Positions 1 through 64,000 of a stretch of DNA of 64,000 bases are shown here, one piece after another; the first letter of the stretch is position 1, and the number at the start of each line of letters is the position of its first letter. Under the pieces are notes generated by a model. It made no database searches. It was not told where the DNA came from and saw only the letters and a program-made list of their open reading frames with translations. This DNA is from Candidatus Pelagibacter communis. Lineage in GTDB: Bacteria > Pseudomonadota > Alphaproteobacteria > Pelagibacterales > Pelagibacteraceae. Made by a program: the position numbers and the translations under genes. The stretch is from NCBI RefSeq assembly GCF_001180185.1, contig NZ_CVSS01000043.1, positions 62,001-126,000 on the forward strand. Reading direction: 5' to 3'.

Positions 1-987
1 AATCAGCCTGAAATCCAAGCAGAAAAAAAAGGTCAAATTTCTGAAAATTTAAGAATTTCAAATCATGAAAAGAATGATAATGAAAAAATAATAAATCAAA
101 CTGATCAAAAAATAGAGACATTGAGAACTCAGCTTAATGAGATTCAAGAGCAATCGATCCAAATAAGGGAAAGAAAAGCAAGCTCTGGTGCAACAATAGA
201 AGGCCTGAGAAAAAGAAGAAATGACTTAATAGATAGAATCTATTCAGAACTAAATTTAAATGAGGAAAATATTTTAGAAAATTCAAATCTTTACGGGGTT
301 GAAGAACTTCCAGATGCAATTGATCAGGAAGATTTACTAGATAAAAAAAAGCAAGCGAGAGAAAAATTGGGTTCAGTAAATTTAAAAGCAGATGAAGAGA
401 CAAATAAATATGAGTCTGAAATAAAGAAAATGGAACAAGATAGAACAGATTTAGTAACTGCAATAATTAAACTTAAAGAAAGTATTAGTGAACTAAATCA
501 AAAAGGTAGAGAAAGATTAATTGAGGCATTTGATAAAGTTAATAGAAAATTCAATGAAGTTTACACAAAACTTTTTAATGGTGGAAATGCAAAATTGGAA
601 CTTGTTGACTCAGATGATCCATTAGAAGCAGGACTAGAAATGTTTGTAAGTCCACCAGGGAAACGTTTACAATCAATAACTCTTTTATCAGGTGGAGAAC
701 AGGCACTAACTGCACTATCCTTAATTTTCGCAGTTTTTTTAACAAACCCCTCACCTATTTGTGTACTAGATGAAGTTGATGCTCCACTAGATGATGCAAA
801 CGTAACACGGTTTTGTAATTTACTTGAAGAATTAACAAAAATTACAAATACAAAATTCGTAATAGTCACTCATCATGCACTGACTATGTCCAAGATGGAC
901 AGACTCTATGGAGTGACTATGCCAGAAAAAGGCATTAGTCAGCTAGTTGCTGTTGATTTACAAAAAGCAGAAAGTATGGTTGCTTAA
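1..987 (+). CDS. smc: Chromosome segregation ATPase SMC, C-terminal part (5' end outside window)
   Basis: The frame is open from base 1, so this is the last 328 residues of a longer protein. The first two thirds are charged, heptad-like coiled coil. The end is the C-terminal ABC head half: the signature LLSGGEQ near fragment residues 228-234, Walker B with the catalytic acid (CVLDEVDAPLDD) near 254-265, and the switch histidine in VTHH. This arrangement is typical of SMC, which dimerises and loads with ScpA/ScpB to compact and segregate the chromosome. RecN and RecF are less likely because of the long coiled coil before an SMC-type LSGGEQALTALSL head. It is followed after 9 bases by the ATP synthase genes. 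Confidence 0.93.
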   Translation, partial: NQPEIQAEKKGQISENLRISNHEKNDNEKIINQTDQKIETLRTQLNEIQEQSIQIRERKASSGATIEGLRKRRNDLIDRIYSELNLNEENILENSNLYGVEELPDAIDQEDLLDKKKQAREKLGSVNLKADEETNKYESEIKKMEQDRTDLVTAIIKLKESISELNQKGRERLIEAFDKVNRKFNEVYTKLFNGGNAKLELVDSDDPLEAGLEMFVSPPGKRLQSITLLSGGEQALTALSLIFAVFLTNPSPICVLDEVDAPLDDANVTRFCNLLEELTKITNTKFVIVTHHALTMSKMDRLYGVTMPEKGISQLVAVDLQKAESMVA

Positions 988-996
988 TTAAAATTG

Positions 997-1272
997 ATGC
1001 CTAAGGACCCCCTAAAAACTCGCTTGGAGATTGCAAAAAATAAGATTTCTAAAAAAAATCTAGATAATAAGAAAAATAACCCTTCACAAATAGGAGCTGC
1101 TTTCAAATTGAGCACAGAACTGGTTTCAGCAGTCGCAGTAGGGACAATTATTGGGTTTATTTTTGACAATACCTTTGGTACTAAGCCTTGGTTTATATTA
1201 ATATTTTTTTTTGTAGGTGTGATTGCTGGTATAACCAATGTTATTAGATCTGCAAAAAACATGCAAAAATAA
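997..1272 (+). CDS. atpI: ATP synthase protein I (AtpI/AtpZ family)
   Basis: A 91-residue protein with a basic N-terminal third and two hydrophobic segments (about residues 39-58 and 64-83), the layout of the AtpI/AtpZ family. These proteins sit at the head of F0 operons and are thought to help c-ring assembly or ion handling. A TTG codon directly precedes the ATG at 997; I chose the ATG. The stop is 5 bases before atpB, so the two are almost certainly co-transcribed. Function is inferred mainly from position and topology, since this family is poorly conserved in sequence. Confidence 0.85.
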   Translation: MPKDPLKTRLEIAKNKISKKNLDNKKNNPSQIGAAFKLSTELVSAVAVGTIIGFIFDNTFGTKPWFILIFFFVGVIAGITNVIRSAKNMQK

Positions 1273-1277
1273 ATACT

Positions 1278-2012
1278 ATGGCAGCAAATCCTATGTCCCA
1301 ATTCGATGTATACAGAATTGGACCTGAAATTAAAATCGGTGCATTCGATATATCATTTACTAACGCAAGTTTATTTATGATTTTAAGTTCTTTATCTATC
1401 TTGTTAGTTTTTAATTTAGGATCAAAAAAAAATTCAATATTACCAAATAAACTTCAATTATTAGCAGAACTTAGCTATTCTTTTGTATCCAAAATGATAA
1501 GTGATACAGCAGGATCAAAAGCTAAACCTTATTTTGCTTTTATATTTTCCTTATTCATGTTTGTTTTATTTTGTAATATGTTCGGCATGATACCTTACAC
1601 TTTTACTGTAACTAGTCACATTATTGTAACATTTATGCTTGCAGCATTTATATTTATAGGGGTGACTATAATTGGGTTTATTAAACATGGATTTGGGTAT
1701 TTAAAATTATTTGTTCCAAGTGGAGTGCCAGCAATCTTATTGCCACTAATCGTAGTAATAGAAATTATTTCTTATTTAAGCAGGCCAATAAGTTTATCTG
1801 TAAGATTATTTGCGAATATGATGGCTGGTCATACAATGATGAAAGTATTTGGAGGCTTTGTAATAAGCCTAGGGGTAGTCGGTGGTTGGCTACCATTGAG
1901 CTTTTCGGTTGCATTAACAGGTTTGGAGATCTTAGTTGCTTTTCTTCAAGCATATGTTTTTGCAATCTTAACCTGCATCTATTTAAATGATGCATTAAAT
2001 TTACACCATTAA
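1278..2012 (+). CDS. atpB: F0F1 ATP synthase subunit a
   Basis: A 244-residue integral membrane protein forming the stator side of the F0 proton channel. The essential arginine is visible in SVRLFANMMAGH (R176), which faces the carboxylate of the c-ring. Several membrane segments follow the subunit a pattern, including the first long one near residues 28-45 and the C-terminal pair around 195-240. An in-frame ATG a few codons downstream (MSQFDVYRIG) would also give a normal N-terminus. It lies in the order atpI-atpB-atpE-b'-b, the usual alphaproteobacterial F0 operon, which is separate from the F1 genes (not in this window). Confidence 0.97.
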   Translation: MAANPMSQFDVYRIGPEIKIGAFDISFTNASLFMILSSLSILLVFNLGSKKNSILPNKLQLLAELSYSFVSKMISDTAGSKAKPYFAFIFSLFMFVLFCNMFGMIPYTFTVTSHIIVTFMLAAFIFIGVTIIGFIKHGFGYLKLFVPSGVPAILLPLIVVIEIISYLSRPISLSVRLFANMMAGHTMMKVFGGFVISLGVVGGWLPLSFSVALTGLEILVAFLQAYVFAILTCIYLNDALNLHH

Positions 2013-2029
2013 CAATAAAGGAGGATATA

Positions 2030-2257
2030 ATGGAATTAGAAGCAGCAAAAATGATCGGAGCAGGTTTAGCAGCAATTGCTTTAGCTGGAGCCGGTGTTGG
2101 TATCGGAATAATTTTTGGAAATTATTTGTCTGGCGCAATGAGAAATCCATCTGCGGCGCAAAAACAATTTCCTAACTTGCTTTTAGGTTTCGCACTAGCA
2201 GAAGCTACAGGATTATTCGGATTAGTAGTTGCATTAATCATTCTTTTTGCGTTTTAA
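2030..2257 (+). CDS. atpE: F0F1 ATP synthase subunit c
   Basis: A 75-residue hairpin of two glycine/alanine-rich membrane helices joined by the polar loop RNPSAA (R38-N39-P40). The proton-carrying carboxylate is E58 in ALAEATGLF. I see no clear polar sodium-ligand set around it, so proton coupling is the default reading. A strong ribosome site (AAGGAGGATATA) precedes the ATG, stronger than for neighbouring genes, consistent with the many copies of subunit c needed per complex. Confidence 0.98.
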   Translation: MELEAAKMIGAGLAAIALAGAGVGIGIIFGNYLSGAMRNPSAAQKQFPNLLLGFALAEATGLFGLVVALIILFAF

Positions 2258-2261
2258 ATTG

Positions 2262-2852
2262 ATGGTTAAAAAAATATATTTTCAGTCAATATTTTTAAGT
2301 TTTTTTTTTATTAAAGAAACTTTTGCAGCTGAAAGTGGAGGTATGCCTCAATTAAATCCAGAATTTTGGGTTTCTCAAATTTTTTGGTTAACACTTACTT
2401 TTGGTATTATGTATTTAATTTTATCTAAACTAATACTCCCAAAAATTAGTAACAACTTAGAGTCGAGAAAATCTCAAATATTAGAAAATATTGAGGCTGC
2501 TGAGAAACAAAGAGAAGATAGTGATGCAAAACTAAAAGAATACGATGAAATTATATCTAATAGCAAGCTTGAGGCTAATAGCATTTTAAATCTGGCAAGA
2601 GAAAAAGCAATGAAAGACATTGGTGCAAAAAGAAAAGTTCTTGATAAGCAAATCGATAATGAAATCGCTGAGGCTGAAAAAGAGATAGATATATTAAGAA
2701 AGAATGCACTGGATAAAATAAATAAAATAGCGATTGAGACTTCATCTGATTTATTACAAAAACTTATTGGAACTGAAGTAAATAATAGCAGCATATCTGC
2801 AATTGTTGACGATCTATCTAAAAAAAAAGGAGATAAATACTATGGCAATTGA
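2262..2852 (+). CDS. atpG: F0F1 ATP synthase subunit b' (second b-type stalk subunit)
   Basis: A 196-residue peripheral stalk protein: a hydrophobic N-terminal stretch, a membrane anchor at about residues 40-60 (FWVSQIFWLTLTF), then a long charged helix able to form the right-handed coiled coil of b subunits. Having two different b-type genes in a row (b' then b) is typical of Alphaproteobacteria and photosynthetic bacteria, where the stalk is a b/b' heterodimer. An in-frame TTG directly precedes the ATG at 2262; I prefer the ATG. The 3' end overlaps the start of atpF by 11 bases. Confidence 0.92.
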   Translation: MVKKIYFQSIFLSFFFIKETFAAESGGMPQLNPEFWVSQIFWLTLTFGIMYLILSKLILPKISNNLESRKSQILENIEAAEKQREDSDAKLKEYDEIISNSKLEANSILNLAREKAMKDIGAKRKVLDKQIDNEIAEAEKEIDILRKNALDKINKIAIETSSDLLQKLIGTEVNNSSISAIVDDLSKKKGDKYYGN

Positions 2853-3339
2853 TGCAACTTTTTGGGTAGCCGTATCATTTATTATTTTTATAGGAGTCCT
2901 AATTTATTTTAAAATTCCTCAAAAAATTATAGAAATTTTAGATAAAATGATATCTGATATTAAAAATGAAATTGATGAAAGTGAAAAATTAAGAAAAGAG
3001 GCAAAAACACTATTAGATAACTCACAAAAAAAATTAGATACTGCTCAGTCTGTTAGTAACGAAATCCTTGAGAACGCCAAAAAAGATGCTGATAGATTGA
3101 TAATTGAAATAAATGATAAGTATCATAAATCATCAGAAATTAAAAAAAATTTAACTGAAAATAAAATTAGTCAGATGAAAGAAGCAGCTTTAAAAGAAAT
3201 TAAGGATGCGTCAATAAAAATTGCTGTGGACTCGGTTAAAAAAATCATAACTACATCTGTAGATAAGTCAAAATTGGACGCTGTGTTTCAAAAAAATTTA
3301 CATGAAACTAAAGAAGAGTTAAAAAAAATTAACTCATAA
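2842..3339 (+). CDS. atpF: F0F1 ATP synthase subunit b
   Basis: A 165-residue stalk subunit starting MAIDATFWVAVSF, with one N-terminal membrane helix (about 5-25) and a long, highly charged helical tail that reaches the F1 head through the delta subunit. I chose the ATG at 2842, preceded by AAAAGGAGATAA, over an upstream in-frame start at 2803 that would add 13 residues before the family's conserved N-terminus. It is the last gene of the F0 group; 39 bases separate it from crtI with no visible terminator. Confidence 0.94.
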   Translation: MAIDATFWVAVSFIIFIGVLIYFKIPQKIIEILDKMISDIKNEIDESEKLRKEAKTLLDNSQKKLDTAQSVSNEILENAKKDADRLIIEINDKYHKSSEIKKNLTENKISQMKEAALKEIKDASIKIAVDSVKKIITTSVDKSKLDAVFQKNLHETKEELKKINS

Positions 3340-3378
3340 TACACTTACAATTTTCCAAAAAAACTATAAATTATTAAA

Positions 3379-4839
3379 ATGAACTCTATAGTCATTGGAT
3401 CGGGATTTGGTGGTATCGCAGCAGCACTAAGACTTAAGGCGAAAGGACATAAAGTAAAATTGATAGAAAAACACCCAGACCTAGGTGGTAGAGCTAGAGT
3501 TTTTAAAAGAAATGGATTTATATATGATGCTGGTCCAACAGTAATTACTGCACCCTACTTAATTAATGAATTGTTTGAGTTATTCAATAGAGATCCTATA
3601 AATTATATAGAATTAACCCCACTCAAAATTTGGTACCAATTTATTTTTGAGGATAAAACTAAGTTTAATTACTCAGGTGACGAAATAGAAATGAAAAGCC
3701 AAATTGAGAAGCTCAGCAAAGAAGATGTAAATGGATATGAAAAATTAGTTAATTTCACAAAAAAGATATTTGATAAAGGTTTTTCAGAACTTGCAGATGT
3801 GCCATTCAATAAACCTCTTGTAATGATGCAGCAGTTACCTGCCCTATTAAAACTTAAAAGTTATAAATCAGTTTACTCACTCGTTTCATCTTATATAAAA
3901 AATGAAAAATTAAGAAGAATGCTCAGTATGCATCCTTTACTAGTTGGGGGAAATCCTTTTACCACTACTTCCATTTATGGCTTAATTCTTTATTTAGAAA
4001 AAAAGTGGGGGATACATTATTCAGTTGGTGGAACAGGAAATATAATTAAAGGTTTTGAAAAGTTGATGAATGAGGTTGGTATTGAAATAATAAAAAACAA
4101 TGAAGTCACAGAAATTGTAACAAAAAATAATAAAGTGAGAGGTGTAAAATTGAATAATGAAAATGAAATTGGTGTAGATAATGTTGTTTGTAATGCAGAT
4201 CCACCTGCATTTTATGAAAAAATGTTGAGCAAAAGCAACAATGGGTCCATGCTGTTTAATTGGAAAAAAAATCGAATGGAATATTCTATGGGTTTATTTG
4301 TTTACTATTTTGGGACAAAAAAAATTTATGAGAATGTTGAACATCATACAATAAAATTTGGAAATAAGTATAAGGAACATCTTGATGATATATTTGACAA
4401 GAAAAAATTAAATAGTGATATAAGCTATTATCTTCACAGACCTACAGCTACTGACAAAACAATGGCTCCGGAAGGAAACGATTGCTTTTATGTGCTAGTA
4501 CCTGTTCCCAACAATCAGTCAAAAATCAATTGGGAAATTGAGGGTGAAAAAATGAAAAACCTTGTAATTGAAAAAATGGAAAAAGACTTAATGCCAGATC
4601 TTAAGAAAAATATAGTTGAAGATTTTTATCTAACACCTGATTACTTTGAAAAAGAATTAAATACAAAATTTGGATCAGGGTTTTCGATTCAACCAAAATT
4701 TACACAATCTGCATACTTTAGATTTCACAATAAATCAGAAATATATGATGGTTTGTACTTTGTTGGCGCAGGTACACATCCAGGGGCTGGGGTCCCAGGA
4801 GTTCTCTCTTCAGCAAAAGTTTTAGATAAATTATTTTAA
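3379..4839 (+). CDS. crtI: Phytoene desaturase (CrtI type)
   Basis: A 486-residue FAD enzyme that introduces double bonds into phytoene to give lycopene. The N-terminus carries the dinucleotide-binding motif GSGFGGIAAALRLKAKGH and then EKHPDLGGRAR; the C-terminus has the CrtI-type signature YFVGAGTHPGAGVPGVLSSA, ending close to the last residue. It opens a four-gene retinal pathway in which each gene overlaps or abuts the next: its stop TAA shares one base with the crtB ATG. Substrate step number (three or four desaturations) cannot be read from sequence; a downstream lycopene cyclase implies lycopene. Confidence 0.95.
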   Translation: MNSIVIGSGFGGIAAALRLKAKGHKVKLIEKHPDLGGRARVFKRNGFIYDAGPTVITAPYLINELFELFNRDPINYIELTPLKIWYQFIFEDKTKFNYSGDEIEMKSQIEKLSKEDVNGYEKLVNFTKKIFDKGFSELADVPFNKPLVMMQQLPALLKLKSYKSVYSLVSSYIKNEKLRRMLSMHPLLVGGNPFTTTSIYGLILYLEKKWGIHYSVGGTGNIIKGFEKLMNEVGIEIIKNNEVTEIVTKNNKVRGVKLNNENEIGVDNVVCNADPPAFYEKMLSKSNNGSMLFNWKKNRMEYSMGLFVYYFGTKKIYENVEHHTIKFGNKYKEHLDDIFDKKKLNSDISYYLHRPTATDKTMAPEGNDCFYVLVPVPNNQSKINWEIEGEKMKNLVIEKMEKDLMPDLKKNIVEDFYLTPDYFEKELNTKFGSGFSIQPKFTQSAYFRFHNKSEIYDGLYFVGAGTHPGAGVPGVLSSAKVLDKLF

Positions 4840-5690
4840 TGTTAACTAAAAATTATTTAGCTATTTATGCAAAATCTTTCAATTGGGCAGGTTTTTTTTT
4901 ACCAAAAAAAACCTATCAAAAATGCTCTGTGCTTTATGATTTTTGCAGAGAAGCAGATAATATTGCGGATAATGAGAACAAGATTGAAGTAAAAAAAGAT
5001 AATTTTATTAAATTTAGAAATAATTTTGTTAATAAAAATTATAATGATCCAGTTATTAAAAACATGTGGGATCTTATTAATGAATTTAGTATCTCCACTA
5101 AAATTGTAGACGATTTATTTGAAGGTATTAATTCTGATATAAAAGAAAATGTTAAACTCAATTCAAAAAAAGAGTTGTTAATATATTCCTATAGAGTTGC
5201 TGGAACAGTTGGATTAATGATGGCCAAAATATTGAATGTTCATAAAGAACAATCTTTAAAATCAGCTATTGATCTTGGGATTGCTATGCAATTAACAAAT
5301 ATTTCTAGAGATGTTATGGAAGATAAAAAAAATAATAGATTGTATATCAATGAAAGTTTTGAGGAAATAAAGACTACAATCAAGCTTTCCGAACAGTTTT
5401 ATGAAAACTCTTTTTGCTCAATAAAAGAAATACCATTAAGTTTCAGATTTTCTATTTTGGTTGCAAGAAGGATTTATAGAAAAATAGGATATAAAATTCT
5501 AAATAAAAAAAACATAGAAAATTATAAAAAGTCTGGAAAAATTTATGTTTCAAATATTGAAAAAATTATTCAAACTTTTTTATCTATTTTTGATTTAATT
5601 AAGTTATCACTTTTAAGTAAAAACGATGATAATATTAACCATGATCATAATTTAATTAATGAAGAAATAAATTTAAATGAAAGAATTTGA
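4839..5690 (+). CDS. crtB: Phytoene synthase
   Basis: A 283-residue trans-prenyltransferase joining two geranylgeranyl diphosphates to form phytoene. Both aspartate-rich metal-binding motifs are present: CREADNIAD (D40, D44) and RDVMED (residues 157-162) inside QLTNISRDVMED. Length matches the family. The gene starts on the last base of crtI and ends 14 bases inside crtY, so translation of the set is probably coupled. No GGPP synthase (crtE) is in the window, so the substrate must come from a gene elsewhere. Confidence 0.95.
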   Translation: MLTKNYLAIYAKSFNWAGFFLPKKTYQKCSVLYDFCREADNIADNENKIEVKKDNFIKFRNNFVNKNYNDPVIKNMWDLINEFSISTKIVDDLFEGINSDIKENVKLNSKKELLIYSYRVAGTVGLMMAKILNVHKEQSLKSAIDLGIAMQLTNISRDVMEDKKNNRLYINESFEEIKTTIKLSEQFYENSFCSIKEIPLSFRFSILVARRIYRKIGYKILNKKNIENYKKSGKIYVSNIEKIIQTFLSIFDLIKLSLLSKNDDNINHDHNLINEEINLNERI

Positions 5691-6741
5691 TTATATAATT
5701 TTAGGTGGAGGTTGTGCAGGTCTTTCATTAGCATATGAGCTGGAAGTTTATGATAAATTAAAAGATAAAACTTTAGCAATCATTGAGCCAAGAGAAGATT
5801 ATAAAAGAGACAAAACCTGGTCATTTTGGAAGGTTTTTTCCCATAACTTCGAAGACTGTGTCAAAAAAAGTTGGAATAATTTTACAATAAATACAGCCAA
5901 TAATACAAAATATATAGATTGCGAACCTACACCATATCAAACAATTGATAGTGGTATGTTCTACGAAAAAGTACTTTTAAAACTTAAAATTAATAAAAAT
6001 ATTCAGTTTTATAAAAATATTGATGAAATAGATAAATCAAATTCAGTTGTATTTAATAGTGTGCCTAGTTTTGAGAATAAACAGAGTGAGTTATGGCAAC
6101 ACTTTTGTGGAGTTGAAATAGAAACAAATAAAGACTTTTTTGATGACAAAATATTCAATTTAATGGACTTTGCTTGTGATCAAAGAAACAAAGTTCATTT
6201 TTTTTATACGCTACCATTTACTAAAAGGAATGCATTAGTTGAAACTACTTGGATATCTGAACTAAATAATGAAAAACTAAAAGATTATGATGAACAAATT
6301 GATAATTATTTAAGCAACCACCTAAATATCAGAAAATGTAAAATCAATTTCAAAGAAACTGGAGCAATCCCACTTTTTAGACAAAAAAATGTAAATAAAT
6401 TAAATGAAATTTATATAGGATCAGCAGGAGGAATGACTAGATTAAGTACGGGCTATACATTCCTTAATATTCAAGAACAAAGCAGATATATAAGAGAAAA
6501 CATAGAAAATATAAAAAATGTAAATCTATTTCAAATTAATTCGAAATATGATTTTTTAGATAAAATCTTGTTGAGGGTTCTTAAAAACAATTCCAACGAA
6601 ATGGGAAATATATTTTTAAAAGTTTTTAATTCAAAACCAAAAACAGCTATCAATTTTTTATCAAATAAAAGCAGTTTTTTTGAAGATTTAGAAGTAATTC
6701 TAAAAATGCCAAAGTGGAAATTTTTAAAAGAATTAATTTAA
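5677..6741 (+). CDS. crtY: Lycopene cyclase (CrtY type)
   Basis: A 354-residue flavoprotein-like cyclase that closes the ends of lycopene to beta-carotene. It begins DYIILGGGCAGLSLAYEL, the dinucleotide-binding motif, followed by DKTWSFW near residues 47-53, a hallmark of CrtY, and later AGGMTRLSTGYTF. It sits between crtB (14-base overlap) and blh (one-base gap), so the cluster has all steps from GGPP to retinal. Assignment is firm from motifs plus context. Confidence 0.94.
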   Translation: MKEFDYIILGGGCAGLSLAYELEVYDKLKDKTLAIIEPREDYKRDKTWSFWKVFSHNFEDCVKKSWNNFTINTANNTKYIDCEPTPYQTIDSGMFYEKVLLKLKINKNIQFYKNIDEIDKSNSVVFNSVPSFENKQSELWQHFCGVEIETNKDFFDDKIFNLMDFACDQRNKVHFFYTLPFTKRNALVETTWISELNNEKLKDYDEQIDNYLSNHLNIRKCKINFKETGAIPLFRQKNVNKLNEIYIGSAGGMTRLSTGYTFLNIQEQSRYIRENIENIKNVNLFQINSKYDFLDKILLRVLKNNSNEMGNIFLKVFNSKPKTAINFLSNKSSFFEDLEVILKMPKWKFLKELI

Positions 6742-6742
6742 G

Positions 6743-7678
6743 ATGATCAATAAAATAAAAAAAATAAATCTTAATCATTCATTTATTTTTTTCTTTGTTG
6801 TAAACCTTTTTTGTATTTTGCTATTTAAGTTTAATAATTTAAATATTTCATCAATTTTGTGTTTACTTTTAATTTTAATTATAGGTGTTTCCCATGGGTC
6901 TTTAGATCATATAAAAGGAAAAAAACTGCTAAGATTATTTAATATAAAATCAACTTATATATTCTATATCACTTATATTCTAATTGCAGCAATAGTAATA
7001 CTAACTTGGATAATATTGCCATCAATAACTTTAATTGTTTTTTTAATGATTGCCTCCTATCACTTCGGAAAAGAGGATACACAATTTTTGACTAATGATA
7101 GATCTTATTTCACTCAAATACTTTATTTTTTTAAGGGATTATTAATTATACTTGCTCCATTATATTTTCATTTTCAGGAGACAATAGCGATTTTTAAATT
7201 ATTATTAATTGATAATGGGGCATTTTATTCTAGTTTAAATTTTATTGAGACAAATAATGTAATTCAAATAGGAATATTCTGCAGTACCCTGTCTAGTATT
7301 TTTCTTTTTCTAAAGAATTTTGAAATCAAAAAATTTGTAATTTTTTTAGATTATTTTTCAATTTTAATTTTAAATTACTATTTATCTCCACTAATAGCTT
7401 TTACTGTTTATTTCTGTTTTTTACATTCAATCAGACATTCGATTTCACTAGCTATTGATCTTGATCCAAATAGTTTAGTTAATGGATTTAGATTGTTTGT
7501 TAAAAAAGCTTTACCATTAACAATTTTGACAGCTATTTTTTCTTTTATTGCGCTATATCTGCTAGAAAATTCATACAATTTGGATAGTGCAATTTTAAAA
7601 ATAATATTTATAGGTTTGGCGTCTTTAACCTTTCCACATATATTGCTGGAATATTTTTTAGAAAAAAATGAAAAATAA
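6743..7678 (+). CDS. blh: Beta-carotene 15,15'-dioxygenase, Brp/Blh family
   Basis: A 311-residue membrane protein that cleaves beta-carotene into two retinals, the chromophore of proteorhodopsin. The family's iron-ligand histidines are visible within membrane segments: GVSHGSLDH (H51, H56), ASYHFGKED (H107), LHSIRHS (H228, H232) and FPHILLEYF (H299). It completes crtI-crtB-crtY-blh. No opsin gene lies in this window. Its last 11 bases overlap the start of ispH, linking retinal synthesis to isoprenoid supply in one transcription unit. Confidence 0.94.
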   Translation: MINKIKKINLNHSFIFFFVVNLFCILLFKFNNLNISSILCLLLILIIGVSHGSLDHIKGKKLLRLFNIKSTYIFYITYILIAAIVILTWIILPSITLIVFLMIASYHFGKEDTQFLTNDRSYFTQILYFFKGLLIILAPLYFHFQETIAIFKLLLIDNGAFYSSLNFIETNNVIQIGIFCSTLSSIFLFLKNFEIKKFVIFLDYFSILILNYYLSPLIAFTVYFCFLHSIRHSISLAIDLDPNSLVNGFRLFVKKALPLTILTAIFSFIALYLLENSYNLDSAILKIIFIGLASLTFPHILLEYFLEKNEK

Positions 7679-8612
7679 AGAATTAAAAATATTATTATCT
7701 GCACCTCGTGGATTTTGTGCTGGAGTAGAAAGAGCAATTGAAATAGTAGAAAAATCTATACAAAAATTTGGAGCTCCAGTTTATGTGCGTCATGAAATAG
7801 TACATAATAAATATGTTGTAGATGATTTAAAAAAAAAGGGGGCAATATTTGTTGAAGAGCTGGATGAGATAAAAGATAAATCAAGACCAGTAATTTTTTC
7901 AGCACATGGTGTTCCAAAAAAAATACCTGAAGATGCAAAAAATTATAAAATGACTTATGTGGATGCAACATGTCCACTTGTTTCTAAGGTTCATAGAGAA
8001 GCAGAAAATCTTAATAAAGCTGGCTACCATATAATATTAATTGGTCATGAAAATCATCCTGAAGTAATTGGAACTATGGGTCAATTAAATCAAGGTTCTA
8101 TAGATCTAATCCAAAATGAGGAGGAGGCTTTAAACTATCAAAATAAACTAGACAAAAAATTAGCATATATTACTCAGACTACTTTGTCAGTTGAAGATAC
8201 AAAAGAAATAATCAAAATTTTAAAAACCAATTTTCCTAATATAAAAGAACCAATGAAAGAAGATATTTGTTATGCAACTACTAACCGTCAAATGGCAGTA
8301 AAAAATATTGCAAAAAATTGTGATATGTTTTTTGTTATTGGAAGTAGAAACTCTTCAAATTCTGTTAGGCTAGTTGAGGTAGCAAAAAAATCTGGCTGTG
8401 AAAATTCACAACTTATTCACTCAGAAAGCTCAATACCGTTTGATCAAATAGAAAATTGCAATACTATAGGTATATCTTCAGGAGCATCTGCACCAGAAAT
8501 ATTAGTTGAAAATTTTATTAATGATTTAAAAAATAAATTTTCTATAAGTATCGATGAAGTTGAAATTATTAAAGAAGATGTAGTATTTAAAGTTCCAAAA
8601 AAATTAAACTAA
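7668..8612 (+). CDS. ispH: 4-hydroxy-3-methylbut-2-enyl diphosphate reductase
   Basis: The last enzyme of the non-mevalonate (MEP) pathway, an iron-sulfur protein producing IPP and DMAPP. The three cluster cysteines are in place: GFCAGVERA (C17), DATCPLVSK (C102) and DICYATTNRQ (C201). Active-site histidines are seen in RHEIVHN (H42) and SAHGV (H80). Length (314) is normal. The order ispH-thrB-rnhA is common in Alphaproteobacteria; here blh runs into it with an 11-base overlap, so carotenoid genes and their precursor enzyme look co-expressed. Confidence 0.97.
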   Translation: MKNKELKILLSAPRGFCAGVERAIEIVEKSIQKFGAPVYVRHEIVHNKYVVDDLKKKGAIFVEELDEIKDKSRPVIFSAHGVPKKIPEDAKNYKMTYVDATCPLVSKVHREAENLNKAGYHIILIGHENHPEVIGTMGQLNQGSIDLIQNEEEALNYQNKLDKKLAYITQTTLSVEDTKEIIKILKTNFPNIKEPMKEDICYATTNRQMAVKNIAKNCDMFFVIGSRNSSNSVRLVEVAKKSGCENSQLIHSESSIPFDQIENCNTIGISSGASAPEILVENFINDLKNKFSISIDEVEIIKEDVVFKVPKKLN

Positions 8613-8614
8613 AA

Positions 8615-9580
8615 ATGGCTGTCTATACAAAAATAAATCAAAAAGAAATTAATATTATTAATAAAAATTTTAATATTGATAAAGTAATAAGTTTTAAAGG
8701 TATTAAGCAAGGAATAGAAAACACAAACTATCTTCTTAAATCAAAAAAGAAAAAATACATTTTAACTATATTTGAAAAAAGAGTTTTACAAAAAGAAATA
8801 CCTTTTTTTATGAAATTGATGGATAATTTAAATAATTCAAAAATAAATTGTCCTAAGCCTTTGAAAACTAGAAATAATAAATATCTTATTAAATTAAAAA
8901 ATAAAACTGCATGTATTGTATCATTCTTAGAAGGTAAAGATAAAAAAATATTAAATATTAATGATTGTTATACAGTTGGTAAAACAATTGCTCAAATGCA
9001 TATGGTCACAAATACAATGAAGCTTAAAAGAAAAAATTCGATGAGTATTAAGAATTTAAAACCTTTGTTGGAAAGTATTAAATTTAAGTCAAAAAAGTTT
9101 TCAAATTTAAAATTATTCTTAAACAATAACCTGAAAGATATTAATAAAAATTGGCCTAAACTATTGCCCAAAGGTATTATCCATGGTGACTTATTTATAG
9201 ATAATATCTTCTTCAAAAAAAATAAACTTTCTGGAATTATTGATTTTTATTTTGCCGCTAATGATTATTTTATGTATGAAATTGCTATATGCATCAATGC
9301 TCTTTGTTTTGATCATAAAAAGAGTAAATTCTATTTAAATAACAAAAAAATTAAAAATTTAATCAAAGGGTATGAAAGAGTTAAAAAACTTTCAATGAAA
9401 GAAAAAAAATCTATAAATATTTTGTGTAGAGGTGCAGCATTAAGATATTTATTAACAAGATTGTATGACTACTCAAATACACCAAAAACAGCATTGATTA
9501 AAATTAAAGACCCTAATGAATATTATCAAAAATTACTTTCTCACAATAATATAAGTTCATTTAAAGATTATTTAAATTAA
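8615..9580 (+). CDS. thrB: Homoserine kinase (aminoglycoside-phosphotransferase fold)
   Basis: A 321-residue kinase of the APH/choline kinase fold rather than the GHMP fold of enterobacterial ThrB. The catalytic loop is IIHGDLFIDN (H190, D192) and the metal-binding acid is in GIIDFYFAANDY. The N-terminus (KGIKQGIENTNYLL) matches the nucleotide-binding beta-sheet of this ThrB class. It phosphorylates homoserine for threonine synthase, encoded at 10482-11864 on the other strand. Its stop TAA shares one base with the rnhA start codon. Confidence 0.93.
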   Translation: MAVYTKINQKEINIINKNFNIDKVISFKGIKQGIENTNYLLKSKKKKYILTIFEKRVLQKEIPFFMKLMDNLNNSKINCPKPLKTRNNKYLIKLKNKTACIVSFLEGKDKKILNINDCYTVGKTIAQMHMVTNTMKLKRKNSMSIKNLKPLLESIKFKSKKFSNLKLFLNNNLKDINKNWPKLLPKGIIHGDLFIDNIFFKKNKLSGIIDFYFAANDYFMYEIAICINALCFDHKKSKFYLNNKKIKNLIKGYERVKKLSMKEKKSINILCRGAALRYLLTRLYDYSNTPKTALIKIKDPNEYYQKLLSHNNISSFKDYLN

Positions 9581-10005
9581 TGATTACAATTTATACAGAC
9601 GGTTCTTGTTTAACAAATCCAGGTAATGGTGGATGGGCTGCAATTATAAATGATGGAAAAGAAATGAAAAAAATTAGTGGTAACGAAAAAAATACAACAA
9701 ATAATAGAATGGAGTTATTAGCCCCAATTAATGCATTAAAAGATATGAAGCCTGGTGTTGAAATAAAAATATATACTGACTCTCAATATGTAAAAAATGG
9801 AATAACTGAGTGGATTAATACTTGGCTAGCTAATGATTGGAAAACCTCAAAAAAAGAAGATGTTAAAAATAAAGATTTATGGATTGATCTATATAATTTA
9901 AATAAATCGCTTAATATTCAATGGAATTGGGTTAAAGCTCATGATGGAAACCCTTTAAATGAAGAGGTGGACTTACTAGCTAAAAAAGCAGCAAATTTAG
10001 ATTAA
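9580..10005 (+). CDS. rnhA: Ribonuclease HI
   Basis: A 141-residue nuclease that degrades RNA in RNA-DNA hybrids. The acidic metal-binding set is complete: YTDGSC (D7), NNRMELLA (E45), YTDSQY (D67) and NEEVDLLA (D131), with the flexible-loop histidine in VKAHDGN (H121). The basic protrusion and length fit bacterial RNase HI. It ends the crt-isp-thrB unit and overlaps the convergent peroxiredoxin gene by 9 bases, leaving no room for a separate terminator. Confidence 0.96.
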   Translation: MITIYTDGSCLTNPGNGGWAAIINDGKEMKKISGNEKNTTNNRMELLAPINALKDMKPGVEIKIYTDSQYVKNGITEWINTWLANDWKTSKKEDVKNKDLWIDLYNLNKSLNIQWNWVKAHDGNPLNEEVDLLAKKAANLD

Positions 10006-10485
10006 TTTTAAAAAATTTTGAGCTGCTGAAATTTCACAAGTGGCAGTATCTTCTTCTGCTTGTATTTTCTTTACAACATTGTCGTCAATTAACATTGTGA
10101 ATCTTGCTGACCTCATTCCCTGGCCCCGATCGTGTCTATCTATTTCTGCTCCAATTGATTTAGTAAATTCACAATATGGGTCTGCAGCCATAAATATTTT
10201 ATCTTCAACTTTTTGACTTTCACCCCATGCTTTCATCACATTTGGATCATTAACTGAAACACAAATAATTTTTGTAACCCCTTTATTCTTTGCTTCTTCG
10301 TAATTATTAACATACCCTGGCAGATGTTTTGTGGAACAAACTTTTGTAAATGCTCCAGGTACACCAATCACAATTGTTTTATTATTTTTAAAAACTTCTG
10401 TTGTAGTTATTTTTTTTGCTGCTCCACTTGAGTCTAAATAATAAAATTCTGAATTTGGAAGTTGTTCCCCTTCTTTAATTTTCAT
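9997..10485 (-). CDS. Peroxiredoxin, Prx5-like
   Basis: A 162-residue thiol peroxidase that reduces hydrogen peroxide and organic hydroperoxides. The peroxidatic cysteine is C50 in GVPGAFTKVCSTKHLPGY, the Prx5 signature with KV in place of the usual PT before the cysteine. The catalytic arginine is probably in MRSARFTMLID. The only other cysteines (about 75, 103 and 150) leave open whether it is a 1-Cys or 2-Cys enzyme; the electron donor is not evident. It starts inside the stop of thrC (ATGA overlap) and is the last gene of the long respiratory operon, a sensible place for peroxide defence. Confidence 0.93.
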   Translation of the reverse strand: MKIKEGEQLPNSEFYYLDSSGAAKKITTTEVFKNNKTIVIGVPGAFTKVCSTKHLPGYVNNYEEAKNKGVTKIICVSVNDPNVMKAWGESQKVEDKIFMAADPYCEFTKSIGAEIDRHDRGQGMRSARFTMLIDDNVVKKIQAEEDTATCEISAAQNFLKLI

Positions 10486-11864
10486 TTTGTTTTACCTGTA
10501 ATGTAGTTTTTAATTTTTTCTAAATTATTTTCAATTATATCATAATCTTCTTTTTCATTCAAAATAAACTCGAGTTCTTTTGGTAAATCAGATTTTAAAT
10601 TTATAGCTTTGGAAACGGCATCAGGAAATTTACAAGGATGTGCAGTTGCTAATACAATATTATTTCCTTTTAAGTTATGTTTGTCGAAAGCACCATATCC
10701 AATAGCTGTGTGTGGGTCTAAAACTACAGAATATTTTTCATACACCTTTTTAATAACCTCTAAAGTTTCATCCTCACTCATTCTTGCTGATAAAAAGTTT
10801 TCACTAATTTTATTTAATTTATCATCATTTATTAAATACTGTCCCTTCTCTTTAATATTTTTCATATCTAGAGAAGTCTGTTGATCGTCTCCATTATTAA
10901 GATCAAATATAAGTCTTTCAAAATTACTAGCTATTTGTATGTCCATACTTGGAGAGATAGTTTCTGAAACCTTTTCTGCTTCATAACTTCCTTTTGAGAT
11001 TGCTCTATGCAAAATATCATTTTGATTAGTTGCAACAATCAACTTATCTATCGGCAAGCCCATTTTTTTGGCTAAATATCCTGCATACACATCTCCAAAA
11101 TTTCCTGTCGGTACTGAAAAATTTGTTGATTCGCTTGCATCTTCAACTGATAAATAACTATAAAAGTAATAAACACTTTGAGCAATAATCCTCGCCCAGT
11201 TAATAGAGTTTACGCCTGACATTTTAATGTCACTTGAAAATTTCTTATCTGCAAACATGGATTTGACCAAGTTTTGACAATCATCAAAATTTCCTTTTAT
11301 GGCTATGTTAAATACGTTTTCATCTTTACCTGTTGTCATTAATTTTCTTTGAACTGGTGAAACACGATTATCTGGATGAAGCACAAAAATATTGACGTTT
11401 TTTTTACCTCTAATTGCATCAATTGCTGCGGCACCAGTGTCTCCAGATGTAGCAACAACAATATTAATCTTCTGATTTTCATTATTTAGGTAATACTCGT
11501 AAAAGTTACCCAAAAGTTGCATAGCAATATCTTTGAAAGCTAAAGTTGGACCATGAAACAGTTCTAACACTGTCCTGTCTCCAAGCTTTATGAAATCTAC
11601 AACATTATCTTTTCTAAACGTAGAGTAAGATTTATCAATAATGTTACTCAATTCAGCTTGAGACATGAAATTACCTATAAAAGGATAAACAATTTTTTTA
11701 GCTAATTCTGAATAACTAAGTTTTTTTAAATCTCTAATTTCTTTTTCATCATATTTAACCACTGTTTCTGGAATAAATAAGCCTCCATCATCAGCAAGGC
11801 CTTTGATGAAAACGTCTTTAAATTCAAAGGTTTTTGATATGTCTCTTGTACTTACGTATCTCAT
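10482..11864 (-). CDS. thrC: Threonine synthase
   Basis: A 460-residue PLP enzyme converting O-phosphohomoserine to threonine. The Schiff-base lysine is K111 in HGPTLAFKDIAMQ; the phosphate-binding loop is seen in ATSGDTGAAA and the family N-terminus in MRYVSTRD. The long form matches the bacterial/fungal class II type. It follows surf1 with no gap and overlaps the peroxiredoxin by 4 bases, so it rides in the cytochrome oxidase operon; the surf1-thrC neighbourhood is familiar from other Alphaproteobacteria. Confidence 0.96.
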   Translation of the reverse strand: MRYVSTRDISKTFEFKDVFIKGLADDGGLFIPETVVKYDEKEIRDLKKLSYSELAKKIVYPFIGNFMSQAELSNIIDKSYSTFRKDNVVDFIKLGDRTVLELFHGPTLAFKDIAMQLLGNFYEYYLNNENQKINIVVATSGDTGAAAIDAIRGKKNVNIFVLHPDNRVSPVQRKLMTTGKDENVFNIAIKGNFDDCQNLVKSMFADKKFSSDIKMSGVNSINWARIIAQSVYYFYSYLSVEDASESTNFSVPTGNFGDVYAGYLAKKMGLPIDKLIVATNQNDILHRAISKGSYEAEKVSETISPSMDIQIASNFERLIFDLNNGDDQQTSLDMKNIKEKGQYLINDDKLNKISENFLSARMSEDETLEVIKKVYEKYSVVLDPHTAIGYGAFDKHNLKGNNIVLATAHPCKFPDAVSKAINLKSDLPKELEFILNEKEDYDIIENNLEKIKNYITGKTK

Positions 11865-12518
11865 TTAATAATTTTTTTTCCTAAAATATAAATATATTAA
11901 AAGAATTGAAATCGCCATAGAAAACCAAGTAATTGCATACTTCTTATGATTATTTGAAATTTTAGCAGTAATCACTCTTGGTTTTGGAATTTTATAATCA
12001 CCGTTTAAATAGATAAGATACTCAGAAAAATTTCTTCCAGTAAATTTTGAAATATCTTCTCTATTCAAAGTAAACCAATAATTATTCTGAATATCATTTT
12101 CTGGCTTAAATGAACTTGCTTTAGTTTGCAGCATAAGAGTACCGACTATTTGATTTTGATCAACTAAATTTATTTCAGGTAGATCTTTTTTTTCAAAAGG
12201 TATCCATCCCCTATTTATTAAGTAATTTTCGTCACCAATTTTTATTGGATTAATTACTTCAAATCCAGGTTTCCCTACATCATTTAAATTGTACAAGTAA
12301 ATTTGATTATCAAAATCAATCTCTCCACTTGTTTTTATTCTAAGATAATTTTTTTTTTCAATGTTGGATAATTCTACAGGATCATTTTTTAAGGAATTTT
12401 CTATTTGCTCAATTAGATCTAATTTCCAATTTAATCTATAAATTTGCCAAAACCCTAGAGATAAAAGAGTTAAAATAATAAAATAAACAAAAGCTGAAAA
12501 TAATAATTTATTCTTCAA
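11865..12518 (-). CDS. SURF1 family cytochrome oxidase assembly protein
   Basis: A 217-residue protein with one membrane helix near each end (about 5-25 and 193-212) and a periplasmic domain between, the SURF1/Shy1 layout. The N-terminus LGFWQIYRLNWKLDLI and the mid motif INRGWIPF are family hallmarks. It helps heme a insertion or assembly of cytochrome oxidase. The start is a TTG at 12518, 9 bases after ctaE; no ATG fits the family's N-terminal helix better. It directly abuts thrC. Confidence 0.93.
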   Translation of the reverse strand: MKNKLLFSAFVYFIILTLLSLGFWQIYRLNWKLDLIEQIENSLKNDPVELSNIEKKNYLRIKTSGEIDFDNQIYLYNLNDVGKPGFEVINPIKIGDENYLINRGWIPFEKKDLPEINLVDQNQIVGTLMLQTKASSFKPENDIQNNYWFTLNREDISKFTGRNFSEYLIYLNGDYKIPKPRVITAKISNNHKKYAITWFSMAISILLIYLYFRKKNY

Positions 12519-12527
12519 AGATTAAAA

Positions 12528-13316
12528 TTAACTTCCCCAGATATAAATTGCTGCAAACAAGAATAGCCATACAACATCAACAAAATGCCAATACCAAGCT
12601 GCAGCTTCAAATCCAAAATGATGATCTTTAGTAAAGTGACCAAGCTTTCCTCTCCAAAGACACACTGCTAGAAATATTGTTCCAACAATTACGTGAAAAC
12701 CATGAAAACCTGTTGACATATAAAATACTGCTCCATAAATGTGTCCAGAATAATCAAATGTAGCATGATGATATTCGTATGCTTGAAGCATAGTGAAAAA
12801 TATTCCAAGAATAACAGTTAAAGTTAAACCTTGAATAAATCCTTTTCTATCATCTTCTAATAAAGAGTGATGGGCCCAAGTTACAGTGGTGCCTGATAAA
12901 AGTAAAACCAAAGTGTTTATTAAAGGTATGTCCCAGGGGTCAAAAGTTTCAATATCCTTTGGTGGCCAAACATTTCCAACAAATTCATTTGGAAATAAAC
13001 TAATATCAAAATAAGCCCAAAACCATGCAACAAAAAACATAACCTCAGATGCAATAAACAATGTCATTCCATATCTATGATGAATTTGAACAACTGGAGT
13101 ATGATGTCCTTGATGTTCAGCTTCAATTACAACATCTCTAAACCACATGTAAGCACCATAAATTAATAAGGCTAATCCTAAATACATTCCCCACGAAATA
13201 TCATTGTGCATGTAAAAAATTGTTCCTATAGCTAAAACTAGACATGCAAATGATGTATAGATAGGCCATGGACTTGGATCAACTAAATGATAATCGTGTT
13301 TTTTTTCAGTAGACAT
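12528..13316 (-). CDS. ctaE: Cytochrome c oxidase subunit III
   Basis: A 262-residue protein with seven predicted membrane helices. Conserved stretches include YHLVDPSPWPIY at the N-terminus, FWAYFD, STGFHGFHVIVGT and the C-terminal WYWHFVDVVWLFLF. It is part of the aa3-type oxidase, stabilising subunit I and proton uptake. Length equals mitochondrial COX3, as expected for Alphaproteobacteria. It follows ctaG by 9 bases. Confidence 0.97.
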   Translation of the reverse strand: MSTEKKHDYHLVDPSPWPIYTSFACLVLAIGTIFYMHNDISWGMYLGLALLIYGAYMWFRDVVIEAEHQGHHTPVVQIHHRYGMTLFIASEVMFFVAWFWAYFDISLFPNEFVGNVWPPKDIETFDPWDIPLINTLVLLLSGTTVTWAHHSLLEDDRKGFIQGLTLTVILGIFFTMLQAYEYHHATFDYSGHIYGAVFYMSTGFHGFHVIVGTIFLAVCLWRGKLGHFTKDHHFGFEAAAWYWHFVDVVWLFLFAAIYIWGS

Positions 13317-13325
13317 TTTAATTAA

Positions 13326-13859
13326 TTATGATTGTTTATAATAATCTGTCGAGAAAAAAGTATACGACATAGTAACATCGTGAAGATTTTTTGTAGTTGG
13401 ATCATTAACCAGCTCAGGATCTAAATAAAAAGTCATAACATACGTAGCTTTCTCGCCAGCCTTAAGCTCCTGCTTTTCAAAGCAAAAACATCCTAGTTTA
13501 CTATAATATTTTCCAAGACTTGCAGGTGAAACATTAAAGCTGGCAACGCCATAGGCAGTCTCATCCCCATAGTTTTCAACTTCAAATTCAATTTTATTAA
13601 CTTGACCAACTTTTACATCAATTACATTAGATTTTGCTTTAAAGTCCCACTCAAGATTATTTACATTTGTATCAAATCTAACACTTACAACTTTATCTAA
13701 TACTATTTTAGGTGCTTCTTTAGAAACTTGAGTTGTTCCCCCAAAACCAGTTACTCTACAGAATAAATCATACAATGGAACAGCTGCAAAAGATAACCCT
13801 AACATTAATACAAAGATTCCAGCTAAAAGAATTGGGGTTAATGTTTTTTTTTTAATCAT
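13326..13859 (-). CDS. ctaG: Cytochrome c oxidase assembly protein CtaG/Cox11
   Basis: A 177-residue copper chaperone that delivers CuB to subunit I. One N-terminal membrane anchor (about 9-28) is followed by AVPLYDLFCRVTGFGGTTQ, the Cox11 signature, and the copper-binding LGCFCFEKQ motif. The periplasmic beta-sandwich ends normally. Its ATG overlaps the stop of the small 41-residue gene upstream (ATGA). Membership of the ctaC-ctaD-ctaB cluster supports the role. Confidence 0.96.
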   Translation of the reverse strand: MIKKKTLTPILLAGIFVLMLGLSFAAVPLYDLFCRVTGFGGTTQVSKEAPKIVLDKVVSVRFDTNVNNLEWDFKAKSNVIDVKVGQVNKIEFEVENYGDETAYGVASFNVSPASLGKYYSKLGCFCFEKQELKAGEKATYVMTFYLDPELVNDPTTKNLHDVTMSYTFFSTDYYKQS

Positions 13860-13981
13860 ATCTGTCTATCAAATACCCCAACGTTATATAATGTAAAAAT
13901 AAACAAAAAAACCATAAATGCTAATATTGCTATAGCGGTATAAACATTTTTTTTTTTAGTTTTTTTGTCAGGTGTAATCAT
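13856..13981 (-). CDS. 41-residue single-helix membrane protein in the cytochrome oxidase operon
   Basis: A short frame between ctaB and ctaG that would be missed by length cut-offs. It has a charged start (MITPDKKTKKKN), one hydrophobic helix from about residue 15 to 34 and a short tail ending GVFDRQI. It is locked into the operon at both ends: its ATG overlaps the ctaB stop as ATGA and its TGA overlaps the ctaG ATG as ATGA. Many Alphaproteobacteria carry a small membrane protein (sometimes called CoxF) at exactly this place, so I infer an accessory role in oxidase assembly. The function is not established by sequence. Confidence 0.8.
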   Translation of the reverse strand: MITPDKKTKKKNVYTAIAILAFMVFLFIFTLYNVGVFDRQI

Positions 13982-14889
13982 AAAATCTTATCAATTAGAA
14001 AAAGAACAAATATCAAGAAAAGATAGAGAATTGAATATCCAAAGATTGATCTAGCTTTTTTTGCGTCAAATTTGTTCTTTTTAAATTTATAAAGTTCAAA
14101 ACATAAGTAATTATAATAAATTGTCAAAATTAAAGATGGAATTAAAAATATCAATCCTACAAAACCAATAACATAAGGTAAAATTATAACTGGAAGCATC
14201 GTAATTGAATAAACAAATATATTCAATTTTGTGCTTTCTATACCATTCGTTAGCGGTAACATTGGTATTTTTGCTTTTTTATAATCACTTGATTTGTATA
14301 AACTTAGCGCCCAAAAATGAGAGGGAGTCCAAAAAAATATAATCAAGAAAAAAGTTAAAGGTTCAAATGAAAGAGAATCAGTTGCTATAGTCCAACCAAT
14401 GACTGGAGGTAAAGCTCCTGCTGCGCCACCAATCACAATATTTTGGGGAGTTTTTCTCTTTAACCAAATTGTGTAAATAAATACGTAAAAAAGAATTGTA
14501 AATAATAATAAACAAGCAGATATTCTGTTTGAGTAATAATCCAATGCAATAACAGAAAAAACAGATAGAAAAATCCCAAATACAAGCGCCTGATTTTTAT
14601 TCACTTTGCCTGTAGGTATCGGCCTTAAACAAGTTCTTGTCATAAGTGCGTCTAAATCTGACTCATACCACATATTCAAAGCACCAGCAGCTCCTGCACC
14701 AATTGAAACTAATACAATTCCAATTATTGCTTCTTTAGTTGGAATGATATTAGGTGCCATTAATAAGCCAACTGCGCATGTAAAAATTACCAAAGACATA
14801 ACCCTTGGTTTCATTAATTTAAATAATTCAGATAAGTTAAAAGCGTCTTCTTGACTAAAATTTCTGTTTTTTGTTCTAGACTTTATCAT
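13978..14889 (-). CDS. ctaB: Protoheme IX farnesyltransferase (heme O synthase)
   Basis: A 303-residue UbiA-superfamily membrane enzyme that adds a farnesyl group to heme b, giving heme O for heme A synthesis. The prenyl-diphosphate motif is clear in NMWYESDLDALMTRTCLRP (about residues 77-95), a pattern specific to heme O synthase, and the second loop in KSSDYKKAKIPMLP. About nine membrane helices. It lies directly downstream of ctaD and overlaps the small membrane gene by 4 bases. Confidence 0.97.
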   Translation of the reverse strand: MIKSRTKNRNFSQEDAFNLSELFKLMKPRVMSLVIFTCAVGLLMAPNIIPTKEAIIGIVLVSIGAGAAGALNMWYESDLDALMTRTCLRPIPTGKVNKNQALVFGIFLSVFSVIALDYYSNRISACLLLFTILFYVFIYTIWLKRKTPQNIVIGGAAGALPPVIGWTIATDSLSFEPLTFFLIIFFWTPSHFWALSLYKSSDYKKAKIPMLPLTNGIESTKLNIFVYSITMLPVIILPYVIGFVGLIFLIPSLILTIYYNYLCFELYKFKKNKFDAKKARSIFGYSILYLFLIFVLFLIDKIL

Positions 14890-14920
14890 TTTTTTAAAGT
14901 TTTAAACCTGAACTACTTAT

Positions 14921-16552
<1,632 letters not shown>

Positions 16553-17365
16553 TTATTTACTCACTATTTTTAAATTTTCCTCTTTTTCAACATCTTTTGC
16601 AAATTTATCTTTTGCCTCAGATAACCACTCCTTATACTCCTCATCAGAAACAACCCTGACTGCAATTGGCATGAATGCGTGTTTTATTCCACAAAGTTCT
16701 GAGCATTGTCCATAATATGTTCCTACTTTTTCAGCTTTAAACCAAGTTTCGTTTATTCTTCCAGGCACAGCATCTCTTTTGACTCCAAATGAAGGTAAAG
16801 CCCAGGCATGAAGCACATCATTTGCAGTTATCATAACTTTTACAACTTTATTCACTGGGACAACTAACTCATTATCTACAGCTAATAATCTTGGTTGATT
16901 ATCTTTTAAATCTTTATCCTCAACCATATATGACTCAAAAATTATGTTTTCATCTGGATACTCATATCCCCAATACCATTGATAACCTATTGCTTTAACA
17001 GTAACATCTGCTTTAGGTATTAAATCTTGTTTATATAAAATTTTAAATGACGGAACTGCCATTACTATCAAAATTAAACATGGAATAAGAGTCCACAGAA
17101 CCTCCACGGTAACATTATGAGTTCTTTTTGAAGGAACTGGATTTGCTGAAGCTCTAAATCTTATACAAGTATAAACCATCAAAAATAGTACAAAGACACT
17201 AATTGCAATTATTATTGGTAATAGTAAATTATCATGAAAATTAACAATATCTCTCATAGACTCAGATGCTGCTTTTTGAAAACCTAATTGCCAATCAATT
17301 GGCTGATTAGCGATTGCATTTTGAGATAAAAAAATTCCTGAAAATATGTAAAAAAATTTTTTCAT
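16553..17365 (-). CDS. ctaC: Cytochrome c oxidase subunit II
   Basis: A 270-residue subunit with a signal-like N-terminus, two membrane helices (about 44-69 and 88-110) and a periplasmic cupredoxin domain. The CuA ligands are H186 (LHAWALPSFG), C221 and C225 (QCSELCG), H229 and M232. It accepts electrons from cytochrome c. First gene of the minus-strand respiratory operon; the 58 bases upstream to rsmE are the likely promoter region. Confidence 0.97.
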   Translation of the reverse strand: MKKFFYIFSGIFLSQNAIANQPIDWQLGFQKAASESMRDIVNFHDNLLLPIIIAISVFVLFLMVYTCIRFRASANPVPSKRTHNVTVEVLWTLIPCLILIVMAVPSFKILYKQDLIPKADVTVKAIGYQWYWGYEYPDENIIFESYMVEDKDLKDNQPRLLAVDNELVVPVNKVVKVMITANDVLHAWALPSFGVKRDAVPGRINETWFKAEKVGTYYGQCSELCGIKHAFMPIAVRVVSDEEYKEWLSEAKDKFAKDVEKEENLKIVSK

Positions 17366-17423
17366 TTAATAGCTATATAAAGCTCTTTTATAAAAATTAC
17401 ACTTTAGTTTTCGCGACAATTTA

Positions 17424-18125
17424 TCAATTAATCACATAATTTATGATCGAAATAGCTGATATCACAGCTGTTTCTGATCTTAAAATATTCTCATTAATTT
17501 TTAGAGGCTGAACACCTTTAAAAGAGAGAATCTCCTCTCTTTCAGTCTCTGAAAAGTCACCTTCAGGGCCTATTATAATACAAATAGGTTTATCTGTTAA
17601 CTTTGTTCTATCAATTTTTTTATTATCTGAATTTAAATCAGTAAATATTAGATCCATTGAATTTTTTTTTAAAAAATTATCTAAATTTTGAGTAGGCTCA
17701 ATCAAAGGCACATTAATACGATTTGATTGTTCGGTAGCTTCAATAGCTATTTTTTCTAGACGTTCTTTGTTAATTTTTCTAACAATTGTTCTTTCAAAAA
17801 TAATTGGTAAAAATTTAGTTATTCCAAGTTCTGTAGCTTTTTGTATTATAAAATTCTGATAGTTTGATTTGATTGGTGAAAATGCTAGCCATAATTCTTT
17901 CATATTTTTTTTTTGTCTTAGTTGTTTTATAGTTTTAAACTCAACAATACTTTTAGATATTCCTAAAATTTTGGACTCCCATTCTCCATCTTTATTAAAT
18001 AAAGAAAAAACTTCATTTTCCTTGACTCTCATTACATTGGTTAAATAATGTGATTGAGATTTATCTAATTTACCAGTCAAGTTGTCTGATAATAAATTTG
18101 AAAAAAATAATCTAATATTGCTCAT
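17424..18125 (-). CDS. rsmE: 16S rRNA (uracil-1498-N3)-methyltransferase
   Basis: A 233-residue SPOUT methyltransferase. The knotted SAM-binding region is visible near the C-terminus in ICIIIGPEGDFSETEREE and LRSETAVISAIS, and the N-terminal PUA-like part begins with RLFF and HYLTNVMR. It modifies a conserved uridine of 16S rRNA near the decoding site. It starts 17 bases from the divergent HAD gene, so promoters must overlap the coding sequences. Confidence 0.94.
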   Translation of the reverse strand: MSNIRLFFSNLLSDNLTGKLDKSQSHYLTNVMRVKENEVFSLFNKDGEWESKILGISKSIVEFKTIKQLRQKKNMKELWLAFSPIKSNYQNFIIQKATELGITKFLPIIFERTIVRKINKERLEKIAIEATEQSNRINVPLIEPTQNLDNFLKKNSMDLIFTDLNSDNKKIDRTKLTDKPICIIIGPEGDFSETEREEILSFKGVQPLKINENILRSETAVISAISIINYVIN

Positions 18126-18142
18126 TTATGTTAAATTAGTTT

Positions 18143-18805
18143 ATGAAAAATATTAAAGCAATAATTTTTGATGCATATGGCACATTGTTTGATGTCAATT
18201 CTGCTGCTGAAAAATGTAAAGATAAAATTGGAGATAAATGGGAGCCATTTGCAAATTTTTGGAGAACCACTCAGCTAGAGTACACCTGGCTTAGAAGTTT
18301 GATGGGGAGACATAAAAATTTTTGGCAGATAACCGAAGATAGCCTAGATAAATCTATAAAAGCTTTTAAATTAGACCCTTCAATGAGAGATGAATTGCTT
18401 AATCTCTATAAAGTTCTCTCACCTTTTAAGGAAGTTCGTGAAACTTTAGAAACACTAAAGGAAAGAAAATTCAAATTATCTATTCTTTCTAATGGAACAC
18501 CATCCTTGCTGAATGAATTAGTAAAAAGTAACAATTTAGAAAACTTATTTGACGATATTTTTTCAATTGAAGAAGTGAAAATTTACAAACCAAATTCAAA
18601 AGTTTATGACATACCGATTAATAAATATAAAATTAAAAAAAATGAAATTGCTTTTTTAAGTGCAAATACCTGGGATGTTTCTGGTGGTGGCAATTATGGT
18701 TTTAATTCTATTTGGGTAAATAGAAATAATAATATTTTTGACAATTTAGATTATTTACCAAAATATGAAATTAAAGATCTTCATAAGTTGCTTGATTTAA
18801 TCTAA
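18143..18805 (+). CDS. HAD hydrolase, L-2-haloacid dehalogenase type
   Basis: A 220-residue haloacid dehalogenase-fold enzyme. Motif I is IIFDAYGTLFDV with the nucleophilic aspartate at residue 9, motif II is LSNGTP, the motif III lysine is near KPNSKVY, and motif IV reads SANTWDVSGG, close to the type II dehalogenase form SSNxWD. RTTQLEYTWLRSLMG also matches the dehalogenase cap. The natural substrate may be a haloacid or another small acid; phosphatase activity cannot be excluded. Confidence 0.85.
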   Translation: MKNIKAIIFDAYGTLFDVNSAAEKCKDKIGDKWEPFANFWRTTQLEYTWLRSLMGRHKNFWQITEDSLDKSIKAFKLDPSMRDELLNLYKVLSPFKEVRETLETLKERKFKLSILSNGTPSLLNELVKSNNLENLFDDIFSIEEVKIYKPNSKVYDIPINKYKIKKNEIAFLSANTWDVSGGGNYGFNSIWVNRNNNIFDNLDYLPKYEIKDLHKLLDLI

Positions 18806-18826
18806 ATAATTCTTATATCGAAACAT

Positions 18827-19663
18827 ATGAAAATTATAGAAGTAAATAAAATTATTGATCCTATACCAGCATCTGATGGTGCAGGAGTAAAATTAAAAAG
18901 AAGTATTGGTGTAGAACCAAATTATTTTGATCCTTTTTTAATGTTAGATGAATTTGGTTCTGAAAACAGTGAGGATTATATTGCTGGTTTTCCACCGCAT
19001 CCTCATAGGGGAATTGAAACAGTAACTTATATGTTAGCAGGTGACTTTGAGCATAAAGATAGCACTGGTGGTGAAGGTAGAATGACAGCTGGTGATGTTC
19101 AGTGGATGAAAACAGGAAGTGGTATTATTCATTCAGAAATGCCGGCAATGAAGGAAGGTAAACTTCATGGTTTTCAATTATGGATTAACATGCCTGCTAA
19201 ATTAAAAATGAGCAAACCAGAATATATCTATATTGATGCTAAAAAAATGGCTATTCACAAAGATAGTGAGAAGCATGTAAAAGTTATAGCTGGTAGATTT
19301 GAAAAAGCTGAGGGTCCTGTCAAAGGACATAATGTTGAACCAGTTTATTTTGATGTTGAACTAAATAAAGATAAAGAATTTAATTTTAAATTACCAACTA
19401 CTCATAATTCATTTATTTATTTAATTAGTGGAGAAATTGAAATTGGTGAAAAAAAACATGATAGTGTGAAAGATAGTACTCTAATATTACTTTCAAAAGG
19501 TGAGGATTTAAAAGTGAAGGGTAAATCAGATACAAAATTTTTAGTGATTTCAGGAAAACCAATTAATGAAGAAATTGCTAGAGGTGGGCCATTTGTGATG
19601 AATACTAAAGCTGAAATCTTGCAAGCTGTTCAGGATTATCATAATGATACATTTGTAAAATAA
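18827..19663 (+). CDS. Pirin family protein
   Basis: A 278-residue bicupin. The N-terminal metal site is seen in PPHPHRGIETVTYM, followed by GEGRMTAGDVQWMKTGSGIIHSEMP, both signatures of pirins. Bacterial homologues have quercetinase-like or redox-sensing roles, but none can be assigned here. It is followed after 3 bases by a quinone oxidoreductase gene, suggesting joint handling of quinones or aromatics (inference). Confidence 0.92.
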   Translation: MKIIEVNKIIDPIPASDGAGVKLKRSIGVEPNYFDPFLMLDEFGSENSEDYIAGFPPHPHRGIETVTYMLAGDFEHKDSTGGEGRMTAGDVQWMKTGSGIIHSEMPAMKEGKLHGFQLWINMPAKLKMSKPEYIYIDAKKMAIHKDSEKHVKVIAGRFEKAEGPVKGHNVEPVYFDVELNKDKEFNFKLPTTHNSFIYLISGEIEIGEKKHDSVKDSTLILLSKGEDLKVKGKSDTKFLVISGKPINEEIARGGPFVMNTKAEILQAVQDYHNDTFVK

Positions 19664-19666
19664 ATT

Positions 19667-20638
19667 ATGAAAGCTGTAGTAATTAGCAAAACTGGTGGTC
19701 CAGAAGTTTTGGAAATTAAAGATATTAAACTTGAGGATCCGAAATCTGGTGAGGTTTTGATAAAAAATCAAGCTATTGGCTTAAACTATATTGATACATA
19801 TCATAGGTCTGGACTTTATCCTGTTGAACTTCCATCAAATATTGGAATCGAAGGTGCAGGTATAATAGAAAAAGCTGGTCCCGATGTAAAGAATTTTCAA
19901 GTTGGAGATAGAGTGGCTTATGCATCAATGCCAATTGGCTCCTATGCAACACATAGAATTTTTCCAACAAAAAAATTAGTAAAAGTTCCTGAAGAAATTA
20001 ATCTAGAAAATGTAGTTACTTTAATGACTAAAGGTTTCACAGTTTTTTATCTTCTTCATAAAACATATCCAGTAAAATCTGGTGAAACCATATTATTTCA
20101 TGCAGCTGCTGGTGGTGTTGGGCAAATATTTTGTCAATGGGCTAAAAGTTTAGGCTGTAAAGTAATCGGAACTGTAGGATCTGATGAAAAAATTAAAATA
20201 GCACAATCCAACGGTTGCGACCATGTTATTAATTATTCAAAAGAAAATTTTGCAGAAAAAGTTCAAGAAATAACTAATGGAGTTGGTGTTCCCGTCGTCT
20301 ATGACGGTGTAGGTAAAAAAACATTTGATGGTTCTATTGACTGTCTTAAAACAAGAGGAATGATGGTTTCATTTGGAAATGCATCAGGCCCTTTGGATCC
20401 TTGTAATGTTACTAAATCTCTTGCACCAAAAGGTTTATATTTAACTAGACCGAGTATTGCTCATTACACTTCAACAAGAGAAGAACTAGATGAAGCAGCA
20501 AAAAAAGTATTTGAAATGTTCATAAACAAAAAATTTGAATTAAAAATTTTTAATAAATATCCTTTAAGTGAAATTGTTAAAGCTCACCAAGATTTAGAAA
20601 AAAGAAAAATTTTAGGGCCTGCTATTATCATTCCTTAA
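19667..20638 (+). CDS. NADPH:quinone oxidoreductase (zinc-free MDR family)
   Basis: A 323-residue medium-chain dehydrogenase. It lacks the zinc-ligand cysteines of alcohol dehydrogenases and has the quinone-reductase N-terminus (AIGLNYIDTYHRSGLYP) and the nucleotide-binding AAGGVGQIFCQWAK near residues 144-157. It probably reduces quinones by one electron or acts on unsaturated carbonyls. The stop lies in a TTAA tetranucleotide that also encodes the stop of the convergent DUF2721 gene. Confidence 0.9.
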   Translation: MKAVVISKTGGPEVLEIKDIKLEDPKSGEVLIKNQAIGLNYIDTYHRSGLYPVELPSNIGIEGAGIIEKAGPDVKNFQVGDRVAYASMPIGSYATHRIFPTKKLVKVPEEINLENVVTLMTKGFTVFYLLHKTYPVKSGETILFHAAAGGVGQIFCQWAKSLGCKVIGTVGSDEKIKIAQSNGCDHVINYSKENFAEKVQEITNGVGVPVVYDGVGKKTFDGSIDCLKTRGMMVSFGNASGPLDPCNVTKSLAPKGLYLTRPSIAHYTSTREELDEAAKKVFEMFINKKFELKIFNKYPLSEIVKAHQDLEKRKILGPAIIIP

Positions 20639-21039
20639 TCAACTCTAACATCCATGTCTGACATATGTAATCTTAAAGCGTTTGTTGAAACATGAATTTC
20701 TCTAATAAAAAAAATTATTGAGATCATCATTGATAAACAACAGGATCCAAAAATTAATCTAGCTATAAAAACCTCATTTAAATACAAACCCAACACTGTA
20801 AGCATATTGAATAAAAAACCAAATGCGCCAAACATAATTGACCATCTTAGCAAAGTAATTCTTCCACTTAAATTTATGAACTGTTTTTTCCACTCAGGTG
20901 GAACATGTTTTTCATAGACGTGTTCATCATGAAGCTCTCTAATTAACGCGCTCAAGGAATGAAATCTATTGCTATACACTCCCATTATTAAAGGAATTGC
21001 GGGAAACATTAAAGCAGTGACTGTGTAATCTATATTCAT
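20635..21039 (-). CDS. DUF2721 family membrane protein
   Basis: A 134-residue protein with about three hydrophobic segments: an N-terminal one (ALMFPAIPLIMGV) followed by NRFHSLSALIRELHDE, and two adjacent helices near residues 68-118. This matches DUF2721, a family of unknown function. I chose the ATG at 21039; a TTG at 21060 would add seven residues. It is a single gene between qor and ubiA. Confidence 0.8.
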   Translation of the reverse strand: MNIDYTVTALMFPAIPLIMGVYSNRFHSLSALIRELHDEHVYEKHVPPEWKKQFINLSGRITLLRWSIMFGAFGFLFNMLTVLGLYLNEVFIARLIFGSCCLSMMISIIFFIREIHVSTNALRLHMSDMDVRVD

Positions 21040-21090
21040 ACGAATCAGTTTGATTATCAATCTTGCGTTTGTTATTTACAAGTAAAATTT

Positions 21091-21951
21091 ATGAACCAAA
21101 TTAATCTTTTTATTGAATTAACAAGACTCAAAAAACCAATTGGTTATATGTTATTATTTTGGCCATGTGTTTGGGGCATAACTATAGCTTTTGATATCTC
21201 TAATTTGATAGCATATCTAAATTACCTGATTCTTTTTTTTTCAGGTGCAGTTTTAATGAGATCTGCCGGATGTATAGTCAATGATATTGTTGATAGAAAA
21301 ATTGATAAAGATGTTTTAAGAACAAAAGATAGACCTGTCGCCTCTGGAAAAATTTCAATAACTCTAGCTTTAATATATGCGGTAATCCTTTGTCTGATAG
21401 CCTTTTTAGTATTAATTCAATTTAATAGATTAACAATTTTGCTCGCTTTGGTTTCGATGCCTTTAGCATTCACTTATCCGTTAATGAAGCGTTACACTTA
21501 CTGGCCTCAACTTTTTTTAGGGATAACTTTTAACTATGGTTTAATACTTGGATGGACCTCAATTACAAATGAAATCAATGTAATTCCAATTATTTTCTAT
21601 CTAGGGGCCATATTTTGGACATTAGGTTATGACACAATATACGGATTTCAGGATATAAAAGATGATGAAGTAATAGGAGTTAAATCAACATCAATAAAAT
21701 TTAAATCAAATCCTTATCTATTTTTAAAATTATGTTTTTTAATTTTTACAATAAGTTTAATTCTTGTAGGTTTTTTATTAAACTTAAATATTCTATATTA
21801 TATTTTTCTTTTATTTATAATTATTCACATGTATTATTTTCAAATTCACAAACTTGATATAAATAATTCAGAGAATTGTTTAAAAATTTTTAAATCTAAT
21901 AATTTTTTAGGTTTTATAGTTTTTCTTAGTCTACTATTAGGAAAAATATGA
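21091..21951 (+). CDS. ubiA: 4-hydroxybenzoate polyprenyltransferase
   Basis: A 286-residue UbiA-fold membrane enzyme that attaches the polyprenyl tail to 4-hydroxybenzoate in ubiquinone synthesis. The first aspartate motif is NDIVDRKIDKDVLRTKDRP (about residues 64-82) and the second lies in YDTIYGFQDIKDDE. About eight to nine helices. ubiA overlaps msbA by 4 bases, so quinone and lipid A genes share a transcript here. Confidence 0.95.
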   Translation: MNQINLFIELTRLKKPIGYMLLFWPCVWGITIAFDISNLIAYLNYLILFFSGAVLMRSAGCIVNDIVDRKIDKDVLRTKDRPVASGKISITLALIYAVILCLIAFLVLIQFNRLTILLALVSMPLAFTYPLMKRYTYWPQLFLGITFNYGLILGWTSITNEINVIPIIFYLGAIFWTLGYDTIYGFQDIKDDEVIGVKSTSIKFKSNPYLFLKLCFLIFTISLILVGFLLNLNILYYIFLLFIIIHMYYFQIHKLDINNSENCLKIFKSNNFLGFIVFLSLLLGKI

Positions 21952-23687
21952 TGAACAATGATTATTCAATATTAAAAAGATTATACAATGATTACACTAA
22001 AAAATATGTTAATAGAATTTTATTATCATTATTTTTTACACTTCTTTTAGCTGGGAGCACATCAGCAGTTGCGTACTTATTGGATCCAGCAATAAAAGAG
22101 CTATTTATAAATCAAAACAAAGTATCTACTTATACTATTCCAGGTTTTATAGTTTTGGCATTTGCTATTAAAGGTGCCTCTCTTTACTCAGCTAGAGTTA
22201 TAATGATTAGAGTTGCAGAGGAAGTGAGAAAAGATATGCAACTAGATATGTTTGGATCTTTAATTTCCGCAGATACAAGTTTAATTGATAATAAACATTC
22301 TGGAAAATTTATTACAAATCTAACTAACGATATAGACAAAATAACCAATTTAGTCAGTACTGCAATTTTGAACTTATTTAAAGACAGTTTAACTTTAATT
22401 GGGTTATTGAGTGTAATGTTTTATCAAAATTGGAAATTATCACTAATGGCTATCATAATGATACCACTAGCCAGCATTGCGGCAAGAACACTTGGAAAAA
22501 GAATAGGTAAAGTTACGACAGAGCAAATGACTAGAGCAGGTATTTTAAATACTTACTTATTTGAAATATTTAAAAATCATAAAATTACAAAAATATTTCA
22601 AAAGGAAAATTTTGAAAAAAAAAGGGCTTTTGAATTAATTAATAGTTTAAAAGAAAAAAATAGAAAAATTGCTGAAGTTTTTGTAAGAGCCTCGCCAATA
22701 ATGGAATTTTTAACTGGGATAATGATAGCTACATTAATTTTTGTTTCAGCAAAATTAGTAGCAAATAATGAAATTGAAGTGAGTAATTTCTTTTCTTTTC
22801 TTGCTGCAATGATGTTGGCTTATCAACCAGTTAGATCATTAGCAACTTTAAACATAACTATTCAACAGGGTTTATCTGGTGCTAGAAAAGTCTTGCCAAT
22901 AATAGATGAAAATTCTGAGGTCAAAGACAAAGAAGGGGCAAAAGATCTAAAATATAAAGACGGTACAATAATATTTAAAAACGTTGATTTTAATTATTCT
23001 GATGAGGAAAAAATTTTAAAATCAATAAATTTGAATTTTCCTGGAAAAAAAATGACTGCACTAGTAGGACACAGTGGAGCTGGAAAATCAACTATACTGA
23101 ATCTAATTCCAAGATTATATAATGTTAAAAATGGAGATATAGAAATAGATAATCAGTCTATTTATGAAAATACTATTTTTTCATTAAGGAAGGGAATATC
23201 TTTAGTAAGCCAAGATACAACTTTATTTGACGACACTATTAAAAATAATATTGCTTATGCTAATTTAGATGCGTCTGATGATGAAATTGAAGATGCAGCA
23301 AAAAATTCATTTGCAATTGAATTTATAAACAAATTACCAAATAAATTTAATACAAATATAGGAGAAAATGGCGTAAGGCTTTCTGGAGGCGAAAAACAAA
23401 GACTTTCTATAGCAAGAGCGATACTCAAAAAAAGTCCAATAATTCTTCTTGATGAAGCTACATCATCATTAGATGCTGAAACAGAGAGTAAAATTCAGAA
23501 AGCAATAAATTTTTTAACAAAAGGAAGAACTACAATTGTAATTGCACATAGGTTGTCTACAATATTAAATTCAGATAAAATTTATGTGATTGATCACGGC
23601 CAAGTTTCTAGTTCTGGTACGCATGATGAGCTATTAATGTCCTCAGAGATATATAAAAATTTTTATGAAAAACAAATAAAAAAATAA
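21948..23687 (+). CDS. msbA: Lipid A/LPS flippase, MsbA-type ABC exporter
   Basis: A 579-residue half-transporter: six membrane helices (about 1-310) fused to an ATPase domain with Walker A GHSGAGKST, signature LSGGEKQRLSIARA, Walker B IILLDEATSSLD and the switch histidine in IAHRLST. Its place directly before waaA, lpxK and lpxL argues for lipid A export rather than drug efflux. Two ATG codons stand in tandem at the start (21948 and 21951). It shares one base with waaA. Confidence 0.93.
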   Translation: MMNNDYSILKRLYNDYTKKYVNRILLSLFFTLLLAGSTSAVAYLLDPAIKELFINQNKVSTYTIPGFIVLAFAIKGASLYSARVIMIRVAEEVRKDMQLDMFGSLISADTSLIDNKHSGKFITNLTNDIDKITNLVSTAILNLFKDSLTLIGLLSVMFYQNWKLSLMAIIMIPLASIAARTLGKRIGKVTTEQMTRAGILNTYLFEIFKNHKITKIFQKENFEKKRAFELINSLKEKNRKIAEVFVRASPIMEFLTGIMIATLIFVSAKLVANNEIEVSNFFSFLAAMMLAYQPVRSLATLNITIQQGLSGARKVLPIIDENSEVKDKEGAKDLKYKDGTIIFKNVDFNYSDEEKILKSINLNFPGKKMTALVGHSGAGKSTILNLIPRLYNVKNGDIEIDNQSIYENTIFSLRKGISLVSQDTTLFDDTIKNNIAYANLDASDDEIEDAAKNSFAIEFINKLPNKFNTNIGENGVRLSGGEKQRLSIARAILKKSPIILLDEATSSLDAETESKIQKAINFLTKGRTTIVIAHRLSTILNSDKIYVIDHGQVSSSGTHDELLMSSEIYKNFYEKQIKK

Positions 23688-24943
23688 TGCTTATATTTTA
23701 TAGACTTATAACATGTCTAATATTACTTCTATCTCCAATTATACTTATAATTAGACTTTTAAACAATAAAGAACATATAAAAAGATTTAGTGAAAAGTTC
23801 TGTTTTTTTTCAGAAAAGAAAAATAAAGGGAAACTAATTTGGTTTCACGGCGCTAGTGTTGGAGAATTACAAAGTATTATACCACTAATAGAAAAACTAG
23901 AGAAAGATAAGAAAATAAATCAAATATTAATTACATCAAACACATTGAGTTCATCAAATGTTATTCGTAACTATAAGTTTAAAAAAGTTACACACCAATT
24001 TTTTCCAATTGATGTAAATTTTTTATCAAAGAAATTTATAGATTATTGGAAACCTTCATTAGCCCTATTTGTGGACTCTGAAATATGGCCAAACATGCTA
24101 ATTAATTTAAAAGGTAAAAAAATTCCAATTATTCTTTTAAACGGCAGGATCACAAAAAAAACATTTAAAAGATGGATGATATTTTCAAAGTTTGCAAACA
24201 CATTATTTCAAAAATTTGATTTATGTCTTCCTTCAAATTCTAAATCAATTTATTATTTAAAGGAATTAGGTGCAAAAAAAATTAGGAATATTGGTAATTT
24301 GAAATACTCTGAATCTGAACGAAAAATTAAAAATTTAAAAAAAAGCTTAAAAAATTTTTTTTTATCAAAAAAAGTTTGGTGCGCTTCAAGCACGCATTCT
24401 ACCGAGGAGAGATTTTGTGGAATGATTCATAAAAAATTAAAGATAAAGCACAAAAATTTGCTAACTATCTTAATCCCTCGCCATATAAACAGAATTAAAT
24501 CTATTAAAAAAGAGTTAATGAGTATGGGTTTAAATGTCCACATTGATGAGCCGATGTCTGCAATTGACAAAAAAACAGACATATATTTGGTAAATTCCTA
24601 TGGTAAGACAAAATCTTTTTATAATAATTGCAAGAATGTTTTTTTAGGCGGTTCAATTATTAATCATGGTGGTCAAAATCCTTTAGAAGCTGCAAGATTT
24701 GGTTGTAATATTCTTCATGGCAAAAATATTTCAAATTTTGATGAAATTTATGAATTTCTTGGAAAAAATAAGATTTCTTATTTAGTAACATCAAAACAAA
24801 AATTTGAAAATAAACTTAATTTATTACTATCCAAAAAGGGTAATAATTCAAAAAAAATCAAATACAAAATTGATAAGATTGGTAAAAAAATTTTGAATAA
24901 TACGTATGAGGAAATTAATTTTATTTTAAAAAATGCAATTTAA
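23687..24943 (+). CDS. waaA: 3-deoxy-D-manno-octulosonic acid (Kdo) transferase
   Basis: A 418-residue GT30 enzyme adding Kdo to lipid IVA. Evidence: an N-terminal membrane anchor, then IWFHGASVGELQSIIPLIE with the catalytic glutamate, DSEIWPNML, and near the end GGSIINHGGQNPLEAARFG, which contacts CMP-Kdo. One base overlap with msbA and an 11-base overlap with lpxK. How many Kdo residues it adds cannot be told from sequence. Confidence 0.95.
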   Translation: MLIFYRLITCLILLLSPIILIIRLLNNKEHIKRFSEKFCFFSEKKNKGKLIWFHGASVGELQSIIPLIEKLEKDKKINQILITSNTLSSSNVIRNYKFKKVTHQFFPIDVNFLSKKFIDYWKPSLALFVDSEIWPNMLINLKGKKIPIILLNGRITKKTFKRWMIFSKFANTLFQKFDLCLPSNSKSIYYLKELGAKKIRNIGNLKYSESERKIKNLKKSLKNFFLSKKVWCASSTHSTEERFCGMIHKKLKIKHKNLLTILIPRHINRIKSIKKELMSMGLNVHIDEPMSAIDKKTDIYLVNSYGKTKSFYNNCKNVFLGGSIINHGGQNPLEAARFGCNILHGKNISNFDEIYEFLGKNKISYLVTSKQKFENKLNLLLSKKGNNSKKIKYKIDKIGKKILNNTYEEINFILKNAI

Positions 24944-25868
24944 TAAACCTTTATTTTGGGATAGTAAAAAAATATCTTTATGGTCAATTTTACTTTTCCC
25001 AATTTCAATAATTTTCATCATGTTAACAAAATTTGTTAAAACTTATCAGAACTTTAAAACTTTCAAAAAACCATCAATTCCTATAATTTGCGTAGGCAAT
25101 ATTTATCTTGGAGGAACCGGTAAAACACCTTTGGCTAGGGAAATTTTCAATATAACAAAAACATTGGGTAAAAATCCTGCATTTATAAAAAAATATCACA
25201 AGTATTTATCAGATGAAATTGAGATGTTAAAGGCCACTGGGGAAACTTTCGTTGGAAATAAAAGAGATGAATGTATATTTTCATCAATATTGAAAAATCA
25301 TGATGTTGCAATAATGGATGATGGTTTTCAAGATTTTTCAATTAAGTCTGATCTTTCAATTTTATGTTTTAACTCAAGACAAATGATAGGAAATGGATTT
25401 GTAATTCCATCTGGACCTTTAAGGGAGAGATTAAATGCCATTCATAGAGCTGATTGTATTGTAATTAATGGTGAAAAAAATTTAGAACTTGAAAAAAAAA
25501 TTTTAAAAAATGTTGGTAAAAAACAACTACATATTTTTTATTCAAAATATAAAATTAAAAATATTGAAAAATTTAAAGACAGGCAATTAATTGCTTTTGC
25601 TGGAATTGGAAATCCTTCAAATTTTTTTGATTTATTAAAAGAACACAATTTAAATATAAAAAAGACATACTCTTTCCCAGACCATTACAAATATAATGAT
25701 AATGATTTTGAAAAATTGAAATATGATAATTCAACGAAAATAATTACTACAGAAAAAGATTATTTTAGAATGAGCAAAACGCAAAAAAATAAATGTGACT
25801 ACGTTGAAGTAGATCTGAAAATTGACAATATAAATGAATTTAAAAAAATTATAAAAAATTACTTATGA
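24933..25868 (+). CDS. lpxK: Tetraacyldisaccharide 4'-kinase
   Basis: A 311-residue membrane-anchored kinase that phosphorylates the 4' position of the lipid A disaccharide. The P-loop is in VGNIYLGGTGKTPLARE (about residues 52-68), followed by the DDGFQD acidic motif and GPLRER. One N-terminal membrane helix. It overlaps waaA by 11 bases and lpxL by 4 bases. Confidence 0.95.
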   Translation: MQFNKPLFWDSKKISLWSILLFPISIIFIMLTKFVKTYQNFKTFKKPSIPIICVGNIYLGGTGKTPLAREIFNITKTLGKNPAFIKKYHKYLSDEIEMLKATGETFVGNKRDECIFSSILKNHDVAIMDDGFQDFSIKSDLSILCFNSRQMIGNGFVIPSGPLRERLNAIHRADCIVINGEKNLELEKKILKNVGKKQLHIFYSKYKIKNIEKFKDRQLIAFAGIGNPSNFFDLLKEHNLNIKKTYSFPDHYKYNDNDFEKLKYDNSTKIITTEKDYFRMSKTQKNKCDYVEVDLKIDNINEFKKIIKNYL

Positions 25869-26725
25869 AAGTTATAAAGCATTTTTTCGAGTTCATATTC
25901 ATCATAATTTTCTTTTTAATCTTTAAAATTATTGGATATAAATACTCAACTAATTTTGGAGAGTTTATTGGAAAAAAGATTGGTCCATTTTTTAGATCAA
26001 ATAAGAAAATTCAACAGAACTTAACAAATTCAAATATTGGAAATTCAAATAAGGATAGAGAAATAATAATAGAAAATATGTGGGGAAATTATGGAAGGAT
26101 TTTTGCAGAGTACATGTTTATTAAAAAATATAGAGAAACTAATCTTTATCAAAATATTGAAATAATTGGTCAAAATATTTTAGAACAAATTAAAGACAAT
26201 AAGAAACCCGTCATATTTATTTCAGGGCATTTCAATAATTTTGAATTTATGGCAATGCATATAGAAAGATCTGGTATTGATTTGGCGGCTATTTATAGGC
26301 CTTTAAATAATAAATTTTTAAACCCTATAATGGAAAAAATAAGAAAAAATTATATTTGTGAAAAGCAAATTAAAAAAGGAATTTCAGGAACTAAAAAGAT
26401 TTTAAGACATTTTAAAGAGGGAACTTCTATTGCGTTGATGATTGATCAAAGAGTCTCAGAGGGCATAAGTTGTAACTTTTTTAACAAGAAAGCTTTTACT
26501 ACAACAATACCTGCTCAGTTTGTTAAAAAATTTAATTGTAAAGTGGTTCCAATTTACATTGAAAGGATAAAACTTCATCAGTTTAGACTTGAAATTTTTA
26601 AACCCTTAGAATTCTCTGAAGATGAAAGTATTGAAAAGATAACTTTGAATTTAAACACTGTTATTGAGAAAATGATTGAAAAAAATCCTGACCAATGGAT
26701 ATGGTCACATGATAGATGGAAATAA
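25865..26725 (+). CDS. lpxL: Lipid A biosynthesis late acyltransferase (LpxL/HtrB family)
   Basis: A 286-residue acyltransferase anchored by an N-terminal helix. The catalytic HX4E motif is SGHFNNFE and the family block IALMIDQRVSEGI follows. It adds secondary acyl chains to Kdo-lipid A. Only one such gene is in the cluster, so whether it acts as LpxL or as a broader enzyme is open. It ends 1 base before the convergent DUF2093 gene. Confidence 0.92.
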   Translation: MKVIKHFFEFIFIIIFFLIFKIIGYKYSTNFGEFIGKKIGPFFRSNKKIQQNLTNSNIGNSNKDREIIIENMWGNYGRIFAEYMFIKKYRETNLYQNIEIIGQNILEQIKDNKKPVIFISGHFNNFEFMAMHIERSGIDLAAIYRPLNNKFLNPIMEKIRKNYICEKQIKKGISGTKKILRHFKEGTSIALMIDQRVSEGISCNFFNKKAFTTTIPAQFVKKFNCKVVPIYIERIKLHQFRLEIFKPLEFSEDESIEKITLNLNTVIEKMIEKNPDQWIWSHDRWK

Positions 26726-26726
26726 A

Positions 26727-26915
26727 TTATCCTTTTTCTCTTTTTTCAGATGCTTCTATGTAAGAATAATATGGCTCTTGTAGTTCAACATTCCAGTAAT
26801 TTAATTCATTTAAGGAAATTTTTTTACCTGAAATAGCACAAATTACATGATCTCCCTCTTCGATAATTTGAAAATTATTTGGTAAATATTTTATTTTAGC
26901 TAATTTTTTAAACAT
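26727..26915 (-). CDS. DUF2093 family protein
   Basis: A 62-residue protein whose centre, KIKYLPNNFQIIEEGDHVICAISG, followed by ISLNELNYWNVELQEPYYS, matches DUF2093, a small alphaproteobacterial family of unknown function. I chose the ATG at 26915; an ATG at 26930 would add five residues. It is divergent from purD with only 21 bases between the two starts. Confidence 0.82.
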   Translation of the reverse strand: MFKKLAKIKYLPNNFQIIEEGDHVICAISGKKISLNELNYWNVELQEPYYSYIEASEKREKG

Positions 26916-26936
26916 TTTTAGTTTATACATTATTAT

Positions 26937-28202
26937 ATGAAAGTTGGTATAATTGGAAGTGGTGGAAGAGAGCATGCTTTATGTTATGCAATTAAAAAAT
27001 CAAAAAAAGTAAAAAAAATATACTGTTTCCCTGGCAATGCTGGAACAGATAAAATAGCAGAAAATATTAATTTAGATGTTAGCAACTTTGATTTACTTAA
27101 AGATTTTATAAACAAAAATCAAATTGATATAATTATAGTTGGTCCTGAAAAACCTTTGGTGGAAGGTATTGTTGATTTTCTAGAAAAAAATAAGATTAAA
27201 GTATTTGGCCCTAATAAGTTTTCCTCAAAACTTGAGGGATCAAAGATATTCACAAAAAATTTATGTAAAAAATATAACATCCCAACTGCTAAATATGGTA
27301 TTTTTAAGAATAAAAAGAATGCACAAAAATTCTTAAATAATTGCAATTTACCCATAGTAATCAAAGCTGATGGTTTAGCAGCTGGAAAAGGTGTCTATAT
27401 TTGTGAAACAAAAAAACAAGGAATCAATGCAGTTCATGAGATATTTAATGGAAAATTTGGAAAAACTTATGAAATATTAATTGAGGAATTTCTAGTTGGT
27501 GAGGAGATGAGTTTTTTTATAATTTCAGACGGTATCACTTTTAAAAAATTTGGAACTGCTCAAGATCACAAGAGAGTTGGTGAAGGTGATTTAGGACCAA
27601 ATACAGGTGGGATGGGTGCTTATTCACCTTCACGTTTAGAAAATGAAATTTTAAATCAAAAAATTTTAAAGAAGATAATTAAACCTACTTTAAAAGCTCT
27701 TAAAGATCTTAATACAAATTATAAAGGTTTCTTGTATGCAGGTTTAATAATAAATAATAATGAGCCATACTTGATTGAATACAATGTAAGAATGGGCGAT
27801 CCTGAGTGTCAAACTATTTTGCCAAGACTAAAAACTGATTTTTTTAAAATAGTGGAGTCCACAATAAATCAAAATTTAGATCAGTTAAATATCGAATGGT
27901 TTTCTGATAAATGTCTATCTATTGTGCAATGTTCAATTGGATATCCTAGCACTTATAAAAATAATAAAGAAATAAGAAAATTAAATAATATTATTCTTAA
28001 AAATGATGAATTTATATTTCATGCAGGAACAAAAATAGAGAAAAATAAAATATTTTCTAATGGTGGACGTGTTTTGAATTTTGTAGCTAAATCAAATAGC
28101 TTTAAAAATAGCAGAAAAATGGCAATTGACCTTATTAAAAAAGTTAATTGGAAAGATGGCTTTTATAGGAAAGATATTGGTTACAAAGTTATAAATAAAT
28201 GA
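26937..28202 (+). CDS. purD: Phosphoribosylamine-glycine ligase
   Basis: A 421-residue ATP-grasp enzyme, second step of purine synthesis. It starts with GIIGSGGREHALCYAI; the ATP-grasp part holds KADGLAAGKGVYIC, QDHKRVGEGDLGPNTGGMGAYSP and the metal-binding EYNVRMGDPECQ. Normal length. Its stop overlaps the rsmD start as ATGA. Confidence 0.97.
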   Translation: MKVGIIGSGGREHALCYAIKKSKKVKKIYCFPGNAGTDKIAENINLDVSNFDLLKDFINKNQIDIIIVGPEKPLVEGIVDFLEKNKIKVFGPNKFSSKLEGSKIFTKNLCKKYNIPTAKYGIFKNKKNAQKFLNNCNLPIVIKADGLAAGKGVYICETKKQGINAVHEIFNGKFGKTYEILIEEFLVGEEMSFFIISDGITFKKFGTAQDHKRVGEGDLGPNTGGMGAYSPSRLENEILNQKILKKIIKPTLKALKDLNTNYKGFLYAGLIINNNEPYLIEYNVRMGDPECQTILPRLKTDFFKIVESTINQNLDQLNIEWFSDKCLSIVQCSIGYPSTYKNNKEIRKLNNIILKNDEFIFHAGTKIEKNKIFSNGGRVLNFVAKSNSFKNSRKMAIDLIKKVNWKDGFYRKDIGYKVINK

Positions 28203-28759
28203 AAATTATAGGCGGACATTTCAAAGGAAAAAAACTTTTTCTACCAACTGATAAAAATACAAGACCTCTAAAAAATATTGTAAAAGAATCTATTTTTAAT
28301 TTAATTAAACATTCAAAAAAAATTGATCTTGACGTAAAAAATTCATCAGTTTTAGATTTATTTTCAGGGACTGGTTCGTTTGGAATTGAGTGTATATCTA
28401 GAGGTTCCAAAAATGTAATTTTTTTTGAAAATCATACTTTAGCAATTAAAATTTTGGAAAAAAATTTAAACTCTTTAAAAAAAATCAAGAATTACAAAAT
28501 TTATGAAAATGACTTCTTTGATTTTTTTTTCTCAGAAAGAGATTTAGGATGTTATTTTGATATAATTTTTATTGATCCTCCTTACAAAGAAAAAAAAATA
28601 AATCAAATAATTGAAAAAATTTTAGAAAAAAAAATTCTTAAAGACAATGGTATTATGATAATTCACAGACATAAGAAAGATAATATTAATATTACAGAAA
28701 AGTTAAATATAGTTGAAAATCGTAATTACGGTATATCAAAAATAATTTTTGGAAATTAA
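28199..28759 (+). CDS. rsmD: 16S rRNA (guanine-966-N2)-methyltransferase
   Basis: A 186-residue Rossmann-fold methyltransferase. It begins IIGGHFKGKKLFLP and TRPLKN, then the SAM site LDLFSGTGSFGIECISRG and the catalytic DPPY motif (IFIDPPYKEK), all typical of RsmD. Its last 24 bases overlap the end of the convergent pgi gene, the longest overlap in the window. Confidence 0.95.
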   Translation: MKIIGGHFKGKKLFLPTDKNTRPLKNIVKESIFNLIKHSKKIDLDVKNSSVLDLFSGTGSFGIECISRGSKNVIFFENHTLAIKILEKNLNSLKKIKNYKIYENDFFDFFFSERDLGCYFDIIFIDPPYKEKKINQIIEKILEKKILKDNGIMIIHRHKKDNINITEKLNIVENRNYGISKIIFGN

Positions 28760-29917
28760 GATTTTTTTTGTTTGTTTTTTGATCAACTCTACAGCTGGCT
28801 GATCAAAAGGATTAATTTTTAACGCCATACCTAACAAAATCGTCTCTAGAATAAAAAACGAAAAAAGTTGACCTAGATTTTTTTCATTTCTTTTCTCAAT
28901 AATAAAGCTTCTAAAAGGAATATTTCTTTGTCTAAAAACTTTTTGCGTAGCACAAAATTGACTAAAAGAAATTTGATTCAAGCTTTTATTTCTAAGATAT
29001 GAATGTGATTTTAATATTCTATTATTATTTATTTTCTTTGAAGATTTATCTTTAACAAAAAATAATGTAAAAAAATTATTTTTAACACCCTCTAAATAGT
29101 ATTGCATTAAACTATGATTATCTTTTGGCATTTTAGAAATAATTGGCAAAATACCCTGATTCTTTTTTCCTAAACTTTCAGCAACTAATTGTTGATACCA
29201 ATAAAAAAAATCATTTGAATTATCGTCATAATTTAAAACAATTGAATTAGTGAAATTTTTTTTCTTAAAAGCAAGAATACAAGAGACACTATTAACTAAT
29301 GAATTTAAAAATTTTTTATTTTTTATTAAGTCATTAAATTTTCTGAAATTTTTTGAATTTAAACCCATTAATTCAGCTGGTAACATTCCAACCTCAGATA
29401 AAACAGCATACCGTCCTCCTATGAAATTATTATGATGAATTACCTCAGCTTTTAATTTTTTTGCAAATTCTATTAAATAACTTTTTTTATTTTCAGTAAT
29501 AAAAATATTTTTTTCTTTTTTATCTAACAAAATATTTGAATTAGTTATTGTTTCCAATGTATTGCCTGATTTAGAGATAATTAGATTCACATTCTTTTTT
29601 GAATTTTTCTTGAAGTTACTGTTACGATAACTGTCAAAGAAGTTAAAAATCTTATTTTTTGGTTTTAAAAAACTATAAATTGCTTTTGCACCTAATAAAG
29701 AACCACCCATGCCAATGATGTTAATAATCTTTTTATTTTTACAATTTGTTACTAAATTTTTTTTATAGGAATCTTTGTAATCTTTGCTCATTGAAAACAA
29801 AATCTCATTATTACTTTTGATTAACTTTTTAAAAAGTTGGTAAATCTTTTTTTTTTGATTTAGTAATTTTTTATCTGAAAGAAAATCTTTTATCTTAATC
29901 TCTTCTCTTAATAACAT
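28736..29917 (-). CDS. pgi: Glucose-6-phosphate isomerase (short form)
   Basis: A 393-residue sugar isomerase interconverting glucose- and fructose-6-phosphate. Recognisable blocks are NIIGMGGSLLGAKAIYSF, SKSGNTLETITNS, GGRYAVLSEVGMLPAELMG and the C-terminal NPFDQPAVELIKKQTKKI, which carries the active-site lysine. It is well below the roughly 550 residues of the enterobacterial enzyme, but both sugar-phosphate and C-terminal blocks are intact, so it looks like a compact functional enzyme rather than a fragment. Unusually lysine- and asparagine-rich. Confidence 0.9.
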   Translation of the reverse strand: MLLREEIKIKDFLSDKKLLNQKKKIYQLFKKLIKSNNEILFSMSKDYKDSYKKNLVTNCKNKKIINIIGMGGSLLGAKAIYSFLKPKNKIFNFFDSYRNSNFKKNSKKNVNLIISKSGNTLETITNSNILLDKKEKNIFITENKKSYLIEFAKKLKAEVIHHNNFIGGRYAVLSEVGMLPAELMGLNSKNFRKFNDLIKNKKFLNSLVNSVSCILAFKKKNFTNSIVLNYDDNSNDFFYWYQQLVAESLGKKNQGILPIISKMPKDNHSLMQYYLEGVKNNFFTLFFVKDKSSKKINNNRILKSHSYLRNKSLNQISFSQFCATQKVFRQRNIPFRSFIIEKRNEKNLGQLFSFFILETILLGMALKINPFDQPAVELIKKQTKKILISKNYF

Positions 29918-29921
29918 TTAA

Positions 29922-30230
29922 TTATTTTATTTTCTTTAATATTAATTCTTCTATTGAAGTTGGTTTTGAGTCATTTTCTGATTTTTTAATAACTTTTGTA
30001 TCATCACCTATTACTATTTTTTTTATCTCTGTTTCATCTTTTTTATCTTTTTCATTTATTTTATTATCTGGCACTGGTAATTTGCCATAATCTGGAGGTA
30101 GAACTAAAGGACTTTTTTTTTCCACAAGAAATTCATCTGTACTAGATTTTTTTTGCAAAGTGAATGCATCTTTTGCAGATTGACAAGCTGAAAGAAATAA
30201 ACAGATAAAAAATATATATACAACTTTCAT
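29922..30230 (-). CDS. Outer-membrane lipoprotein, BamF-like (DUF3035)
   Basis: A 102-residue lipoprotein: signal peptide ending in the lipobox LSAC (lipid-modified C16), then DEFLVEKKSPLVLPPDYGKLPVP, the short block that defines DUF3035. In Caulobacter this family is BamF, a subunit of the BAM complex that inserts outer-membrane proteins. The rest is low-complexity and charged. It overlaps lspA, the enzyme that would process its signal peptide, by 4 bases. Confidence 0.82.
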   Translation of the reverse strand: MKVVYIFFICLFLSACQSAKDAFTLQKKSSTDEFLVEKKSPLVLPPDYGKLPVPDNKINEKDKKDETEIKKIVIGDDTKVIKKSENDSKPTSIEELILKKIK

Positions 30231-30709
30231 ACTTTAACTTTAATTTTAAAAAATTCTAAAATAATCAATAAAATTACTCCAATACAAATGAATATATCAG
30301 CTACATTGAATATAAACCAATGATAATCATTGTAAGTTATATCTATAAAATCTATTACTGCTGAATAGTATAGTCTATCAAACATATTTCCAAATGAACC
30401 TCCAATTATAAGTAAAAAACTTATTTTTTCTAAACCTTTGGCCCTAATCGCAATCCAGATAAGGATTGATGTAACTAAAATTATAATAGCTGTAACTATA
30501 TTGTAATAAATATTTTGATCAAATGACAAGAGTCCAAAAGCTACTCCACTGTTCCAAATTAGATTGAAATTTAAAAAAGATGTAATTGAAATATTTAAAT
30601 CACCAGTTGGTGTTGATAATTTCAATATAAAGTATTTGCTTATTCTATCTATCAAAAAAATTAATATTGTCATTGAAAAATAAAGTAAATTTTTTTTATG
30701 CATAACCAT
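30227..30709 (-). CDS. lspA: Lipoprotein signal peptidase (signal peptidase II)
   Basis: A 160-residue, four-helix aspartic protease that removes lipoprotein signal peptides. Both catalytic aspartates are seen, in GGSFGNMFDRLYY and in FNVADIFICIG. It follows ileS directly (the TAG of ileS is next to the ATG), the classic ileS-lspA pairing. Confidence 0.97.
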   Translation of the reverse strand: MVMHKKNLLYFSMTILIFLIDRISKYFILKLSTPTGDLNISITSFLNFNLIWNSGVAFGLLSFDQNIYYNIVTAIIILVTSILIWIAIRAKGLEKISFLLIIGGSFGNMFDRLYYSAVIDFIDITYNDYHWFIFNVADIFICIGVILLIILEFFKIKVKV

Positions 30710-33430
30710 CTATTTTACAGGATGTCTTTCACAAGGCAGTCTGCTGATCTTCCAGCAAACAGGACATTTTTCTCCTTCGGCTTTTGTTGTTTCAACCAAA
30801 AATTCATCTTTTTCACTGTCTTCAATTTCAACTGAGGATGTAATACACAATTCTGCTAAATCTATTCCCTCTATAATCTCTTTATTTTTTTTATTTAATT
30901 TAAGTAATAATGCTGCCTCTAAACTTGAGCCAATAACTTTACTTGCCCTTTTTTCTTCAATACTTAAATTGCATGCATCTCTTATTTTAAGTAATTTTTC
31001 CCACTTTGCGTTCAATGCAATATTCTCAAATTTTTTTGGAAAACTTAAAAAGTTTTCTAAATGAACACTTTTTTTATCTTTTGAAACAAGTTGATAAATT
31101 TCTTCGGTTGTAAATGATAAAATTGGTGCAAACCATCTTATTAAAGAATTTAAAATGATATCTAGCAGCAATAAAGTAGATTTTCTTTTCTCGGAGTCTT
31201 TTGGGTCACAATACAAAGTGTCTTTTCTAATATCAAAATAAAAAGCTGATAAATCTACAGTACAAAAATTCAATAATTCTTTATACAAGTTATGAAAATC
31301 GTAATTCTTAAAATACTTTAGAAAATTTGAATTAAGCCTATAAATTTTATGAAGCATAAATTGCTCAAGCTCTGGTAATTTATGAATTTCTAATTTAGAC
31401 AATTCTATATTTTCAAAAGTGTCATTTAAATTGCCAAGTAAATATCTGAATGTATTTCTTATTTTTCTATAAGACTCAGCATGTTGATCTAATATTGAAT
31501 AATCAATTCTTAGATCCTCTGCATAATTGGATGACGCAACCCAAATTCTTAGTATATCAGCTCCATATTTTTTTAAAATATCCTCTGGCGCAATTACATT
31601 ACCCAGTGATTTTGACATTTTTAAACCTTTTCCGTCTACAACAAAACCATGGGAAAGAATATTTTCAAAAGGAGCCCTGCCTCTTGTACCGCATGACTCT
31701 AGTAAAGAAGAGTGAAACCAGCCTCTGTGTTGGTCAGAGCCCTCTAGGTACATAGAGGCTGGCCATTTTAAATCTTTTCTTTTTTCTAGTACAAAAGAAT
31801 GGGTCGATCCACTATCAAACCATACCTCAACAATATCACTAAGTTTTTCAAAATCCTCTGCTCTATATTTATCGCCTAAAAACTTTTGAGAGTCATCAGA
31901 AAACCAACAATCTGAACCCTCTTGTTCATAAATTTTTGCGATATTTTCAAAAACATTATCGTCTACTAAAATTTCTTTAGTTTTTTTATTTATAAAAATA
32001 GGTAGTGGAACTCCCCAAACTCTTTGTCTTGATACGCACCAGTCAGGTCTTGTTTCAATCATTGATTTTAATCTCTCTTTTCCTTTGCCAGGATAAAATG
32101 TCGTTTCGTTGATAGCTTTTAAAGCTTTATTTCTAAGTTTATGGCTATCCATGGAAATAAACCATTGTGGTGTTGCTCTATGAACTAACGGTGCTTTTGA
32201 TCTCCATGAATGAGGATAAGAGTGAATTAATTCTCCACTTGATAATAATTTTTTCTGTTCTTTAAGTTTGTCTATTACAATTGGATTTGATTTAAAAATA
32301 TGAACTCCCTCAAACAAAGCTACGTTGCTTGTATACTTTCCATCTCCATCTACGGTCTCGATAGCTTTAATGCCGTTATTTAAGCAAAGATTAAAATCAT
32401 CAGGACCATGACTTGGTGCACAATGAACAATTCCGGTACCCTGTTCTGTTGTAACAAAACGTGCTTCTAGCATAGGTATGTCATATTCATAACCAAGTTT
32501 TAAAAAGGGGTGGTTACATATTGTTCCTTTTAAATCTTTACCTTTAAATTTTTTTAATTTTTTAAAACTTTGAATTTTGGTATCTTTTATAACTGAGTCT
32601 AATAATGCATCTGCAATAACAATTTTTTTATTTTTAAAATCTCCATCATCATTCACTTCAATTAGTAGATAATCTAAGCTTTCATTGTAAGCTAAGGCTT
32701 TATTGGCTGGAATAGTCCATGGAGTAGTCGTCCAAATTACTATTTCACTATCATTTAATTCTCTAATGTTTGATGATTTGACCTGAAAAGATGCATATAT
32801 AGTATCTGACTTATGATCTTGGTATTCAACTTCTGCATCTGCTAAAGCTGTTTTTTCAACAGTTGACCACAAAACAGGTTTAAAACCTCTATACAAACTT
32901 CCTTCTTTTAAAAATTTACCTAATTCTCTTACTATTTGAGCTTCTGCATCAAAACTCATAGTAGAGTAATAATTATCCCAATCTCCTACAACTCCTAGCC
33001 TCTTGAATTGATCTTTATGAATATCTATCCATTTTTCTGCAAATGCCCTACACTCTTTTCTAAACTCAACTATTGGAACTTCATTTTTATTTTTTTTATT
33101 TTTTTTATATTGCTCTTCAATTTTCCATTCTATGGGTAATCCATGACAGTCCCATCCTGGAACATAGACAGAGTCTTTACCATCCATCTGATGAAATCTC
33201 ACAATTATATCCTTTAAAATTTTATTTAAAGCTGTTCCCATATGTATATTACCATTTGCGTAGGGTGGGCCATCGTGAAGAACAAATTTTTCTTCTCCTT
33301 TTCTTGATTTTCTTAGCTCATCATAAAGATTTATGTTTTGCCAAAACTTTAAAATTTCTGGTTCTCGGGTTGGCAAATTTGCTTTCATTGAAAAAGCAGT
33401 TTTAGGAAGATTTATTTGAGATTTGCTCAT
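30710..33430 (-). CDS. ileS: Isoleucyl-tRNA synthetase
   Basis: A 906-residue class I synthetase. The HIGH-type motif is PPYANGNIHMGTA and the KMSKS loop is GKGLKMSKSLGNV; the editing domain shows TTPWTIPANKALA. The C-terminus ends in a zinc-finger-like CPVCW...CERHP, here a single remaining pair set as in many bacterial IleRS. Flanked by ribF and lspA, the common order ribF-ileS-lspA. Confidence 0.98.
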   Translation of the reverse strand: MSKSQINLPKTAFSMKANLPTREPEILKFWQNINLYDELRKSRKGEEKFVLHDGPPYANGNIHMGTALNKILKDIIVRFHQMDGKDSVYVPGWDCHGLPIEWKIEEQYKKNKKNKNEVPIVEFRKECRAFAEKWIDIHKDQFKRLGVVGDWDNYYSTMSFDAEAQIVRELGKFLKEGSLYRGFKPVLWSTVEKTALADAEVEYQDHKSDTIYASFQVKSSNIRELNDSEIVIWTTTPWTIPANKALAYNESLDYLLIEVNDDGDFKNKKIVIADALLDSVIKDTKIQSFKKLKKFKGKDLKGTICNHPFLKLGYEYDIPMLEARFVTTEQGTGIVHCAPSHGPDDFNLCLNNGIKAIETVDGDGKYTSNVALFEGVHIFKSNPIVIDKLKEQKKLLSSGELIHSYPHSWRSKAPLVHRATPQWFISMDSHKLRNKALKAINETTFYPGKGKERLKSMIETRPDWCVSRQRVWGVPLPIFINKKTKEILVDDNVFENIAKIYEQEGSDCWFSDDSQKFLGDKYRAEDFEKLSDIVEVWFDSGSTHSFVLEKRKDLKWPASMYLEGSDQHRGWFHSSLLESCGTRGRAPFENILSHGFVVDGKGLKMSKSLGNVIAPEDILKKYGADILRIWVASSNYAEDLRIDYSILDQHAESYRKIRNTFRYLLGNLNDTFENIELSKLEIHKLPELEQFMLHKIYRLNSNFLKYFKNYDFHNLYKELLNFCTVDLSAFYFDIRKDTLYCDPKDSEKRKSTLLLLDIILNSLIRWFAPILSFTTEEIYQLVSKDKKSVHLENFLSFPKKFENIALNAKWEKLLKIRDACNLSIEEKRASKVIGSSLEAALLLKLNKKNKEIIEGIDLAELCITSSVEIEDSEKDEFLVETTKAEGEKCPVCWKISRLPCERHPVK

Positions 33431-33431
33431 T

Positions 33432-34358
33432 TTATTTTTTTGCTATCAATAAGTCAGTTTTAATTTGTTTTTTAAGAAGGTCGACATTTTTAAATTTTTT
33501 TTCTTTTCTAATAAATCTTTTAAATTCCACTGTTAAATACTTATTATAAAGATTTCCAGAAAAATTAAATAAATGAACTTCCAATAATATTTTTTTTCCA
33601 TTAAATGTTGGTCGATAACCCAAATTTGCAATCCCTTTTTTATAACTGTTTTTGCCATATCTTTTCACTTTTACCGCATATACACCTGGGCAAGCTAAAA
33701 TATAATTTTTGATATCAATATTCGCAGTTGGAAAACCAATTTTTTTTCCTAGCTGTTTTCCCTTTTGAACTTTTCCATCAATTGACCAATTTCTACTTAA
33801 AATTTTGTTGGCTTTTTCTAATTTTCCCTTTTGTATAAGTTTTCTAACCAACGATGAAGATGCAATTTTCTTATTGATTAACAATGGTTGTGGTTTAACT
33901 ACCTTATAACCACATATTTTCTCAAATTTAATCAATTGTCTTACATTACCTTCTCTCTTATTCCCAAATCTAAAATTATTACTTACAAAAATGAATTTTG
34001 GTTTTAGTTTTTTACCCAATATTTCTTTAATGAAAGTTATAGATTTTATTTTTGAGAATTTTCGATCAAACTTTTTTATTATTAAAAAATCTACATTAAG
34101 ATTTTTGAGATTATCAATTTTTTGCTGTAAACTAGAAATTCTAAAATTTTCTAAATTTTTATTAAAAAACATTTTTGGCATGGGTTCAAAAGTCAACACA
34201 CCAATTTTAGAGGAATATTTTTTTTTATATTTCTTAGCTAATGAGAATAATTTTTGATGTCCTTTGTGAACTCCATCAAAGTTACCAATTAATATAATTG
34301 AGTTTTTATATCTAGTATTGATATTAAAATTTTTATATATGTTTTTTGATTTTACCAT
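33432..34358 (-). CDS. ribF: Bifunctional riboflavin kinase / FAD synthetase
   Basis: A 308-residue enzyme making FMN then FAD. The N-terminal nucleotidyltransferase has IILIGNFDGVHKGHQKLF; the C-terminal kinase has GKKIGFPTANIDI. One base before ileS and overlapping the upstream HAD gene by 7 bases. Lysine-rich, as are several proteins in this window. Confidence 0.96.
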   Translation of the reverse strand: MVKSKNIYKNFNINTRYKNSIILIGNFDGVHKGHQKLFSLAKKYKKKYSSKIGVLTFEPMPKMFFNKNLENFRISSLQQKIDNLKNLNVDFLIIKKFDRKFSKIKSITFIKEILGKKLKPKFIFVSNNFRFGNKREGNVRQLIKFEKICGYKVVKPQPLLINKKIASSSLVRKLIQKGKLEKANKILSRNWSIDGKVQKGKQLGKKIGFPTANIDIKNYILACPGVYAVKVKRYGKNSYKKGIANLGYRPTFNGKKILLEVHLFNFSGNLYNKYLTVEFKRFIRKEKKFKNVDLLKKQIKTDLLIAKK

Positions 34359-35170
34359 TTCAATTCTGACTGAATATAATTACATATTGCTTCATAAGAT
34401 TTTGCAACTTTTTCGATTCCTTTTTCTTTGATCTCATTTTTGTGAATTCCATTTGATATTATTAAAGAGTCATAATTTAAAAGGTTTGCTCCTTTTATAT
34501 CAGTATTTAAATTATCACCTATGGAAAGAATTTTTTTATTCTTATTGTCAGTGGATTGATTATAAACTTCAGGATAAGGTTTTCCAAAGTAAACAACTTC
34601 TCCACCCATTTTTTCAAAAACCATTGCAACAGAACCAGCACAAAATTCTCTTGTGTTTCCTCTGTCCACTATTAAATCAGGGTTTGTACAAATCATTTTT
34701 TTTTTTATATTTTTTTCAAACAGGTCTTTATAATAATTTAAGTCCTCACTATGATCATCAAATAATCCTGTGCATAAAATATATTCACTTTTTTCTATAT
34801 TATTTAATTTCATTTTTTCAAAGTCTTTAAATAAGTCAAAATCTCTAGGTGGGCCAACATGGAAAAAAGTTTTATTAATCAAATTTTTCTTTAAATAAAT
34901 TAGAGCTGCCTCGCCTGAGGTAAAAACATGATCTCTCATTTCTTTCTCCATCCCTAGTTTTTCTAAAAAAGATTTAACTGCATGGTTGGGTCTGGGCGCA
35001 TTTGTGAGTAAAATATAATCTTTTCTTTTTTTATTTATTTCTTTAAGAGTTTTTATAGCTTCAAGATGTAAAGAAACCCCATTATGGACTACTCCCCATA
35101 AATCAATGTAAAATAGTTGATAATTGTCCACAATAGAGCTTAAACCCTCCTTATCTAAATTTTTAGTCAT
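34352..35170 (-). CDS. HAD-superfamily hydrolase (TIGR01459-like, NagD/CbbY group)
   Basis: A 272-residue phosphatase-like protein. Motif I is FYIDLWGVVHNG, motif II LLTNAPRP, the substrate lysine FGKPYPEVY and motif IV SIGDNLNTDIKGAN. The pattern fits the NagD-like subfamily with a C2 cap. The substrate is unknown. I chose the ATG at 35170; the preceding codon is TTG. Its position before ribF makes it tempting as the missing phosphatase of riboflavin synthesis, but that is only a guess from context. Confidence 0.85.
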   Translation of the reverse strand: MTKNLDKEGLSSIVDNYQLFYIDLWGVVHNGVSLHLEAIKTLKEINKKRKDYILLTNAPRPNHAVKSFLEKLGMEKEMRDHVFTSGEAALIYLKKNLINKTFFHVGPPRDFDLFKDFEKMKLNNIEKSEYILCTGLFDDHSEDLNYYKDLFEKNIKKKMICTNPDLIVDRGNTREFCAGSVAMVFEKMGGEVVYFGKPYPEVYNQSTDNKNKKILSIGDNLNTDIKGANLLNYDSLIISNGIHKNEIKEKGIEKVAKSYEAICNYIQSELKW

Positions 35171-35239
35171 CAAATTAATCTATAAACCATAAAAACCACA
35201 AATTCCTTTATTTTTTAACCAACTAATTTTTAACTATAT

Positions 35240-35267
35240 CTTGAAATAGTAAGGCCAATCTCTATAT
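35240..35267 (+). promoter_or_regulatory. Heat-shock (RpoH-type) promoter of groESL
   Basis: CTTGAAA at 35240-35246 and CTCTATAT at 35260-35267, separated by 13 bases, match the sigma-32 pattern (CTTGAAA, 11-16 bases, CCCCATnT). The predicted transcript would start about 20 bases before the groES ATG. The same elements with the same spacing lie before hsp20. No CIRCE inverted repeat is seen. Confidence 0.75.
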
Positions 35268-35293
35268 GAAGACCATAATAATAAGGAGAATTT

Positions 35294-35584
35294 ATGAAAT
35301 TTAGACCGTTACACGATAGAGTTTTAATAGAAGTTTTAGATAGCAGCGAAAAAACCGCTGGTGGAATAATCATACCAGATACAGCGCAGGAAAAACCTCA
35401 AGAAGGCAAAGTTGTTGCAGTTGGTGGTGGTGCAAAAACTGAGGACGGCAAAACGATACCGATGGATGTAAAAGTTGGAGATAAAGTTTTATTTGGTAAA
35501 TGGTCAGGAACAGAAGTTAAAATTGATGGCAAGGAATACAGCATAATGAAAGAGTCTGACATTATGGGAATTTCAAGCAAGTAA
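35294..35584 (+). CDS. groES: Co-chaperonin GroES
   Basis: A 96-residue Hsp10 that caps GroEL. Starts [14 protein letters not shown], has the mobile loop [12 protein letters not shown] (residues 21-32) and ends with the usual dome and C-terminal strand. A ribosome site AAGGAG precedes the ATG, and groEL follows after 23 bases with its own AAAGGAG. Driven by the RpoH-like promoter just upstream. Confidence 0.98.
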
Positions 35585-35589
35585 TTTAA

Positions 35590-37269
<1,680 letters not shown>

Positions 37270-37292
37270 CCCAACCTCAAATATAAAAATTT

Positions 37293-37322
37293 AAAGGCCA
37301 TCTTTTGATGGCCTTTTTTTTT
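37293..37322 (+). terminator. Rho-independent terminator after groEL
   Basis: AAAGGCCATC at 37293-37302 pairs perfectly with GATGGCCTTT at 37307-37316 around a TTTT loop, followed by a run of T. This is the clearest intrinsic terminator in the window and separates the groESL transcript from the small frame downstream. Confidence 0.9.
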
Positions 37323-37342
37323 GGAAATATTAAAATAATACA

Positions 37343-37459
37343 ATGTCAAAAAGATACAGTGGGAAATCATTTAAAGACTCAAGTGTTAATAAAAAACCTA
37401 AATTTACCCTTAAAGAAAAAAGAAGATTAAAAAGGGAAAAGGCAAAAAAAACGAAATAA
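37343..37459 (+). CDS. Possible 38-residue basic protein downstream of groEL
   Basis: A short frame starting MSKRYSGKSFKDSS and ending KREKAKKTK. About 40% of residues are Lys or Arg and the last half (from LKEKRRLKREKAK) should form a basic helix. It lies between the groEL terminator and typA, has no strong ribosome site, and overlaps nothing on either strand that I consider real. It resembles small basic ribosome- or nucleic-acid-binding peptides in composition only. It may be a chance frame in AT-rich DNA. Confidence 0.4.
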   Translation: MSKRYSGKSFKDSSVNKKPKFTLKEKRRLKREKAKKTK

Positions 37460-37544
37460 CAACATATTTTGCTCAAAATTCTAATATTTATTGGTTTTTT
37501 TAAAGTTTTCAAAAAAAATTTTTAAGGTATAAGAGCCAGGATTT

Positions 37545-39371
37545 ATGAGCAAAGATATTAGAAACATCACTATAATCGCACACGTTGATCACGGAAAGAC
37601 AACCTTAATTGATAATCTGATGAAACAAAGTGGCTCATTTAGGGAAAATGAAGTTGTTGACGAAAGATTAATGGACTCAGGAGAACTTGAGAAAGAAAGA
37701 GGAATAACAATTTTAGCAAAACCTGCGTCTATAAACTGGAAAGACTCAAGAATAAATATTATTGATACACCAGGTCACCGTGATTTCGCTGCAGAAGTTG
37801 AGAGAGTTTTAAGCATGGCCGATGGCGCATTACTTTTAATTGACTCTGCTGAGGGAGTTATGCCTCAAACAAAATTCGTATTATCTAAAGCTCTAAAACA
37901 AGGTTTGAAACCAATTGTTGTAATAAACAAATTGGACAAATCAGATCAAAGAGCTAATGAGGTTTTAGATGAAACTTTTGATTTATTTGTAAGTTTAGAT
38001 GCAAACGAAGAACAGCTGGACTTTCCTGTTTTATATGCAAGTGGAAGATCTGGTTGGGCTGATAAAGAAATTGATGGTCCTAGAGAGAATTTGAGTCCTT
38101 TATTAGATCAAATTATTGATCATGTAAAACCAGCTGAACTTGATAAAACAAAACCATTTGCAATGTTGTCTACTCTTCTTTATGCAGACAATTTTTTAGG
38201 TAGAAGCTTAGTTGGAAGAATTGCTCAAGGAACTGCAAAAGCAAATCAATCCATCAAGGCAATAAATCTAAAAGGTGAAAAAGTAGATGAAGGAAGACTT
38301 ACTAAAATTTTTAGATATGAAGGCACAAAAAAAGTACCAATCGAAATTGGTGAGGCTGGAGATATAGTGGTTGTTGCTGGTTTAGAAAAAGCAAATGTTG
38401 CAGACACAATTTGTGATCTTGATGTAAATGATCCTATTAAAGCTACTCCAATCGATCCACCAACAATGTCCATTACCATTACTGTAAACACATCTCCTCT
38501 AGCAGGAACTGAAGGTAAAAAGCTTACAAGTACTCAGATAAGAGATAGGTTGATTCAAGAAGCACAGAATAATGTAGGAATTACTTTTACGGAAAATAAA
38601 GGTAACGATTCTTTTGTTGTAAGTGGACGAGGTGAATTAATGTTAGAAATTTTACTCACTCAAATGAGAAGAGAAGGTTTTGAAATGACTGTTAGTCCTC
38701 CAAAAGTTCTCTATAAAAAAGACGAAAATGGTAACAAACTTGAGCCAATAGAGGAAATAACTATGGATCTAGACGAGGAACATTCATCAAAAATTATAGA
38801 TTCAATGAATAGAAGAAAAGGTAAATTAATAGAGTTAAAAGACACTGGTAAAAATAAAAAGAGATTAATCTTTCATGCACCAACAAGAGGTTTAATGGGA
38901 TACACTAGTCAGTTTTTAACACTAACAAAAGGTAATGGCGTTATTAACAGAATTTTCCATGAGTATGGACCATTTGAAGGTGATATGGAAGGTAGAAGAA
39001 ATGGTGCACTTATTTCAATGGAACAAGGAAAAGCAGTCGCATTTGCAATATTTAATTTACAGGCAAGAGGTGAGATGTTTGTAACTCACAATGATCCTGT
39101 TTATCCAGGCATGATTGTGGGATTATCTCCTAAACCAGGAGATATGATTATCAATGTTATGAAGGGTAAAAAATTAACAAATATGAGAACACAAGGTACA
39201 GATGAAAATGTTGTTCTAACACCAGTAAGAAAAATGTCCATCGCAGAGCAATTAAGCATGTTAAATACAGATGAGGCTTTAGAAATCACTCCAGACTCTT
39301 GTAGATTAAGAAAAGCAATTCTCGATCCACACAAGAGAAAGAGAAGTGAGAAATCAGGCGCTGCAGCCTAG
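37545..39371 (+). CDS. typA: Ribosome-associated GTPase TypA/BipA
   Basis: A 608-residue translational GTPase. G-domain motifs: AHVDHGKTTLID (G1), RGITI (G2), DTPGHRDF (G3), NKLD (G4). The C-terminal BipA-specific part includes RGLMGYTSQFLTLTKGNG and ends EKSGAAA. It helps 50S assembly and stress adaptation. Its stop lies in a CTAG shared with the stop of the convergent YczE-like gene. Confidence 0.97.
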   Translation: MSKDIRNITIIAHVDHGKTTLIDNLMKQSGSFRENEVVDERLMDSGELEKERGITILAKPASINWKDSRINIIDTPGHRDFAAEVERVLSMADGALLLIDSAEGVMPQTKFVLSKALKQGLKPIVVINKLDKSDQRANEVLDETFDLFVSLDANEEQLDFPVLYASGRSGWADKEIDGPRENLSPLLDQIIDHVKPAELDKTKPFAMLSTLLYADNFLGRSLVGRIAQGTAKANQSIKAINLKGEKVDEGRLTKIFRYEGTKKVPIEIGEAGDIVVVAGLEKANVADTICDLDVNDPIKATPIDPPTMSITITVNTSPLAGTEGKKLTSTQIRDRLIQEAQNNVGITFTENKGNDSFVVSGRGELMLEILLTQMRREGFEMTVSPPKVLYKKDENGNKLEPIEEITMDLDEEHSSKIIDSMNRRKGKLIELKDTGKNKKRLIFHAPTRGLMGYTSQFLTLTKGNGVINRIFHEYGPFEGDMEGRRNGALISMEQGKAVAFAIFNLQARGEMFVTHNDPVYPGMIVGLSPKPGDMIINVMKGKKLTNMRTQGTDENVVLTPVRKMSIAEQLSMLNTDEALEITPDSCRLRKAILDPHKRKRSEKSGAAA

Positions 39372-40015
39372 TCGAAAATTTTATCAACTAAATATAAACC
39401 TAAAGCAACACAGGGACCAATTCCAAAAGCAAATAATAAAGTTCCTACTCCCACAGTTCCACCTAAGTACCACCCAATACTTACAACTGAGATTTCTAAA
39501 AATGCTCTTACAGCAGCAACTGGTAGGTTTGTTTTTTTTTGTAGACCAATCATCAAACCATCTCTTGGTCCTGCTCCAAGATTAGATACTAAATAAATAC
39601 CTCCACCAATACCAACTGTTATAACTGAAACTATCGCTAAAATTAACTGATATAAATAGTTAGATGGGGTTGGAACAAATTTTATACAAAGATCGATCAT
39701 CAATGCAATAATGATTGCATTAAGTATTGTCCCCATCCCTGGTTTTTGACCAAGTGGTATCCACAAAATTAAAACTGCAACACTAATCAAAAATGTTATT
39801 GTTCCTATACTCAAGTTAATATTTAAAGAAATACCTTGTGCTAAAACACTCCATGGAGAAGCGCCAGTAAAAGAAACAATTAATAAACCCTCTCCGAGAC
39901 CAAATAACATCAAACCAAAACATAAAAAAAAGAATGTAGAGAATTTTGGTTTAAAATTATAAGGCTTATTAGAACTCCAATTGACCCTTGGTATTTTCTT
40001 AATTTTTAAAAACAT
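39368..40015 (-). CDS. YczE/YyaS/YitT-type membrane protein
   Basis: A 215-residue protein with five hydrophobic segments. The blocks GEGLLIVSFTGASPWSVLAQG near residues 42-62 and LGAGPRDGLMIGL near 152-164 are hallmarks of COG2364 (YczE). Members are thought to be membrane proteins with a possible transport or regulatory role; no substrate is known. It shares a CTAG stop tetranucleotide with typA. Confidence 0.8.
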   Translation of the reverse strand: MFLKIKKIPRVNWSSNKPYNFKPKFSTFFFLCFGLMLFGLGEGLLIVSFTGASPWSVLAQGISLNINLSIGTITFLISVAVLILWIPLGQKPGMGTILNAIIIALMIDLCIKFVPTPSNYLYQLILAIVSVITVGIGGGIYLVSNLGAGPRDGLMIGLQKKTNLPVAAVRAFLEISVVSIGWYLGGTVGVGTLLFAFGIGPCVALGLYLVDKIFD

Positions 40016-40065
40016 TCTAATAAGTTATTTCTATTGTTAATAAAGTCTATTAAACTAGTTGTTAA

Positions 40066-40746
40066 ATGAAAAAAATTATAGTCATTTTATTTCTTTTAAT
40101 TTATCCAACAAATTCAATCGCTCATATTGGACATTACATTAAATTTAAGAAAATTGAGATGGAGATTTTTCGAAATGGTGAGCTTATTGGCTATAATCAT
40201 TATTTTTTCAATAGAAATGGAGAAGAAACTATTATTACTAATCAAATTCAATTTGTTGTTAAACTTTTAGGAGCAACAGTTTTCAAAGTTGAAGGATATG
40301 GTGAGGAGAAATATATTAAAGACCAATTGGTTTCCTATATTTCAAAAACTTTACAAAATGATAAAAGAAAATTTGTTAATTTAACATTTAATCAAAAAAA
40401 TAAAAAATTCGATATCAAAGGCTCTTCATATAATGGAGAGGCTTCACCTGATAATGTGATTGGAAATTGGTGGAATCATAAAATTTTACAAGCAAGTTCT
40501 CAAATTAGTCCAATTTCTGGAAGCATTAAAGATCAAGTAGTAACTTTCATAGGTAAAGAAAAAATCAATCTTTATGGAAAAATTTATGATGTTGATCATT
40601 TCACACTAAAATCTAAAGACATGAGTATACCTAAAAATAAAAGATTAGATTTTAATATTTGGTATGATCAAAAAAATTCAATGATATTAAAAGTATCTTA
40701 TTCAAGAATGGGTAATTGGGAATATAAATTAAGAAATTTTGATTAA
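40066..40746 (+). CDS. Secreted protein, DUF6134-like
   Basis: A 226-residue protein with a signal peptide (MKKIIVILFLLIYPTNSIAH, cleaved near residue 19) and a beta-rich mature part. The order of a start like MEIFRNGELIGYNHY, a central GEASPDNVIGNWWNHK and an end like NIWYDQKNSMILKVSYSRMGNWEY recalls DUF6134/DUF3108-type periplasmic domains. Function unknown. It stands alone between a divergent membrane gene and a convergent flavoprotein gene (1-base gap). Confidence 0.65.
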   Translation: MKKIIVILFLLIYPTNSIAHIGHYIKFKKIEMEIFRNGELIGYNHYFFNRNGEETIITNQIQFVVKLLGATVFKVEGYGEEKYIKDQLVSYISKTLQNDKRKFVNLTFNQKNKKFDIKGSSYNGEASPDNVIGNWWNHKILQASSQISPISGSIKDQVVTFIGKEKINLYGKIYDVDHFTLKSKDMSIPKNKRLDFNIWYDQKNSMILKVSYSRMGNWEYKLRNFD

Positions 40747-40747
40747 T

Positions 40748-41719
40748 TTATTTAGAAATTTTTTTAAATAAGTCCTGTGCACTTAACCAACCTGACTCTA
40801 ACCTAGGTCCTATAAACCAGTCAGCACAAACACCTAATCTTTTTTTTGAGTCCCAATAACTTTTAATCTTAAATGATTTAGAATTTGAAGAGTATTTCCA
40901 CCCATGATTAAGTGAATAATGAATTTTTGTTTTTTTGATATTTGAAAGGTTAAAAAATTTATCTATCATAATCTTAGAATTCTTTTTTTTATTATTCTTA
41001 TTTTTGTTAATTCTTTTATTAGCCCAATCAAATGTACTTTGCAGAGTCCATAAATCATATTTTGATTTAAATCTTTTTTTTGAGTTTTCATTTCCAGCCC
41101 AACCAAGAATTGGGTCTTCATAAAGGTAACTACTATTTGATTTCTTATTTCTTTTTATAGCTATCATAGTAGTAATATTTGCATCCATTTTTATAGATTT
41201 TTTTAAAAATGGATTTTTAATGAATCGTCTAGAAAGTTTTTTTAATTGTGGATAAGGACATGTGAGAATTAAGTTTTTAAAAGATCTAAATTTTCCATTT
41301 TCAAATAATAAATGCCACATTTTATCTTTATAATAAATCTTTTTTAATTCACTTTGGTAGTTACAATTAATTTTCTTAAGTAAATATTTACAAATATCAT
41401 TGTTACCGTTTCTGCCTATTATTTTTAAATGTTTTTTATCCTCCTTTTTTTTTGAATTAAGGAAAATGTGTTTACCTCCCCAGACCTTTAAAATCTTTTT
41501 TTTAATTAAATTTTTAGTAAACCTTTTAAATTCTTTGGTTTTTGGAGAAAAATATTGTGTACCATGATCGAAACCAATTTTACCTTTTATTCTCTTAAAA
41601 GATGCACGTCCTCCTGGCCCTCGTGCTTTATCAAATAAAATTACAGAATGTTTTTTATTTAAAAGATTAGCAATAGTTGAACCTGAAATACCAGAGCCAA
41701 TTATACAAAAATTGCTCAT
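40748..41719 (-). CDS. FAD-dependent oxidoreductase, renalase-like
   Basis: A 323-residue flavoprotein. The N-terminus IIGSGISGSTIANLL with FDKARGPGGRAS is the FAD-binding Rossmann motif, and GFDHGTQYFSP plus the C-terminal ADWFIGPRLESGWLSAQDL match COG3380 (renalase-like amine oxidases). Substrate unknown. Translationally linked to pmbA upstream by an ATGA overlap. Strongly lysine-rich in the middle region. Confidence 0.85.
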   Translation of the reverse strand: MSNFCIIGSGISGSTIANLLNKKHSVILFDKARGPGGRASFKRIKGKIGFDHGTQYFSPKTKEFKRFTKNLIKKKILKVWGGKHIFLNSKKKEDKKHLKIIGRNGNNDICKYLLKKINCNYQSELKKIYYKDKMWHLLFENGKFRSFKNLILTCPYPQLKKLSRRFIKNPFLKKSIKMDANITTMIAIKRNKKSNSSYLYEDPILGWAGNENSKKRFKSKYDLWTLQSTFDWANKRINKNKNNKKKNSKIMIDKFFNLSNIKKTKIHYSLNHGWKYSSNSKSFKIKSYWDSKKRLGVCADWFIGPRLESGWLSAQDLFKKISK

Positions 41720-43032
41720 TTTCCAGCAACAACCATTCCCTCTATCATCATAGTTGGTGAATTTGTTGCATATTTGAAGTTTAAATCATTTGCTAAAGTA
41801 ACATTTTGAAACATGTCTTTAAAATTACCAGCTATTGTAATTTCATTTATTGGATACTTGAATTCTCCATTTTCAATTAAAAAACCAGTTGCACCTACCG
41901 AATAATCGCCAGTTACAATATTACTTCCATGACCTATGGTTTCAGTTATATACAGACTTTTTGGATTTAAATTTAATAAATCTTTAAAATTAATGTTTCC
42001 ATTTTCAAAATAAAGATTACTTGTCCCTCCGCACCTTCCATTAGACTTAAGGTTCAATTTTTTTCCATTGTATGTATCAATTAGATAATGTTTAAGAATA
42101 CCTTGCTCCACTAATTTAAGGGTATCAGTCTTTACTCCCTCACTATCAAAATTTCTTGAACCCAGGCCTTTTGGTATATCTGGTTTATCAATAATCTTGA
42201 TTTTATCTGAAAATATTTTTTGATTAATTTTGTCTTTCAAAAAAGATGTTCCCCTTGATATTGCTGATGAAGAAATAGCACTTGCAAAATTACTTAAAAT
42301 TCCCTTTGCTATTCTCTTATCAAAAATAATAGAAATTTTTTCAGTACCTATTTTTTTTGGGTTCAATTTTCTAATTGTTTGATCCGCAGCTAATTTGCCC
42401 AATTCTTCTGCATCGTCTAAATCTTTAAGAAAACATTTGCTAGAGTACTCATAATCTCTTTCCATGCTTTTTTCATTTTTTGCAACCGCTACGCTATATG
42501 CTGTAAATGATGAAGTTTTATATCCATTACAGAAACCTTCGCTATTAGCTAAAATAAAGTTGGATTTGTTTTGAGTAAAACTAGATTCTGTATTAATAAT
42601 TTTTTCATCGTCAGAAGCTGAGGCCTCTAATTTTTTTAGATAATCTATTTTTTGATCATTTTCTAAGTGAGTATCATCATAAAGATCTAAATCTTTTACC
42701 TCTTTTGCTAATAAATCTTTATCTGGTAGAGAATTAAATTCATCATCAGGTGTATTTTTTGTAGTTTCAATACACTTCTCAATTAAAGTATTTAGATTAT
42801 CATTTAACAAATTTGAGGAAGAGATAGATGATTTTTTTTTACCAAAATAAATCGTAATATCTATACCTAAATCATCTGATCTGTTTGATTCATCTAATTT
42901 TTGGTTTCTAAAATTTACAGTCTCAGAAACAGAATGATTAACAATTACACTCGATCCAGTTGCACCTAATTTTTTAACTAAATCTATACAATATGATGCT
43001 TTTTTTTTTAGAAATTCCTGATTTTTAATCAT
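41716..43032 (-). CDS. pmbA: TldD/PmbA family protein, PmbA (TldE) subunit
   Basis: A 438-residue partner of TldD. It lacks the HExxH motif, as PmbA/TldE normally does, and has the family block ATGFLIENGEFKYPINEITIAGN at the C-terminus. TldD-TldE is a heterodimeric metalloprotease that trims modified peptides and CcdA. It follows tldD with no gap. Confidence 0.93.
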   Translation of the reverse strand: MIKNQEFLKKKASYCIDLVKKLGATGSSVIVNHSVSETVNFRNQKLDESNRSDDLGIDITIYFGKKKSSISSSNLLNDNLNTLIEKCIETTKNTPDDEFNSLPDKDLLAKEVKDLDLYDDTHLENDQKIDYLKKLEASASDDEKIINTESSFTQNKSNFILANSEGFCNGYKTSSFTAYSVAVAKNEKSMERDYEYSSKCFLKDLDDAEELGKLAADQTIRKLNPKKIGTEKISIIFDKRIAKGILSNFASAISSSAISRGTSFLKDKINQKIFSDKIKIIDKPDIPKGLGSRNFDSEGVKTDTLKLVEQGILKHYLIDTYNGKKLNLKSNGRCGGTSNLYFENGNINFKDLLNLNPKSLYITETIGHGSNIVTGDYSVGATGFLIENGEFKYPINEITIAGNFKDMFQNVTLANDLNFKYATNSPTMMIEGMVVAGK

Positions 43033-44445
43033 CTAAAGTTTTGTGCCACCAACTGTCATTTTATTAATTAATATAGAAGGCTGCGCAACTCCAACTGGAA
43101 CTCCTTGACCAGCTTTTCCACATGTTCCAATTCCAGGATCTAACATCATATCATTTCCAACCATTGAAACTTCTTTTAAAATTGAAGGACCATCGCCAAT
43201 TAAAGTTGCACCCTTGATTGGTGATCCAATTTTGCCATTAATAATCTCATAAGCCTCAGTGCAATTAAATACAAATTTTCCAGATGTAATATCAACTTGT
43301 CCACCACCAAAACTGACAGCAAAAATTCCCTTATTAACTGCTTTGATCATCTCATCTTGGGTTTGTTTACCACTTAACATCATTGTATTTCTCATTCTTG
43401 GTAATACAATATGTCTATAATTTTCTCTTCTCCCACTACCAGTTGAACGAGTTTTCATTAAACGAGCGTTTAAACGATCTTGCATAAAATTTTTTAAAAT
43501 TCCATTTTCTATCAAAACAGTTTTTTCTGTCGGTGTTCCTTCATCATCAATTGTTAGACTACCTCTTCTGTTATCTATAGTTCCATCATCAATAATTGTA
43601 ACTCCTTCACTTGCAACTTTTTGACCCATTAAATCGTGAAATGCTGAAGTTTTCTTTCTATTAAAATCTCCTTCTAAACCATGACCAACAGCTTCATGAA
43701 TTAAAATTGCTGGCCAGCCTGGGCCCAAAACAACTTTCATTTCGCCCGCAGGAGCAGGTTTGCTCTCTAAATTTACTGATGCTATTCTTAGAGCTTCATC
43801 ACAAACATTTTTCCAATTATTGTCTTTCAAATAAGAGTTATATGATTTTCTTCCTCCAATACCATATACGCCTGTCTCTTTTCTTCCATTATTCTCAAGC
43901 ATAACTGATACATTGAATCGTATTAGTGGCCTCACGTCAGATAATGTTTCTCCACCAGATCTGATTATTTCTATGGATTTATGTTCTCCCAAAAAATTAG
44001 CTGTAACTTGTTTTACATTCTTATTTTTGGAGCGAATATAATTGTTAACTTTATTTAAAATTTCTATTTTTTCATTAAGTGTTTTTTGATCAATAGGATT
44101 AAAATTTTCATAATATCTTTTATTAGATTTAGGAATAAAGTGATTATAATTTCCTTTAGCAGACCTTAACGTGGATTTTAAATTTCTTGACGATTGTTTT
44201 AATGAATTTTTTGAAATTTCGTTTGAATGAGAATAAGCTACGATCTCATCTGATATTGCTCTAAATCCAAAACCTAAATCTGAGTTATAACTAGAATTCT
44301 TGATTTTATTATCATCTAGTAAGATTGATTCTGATTTTGAATTTTCTAGATATAGCTCACCATCATCACATTTTTGGAGCGTTTCAGATACTATATCTTC
44401 AGCTTGATTTCTTGATAAATCTGATTTTTCAAAGAAATTTGTCAT
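43033..44445 (-). CDS. tldD: Metalloprotease TldD
   Basis: A 470-residue protease subunit. The zinc motif is LIHEAVGHGLEGDF around residue 250, followed by DDEGTPTEKTVLIENGIL, a TldD signature, and the C-terminal metal-binding GTCGKAGQGVPVG. I chose the ATG at 44445; a TTG at 44454 would add three residues. Operon tldD-pmbA-flavoprotein, all touching. Confidence 0.95.
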   Translation of the reverse strand: MTNFFEKSDLSRNQAEDIVSETLQKCDDGELYLENSKSESILLDDNKIKNSSYNSDLGFGFRAISDEIVAYSHSNEISKNSLKQSSRNLKSTLRSAKGNYNHFIPKSNKRYYENFNPIDQKTLNEKIEILNKVNNYIRSKNKNVKQVTANFLGEHKSIEIIRSGGETLSDVRPLIRFNVSVMLENNGRKETGVYGIGGRKSYNSYLKDNNWKNVCDEALRIASVNLESKPAPAGEMKVVLGPGWPAILIHEAVGHGLEGDFNRKKTSAFHDLMGQKVASEGVTIIDDGTIDNRRGSLTIDDEGTPTEKTVLIENGILKNFMQDRLNARLMKTRSTGSGRRENYRHIVLPRMRNTMMLSGKQTQDEMIKAVNKGIFAVSFGGGQVDITSGKFVFNCTEAYEIINGKIGSPIKGATLIGDGPSILKEVSMVGNDMMLDPGIGTCGKAGQGVPVGVAQPSILINKMTVGGTKL

Positions 44446-44519
44446 GAAGAACAATACATAGATTGTTTAATATTATTTTCAACTGGAGTATTTTACGCAT
44501 ATACATCAATCCGTTTAAG

Positions 44520-44538
44520 AAGTATTAAAATAATACTT
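44520..44538. repeat. Perfect inverted repeat at the DCC-protein start
   Basis: AAGTATTA at 44520-44527 and its exact complement TAATACTT at 44531-44538, with AAA between, end directly at the ATG at 44539. It replaces the usual ribosome site. It could be an operator for a dimeric regulator in the tldD/DCC divergent gap, or a weak RNA hairpin at the start codon. In AT-rich DNA it may also be chance. Confidence 0.55.
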
Positions 44539-44889
44539 ATGAAGGTTTATTTCAATAATTCATGTAAAATTTGTAAAGCAGAAATTGATCTTTACAAAAA
44601 AGAAAAGATTGAACAAATAAATTGGATAGATATTACAAACAACCAAGATGCTCAAAAAGAAACTAATCGAAATGACAGCGAACTCCTAAGAAGACTACAC
44701 GTAAAAAAAGACGGAAAAATATTCAGTGGAGCTAAAGCATTTTTAATAGTTTGGAAAAATATCCCTAAATACAAATTCCTATACTTAATATTCAAACTTC
44801 CAATTATTTTTCAAATTTTTTCCTTATTCTATGAAATTATAGCTTTCTTTCTCTACCTAAAAAATAAGAAACAAATAAAGACTAATTAA
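44539..44889 (+). CDS. Thiol-disulfide oxidoreductase-like DCC family protein (DUF393)
   Basis: A 116-residue thioredoxin-fold-like protein with NNSCKICKAEIDLYKK (CxxC at C9 and C12), the DCC family hallmark, and WIDITNNQDA as the next conserved block. The C-terminus holds a hydrophobic region (about 75-106), hinting at membrane attachment. Its redox partner is unknown. It overlaps the convergent gene at its end by 8 bases. Confidence 0.87.
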   Translation: MKVYFNNSCKICKAEIDLYKKEKIEQINWIDITNNQDAQKETNRNDSELLRRLHVKKDGKIFSGAKAFLIVWKNIPKYKFLYLIFKLPIIFQIFSLFYEIIAFFLYLKNKKQIKTN

Positions 44890-45175
44890 GTAGTAATATT
44901 AAAAGCTTACTTAACCAAGACATAAATGAAATAAACATCACAAGAAAGATTAAATACATAATTGTAACAAGTTTATTTTTTTTTCTTCTAAGTCTTACAA
45001 AATCTTTATCATCCAAATCAGAATAATCTCTTTCACCAATTACTTGATAATCATAAGTCCATCTCCAGGTACTATCACCAAGTCTAGAGTCAAGTTTGTT
45101 AACATAAGAAATCCAAGCTAAAACATATTTAAATAGTAAATACATTGATAAAAGAAAGAGAGAACCAAAAAACAT
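44882..45175 (-). CDS. Small membrane protein of unknown function
   Basis: I do not recognise a family. The 97 residues form two hydrophobic helices (about 2-20 and 67-96) around a central polar part with three tryptophans or tyrosines in a row (STWRWTYDYQ) and a charged stretch ending RLRRKKNK. The basic residues before the second helix suggest both ends out and the loop on the cytoplasmic side, or the reverse. It lies 27 bases downstream of the lysine-rich coiled-coil gene on the same strand, so the two may be one transcript. Confidence 0.7.
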   Translation of the reverse strand: MFFGSLFLLSMYLLFKYVLAWISYVNKLDSRLGDSTWRWTYDYQVIGERDYSDLDDKDFVRLRRKKNKLVTIMYLIFLVMFISFMSWLSKLLILLLN

Positions 45176-45202
45176 AGTTAATTTTACAATTAATTTTAAA
45201 AA

Positions 45203-46399
45203 TTAGTTAGTATTTTTTTCTCTTTTTCTTGAAATTAATTGAGTCAATGAGTCCACCATGGTATCAGAGGCTTTAAAAATTTCATTATTCTTAAATTCAT
45301 GGGAAACATTTTGATCTGGATTTGTTTTATCCTCAATCACAATACCTTCCTCTGGAGAATTGTTTTTAATATAAATTAGTAATAACCATTCTTCATCAAT
45401 CGATTCATCCCATTTTATAAAAATTTCTCCTGTTTCAAATCTCCGATCAATACATCTAAAGATTGACATGTGTCTAGTGACATGCCTTTTATTTAATTGA
45501 AAAACTAAACTACTAGCACTTCTGTAGAAACTTTCGAGCGCAAATTCAATTTTTTGTCTTGCGAGTGTATATTCTTTTTCTTTTTCTAGTAAAGTTTCTC
45601 TATCTTCGTCACCTTGTAAGTTAACCCCTAAGGCCTCTACTCTCTCTCTAATTTTCTGATCCCTTATAATACGATATTTTTCTTTTAGTTTTTCAATTCT
45701 TTCCTGCAATCCAGAATAATCTGCCCTTTTTTCTTTTAGTGAGATTTTCTCTAAATGCTCAAGTTCCTTAATTTCTCTAATTCTGAATTTTTCAATTTGT
45801 CTTTCTAATTTTAGTTGTTGTAAAAATTGTTTTTGTTTTTCTGATTGTTCAATACGTATCAAGGCTTGTTCTTTTCTTAAAAAAAGTTTGATATCTTTAT
45901 TCCTTTGTTTTTCAATTCGAATTTCATCTCTTAGAGATTGTTCTTTTAACTTAATTCTTAAATTCATTTCTTTTTCTTTTTGTTTCTTAATTTCTATTTT
46001 ATCTAATCTTTCTTTTTCTAATTGTTCTAATTTAATTCTTCTTTTTTCATCTTTTTTTAAAATCTTATAATTTTCAATTGAGTCTGAAATTTTATCAAAG
46101 AATCTTTGTATATATTTTTCGAGACTAAAATTTAGGTTAAAATTCAGTTTTGGTTTTATTGATAATTGTATTTTTACAATTTTAGAAATAAAACTTTCAC
46201 TTTTGATTCTTTTAATTTTTTTGAGACCAGGTCTTTTAAATTTACTATTATTTTTTCTTATTTTTTTTTTATTATTTTTTTTTCTTTTTATCTTAATTGA
46301 TGTATATTTTTTTTTCCTTGATTTTTTAAAACTTCTTATTTTATTTTTTTTCTTTTTTATATTTTTAGTGTTTTTTGTATTTTTATATTTTTTTTTCAT
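45203..46399 (-). CDS. Lysine-rich coiled-coil protein of unknown function
   Basis: A 398-residue protein with three parts. Residues 1 to about 75 are extremely basic, mostly Lys with Asn, Thr, Ser and Arg, with no signal peptide. Residues about 95-290 are a long charged helix rich in Lys, Glu, Arg and Leu (KLEQLEKERLDKIEIKKQKEKE type), surely coiled coil. Residues about 290-390 look globular (SFYRSASSLVFQLNKR, FRCIDRRFETGEIFIKWDES, EEWLLLIYIKNN). I recognise no family. The codons are used as a real gene would use them and the frame is long and uninterrupted. A nucleic-acid- or envelope-associated structural role is possible, but unproven. Confidence 0.78.
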   Translation of the reverse strand: MKKKYKNTKNTKNIKKKKNKIRSFKKSRKKKYTSIKIKRKKNNKKKIRKNNSKFKRPGLKKIKRIKSESFISKIVKIQLSIKPKLNFNLNFSLEKYIQRFFDKISDSIENYKILKKDEKRRIKLEQLEKERLDKIEIKKQKEKEMNLRIKLKEQSLRDEIRIEKQRNKDIKLFLRKEQALIRIEQSEKQKQFLQQLKLERQIEKFRIREIKELEHLEKISLKEKRADYSGLQERIEKLKEKYRIIRDQKIRERVEALGVNLQGDEDRETLLEKEKEYTLARQKIEFALESFYRSASSLVFQLNKRHVTRHMSIFRCIDRRFETGEIFIKWDESIDEEWLLLIYIKNNSPEEGIVIEDKTNPDQNVSHEFKNNEIFKASDTMVDSLTQLISRKREKNTN

Positions 46400-46426
46400 T
46401 ACAATAACAGCAAATTTATCAACTAT

Positions 46427-47614
46427 TTATTGATAAATATAGTCTCTTGTAACTGGAGTTGATCTATAATTCTTTGCAAGCTGAAATTGATATACTACTT
46501 GGTCCCCCCATTTAAAGGCCATTTCACATCCTGCAAGATAAAATTCCCACATTCTAAAAAATTTTTCATCAAACATATTAATAATTTTATCTTTATTTTT
46601 AATACAGTTTTCCTTCCAATTTCTTAAAGTATGAGCATAATGAAGTCTTAATACTTCAATATCAGTAACAATTAAGCCAGCATTTTCTATTGGCGTTGTT
46701 ACCTCACTTAAGCTTGGAGTATAACCCCCTGGGAATATGTATTTTGTAATCCAAGGATGTGGGTCTCTTGGAGGATTAACTGATCCAATCGTATGAATTA
46801 ATGAAATACCATCATCATTCAATAAATTTTCTATTTGATTAAAAAATTTTTTATAAAATTTTCTACCAACATGTTCAAACATTCCAACACTCACAATTCT
46901 ATCAAACTTTTCATTCAACTCTCTGTAATCCATCAGTTTAAATTTCACCTGGTTTTCTAAATTCATTTCTTTCACTTTTTGATTACAATAATTCAGCTGA
47001 TTTTCTGAGAGTGTAATACCTGTTACTTCACAACTTGCAGTTTTAGCAATATCTATTGCTAATGATCCCCAGCCACATCCAATATCTAAAACTTTTTGAT
47101 TAGATTTTATATTAAGTTTTTTTATTATATGTTGAATTTTATTATTTTGAGCAGTTTCAAGACTATCACTCTCTTTTTTAAAATAAGCACAAGAGTATTG
47201 TCTTTTAGGGTCTAGAAACAAATCATATAAATCATCTTTGATATCATAATGGTGAGATACATTCATTTTTGATTTTTTAATAAAATTAAAGTTAGTCAAA
47301 TATCTATAAGATCCCCTCAATCTATTCAAAATATAACTAAAAAAATTTAATTCTCCTCTGCCAATATTCATCAAAGCCAAATCTAAAAAATCAGTTAACG
47401 ACCCATTTTCTATAATTAAATCTCCATCTGTATATGCTTCACCAAAATATAAATCTGGATGAAATAACAATTTATAATGTAGTTTCTTATTTAGTATTAT
47501 CAATTTAATTGGTTTGTTATTTGGTTTACCTATAATATGCTCATTTGAATCAGCATCTACAAGGACAAAACCACCATGTTTAAAAACTTTATTTAAAAAT
47601 TTAACAAGTTGCAT
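46427..47614 (-). CDS. cfa: Cyclopropane-fatty-acyl-phospholipid synthase
   Basis: A 395-residue SAM-dependent enzyme that makes cyclopropane rings on membrane lipids. N-terminal lipid-binding part, then the SAM site VLDIGCGWGSLAID (about residues 174-187), VTGITLSENQ, and the downstream GGYTPSLSEV and YAHTLRNWKEN blocks. Length matches Cfa. It follows the DapA-like gene by 1 base. Confidence 0.94.
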   Translation of the reverse strand: MQLVKFLNKVFKHGGFVLVDADSNEHIIGKPNNKPIKLIILNKKLHYKLLFHPDLYFGEAYTDGDLIIENGSLTDFLDLALMNIGRGELNFFSYILNRLRGSYRYLTNFNFIKKSKMNVSHHYDIKDDLYDLFLDPKRQYSCAYFKKESDSLETAQNNKIQHIIKKLNIKSNQKVLDIGCGWGSLAIDIAKTASCEVTGITLSENQLNYCNQKVKEMNLENQVKFKLMDYRELNEKFDRIVSVGMFEHVGRKFYKKFFNQIENLLNDDGISLIHTIGSVNPPRDPHPWITKYIFPGGYTPSLSEVTTPIENAGLIVTDIEVLRLHYAHTLRNWKENCIKNKDKIINMFDEKFFRMWEFYLAGCEMAFKWGDQVVYQFQLAKNYRSTPVTRDYIYQ

Positions 47615-47615
47615 A

Positions 47616-48500
47616 TTAAGCTGCCAATTTTGAATTTGATTGAAAATTAAGTTTTTTTAAATTTTTCATCAGTTCTTTTTCATCTGAGTTATTTAAAATT
47701 TTTAGAGGTGGTAAAAGATTTTTATAAATTTCATCTTCAAAAGACTTAAAAGTGTGAAGGGCAGAAATTAAGTTAAATCTCTCAAATTCATTTCTTACAT
47801 CAGTCAATTTTTTTTCATATATCTGCTCTTTCCCTAAAATAAAATCATCATAAACCTTTCGTGCAAGTTGTGCTGTGACATTGCAAGTTGCTGTGATTAT
47901 ACCAGAGCATCCAAGCTCGAGACCTCTTAATAATTTTGACTCTGAGCCAGGTAAAACAGAAAAATTTTCCAATCTAATTTTTTCAAACAGATTGTAAGAA
48001 CTGTCTTTTACTCCAACTATTTGTTCTGGAAATCTTTTTTTAAGTTCTGTGATTGAATCTACACTGAATTTATATCCACATAATTTTTCGAAATTATAAA
48101 GTATAATTTCACTTTCAGGAACTGACTCGATAATTTTAGTGTAGAAATTAATTGCGTCTTTATCTTCGTACTTGTAGTAAGCTGGAGGCATGATTAAAAA
48201 TTTTTTAAACTTAAGCGAAATTGCAATTTTAAGTATGTTAATTGTTTCATTCAATGAATTTAAGCCTGTGCCAATTATAAACTTATCTTTATACTCGCTT
48301 GCTGACAGGTTATTTAACAACTTTATTTTTTCAGAAATTGAGATCAATTGGGCTTGTCCAGTGCTTCCAAAAATCGCCACCCCATGACAACCAGAATCTA
48401 TCAATTTTTCAGCATGGTCTATAGTCTTTTTAATGTTTAAGCTCAAATCAGAATTTAAGACTGACATTGAGGCTGCAAATATTCCACTTATTTTTGTCAT
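47616..48500 (-). CDS. DapA/NanA-family aldolase
   Basis: A 294-residue TIM-barrel class I aldolase. The Schiff-base lysine is in QIVGVKDSSYN, the tyrosine in ILYNFEKLCGYKFS, and the pyruvate-binding GSTGQ block is AIFGSTGQAQLIS. It departs from true DapA enough (no clear lysine-feedback features, odd partner cfa) that sugar-acid or sialic-acid-type aldol cleavage is as likely as dihydrodipicolinate synthesis. Upstream, it diverges from a glycosyltransferase gene. Confidence 0.82.
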   Translation of the reverse strand: MTKISGIFAASMSVLNSDLSLNIKKTIDHAEKLIDSGCHGVAIFGSTGQAQLISISEKIKLLNNLSASEYKDKFIIGTGLNSLNETINILKIAISLKFKKFLIMPPAYYKYEDKDAINFYTKIIESVPESEIILYNFEKLCGYKFSVDSITELKKRFPEQIVGVKDSSYNLFEKIRLENFSVLPGSESKLLRGLELGCSGIITATCNVTAQLARKVYDDFILGKEQIYEKKLTDVRNEFERFNLISALHTFKSFEDEIYKNLLPPLKILNNSDEKELMKNLKKLNFQSNSKLAA

Positions 48501-48549
48501 ATTAAAAATTTATATAAAAAAAAAGATTAGTAAAGTTTATAAATTATAA

Positions 48550-49512
48550 ATGAAAATATTAGTTATTCAAAATAGAATGGGTATTGGAGATAATATTATG
48601 TTTCTGCCCTTCATAGAAGCAATAAGTAAAAAATTTAATACACCTGTTAATTTAATGGTTCGCAAAAGTTCTAAAGCAGAAGAATATTTAGAATACACAA
48701 ATTATATAAATAAAATATTCACCCTACAAAGAGAAAAAAATTCGAAAGGGAAACATGACGGATTATTGGGGAGTATGAATTTGATTAAAGATCTAAAAAT
48801 TGAAAAATTTGATAAAATTTTTATATTCAATTCATCTTTAAGATTTAGATTAATTGCAAAATTGGCAGGTATAAATGAAGTTTATCAATATCCTCTTTTC
48901 AGTAAAAAAAAACAACATATTACAGAGACTGCTAAAAAATTTATTAAGGATACAATTGACATTAACAAATTTAATGATCCAAAAATTTTCATACAAGATG
49001 ATAAATTAACAGAAGTTTCATCTAAGTTTGAAATAAAAAAACAAGATACAAATATTCTTTTAGGTATTGGTGGATCTGGACCTACTAAACGAATCCCAGC
49101 AAACATATTTTTAGAATTTATGGAAGATTTAACCAAAATCAAAAAATGTAGATTTTTTCTAGCTACAGGTAATGATAAAGATGAACAATTAATTTTGAAT
49201 AAAATTTTAAATTCAAAATTAGGAAATCTATGTACTCCGTTAGACTTTATGAGTATCAAAGAAACATTACCAATTATAAAAAGTTGTGATGCTGCAATTT
49301 GTAATGATACAAGTTACAGTCATTTATCAGCTGCACTTGGAGTAAATACGATTACTTTAATGGCAGACACCCCTTTAATTTATGGCTCTTATAGTTCTAA
49401 AATGCACCCTGTTATTCCAGATGGAGTAGAAGAAGTAACCCATAACACTCTAGGAAGAGATAAAATTAATCCAAAAAAAATTTTTGAAAAATTAATTAAA
49501 ATATTGAATTAA
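48550..49512 (+). CDS. Glycosyltransferase family 9 (heptosyltransferase-like)
   Basis: A 320-residue GT-B enzyme of the ADP-heptose:LPS heptosyltransferase family. Starts ILVIQNRMGIGDNIMFLPF, has LLGIGGSGPTKRIPANIF in the middle and AICNDTSYSHLSAALGVNTITLM near the nucleotide site. The actual sugar is not clear. It shares a TTAA stop with the convergent J-domain gene. Confidence 0.88.
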   Translation: MKILVIQNRMGIGDNIMFLPFIEAISKKFNTPVNLMVRKSSKAEEYLEYTNYINKIFTLQREKNSKGKHDGLLGSMNLIKDLKIEKFDKIFIFNSSLRFRLIAKLAGINEVYQYPLFSKKKQHITETAKKFIKDTIDINKFNDPKIFIQDDKLTEVSSKFEIKKQDTNILLGIGGSGPTKRIPANIFLEFMEDLTKIKKCRFFLATGNDKDEQLILNKILNSKLGNLCTPLDFMSIKETLPIIKSCDAAICNDTSYSHLSAALGVNTITLMADTPLIYGSYSSKMHPVIPDGVEEVTHNTLGRDKINPKKIFEKLIKILN

Positions 49513-50012
49513 GAAATATCTTTTAAAACAATTTCTTTAGCTTCATTAACGATAGCTGACAATCGTGAGGTTTCAGGAGATACATCAGGATGAATTTTTT
49601 TTTGAATTTTAGTGTAAGCATCCTTCACCTCCTTTTGAGTAACTCTTTTATTTCTTTCCAAATTTAGAATCTTGTAGGCTTCATCGACTGTTAAATTAGA
49701 TTGATTATTAGTTTGCATGTTTTGAAAAGAAAAACGTCCAGAGTTTCTTAATGTTTGTATTAATCTAAATAATGAAATTAATTGAAAAATTGAAAGGCCT
49801 TTTAATTTTAATAAAGCTAAACTAGCTAAAGTTAAGGGTAAGGTTAATAAATATCTCCCTCCTATAGCAAATAATACTGCAAGTAAAATTAAGCCTATTA
49901 TGAGAATTACCCTCATACCTTTAGAGATTTTTTTTGAGGAAATAGTGGTAAATTTTTTCAATAAAAAATAAAAAATGGTTAAAATAACTAATGTATAAAT
50001 TGCTATATTCAT
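49509..50012 (-). CDS. Membrane-anchored J-domain protein (DnaJ/TIM14-like)
   Basis: A 167-residue protein with hydrophobic helices near residues 3-18 and 32-70, then a C-terminal J-domain: VDEAYKILNLER, KEVKDAYTKIQKKIHPDVSPE with the HPD triad that activates Hsp70 ATPase. The layout (helix first, J-domain last) resembles alphaproteobacterial relatives of mitochondrial TIM14. Only 16 bases separate its start from the divergent ptrB start. Confidence 0.88.
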   Translation of the reverse strand: MNIAIYTLVILTIFYFLLKKFTTISSKKISKGMRVILIIGLILLAVLFAIGGRYLLTLPLTLASLALLKLKGLSIFQLISLFRLIQTLRNSGRFSFQNMQTNNQSNLTVDEAYKILNLERNKRVTQKEVKDAYTKIQKKIHPDVSPETSRLSAIVNEAKEIVLKDIS

Positions 50013-50028
50013 ATATTTCCTCTGATAA

Positions 50029-52104
50029 ATGAAATTACCACAATTAGAAAAAAAACCTGAACTAAAATCTTGTCATGATGTCACTTGGGAAGATAATTAT
50101 AGTTGGATCCATCAGGATAATATTCTTGAGGTTTTAAAAGATAGCTCCAAGCTACTTCCAGATGTTAGGAAATATCTTGAAGAAGAAAATAGTTTTACAG
50201 AACATAATTTAAAAGACACAAAAAAATATCAGAAAATCTTATTTGATGAAATTAAAGGTAGAATAAAGTTAGATGATGAATCATTAAAATTTAAAGACAA
50301 AGAATATGAATATTGGACTAAAACGACTGCACTAGGAAATTACTCCATAAAACTAAGAAAGAAAATTGGGAGTGATAAAGTTGAAGAATTTTGGAATGGT
50401 GATGAGGAAAAAGAGAAATTAAAAACTGAATATTTCGGTGTAGGTGATTTAGAGGTAAGTTATAATGACAAACTTTTAGGTTATTCTTTAGATTTAAAGG
50501 GATCTGAATATTATACAATTTACGTAAGAAATATTACCTCAGGAAAATTAGTCACTGAGAAAATAGAAGAAACAAGTGGAAGTATTACTTTTAGTTTGGA
50601 CGACCAATATTTTTTTTATTCAAAGCTTGATGAATTTCATAGACCAAGAAAAATATTTAGACACAAAATTGGATCATCAGTCAAAGATGATGAGCTTGTT
50701 TTTGAGGAGAAAAGTGAAGCATTTACTGTAGGCATAAGTTTGAGTTCAGATGAAAAATATTTTTTTATTACAACATCAGATCATAATACTTCTGAACAAT
50801 ACTACTTTGAGGTAACAGAAAAAAATCCAAAGCCAAAATTAATTATAAAAAGAAAAAAGGGTGTAATTTATTCAGTCAATTCTTGGGATGGATATTTTTA
50901 TTGTCATACTAATGATGATGCAGAGGATTTCAAAATCGAGAGATGTGATGATTTATCAAATCAAAAGTGGGAAATTTATATAGCAGCTAAAGAAGAGGTT
51001 TTAATCGGAGGATTAATATTTTTAAATGATTGGATTATCAGAGGGGAAAAATCAAATGCATTAGGAAAATTATTTGTAAGAAATAAACAAACAGGAATTG
51101 AGGAAGAATTAAAATTTACTGACGAAACTGTGATTGTGCCCAGTGTTTCATTGATACAAAGAAATAAAAATACTGACTCAGTTCACTTGTCATATTCGTC
51201 TCCGAAAACACCAGGTAAAACTTATTTATACAATTTAAAAACAAAAGAAAAAAAATTAGTAAAAGAACAAGAAATCCCATCTGGTCATAATCCAGATGAC
51301 TATATAGTCGAAAGACTAGAGTGCCCTTCTCACGATGGAAGATTAGTTCCACTTACAATTACTAGACACAAAAAAACAAAAATTAATGGTTCAGCTAATT
51401 TACTTTTATACGGTTATGGGTCATATGGAAGTTCAATGACTCCAGATTTTTCCTCAACTAGATTGAGTTTAATTGACAGAGATATTATTTGGGTAACTGC
51501 ACATATTAGAGGAGGAATGGAAAAAGGAATGAAATGGTGGAAAGAAGGAAAGCTTCTTAATAAAAAAAATACATTTGAAGATTATATTCACGTAGCAAAG
51601 TTTTTGATTGAAAAAGGATATTCATCGAAAGGAAAGATTATTGGTATGGGTGGATCAGCTGGTGGTTTATTAATGGGTGCAGTGGTTAATCAATCCCCAG
51701 AATTATTTCTTGGAATTGTTATGGCTGTGCCGTTTGTTGACTCATTAACAACTAACTTGGATCATTCTTTACCTCTTACTGTTGGAGAATTTGATGAATT
51801 CGGGAATGCAAAAGATAAAAAAGAACATTTTGATTATATTTATTCTTATGCTCCATATAACAACATCAAAAAAATGGATTATCCTCACATGTTAATTACA
51901 ACAAGCTTAAGTGATAATAGAGTATTATTTGATGAACCAGCAAAATTTACAGCCAAACTTAGAGATCTAAAAACAGATAATAACTTGCTTTTATTAAAAA
52001 CCGAGATGAACGCGGGCCACGGAGGTAAATCAGGTAGAGATGGCGCCATAGAAGAAATGGCTTTTGACTATGCATTTATATTGAAGATCTCTGGAAAAAT
52101 TTAA
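50029..52104 (+). CDS. ptrB: Oligopeptidase B (prolyl oligopeptidase family, S9A)
   Basis: A 691-residue serine peptidase with an N-terminal beta-propeller and a C-terminal alpha/beta hydrolase. Catalytic serine in GMGGSAGGLLMG (around residue 547), aspartate in SLSDNRVLFDEPAKF, histidine in NAGHGGKSGRDG. The FDEPAKF and GHGGKSGR blocks point to oligopeptidase B, which cleaves short peptides after basic residues. Length as expected. Confidence 0.93.
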   Translation: MKLPQLEKKPELKSCHDVTWEDNYSWIHQDNILEVLKDSSKLLPDVRKYLEEENSFTEHNLKDTKKYQKILFDEIKGRIKLDDESLKFKDKEYEYWTKTTALGNYSIKLRKKIGSDKVEEFWNGDEEKEKLKTEYFGVGDLEVSYNDKLLGYSLDLKGSEYYTIYVRNITSGKLVTEKIEETSGSITFSLDDQYFFYSKLDEFHRPRKIFRHKIGSSVKDDELVFEEKSEAFTVGISLSSDEKYFFITTSDHNTSEQYYFEVTEKNPKPKLIIKRKKGVIYSVNSWDGYFYCHTNDDAEDFKIERCDDLSNQKWEIYIAAKEEVLIGGLIFLNDWIIRGEKSNALGKLFVRNKQTGIEEELKFTDETVIVPSVSLIQRNKNTDSVHLSYSSPKTPGKTYLYNLKTKEKKLVKEQEIPSGHNPDDYIVERLECPSHDGRLVPLTITRHKKTKINGSANLLLYGYGSYGSSMTPDFSSTRLSLIDRDIIWVTAHIRGGMEKGMKWWKEGKLLNKKNTFEDYIHVAKFLIEKGYSSKGKIIGMGGSAGGLLMGAVVNQSPELFLGIVMAVPFVDSLTTNLDHSLPLTVGEFDEFGNAKDKKEHFDYIYSYAPYNNIKKMDYPHMLITTSLSDNRVLFDEPAKFTAKLRDLKTDNNLLLLKTEMNAGHGGKSGRDGAIEEMAFDYAFILKISGKI

Positions 52105-52113
52105 ATTTTATAT

Positions 52114-52141
52114 CTTGAAAAAAATAAAATAACTCCCATAT
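52114..52141 (+). promoter_or_regulatory. Heat-shock (RpoH-type) promoter of hsp20
   Basis: CTTGAAA at 52114-52120 and TCCCATAT at 52134-52141 with 13 bases between, a near-perfect sigma-32 pattern and the same spacing as before groES. The transcript would begin near 52148, giving a leader of about 56 bases. Confidence 0.8.
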
Positions 52142-52148
52142 AAATTTT

Positions 52149-52199
52149 GTTGGTCGCCTAATGGGGCTAACAATAAATAAACTTGCTTAACAAAGGAGG
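52149..52199 (+). promoter_or_regulatory. ROSE-like RNA thermometer in the hsp20 leader
   Basis: Two hairpins fill the leader. Hairpin I: 52149-52158 pairs with 52163-52171 (nine pairs, one bulged G at 52156, loop TAAT). Hairpin II: CTTGCTT at 52182-52188 pairs with AAGGAG at 52193-52198, with G52185 bulged and loop AACA, so the ribosome site AAGGAGG is hidden. The UUGCU-against-AGGA arrangement with a bulged G is the hallmark of ROSE elements, which melt on heating. The leader is shorter than classic ROSE leaders. Confidence 0.65.
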
Positions 52200-52204
52200 A
52201 TATT

Positions 52205-52651
52205 ATGACAAGTAAGGATTTATCTATATTCAACTCACTAAGACCTTTTTCAATTGGTTTTGACGATATGTTTGACCAATTTGAAAATATGCTTGGTAAT
52301 GGTTCTTTGACTATGCAGTCAAACTACCCACCTTATAACATCAGAAAAACTGGTAAGGATAATTATGCAATCGAAGTTGCTTTAGCTGGTTTTAATAAAA
52401 ACGATGTTGAAGTTGAGTTTGAAGATAATTTATTAACCGTTAGAACTAAACAGGTTAATAAATCTGAAAATAATAATGCTGATGGAGAAATAATTCACAA
52501 AGGTATTTCTCAAAGACAATTTGCCAGATCATTTACTATAGCTGATGATGTAAAAGTTAATGGTGCTGAGTTAAAAGATGGTCTTTTAACAATATCTTGT
52601 GAAAGAATTGTTCCTGAGCACAAAAAAAGAAAACTTATTGAAATTAAATAA
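52205..52651 (+). CDS. Small heat shock protein Hsp20
   Basis: A 148-residue alpha-crystallin-family holdase, like IbpA. N-terminus SLRPFSIGFDDMFDQFE, alpha-crystallin domain with NYAIEVALAGFNKNDVEVEFEDNLL in its first half, and ELKDGLLTISCER followed by a C-terminal IEIK tail (the IxI anchor is reduced to IEI). It binds unfolding proteins during heat stress. Expression appears controlled at two levels, by an RpoH-type promoter and by a hairpin over its ribosome site. Confidence 0.95.
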   Translation: MTSKDLSIFNSLRPFSIGFDDMFDQFENMLGNGSLTMQSNYPPYNIRKTGKDNYAIEVALAGFNKNDVEVEFEDNLLTVRTKQVNKSENNNADGEIIHKGISQRQFARSFTIADDVKVNGAELKDGLLTISCERIVPEHKKRKLIEIK

Positions 52652-52663
52652 GTATACCTTGCT

Positions 52664-52684
52664 TGCGGAGATAAATTCTCCGCA
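52664..52684. terminator. Hairpin between hsp20 and the convergent lipoprotein gene
   Basis: TGCGGAGA at 52664-52671 pairs with TCTCCGCA at 52677-52684 around TAAAT, eight pairs. It is G+C-rich for this genome and sits in the 38-base gap between two convergent genes, as a two-way terminator would. Neither side has a clear T run, so it may instead protect the transcript ends. Confidence 0.55.
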
Positions 52685-52689
52685 GGTAA

Positions 52690-52995
52690 TCAAAAGCAAC
52701 CTTTAGAAACAAATCCAATAACAATCAATTTTGAGTTTACCTCAAATCTTCTTTCGCAAGGTATTCCGTATTTTTTTGTGTTATAAACTAAGACTAAATT
52801 ACCTTTTTCATTTTTAAAATCTTCATCTGGGCTACCCAAACTGCTTTTTAAATTCTGAGAGGACTTACCTATAAATGCACTTAATTTTTTATTTTCCTTC
52901 TCAACAATAGCGTCAGTTTTTTGCTTAATTGTCTGACAACTCAATAAAGAAAATGTTATAATTACACTTAAAATTGAGATCTTAATTTTTTTCAT
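52690..52995 (-). CDS. Small putative lipoprotein
   Basis: A 101-residue protein with a signal peptide and lipobox LLSC (lipid-modified C20). The mature part has a helical segment (QKTDAIVEKENKKLSAFIG) and a short beta-rich end with two further cysteines (GIPCERRFEV and KGCF), which might form a disulfide. LGSPDEDFKNEKGNLVLVYNT recalls the SmpA/OmlA (BamE) beta-alpha fold, but the match is weak. I chose the ATG at 52995; an upstream frame start would only extend the signal peptide. Confidence 0.7.
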   Translation of the reverse strand: MKKIKISILSVIITFSLLSCQTIKQKTDAIVEKENKKLSAFIGKSSQNLKSSLGSPDEDFKNEKGNLVLVYNTKKYGIPCERRFEVNSKLIVIGFVSKGCF

Positions 52996-53122
52996 AATTT
53001 TATAATAACAACCTAAATATGGCATAAATATAAACTTGTAAGTTGAAATATGTGAATAACCTTTAATTTAAAAAGGTATATTTTAAGAGAATCTAATAGT
53101 TATTTTATTAACAGGAGGAATT

Positions 53123-54433
53123 ATGCTCGATAAATATTTTAATTATAAAAAACATAACACAGATTTTAAAACTGAAGTAATTGCCGGTCTAACTACATTT
53201 TTGACAATGGCATATATAATGTTTTTAAATCCTTTCATTTTATCTGGTGAATTTGCTGGACCAGAGAAGGGCTTTTTTGATTTTGGAGCCGTTTATACAG
53301 CAACAATTTTAGCAACAGCTTTGGCTTGTTTTATAATGGCTTTTTATGGAAAAACTTGGCCAATAGGTCTAGCTCCAGGTATGGGTATAAACGCTTTTGT
53401 AGCTTTTGGAGTTTGTGCTGGAATGGGATACACACCGCAAGAGGCATTAGGCGCTGTATTGGTTGCTGGTGTGTTATTCTTAATCATATCTCTCACACCA
53501 ATTCGTGCATGGTTAATTAACTCAATACCAAAAAGTCTTAAATTGGGAATTGGAGCTGGTATTGGTTTGTTTCTTGCTATAATTGGTTTGCAAATAATGG
53601 AGGTAGTTGTTGATAATCCAGTAACTTTAGTTCAATTAGGAAATCTAAGTGATCCATTAGTATTGTTAGGATGTGCAACATTTATAGCAATTATTGTATT
53701 AGATAAAATGAATGTGAAGGGTAATATTATCATAGGTATTTTAGTATTTAGTATAATTGCATGGGCAACTGGATTAGCTAAATTTAATGGAATTGCTAGT
53801 GCTCCACCACCAATGACATATCTTTTTGAATTTGATTTATCTGCTGCAATGACTGCTGGTATGTCTACAGTAATATTTACTCTTTTATTCATTGACTTTT
53901 TTGACACTGCAGGAACTTTAACTTCTGTGGCTAATGTAGCAGGCAAAGTTGGAAAAGATGGCAAGGTCCAAGATATTAATAAAGCTATGTTATCTGATAG
54001 TGTAAGTACTGTTGCTGGTGCAATGATGGGAACCACGACTGTTACAAGTTATGTAGAATCTGGAGCAGGTGTAAAAGCTGGAGGGAAAACTGGAATGACA
54101 TCTTTAGTAATTGGATTGTTATTTTTAGCTTGTATATTTTTTGCTCCTTTGGCTACAAGTCTTCCGAAACAAATTGATGGTGCAGCTTTATTGTTCGTAT
54201 CAGTTCTTTTTATAAGAAATATAACTGATATTGAATGGAATGATATTTCAGAGTCAGCTCCTGCAATACTTGCTATGATATCAATGCCTTTAACTTATAG
54301 TATTAGTAATGGTATTGCTCTAGCCTTTGTTTCATACGCTTTAATCAAAATATTTACTGGTAAGTTTTCAAAAACTTCACCAGCAATATGGGTAGTTGCT
54401 ATATTAAGTGTTATAAGTTTCGTAGTTGCTTAA
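53123..54433 (+). CDS. Purine permease of the NCS2/AzgA family
   Basis: A 436-residue protein with about 12 to 14 membrane helices. Conserved parts are EVIAGLTTFLTMAYIMFLNP at the N-terminus, GLAPGMGINAFVAFGVC, the DFFDTAGTL block and GTTTVTSYVESGAGVKAGG, together diagnostic of AzgA/PbuG adenine, guanine or hypoxanthine carriers. A strong ribosome site (CAGGAGGAA) lies before the ATG. Its neighbour end-to-end is a purine phosphoribosyltransferase, which suggests a salvage route from uptake to nucleotide. Confidence 0.93.
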   Translation: MLDKYFNYKKHNTDFKTEVIAGLTTFLTMAYIMFLNPFILSGEFAGPEKGFFDFGAVYTATILATALACFIMAFYGKTWPIGLAPGMGINAFVAFGVCAGMGYTPQEALGAVLVAGVLFLIISLTPIRAWLINSIPKSLKLGIGAGIGLFLAIIGLQIMEVVVDNPVTLVQLGNLSDPLVLLGCATFIAIIVLDKMNVKGNIIIGILVFSIIAWATGLAKFNGIASAPPPMTYLFEFDLSAAMTAGMSTVIFTLLFIDFFDTAGTLTSVANVAGKVGKDGKVQDINKAMLSDSVSTVAGAMMGTTTVTSYVESGAGVKAGGKTGMTSLVIGLLFLACIFFAPLATSLPKQIDGAALLFVSVLFIRNITDIEWNDISESAPAILAMISMPLTYSISNGIALAFVSYALIKIFTGKFSKTSPAIWVVAILSVISFVVA

Positions 54434-54443
54434 AAATTACTTT

Positions 54444-54469
54444 ATAGGGCTAGTTTTTTCTAGCCCTAT
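54444..54469. terminator. Two-way terminator hairpin between permease and phosphoribosyltransferase
   Basis: ATAGGGCTAG at 54444-54453 pairs perfectly with CTAGCCCTAT at 54460-54469 around TTTTTT, ten pairs. The right arm contains the TAG stop of the minus-strand phosphoribosyltransferase gene. On the plus strand it is followed by T-rich sequence; on the minus strand A/T-rich sequence follows too. Confidence 0.8.
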
Positions 54470-55002
54470 TCATTTCTACTTTTAATGTCTTGAATTGATA
54501 ATTCTTCATAATGCTCCGTAGGTTGAACTATCCATGGATCTGATTTCAGCCTTACTGGACAAAAATCTGGCTCAAAAGTTGAAGACTTTTTTTTCCATAA
54601 ACAAGCTGTTTTGACTTCATTAATGAAATCTTTTGTAGGTCCATAATTTTTTAACCACTCAATACTTTTGTTTAAGGTCAGACCTGTATCAGAGAGATCA
54701 TCAATTAAAAGTACTCTTTTGAAATCCTCATTGTTTGCCAAAGAACTTATCTCCCTTGCGAACATTAATTGACCTTGCTGATCCTCCATTCCCTTGCCAG
54801 AATAACTTTGAATAACAATATACGCTATGGGCAGCTTAAGGATTCTAGATAAAATATCTATGATGGGAGCGGCACCTCTCATAATTCCCACTAAAACCGT
54901 AGGTTTATAATTTTTATGTATTTGAATTGCTAATTTTTCAACAATTTTAGTATATTCTTCAAAAGTAATAATTAATTTATCGGCCATGAAATTTTTTATC
55001 AT
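54466..55002 (-). CDS. Purine phosphoribosyltransferase (Gpt-like)
   Basis: A 178-residue type I phosphoribosyltransferase. PRPP motif RVLLIDDLSDTGLTL (about residues 97-111) and GIMRGAAPIIDILSRIL, with FCPVRLKSDPWIVQPTEHYEEL near the end fitting xanthine-guanine or hypoxanthine enzymes. It likely turns guanine, xanthine or hypoxanthine into nucleotides. The start may be the ATG at 55002 or at 54987 (MADKLIITF). Confidence 0.85.
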   Translation of the reverse strand: MIKNFMADKLIITFEEYTKIVEKLAIQIHKNYKPTVLVGIMRGAAPIIDILSRILKLPIAYIVIQSYSGKGMEDQQGQLMFAREISSLANNEDFKRVLLIDDLSDTGLTLNKSIEWLKNYGPTKDFINEVKTACLWKKKSSTFEPDFCPVRLKSDPWIVQPTEHYEELSIQDIKSRNE

Positions 55003-55035
55003 ATAAAAAAAATTAAAAAAGATTAAAAAGAAATT

Positions 55036-55926
55036 ATGAAAATTTTTGATTGTTTTATGTATTTTGATGAAGAAATTGTTCTAGATTTAAGATTAAATAC
55101 ATTAAATGATTATATTGATTATTTTGTTATAGTTGAGAGTTCATTCACTCACAAAGGCAATAAAAGAAAATTAAAGTTTGATCCCACAAAGTTTACAAAA
55201 TTTAGAGATAAGATAATTTATTTAGTATATGATAATGAGCCAGATAATATTGAGAAAATTAATGATAATGATAGTGAGTCTGAGAAATCAAGAAAATTTA
55301 TTTTTAATGCTGCTTATAGAGAAAATGGACAAAGAAATTATTTAGAAAAAGGTCTCATTAAATCTAAAGACAATGACTTAATATTAGTATCTGATGTAGA
55401 TGAAATTCCAAATTTAGAAAAATTTGATTTTAAAAAGATTAAAGAAAAGATAATCCTATTCCAGCAGGATATGTTTTATTACAAATTCAATCTTAAATTA
55501 CCTAACTTGGTATGGTCCGGTACCAAAGGATGTAGAAAAAAAGATTTGATAAACCCTCAATGGCTAAGAAACATTAAAGATAGAAAATATTCTTTTTTTC
55601 GATTTGACACTTTTTTTTCAAAAACAAAATATTCGAACATAAAATTTATAAGCAATGGTGGTTGGCACTTCTCAAATATTAAGAATGCTAGTGATATCGA
55701 ATTTAAATTAAGATCTTACCTTCATCACAGAGAATTTGATGAAAATCCTATGACAGTCCAAGAAATTGAGAAAATTATTAAAAATAAACAAGCTATATAT
55801 GATCTAAAAGTCGACAAAAGAATAAATAAAATTGGTGATGGTAGCAAATTAGAAAATTATCCAACTTATAAATTACCAAAATATTTACAGTTAAACATCA
55901 GTAAATTTGAGAAATGGATTGACTAA
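55036..55926 (+). CDS. Glycosyltransferase family 17 (N-acetylglucosaminyltransferase-like)
   Basis: A 296-residue protein matching GT17, the family of eukaryotic beta-1,4-mannosyl-glycoprotein GlcNAc transferase (MGAT3). N-terminus KIFDCFMYFDEEIVLDLRL and DYFVIVESSFTHKG, a DVDE-type metal motif in VSDVDEIPN, and GGWHFSNIK are family features. In bacteria such enzymes usually decorate surface sugars; the acceptor is unknown. It abuts a DUF1330 gene. Confidence 0.85.
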   Translation: MKIFDCFMYFDEEIVLDLRLNTLNDYIDYFVIVESSFTHKGNKRKLKFDPTKFTKFRDKIIYLVYDNEPDNIEKINDNDSESEKSRKFIFNAAYRENGQRNYLEKGLIKSKDNDLILVSDVDEIPNLEKFDFKKIKEKIILFQQDMFYYKFNLKLPNLVWSGTKGCRKKDLINPQWLRNIKDRKYSFFRFDTFFSKTKYSNIKFISNGGWHFSNIKNASDIEFKLRSYLHHREFDENPMTVQEIEKIIKNKQAIYDLKVDKRINKIGDGSKLENYPTYKLPKYLQLNISKFEKWID

Positions 55927-56226
55927 ATGAACAAAGGTTATTGGATAAGTTTATATACAAAGATTAACAATATGGAAAATCTAAAAAAATATGCAAAAAT
56001 AGTTACGCCCATAATAAAAAATTATGGAGGTATTCCATTAGTAAGGGGTGGTAAATTTCAAACTTTTGATGGAGATGAATTTATTAGAACTGTAATTTGG
56101 GAATTTCCAAGTTTCGAAAAAGCTTTTGAATGTTACAACTCAAAGCAATATCAAGATGGATGGTCAATAGCCAAAGATACAACTACCAGACACATGCAGA
56201 TAGTTGAGGGCTTTAATACTGAATAG
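55927..56226 (+). CDS. DUF1330 family protein
   Basis: A 99-residue ferredoxin-like fold protein. Begins KGYWISLYTKI, then GGIPLVRGGKFQTF and VIWEFPSFEKAFECYNSKQYQ, the DUF1330 pattern. Function unknown; structures in the family form dimers. It follows the GT17 gene with no gap and overlaps the convergent AlkA-like gene by 14 bases. Confidence 0.9.
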   Translation: MNKGYWISLYTKINNMENLKKYAKIVTPIIKNYGGIPLVRGGKFQTFDGDEFIRTVIWEFPSFEKAFECYNSKQYQDGWSIAKDTTTRHMQIVEGFNTE

Positions 56227-56848
56227 GCTCTGGATCTATACTTCTCCACAAATACCAAGTAGCCACAGAACAATAAGGTGAAAATCTTTTTTTAAGCAAA
56301 TTAATAAAACTTATGGGTGGTAAATATTTTTTATTATAATTTTTTGATATAGCTCTTAATAGACCAATATCTTGAACGGGCCATATATCTGGTCTGTTAT
56401 AAGTGAATAATAATATCATTTCTGCTGACCACCTTCCAATTTGTTTTAAGTCAGACAAATATTCAATTGCCTCTTCATCGCTCATTTTAATTATTAGTTT
56501 GGGATTAAAAGATTTGTTAAGTATCTTTTTAGCTAAATTTTTAATTCCCAAAACTTTTTGACGACTTAAACCACAGCTCTTTAATTGACTAAAAGTTAAT
56601 TTTGAGACACTTTTAGCATTAATTCTATTATTACATTTTTTTTTAAATTTAAAAAAAACTGAATTAGCAGCTACTACACTTATTTGTTGTCCAATTATAC
56701 TCTTACATAAAGAAAAAAAAATATCTCTTCTTGTTGTTAGAATAATCTCTGAAGGGCCTTGATAATTTCGAATTAATTTTGACATTATTTTATCTTTTCT
56801 AGACAAATATTTTTTAGCTTTTTTCCAGTATTTAGGAACTTTAGTCAT
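56213..56848 (-). CDS. DNA-3-methyladenine glycosylase II (AlkA-like)
   Basis: A 211-residue HhH-GPD DNA glycosylase. Helix-hairpin-helix in LKQIGRWSAEMILLF followed by the catalytic aspartate in WPVQDIGLLRAI, and IGQQISVVAANSVF as the substrate-helix block. It removes alkylated bases. Short relative to E. coli AlkA, lacking its N-terminal domain, as in many bacterial homologues. It overlaps the upstream DMT gene by 8 bases. Confidence 0.9.
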   Translation of the reverse strand: MTKVPKYWKKAKKYLSRKDKIMSKLIRNYQGPSEIILTTRRDIFFSLCKSIIGQQISVVAANSVFFKFKKKCNNRINAKSVSKLTFSQLKSCGLSRQKVLGIKNLAKKILNKSFNPKLIIKMSDEEAIEYLSDLKQIGRWSAEMILLFTYNRPDIWPVQDIGLLRAISKNYNKKYLPPISFINLLKKRFSPYCSVATWYLWRSIDPEPIQY

Positions 56849-57725
56849 TTACCGTTCTCGAGCTGACAATCTTTTTATTATAAATTTCTCTCCTAAAAAT
56901 TATTAATGTAGAAATAATTACTAAAAAAGCACCAATTAGTGTTTTAATAGTAGGAACTTCGTCCCAAATGAAATATCCAAAAATTATTGCAAAAACTAAA
57001 GCTAAATATTTTAGTGGAGTTACAAGTGAAACTTCAGAGTATTTATAAGATTGACTTAACCATAGGTTTGCAACTCCTCCGAATACACCGATTAAGGATA
57101 ATAAAATTAAATGACCAAAACTAGGCATCACCCAACCTTGTGGGATAGTAAAAAAACTTAACAAAGTTATAGACAATGAAAAATAAAAAGAGATTAACCA
57201 GACTGGCTCAGTTGTGGAAAGCTGCCTAATAGTTATTGCAACATAAGAAAGGCCCAAACAAAAAATTATTGGAAAAATATAATAAATATTTAGCTGACTT
57301 ATTCCTGGCTCTGTTATAATTAAAATTCCCAAAAATCCAACAACTACTGCTAACCATCTAAAAATACCAACTTTTTCATTTAATAAAAAAATAGAAAAAA
57401 TTGTGGTAAAAATTGGAGCAGCAAAAGATATGCTGACAACGGTTGCTAAAGGTAATTTCCTCAATGCTATGAAAATTGCAACAAGTGCAATTAATCCGGA
57501 TGCACACCTCAAAAAATGTAAACCAGGTCTTTGTGTTAAGTAGAAATTATGAAGTCGTTCCCTTGGAATAATAAAAAAATAAAAAATTATTCCAAAAAAA
57601 CCTCTAAAAAATAATACCTGTCCCACTGGATAATCAACTGACCATTTAACTATTACGTCCATAAGAGAAAACGCACATATGGACAAAAACATGTACAAAA
57701 AACCCAATTGATTTTTACTAAGCAT
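56841..57725 (-). CDS. DMT (EamA-type) transporter
   Basis: A 294-residue protein of ten membrane helices in two EamA repeats, the second starting near residue 152 (FPIIFCLGLSYVAITI). The glycine-proline rich stretch LATVVSISFAAPIFTTIFS is typical. Substrate unknown; possibilities include amino acids or other small metabolites. It is expressed together with the AlkA-like gene. Confidence 0.88.
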   Translation of the reverse strand: MLSKNQLGFLYMFLSICAFSLMDVIVKWSVDYPVGQVLFFRGFFGIIFYFFIIPRERLHNFYLTQRPGLHFLRCASGLIALVAIFIALRKLPLATVVSISFAAPIFTTIFSIFLLNEKVGIFRWLAVVVGFLGILIITEPGISQLNIYYIFPIIFCLGLSYVAITIRQLSTTEPVWLISFYFSLSITLLSFFTIPQGWVMPSFGHLILLSLIGVFGGVANLWLSQSYKYSEVSLVTPLKYLALVFAIIFGYFIWDEVPTIKTLIGAFLVIISTLIIFRREIYNKKIVSSRTVND

Positions 57726-57760
57726 ATGAATAATTTGTAGATTAAATTAAATCATAATCA

Positions 57761-58204
57761 ATGGAAATAGCAGTTTTAGCACTTGGATGTTTTTGGGGAC
57801 CAGAAATCAAATTTAGTAAAATTGATGGCATAATCAAAACTGAAGTTGGATATTGTGGAGGAAATAGTCCAGTTACAACTTATAAAGAAGTTTGTACAGG
57901 AAATACAAATCATGCTGAAGTAGTTAAGCTCGATTTTGACGAAAAGATCATAACATACGAAAAAATTTTGAAAATTTTCTTTCAAATACATGATCCTACA
58001 ACATTAAACTCTCAAGGACCAGATTTTGGAACTCAATATAGAAGTGAAATATTTTATCTTAATGACAATCAAAAAGAGATAGCTGAAAAAGTACTTCAAA
58101 ATATAAATCTCAGGTTATCAGGTAGAGTTGTAACAAAAATTTCTTTGTTAAAAAACTACTGTCCTGCCGAAGAATACCACCAAAAATATTTAGAAAAAAG
58201 ATAA
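57761..58204 (+). CDS. msrA: Peptide-methionine (S)-S-oxide reductase
   Basis: A 147-residue repair enzyme reducing methionine sulfoxide. Catalytic C10 in LALGCFWGPE, then GYCGGNSPVTTYKEVCTGNTNHAEVV in the active-site region, and the resolving cysteine in NYCPAEEYHQKYL. Compact length. First of a four-gene run with sseA and an efflux pair, separated by 2 to 5 bases. Confidence 0.96.
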   Translation: MEIAVLALGCFWGPEIKFSKIDGIIKTEVGYCGGNSPVTTYKEVCTGNTNHAEVVKLDFDEKIITYEKILKIFFQIHDPTTLNSQGPDFGTQYRSEIFYLNDNQKEIAEKVLQNINLRLSGRVVTKISLLKNYCPAEEYHQKYLEKR

Positions 58205-58206
58205 AC

Positions 58207-59019
58207 ATGGCGCTTGTAAAAACAGATTGGCTAGAAAAAAATATTAAAAATATAAAAATTATTGATTGCTCTTGGCACATGCCTCAAACAAAAAGAAATG
58301 GCTTTGAAGAATATAAAGAAAATCATATACCAAACGCAATTTTTTTTGACTTAGATAAACACTCAAAAATAGATACTAATCTACCTCATATGTTAACTGA
58401 TATTAAATCTTGGGAAGAAATAATGAATAATATGGGTATTGCAAATAATGATACCATAGTAGTTTATGATAATTCAGATGTTATAAGTTCATGCAGGTGC
58501 TGGTATAATTTGATTTACTTTGGTCATAATCCAAACCTTGTACACGTGTTAGATGGGGGATTTAAAAAATGGAAAAAAGAAAAAAAAGTTACTAATAATT
58601 TGAAAGTTATTCCTAAAGTCTCAAAATACTCATGTAAAGAAAATAAAGACCTTGTTAAAAATAAATTGCAGATAAACGAAAATATAATTAAAAAAGAATT
58701 TATTGTTGTTGATGCTCGAAGCAGAGAAAGATTTGAAGGTAAAGTTTCTGAACCAAGAAAAGGTTTAAGAAGTGGATCAATAAAAAATTCTTTTTGCTTA
58801 CCCTATTCTGAGTTAATAAATGAGGATCGTACTTTTATTAGTAAAGATGAAATATTAAAAAAGTTTAAATCACTTAAATTTGATCTTGATGAAAATATAG
58901 TATTTTCATGCGGTTCAGGAATTACTGCAAGTGTATTGGCACTGGCATATTCTTTAATAAATGATAAATATCACCCTACTATTTATGATGGTTCTTGGGC
59001 TGAATATGGAATGATTTGA
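58207..59019 (+). CDS. sseA: 3-mercaptopyruvate/thiosulfate sulfurtransferase
   Basis: A 270-residue two-domain rhodanese. Active-site loop FSCGSGITASVLALAY (CGSGIT) marks mercaptopyruvate rather than thiosulfate preference. The inactive N-terminal domain shows SCRCWYNLIYFGH. It moves sulfur to cyanide or thiols; with msrA beside it, a sulfur-redox role is reasonable. Confidence 0.93.
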   Translation: MALVKTDWLEKNIKNIKIIDCSWHMPQTKRNGFEEYKENHIPNAIFFDLDKHSKIDTNLPHMLTDIKSWEEIMNNMGIANNDTIVVYDNSDVISSCRCWYNLIYFGHNPNLVHVLDGGFKKWKKEKKVTNNLKVIPKVSKYSCKENKDLVKNKLQINENIIKKEFIVVDARSRERFEGKVSEPRKGLRSGSIKNSFCLPYSELINEDRTFISKDEILKKFKSLKFDLDENIVFSCGSGITASVLALAYSLINDKYHPTIYDGSWAEYGMI

Positions 59020-59024
59020 ATTAG

Positions 59025-59894
59025 ATGAAAAAATCTACAAAAGCTATATCTATAATAATAATATTTTTTCTAATTATTGCAGTGGTTATTATTGGGCGAA
59101 CAATGATTGGAAATCATTTCAAAAAAAAATTCAGTAAAATTCCTCCACCAGGAATAATAGTTACAGAAGTTATTCAAAAAGAATTTTCAGAAAGAATAGA
59201 TACTTTTGGTACAGCAATTTCGAAAAAATCAGAGTCTTATAAAATCAAAAAAGATGATCTTCTTGAAGAACTAAAATTGAAAAATTACATTAAAAAAGGA
59301 GATGTTTTAGTTAAATTAAAAAGTGGAGATATTATTGCGCCATTTAGTGGGGTTATGGGATATACGGGGCTTACTGAAGATATATTAGTTTCAAACAATA
59401 TATTTATTATTACACTTGATGATAACTCAACTATTTATTCAGATATCAAAATTCCTGAAAATTATTCTGCTTATATTAAAAAAGGTCTTCCAGTCGAAGT
59501 TAGATTATCTAGTTTTAAAGATAAAGTTTTTTTAGGAAAAATAGATTTTGTTTCAAGTAGAATAAATGCTGATACAAGAAGTTTATTATCTCGTATTGAA
59601 ATTGATAACAAAGACCTAGAATTAATTTCAGGGTCTCTATTAGAGGTAAGTGTTAAGTTTAATTTAAGAAATTCCTTAGCCATACCTGATACAAGTGTAA
59701 TGATAGAAGGCGATAAATCGTTCGTTTACAAAATTAATGAAAAAAATATTGCTAATAAAATTGAAGTCAAGACAGGACTTAGGAGTAATAAGAATATTGA
59801 AATAATCTCTGGACTTAATGAAGGTGATATTGTGGTGGCGGAAGGTTTGAAAAAAGTACGACCACAAGGAAAAATAAAGCCAATTAATAATTAA
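59025..59894 (+). CDS. RND efflux periplasmic adaptor subunit lacking the alpha-hairpin
   Basis: A 289-residue membrane fusion protein with an N-terminal anchor (about residues 8-27). The lipoyl halves meet directly: the KKGDVLVKL strand (91-98) is followed after only KSGD by IIAPFSGVMGY (103-112), where AcrA-type adaptors have a long alpha-hairpin. The beta-barrel (SDIKIPENYSAYIKKGLPVEV) and the membrane-proximal part (VYKINEKNIANKIEVKTG) are intact. It abuts the RND pump gene, so it is its partner, but docking to a TolC-type channel must differ or be absent. Confidence 0.88.
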   Translation: MKKSTKAISIIIIFFLIIAVVIIGRTMIGNHFKKKFSKIPPPGIIVTEVIQKEFSERIDTFGTAISKKSESYKIKKDDLLEELKLKNYIKKGDVLVKLKSGDIIAPFSGVMGYTGLTEDILVSNNIFIITLDDNSTIYSDIKIPENYSAYIKKGLPVEVRLSSFKDKVFLGKIDFVSSRINADTRSLLSRIEIDNKDLELISGSLLEVSVKFNLRNSLAIPDTSVMIEGDKSFVYKINEKNIANKIEVKTGLRSNKNIEIISGLNEGDIVVAEGLKKVRPQGKIKPINN

Positions 59895-62800
59895 ATGTTT
59901 ATAACTGAATTGAGCATAAAAAGACCAACTGTTTCATGGGTTATGTCTCTTATTTTGATTGTTTTTGGCTTATTCGTATTTTGGAAATTACCAGTAAGAG
60001 AGTTACCAAATGGAATTCAGCCACCTGTTGTCCAAGTGCAAGTGAATTATAAATCAGCCTCAGCTTCAATTGTAGATCAAGAAGTAACTCAAGTTGTTGA
60101 GGATGTAATCGGTGGAGCAGAAGGAATTAAGAATATAGATTCAAAATCTGAAAATGGTAGAAGCACTATTAATATTGAATTTGAGACAAGTATTGACTTA
60201 GATAATGCTGCTAATGATATAAGAGAGAGAGTTGCAAGGGTTATTGATAATCTGCCATCAGAATCTGATCCACCTCAAATATTAAAAAGAGCTGCAGGTT
60301 TTACAACTACTATGTGGCTTTCCCTGTCTTCCTCAACTTGGAGTGATTTAGAATTAGGAGATTTTGCAGAAAGATATTTAGTTGATCAATTATCAAATAT
60401 TAAAAATGTTGGAAGGATTCTAGTAGGAGGGTTAAGAGAGTTGAGTATTAGGGTTTGGGTCGACCCAATTAAACTAGCTGCTAATGACTTAACTATAAAT
60501 GAAGTTGAATTAGCAATGCGTGGTGAAAATATAAGCTTGCCAGCAGGTACTCTTGAGGCAGATAACATCGATTTAACACTTAATTTAGATAAATCATATA
60601 ATGATATAAATTCAATTAAACAGCTTCCAATTAAAAAAACAAATAATAAAGTTATTTTACTTTCTGATATTGCAAATGTTGAATTTGGTCCAGTTTCTGA
60701 AAAAACTCTATTTAAAGCTCAAACTAAAGATCAAATAAATTTAAAAACTGTTGGAATTGGAATCTATGCAAGGAGTGGAGCATCAACTGTTGAACTTTCG
60801 AATGATATAAAAAAAAGAATAACTGAAATTAAAGATACATTACCTGAAGGACTAGATTTAAGAGTTTCTTTTAATAGAGCAAATTATGTGGAAGCAGCTA
60901 TCGAGGAAGTATATAAAACTTTACTAATAGCTTTTATTTTAGTTGTTTTAATAATATATTTATTTTTAGGAAACTTAAAAGCTGTCATAGTGCCTGCTAT
61001 TGCACTTCCAGTTAGTTTAATAGCATCCTTTTTAGGTCTTTATTTATTTGGATTATCAATTAATATTTTTGTTCTTTTAAGTTTTATTCTAGCTATCGGA
61101 ATTATTACAGATGACTCGGTAATTATGACTGATGCTATCTATAGAAGAATAGAACAAGGTGAGACCCCTCTTATTGCTGCATATAAAGGTTCTAAACAAA
61201 TTTCATTTGCGATAATAGCAACTACACTAATTTTAGTAGCAGTTTTTCTCCCACTTATTTTTATTGAAGGAATTTCTGGAACATTATTCAAAGAAACAGC
61301 AATTGCGTTATCATTTTCAATTGTTATATCCTCTTTTGTTGCACTTACTTTATCTCCTATGCTTGCAAGCAAGTTTTTAAACAAAAAAACATCTAAGAAA
61401 GTTTTAATAAAAAAATTTGAAAAATTTTTTTTAAGCTTTGCAAACTTTTATAAAGAAACTCTAGGAGTAATTGTCTATAAAACAAAAGTTGTAAGTGGTT
61501 TTATTATTTTTATTGTCATTGCATCTGTATTACTCTTTGATTTTTCTAAAAAAGAATTACTTCCTCAAGAAGATCGTGGGGCATATCTGATAATTGGGTC
61601 AACAGATGAGGGGAGTTCCTTTGAATATACACAAGAACAGGCTCTTAAAGTTGAAGCAAGACTAATTCCTCTTCTTCAAGCAGAAGATAGTCCATACTCA
61701 AGATTTATTATGCGAGTTCCAGGTTTTGGAGACTCAGCAAATTCTTATAATAGTTTTATAATAATTGCTTTATTAGACGACTGGAAAAACAGAAAAAAAG
61801 GACAACAAGTTGTTTTAAGAGAAGCGATAGGCAAAATTGTTACTCTTCCACAAGCTCTTGCTTTTCCTATCTCTCCTCAATCAATAAGGGTCTCAAATTA
61901 TAATAAACCAGTTCAGATGGTTATTTATGGAAGTTCATATGGTGAACTAGAGGATATACAAAAAAAAGTCATTCAAAAACTTAGATCAAATAAAAATCTC
62001 TCAAGAATAGAGTCAGATTACAACAGAAACAAACCTGAAGTGAAATTATTGATAAATAAAAATAAAGCTAAAGATTTGGGTGTTTCTGCTAAGTCAATAG
62101 GTGAAACTTTGGAAACTCTTTATGGAGGTAAAAAAATTACAACATTTAATAAACTTGGCAAAGAATATCCAATCATCGTCCAACAATATTTAGTTGATAG
62201 AAGAAATAAAGAGGGAATTTCAAAAATATTTGTACGATCTGAGACTAACAAGAAACTAATTTCTTTATCTAATCTTGTAAGTTTCAAAGAAGAAGGCGCA
62301 GCGAAAGAACTTTCAAGATATAACCGCCAAAGGGCAATTACAATTTCTGCAAATTTGAATGAGGGGTATACCTTGGCTGAGGCAATTAAGTTTTTTGAGA
62401 GTGTGATGAAAAATTTAGCTCCTCAAAATCAAATAACTTGGAAAGGTAAATCTGAAGAAATAAAAGAAACAAGTAATGAATTATTTATAATTTTTGCTTT
62501 AGCTTTACTCACAGCATATTTAGTAATGGCCGCAACATTTAATTCATTTATTCATCCTTTTATAATAATTCTTACAGTACCATTAGCAATATTTGGTGGT
62601 TTAGTTTTTATTTTATTTCTTAATACCTCTATAAATATCTTTTCCCAAATAGCATTGATAATATTAATTGGAATTTCAACAAAAAATAGTATTTTAATCG
62701 TTGATTATGCAAATCAAATAAGAGCTAATGGAAAAAATATAGAGTTGGCAGTAAAAGAAGCTTGTGCGATTAGATTTAGACCGATAATCATGACTTCTTT

Positions 62801-63023
62801 AAGTACAATGATTGCAATGTTACCTCTAGTAATTGGTAATTTTGGGCCAGGAGCTGGGGAAGGCTCAAGATTAGCTGTTGGAGCAACAATTTTAGGTGGT
62901 ATGGTTATCTCAACTTTCTTTACCCTTTACGTAACCCCAACTATGTACTTAGCTCTAGCTAATAATACTAAAAGAATAGATGCTGTTGATATTGAATTAA
63001 ACAAACAACTTACTAAAAAATAA
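59895..63023 (+). CDS. RND-family efflux transporter, AcrB-like
   Basis: A 1042-residue pump with the standard 12-helix, two-large-loop plan. N-terminus ITELSIKRPTVSWVMSL, proton-relay aspartates in GIITDDSVIMTDAI of the fourth helix, and the repeat unit with FNSFIHPFIIILTVPLAIFGG and a matching GISTKNSILIVDYANQIR. More similar in style to HAE1/MexF-type multidrug pumps than to heavy-metal types. It overlaps the convergent lytic-transglycosylase-like gene by 11 bases. Confidence 0.95.
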   Translation: MFITELSIKRPTVSWVMSLILIVFGLFVFWKLPVRELPNGIQPPVVQVQVNYKSASASIVDQEVTQVVEDVIGGAEGIKNIDSKSENGRSTINIEFETSIDLDNAANDIRERVARVIDNLPSESDPPQILKRAAGFTTTMWLSLSSSTWSDLELGDFAERYLVDQLSNIKNVGRILVGGLRELSIRVWVDPIKLAANDLTINEVELAMRGENISLPAGTLEADNIDLTLNLDKSYNDINSIKQLPIKKTNNKVILLSDIANVEFGPVSEKTLFKAQTKDQINLKTVGIGIYARSGASTVELSNDIKKRITEIKDTLPEGLDLRVSFNRANYVEAAIEEVYKTLLIAFILVVLIIYLFLGNLKAVIVPAIALPVSLIASFLGLYLFGLSINIFVLLSFILAIGIITDDSVIMTDAIYRRIEQGETPLIAAYKGSKQISFAIIATTLILVAVFLPLIFIEGISGTLFKETAIALSFSIVISSFVALTLSPMLASKFLNKKTSKKVLIKKFEKFFLSFANFYKETLGVIVYKTKVVSGFIIFIVIASVLLFDFSKKELLPQEDRGAYLIIGSTDEGSSFEYTQEQALKVEARLIPLLQAEDSPYSRFIMRVPGFGDSANSYNSFIIIALLDDWKNRKKGQQVVLREAIGKIVTLPQALAFPISPQSIRVSNYNKPVQMVIYGSSYGELEDIQKKVIQKLRSNKNLSRIESDYNRNKPEVKLLINKNKAKDLGVSAKSIGETLETLYGGKKITTFNKLGKEYPIIVQQYLVDRRNKEGISKIFVRSETNKKLISLSNLVSFKEEGAAKELSRYNRQRAITISANLNEGYTLAEAIKFFESVMKNLAPQNQITWKGKSEEIKETSNELFIIFALALLTAYLVMAATFNSFIHPFIIILTVPLAIFGGLVFILFLNTSINIFSQIALIILIGISTKNSILIVDYANQIRANGKNIELAVKEACAIRFRPIIMTSLSTMIAMLPLVIGNFGPGAGEGSRLAVGATILGGMVISTFFTLYVTPTMYLALANNTKRIDAVDIELNKQLTKK

Positions 63024-63615
63024 TATATTTATTTTTACTCAAAGAATTTTTACATTTTGAAAGTTGCTTTTTATATATTCTAGATTGTTTATCAACTTTT
63101 TTAGCAAGTTTTATAACTTTTTTGTTTCTTTTATAATTTTTATAATTTCCCCAGCCTTCATGATAAGCTAGATATTGTCTAAAGCCATCATTAAGGGAAA
63201 TTTTCAAAATTGACTTCGTTTTATTTGTGTACCAACCAATAAAATCTACACTATCTTTATAACGAGCTCTTGTTGCAAATTTATTGCCAGTTTCAATTTT
63301 ATATTGTTCCCACGTTCCTTTTACGGCCTGAGAATATCCAAATGAGCTAGAAGGTCGTTTAAACGGAATTACTTTAAATAATTTTTGTCTAGGAGGTTTT
63401 GCTAACCAATCAAAATCTGACTCCATTTTAATAATAGCTAATTGGATATAAATTGGCGTACCCCATTTGAGTTCAACTTTCTTTGAATGTTTGTACCAAA
63501 GATATTTTTCACTAAAAATTTCACAACTATTTGAGGTATTTTTGGGAATCGATGAACAACCAGATAAAATAATCAATAAAAATAATAGAAATATCTTATT
63601 ATAATTTTTTGTCAT
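63013..63615 (-). CDS. Lytic transglycosylase-like (SLT) lipoprotein
   Basis: A 200-residue protein with lipobox LSGC (C20). The SLT-type lysozyme fold is seen in IIKMESDFDW (catalytic glutamate in MESDF), then SSSFGYSQAVKGTWEQYK and LAYHEGWGNYKNYKRN. It probably cuts peptidoglycan from the outer or inner membrane. Its C-terminus is very basic. It overlaps the VanZ-like gene by 17 bases. Confidence 0.88.
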   Translation of the reverse strand: MTKNYNKIFLLFLLIILSGCSSIPKNTSNSCEIFSEKYLWYKHSKKVELKWGTPIYIQLAIIKMESDFDWLAKPPRQKLFKVIPFKRPSSSFGYSQAVKGTWEQYKIETGNKFATRARYKDSVDFIGWYTNKTKSILKISLNDGFRQYLAYHEGWGNYKNYKRNKKVIKLAKKVDKQSRIYKKQLSKCKNSLSKNKYIIF

Positions 63616-63976
63616 AATTATTTTTTCTTAAAAAATTGTATATGTTAAAAATTATAAAAATAAAAAAAACTCCGAGAAAATTTCCAGTTAAATCATGTAA
63701 TTGAAAACTTCTTTCAGGAATTACGATATGACATAATTCAAAGAGAATAGAAGTTGCAAATAGGTAAGAAAATAAAATTTTATATTTACTTTTATGATAT
63801 GCGATTATTCCTAGAAATGATAAAAACATAAATGCATAAAAATGATTTAATGAAAATATCTCAAAATCTGAACTGATTTGTGGTTGTTTTTTTATATTTC
63901 GATAAAAAAGCCAGCCAAGAATGCTTCCTGGATAAATATATATTAGAATCAATCCAATATTGGATATATGAAACAT
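63599..63976 (-). CDS. VanZ-like membrane protein
   Basis: A 125-residue protein with four hydrophobic segments. The order of short helices, the SLNHFYAFMFLSFLGIIAYH block and ELCHIVIPERSFQLHDLTGNFLGVFF (with the conserved polar E, R and D residues) match the VanZ fold. Function unknown outside of glycopeptide resistance in Gram-positives. It is co-transcribed with the SLT lipoprotein, hinting at a cell-wall link. Confidence 0.82.
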   Translation of the reverse strand: MFHISNIGLILIYIYPGSILGWLFYRNIKKQPQISSDFEIFSLNHFYAFMFLSFLGIIAYHKSKYKILFSYLFATSILFELCHIVIPERSFQLHDLTGNFLGVFFIFIIFNIYNFLRKNNYDKKL

Positions 63977-64000
63977 TAATTTTGTTAATAAAGATATTTT

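Follow-up and report, generated by a model that had tools for sequence, protein, structure and literature searches.

An RND periplasmic adaptor without the alpha-hairpin is the rule in Pelagibacteraceae and may belong to a compact pump with a separately encoded TolC

How does an RND pump work when its periplasmic adaptor has no alpha-hairpin, and does an outer-membrane channel take part at all? The question is raised by a gene in a 64,000-nucleotide stretch of Candidatus Pelagibacter communis DNA (contig NZ_CVSS01000043.1, positions 62,001 to 126,000; hereafter "the window"). The product of this gene joins the two halves of its lipoyl domain through only four residues. The features of the window that bear on the question are as follows.

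57761..58204, + strand: MsrA-like open reading frame, named from its sequence; 2 bases before the rhodanese gene
58207..59019, + strand: gene for a rhodanese-domain protein, a conserved neighbour; ends 5 bases before the adaptor gene
59025..59894, + strand: hairpin-less RND periplasmic adaptor (P0001), an open reading frame of 289 aa assigned by family profiles and profile alignment
59043..59096, + strand: hydrophobic N-terminal segment of the adaptor, about residues 7-24, from the sequence
59295..59318, + strand: KGDVLVKL (residues 91-98), which closes the first lipoyl half-motif, from sequence and alignment
59319..59330, + strand: four-residue junction, residues 99-102, KSGD, where relatives have an alpha-hairpin of 66-80 residues
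59331..59351, + strand: IIAPFSG (residues 103-109), which opens the second lipoyl half-motif, from sequence and alignment
59895..63023, + strand: AcrB-type RND permease (P0002), 1042 aa; starts one base past the adaptor stop codon
63013-63615, - strand: lytic transglycosylase (SLT_4), in convergent overlap with the 3' end of the RND gene

A preliminary description of the adaptor had placed about four residues (99-102) between the lipoyl half-motifs and had called the hairpin missing. The number is exact: KKGDVLVKL (residues 90-98) closes the first half, and KSGD stands between it and the second. The absence of the hairpin is confirmed by an hhalign comparison of 22 SAR11 (Pelagibacteraceae) adaptors with 13 hairpin-bearing relatives (probability 100%, E 1.8e-58, 282 columns aligned), in which the sole gap, of 61 residues, falls between VLVKL and KSGDIIAP. 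Because the remainder of the alignment is collinear, the adaptor appears to retain the hydrophobic segment at its N-terminus, the two lipoyl halves, the beta-barrel and the membrane-proximal domain. The junction measures four residues in 20 of the 22 aligned SAR11 proteins and five in the other two, and conserved positions are spread along all of the kept domains.

Matches to Pfam and NCBIfam models are confined to the part of the adaptor beyond residue 97-102. Residues 102-201 correspond to positions 110-209 of the 214 in HlyD_D23, and residues 97-286 to positions 131-321 of the 322 in TIGR01730 (RND_mfp), with a score of 136.6 bits against a curated cut-off of 94.9. By this score the protein is a member of the TIGR01730 family of RND periplasmic adaptors, though without the canonical hairpin form. 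Its hydrophobic segment is likely to be an uncleaved membrane anchor. The adaptor contains no cysteine and therefore has no lipobox. Related loci retrieved by search are ~80% alike, and a structure prediction from an alignment of 26 close sequences was unusable (pLDDT 40.9, pTM 0.27). Several SAR11 adaptors (L019, L029 and L132) carry a lysine-rich C-terminal tail of ~40 residues, which the window protein does not have.

The RND protein matches PF00873 (ACR_tran) over its whole length (residues 4-1021, 848.9 bits). Its best NCBIfam model is NF033617, at 900.1 bits, which is below the cut-off of 1250. Residues equivalent to D407, D408, K940, R971 and T978, which form the proton relay of AcrB, are kept in all eight aligned SAR11 RND proteins. 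The full-length ACR_tran match and the intact proton-relay residues indicate that the protein is an AcrB-type (HAE-1) permease. A single full-length RND match per genome was found in 16/16 genomes searched; all further matches are short, with just one above the cut-off (G012, 30.3 bits). In one single-contig genome (G040:C1:270574-273599) the match runs through two successive frames of 519 and 580 aa, and the pump gene there looks split or frameshifted.

The surroundings of the pair are constant. In 58/58 long loci the adaptor and RND genes lie together within a seven-gene order, strands included, that takes in the rhodanese gene and the downstream transglycosylase, the latter kept at the 3' end of the RND gene in every case. 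A further 29 family loci have short flanks. The rhodanese and MsrA-like genes upstream are both present in 27 of these; one of the others is cut by the end of its contig, and L016 is without them within 1.5 kb.

If the adaptor is shortened, the permease might have been extended where it docks. However, the docking loops of SAR11 RND proteins measure 86-87 (DN) and 93 (DC) residues. Nine outside RND proteins have DN loops of 86-87 residues in eight and 99 in one, and DC loops of 93 in seven, 92 in one and 101 in one. The docking loops are thus not lengthened, their lengths being those of most hairpin-bearing relatives, and compensation at the docking end of the transporter is therefore not visible.

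The preliminary description regarded the adaptor as unusual in its genome. It is instead the rule in Pelagibacteraceae, where it occurs in 134/147 genomes, including all 53 whose completeness is 90% or more; completeness is 55-86% in the 13 genomes that gave no match. Three of the 134 (G082, G120 and G133) have partial matches only. The 131 full-length matches cover 278-289 query residues and, as read by eye, span 834-870 nt, so that a hairpin cannot fit in any of them. Thus, the alignment of SAR11 adaptors that had been suggested finds a clade-wide loss, and full hairpins at the same place in relatives, which would have spoken against the original reading, are seen outside the family only. 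No family match listed has an internal stop. In a second collection, 79 of the best 80 of 498 relatives are exactly 289 aa long, and the remaining one ends at a contig end. At E 1e-10, the SAR11 adaptor profile finds one match per genome in each of 28 family genomes.

Adaptors outside the family consistently have a hairpin. Between the lipoyl halves of 71 of them lie 66 residues (62 proteins), 68 (one) or 80 (eight); by the same measurement, the hairpin of E. coli AcrA has 80. The 71 comprise the 28 best class-wide matches, 13 more picked by hand (mostly early-starting), two of five from the second family of the order, and 28 new ones from a phylum-wide search, among the matches listed. The class-wide sample held 152 genomes and the phylum-wide sample 249, the search was kept within the phylum, and the remaining matches were judged by frame length. 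Frames shorter than 320 aa listed outside the family are those of G215 (306 aa, hairpin seen), G217 (257 aa) and G502 (232 aa). An RLS-like pattern occurs in 35 of 72 rows (the 71 adaptors and AcrA).

A hairpin-less profile should favour hairpin-less relatives, yet among the matches listed in both searches those outside the family mostly start near residue 90-100, past the site of the hairpin. Eleven outside matches that start earlier were read as candidates for further hairpin-less adaptors (G172, G294, G163, G201, G215, G281, G160, G246, G265, G529 and G435), and all eleven have hairpins. The second family of the same order, sampled in 30 genomes, has no orthologue; weak matches of ~1e-11 occur in five genomes, and both of the two that were read have a hairpin. 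At G297:C2:319294-322138, in one genome of that family, the neighbourhood of a TolC-like gene holds a different gene for an adaptor-like protein, with a 357-aa frame; the two hairpin-bearing adaptors that were read come from other genomes.

The hairpin-bearing adaptors of other alphaproteobacteria (TIGR01730-like; loci L144-L171) otherwise resemble those of SAR11. The 13 relatives aligned are collinear with them over the 282 columns, and an RND-sized frame is present in 9 of 10 regions retrieved around such genes, whereas their hairpins add 66-80 residues. Two of the outside genomes (G294 and G163; loci L192, L193 and L225) are small (~0.6 Mb, 88% complete). Each encodes a hairpin-bearing adaptor of RND type, accompanied in G163 by a long RND frame close by, and a search of both at 1e-10 gave no PF02321 channel.

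A tree of 80 rows unites the eight SAR11 adaptors in one clade (100/100). The drawing nests this clade in a hairpin-bearing group (87/93) that counts 47 rows, with its nearest neighbours not resolved. The midpoint root serves for drawing only, and spirochaete sequences were left out. The exact place of the SAR11 clade is unsure because its composition is unlike that of most other rows. Because every non-SAR11 row, and all 71 outside relatives, keep the hairpin, the simplest reading is a single loss that dates to the ancestor of the sampled Pelagibacteraceae or earlier.

A precedent for such a protein is BesA of Borrelia burgdorferi, part of BesABC, which the preliminary description had named. 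As reported in PMC3807786, crystal structures (PDB 4KKS, 4KKT and 4KKU) establish that BesA is hairpin-less, with a loop of nine residues joining its lipoyl halves. Greene et al. also list sequences of this kind from Treponema and Spirochaeta and, in rare cases, from proteobacteria such as Legionella (PMC3807786). The likeness to BesA holds in that a short loop joins the lipoyl halves, of four residues in the SAR11 adaptor, and the SAR11 profile matches BesA with E 1.3e-11 at positions 82-284. However, BesA is lipidated at Cys26, whereas the SAR11 protein has no cysteine, and besC shares the operon of BesA, whereas tolC in the window genome is on another contig. Because all of the outside proteobacterial relatives measured have hairpins, the SAR11 loss looks separate from that of BesA. 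The best sequence match to the SAR11 profile in the PDB is MexJ of Pseudomonas aeruginosa (20yy_D; E 1e-16, positions 104-287). This strong match is limited to the part after the hairpin, and MexJ has ~75 more residues between its lipoyl halves.

The preliminary description was right that no outer-membrane channel gene stands beside the pump. The search for TolC homologues that it proposed locates one elsewhere in the window genome, on another contig, flanked by a kinase-like gene and recA, both named from their sequence. TolC was found in all 16 genomes chosen for comparison, in 123/147 family genomes and in 51/53 near-complete ones; it was not found in the other two of the 53. A table in PMC3686209 counts TolC among SAR11 core genes. 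In the parts of PMC3686209 and PMC12487129 consulted, TolC or AcrB is named in tables only.

If TolC serves another exporter, a second adaptor might be expected. Over the cut-off of PF16576 (HlyD_D23), the hairpin-less adaptor stands alone in 13/16 genomes, and further matches occur in G026, G043 and G005. Type I secretion HlyD (TIGR01843) is over its cut-off in 0/16 genomes, with weak matches in 13/16. Thus, the usual SAR11 TolC is without another evident adaptor partner. Long frames of the window genome that match PF16576 and TIGR01843 weakly were considered as a second adaptor and rejected, since the matches fall in lipoyl domains of pyruvate-dehydrogenase-like enzymes.

A channel that no longer meets a hairpin might be altered at its tip. 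In E. coli, the cryo-EM study of PMC5404916 describes the Val-Gly-Leu/Thr element of TolC as meeting the AcrA hairpin. Positions 146 and 364 precede the glycines of this element, and both glycines are kept in 16/16 SAR11 TolCs. The E. coli protein has V146-G147 and V364-G365, whereas in SAR11 TolCs each of the two glycines follows a polar or charged residue. At position 146 these are R (12), K (3) and N (1), and at position 364 they are S (12), T (2) and R (2). A V, I or L occupies position 146 in 10 of 11 TolC-like relatives and 15 of 20 outside channels, and position 364 in 10 of 11 and 14 of 20, respectively. Position 151 is L, I or A in 16/16 SAR11 proteins versus R or K in 11/11 TolC-like relatives, and position 160 is S in 16/16 versus R in 11/11. 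One or two residues are inserted after G365 in 9/16 SAR11 TolCs versus 0/20 outside channels. The 11 TolC-like relatives were picked from the 20 outside channels after the alignment had been viewed, and a hairpin adaptor is not established for all of their genomes.

In the tip comparison that the preliminary description called for, the tip element is thus changed at 146 and 364 in all 16 proteins. A formal test for excess divergence of the tip gave a mixed outcome that depends on the measure. With a BLOSUM contrast against 12 relatives, 9 of 415 circular shifts score as high, and 11 tip columns are among the top 35 (3.5 expected); with Jensen-Shannon divergence there is no tip excess (196/415). 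For both, the tip windows and the 11-12 relatives were fixed after the tips had already been viewed.

Other parts of the channel are conventional. The coiled coils of SAR11 TolCs have 126-131 residues versus 130 in E. coli, and 115-123 versus 125. They are not lengthened, and a longer barrel as compensation is thus not seen. Residues D153 and R367 of the primary gate are present in 16/16 SAR11 TolCs, as is Y362, which occurs in 0/11 TolC-like relatives. D374 is replaced in 16/16, but also in 4 of the 11 relatives. BesC is described as having a disrupted gate (PMC4446572 and PMC8277102). A gate loss of that kind is not seen in SAR11, where the gate residues are kept and the tip element is changed. 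As judged from residues, the kept gate is the strongest result against a simple copy of BesABC. The SAR11 system resembles AcrA/AcrB/TolC of E. coli in its domain order, RND relay residues, TolC coiled-coil lengths and primary-gate residues, whereas AcrA has the 80-residue hairpin and the SAR11 adaptor does not.

Taken together, these observations suggest that the gene probably encodes the adaptor of an AcrB-type, proton-driven pump, that its hairpin was lost once, and that the TolC encoded next to recA is the outer-membrane part of what would be a compact tripartite pump. A more specific version is possible rather than probable: the one full-length AcrB-type pump would have been reworked as a whole, with the TolC tip changing along with the loss of the hairpin and TolC docking on the RND funnel and the lipoyl ring. 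The barrel, lipoyl and membrane-proximal parts of the adaptor would ring the RND trimer, whose proton-driven cycling would move a substrate, its nature and the direction of its transport being points that we infer. With no hairpin to bridge the gap, TolC would be seated lower than in AcrAB-TolC and would physically touch the RND docking domain or funnel and the adaptor lipoyl ring. The pump would therefore be shorter by about one hairpin length, which for AcrA is 47 Å (PMC3807786). In that paper, Greene et al. proposed direct docking of the channel on the RND and lipoyl ring for BesABC. Since the gate residues are kept, something other than a hairpin would have to open TolC, if TolC is the partner.

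Several points count against a partnership with TolC. Its gene is not linked to the pump, its gate residues are kept, the docking loops do not compensate, and the tip test is mixed. In addition, TolC was not found in two near-complete genomes, and extra adaptor-like genes occur in G026, G043, G005 and G048. The pump might instead be a two-part system, in which the adaptor and RND protein take substrates out of the inner membrane or the inner periplasm and carry them only as far as the periplasm, or act on lipids, while TolC serves another exporter. The unlinked tolC gene, the kept primary gate and the lack of a hairpin that could reach TolC would all suit such an arrangement. However, the docking loops are of usual length, and 13/16 genomes have no other PF16576 adaptor over the cut-off and 16/16 no HlyD. 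Moreover, the tip is changed at the very element that hairpins contact, which is unexpected if TolC serves ordinary hairpin adaptors. We consider a two-part system unlikely on this evidence. It was one of three proposals in the preliminary description, together with a different exit duct and export of lipids or peptides into the periplasm. No positive evidence was found for any of them and the changed tip favours TolC, although the two-part proposal keeps some probability.

A second alternative is that an unrecognized protein links the adaptor to TolC and provides the hairpin in trans. Greene et al. could not exclude the same for BesA (PMC3807786), and the locus does have several conserved neighbours. 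However, those neighbours that match a family, a rhodanese and a lytic transglycosylase, are not adaptors, and the SAR11 profile finds its single match per genome in the 28 genomes noted above. The TolC tip is changed at the element that a hairpin would meet, and a hairpin in trans is thus quite improbable.

Degeneration, in which a non-functional adaptor and a decaying operon would reflect genome streamlining, finds an example in the split RND reading of G040. Decay is disfavoured by the uniformity of conservation: the adaptor is present in 53/53 near-complete genomes with no stops inside the matches listed, conserved positions extend along all kept domains, relay residues are kept in 8/8 proteins, and gene order is kept in 58/58 loci. 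We regard it as very improbable that the pump is degenerating. A deletion error in the window contig, which the preliminary description had named as a refuting outcome, is excluded as an annotation or assembly artefact for which no supporting point was found, because the junction is equally short in 131/131 family matches and 79/80 loci of the second collection give 289 aa.

The literature searched, with subscription journals outside its scope, yielded no report of a hairpin-less adaptor in SAR11. As far as that literature shows, the general loss of the hairpin across one proteobacterial family, together with a separate tolC that keeps its gate and has a changed tip, is new. It provides a second, apparently separate, hairpin-less case, in genomes that, where examined, have one full-length AcrB-type pump and usually one TolC, and hairpin-bearing relatives are at hand for comparison. 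SAR11 includes cultured strains. If the favoured reading of a compact tripartite pump is true, the pump should be shorter and TolC should show matching changes, both of which are measurable. The more specific version, in which the TolC tip changed along with the loss, would be a case of direct docking between transporter and channel that evolved naturally in proteobacteria, independently of spirochaetes and with the channel gate retained. The design would then be fixed in a group of cells that is among the most numerous in the ocean.

A few family genomes encode additional adaptor-like proteins. In G048, a second, weak adaptor-like match (G048:C12:104869-105264; 482-aa frame, 28% identity, E 2.1e-10) occurs in addition to the hairpin-less adaptor. 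G043 (L213 and L214) has three HlyD-like genes, with an extra outer-membrane channel-like gene (830 aa) and a giant repeat-rich open reading frame close to them; one of the three encodes a membrane protein of 700 aa, part of which is adaptor-like. The matches in G026 resemble those of G043.
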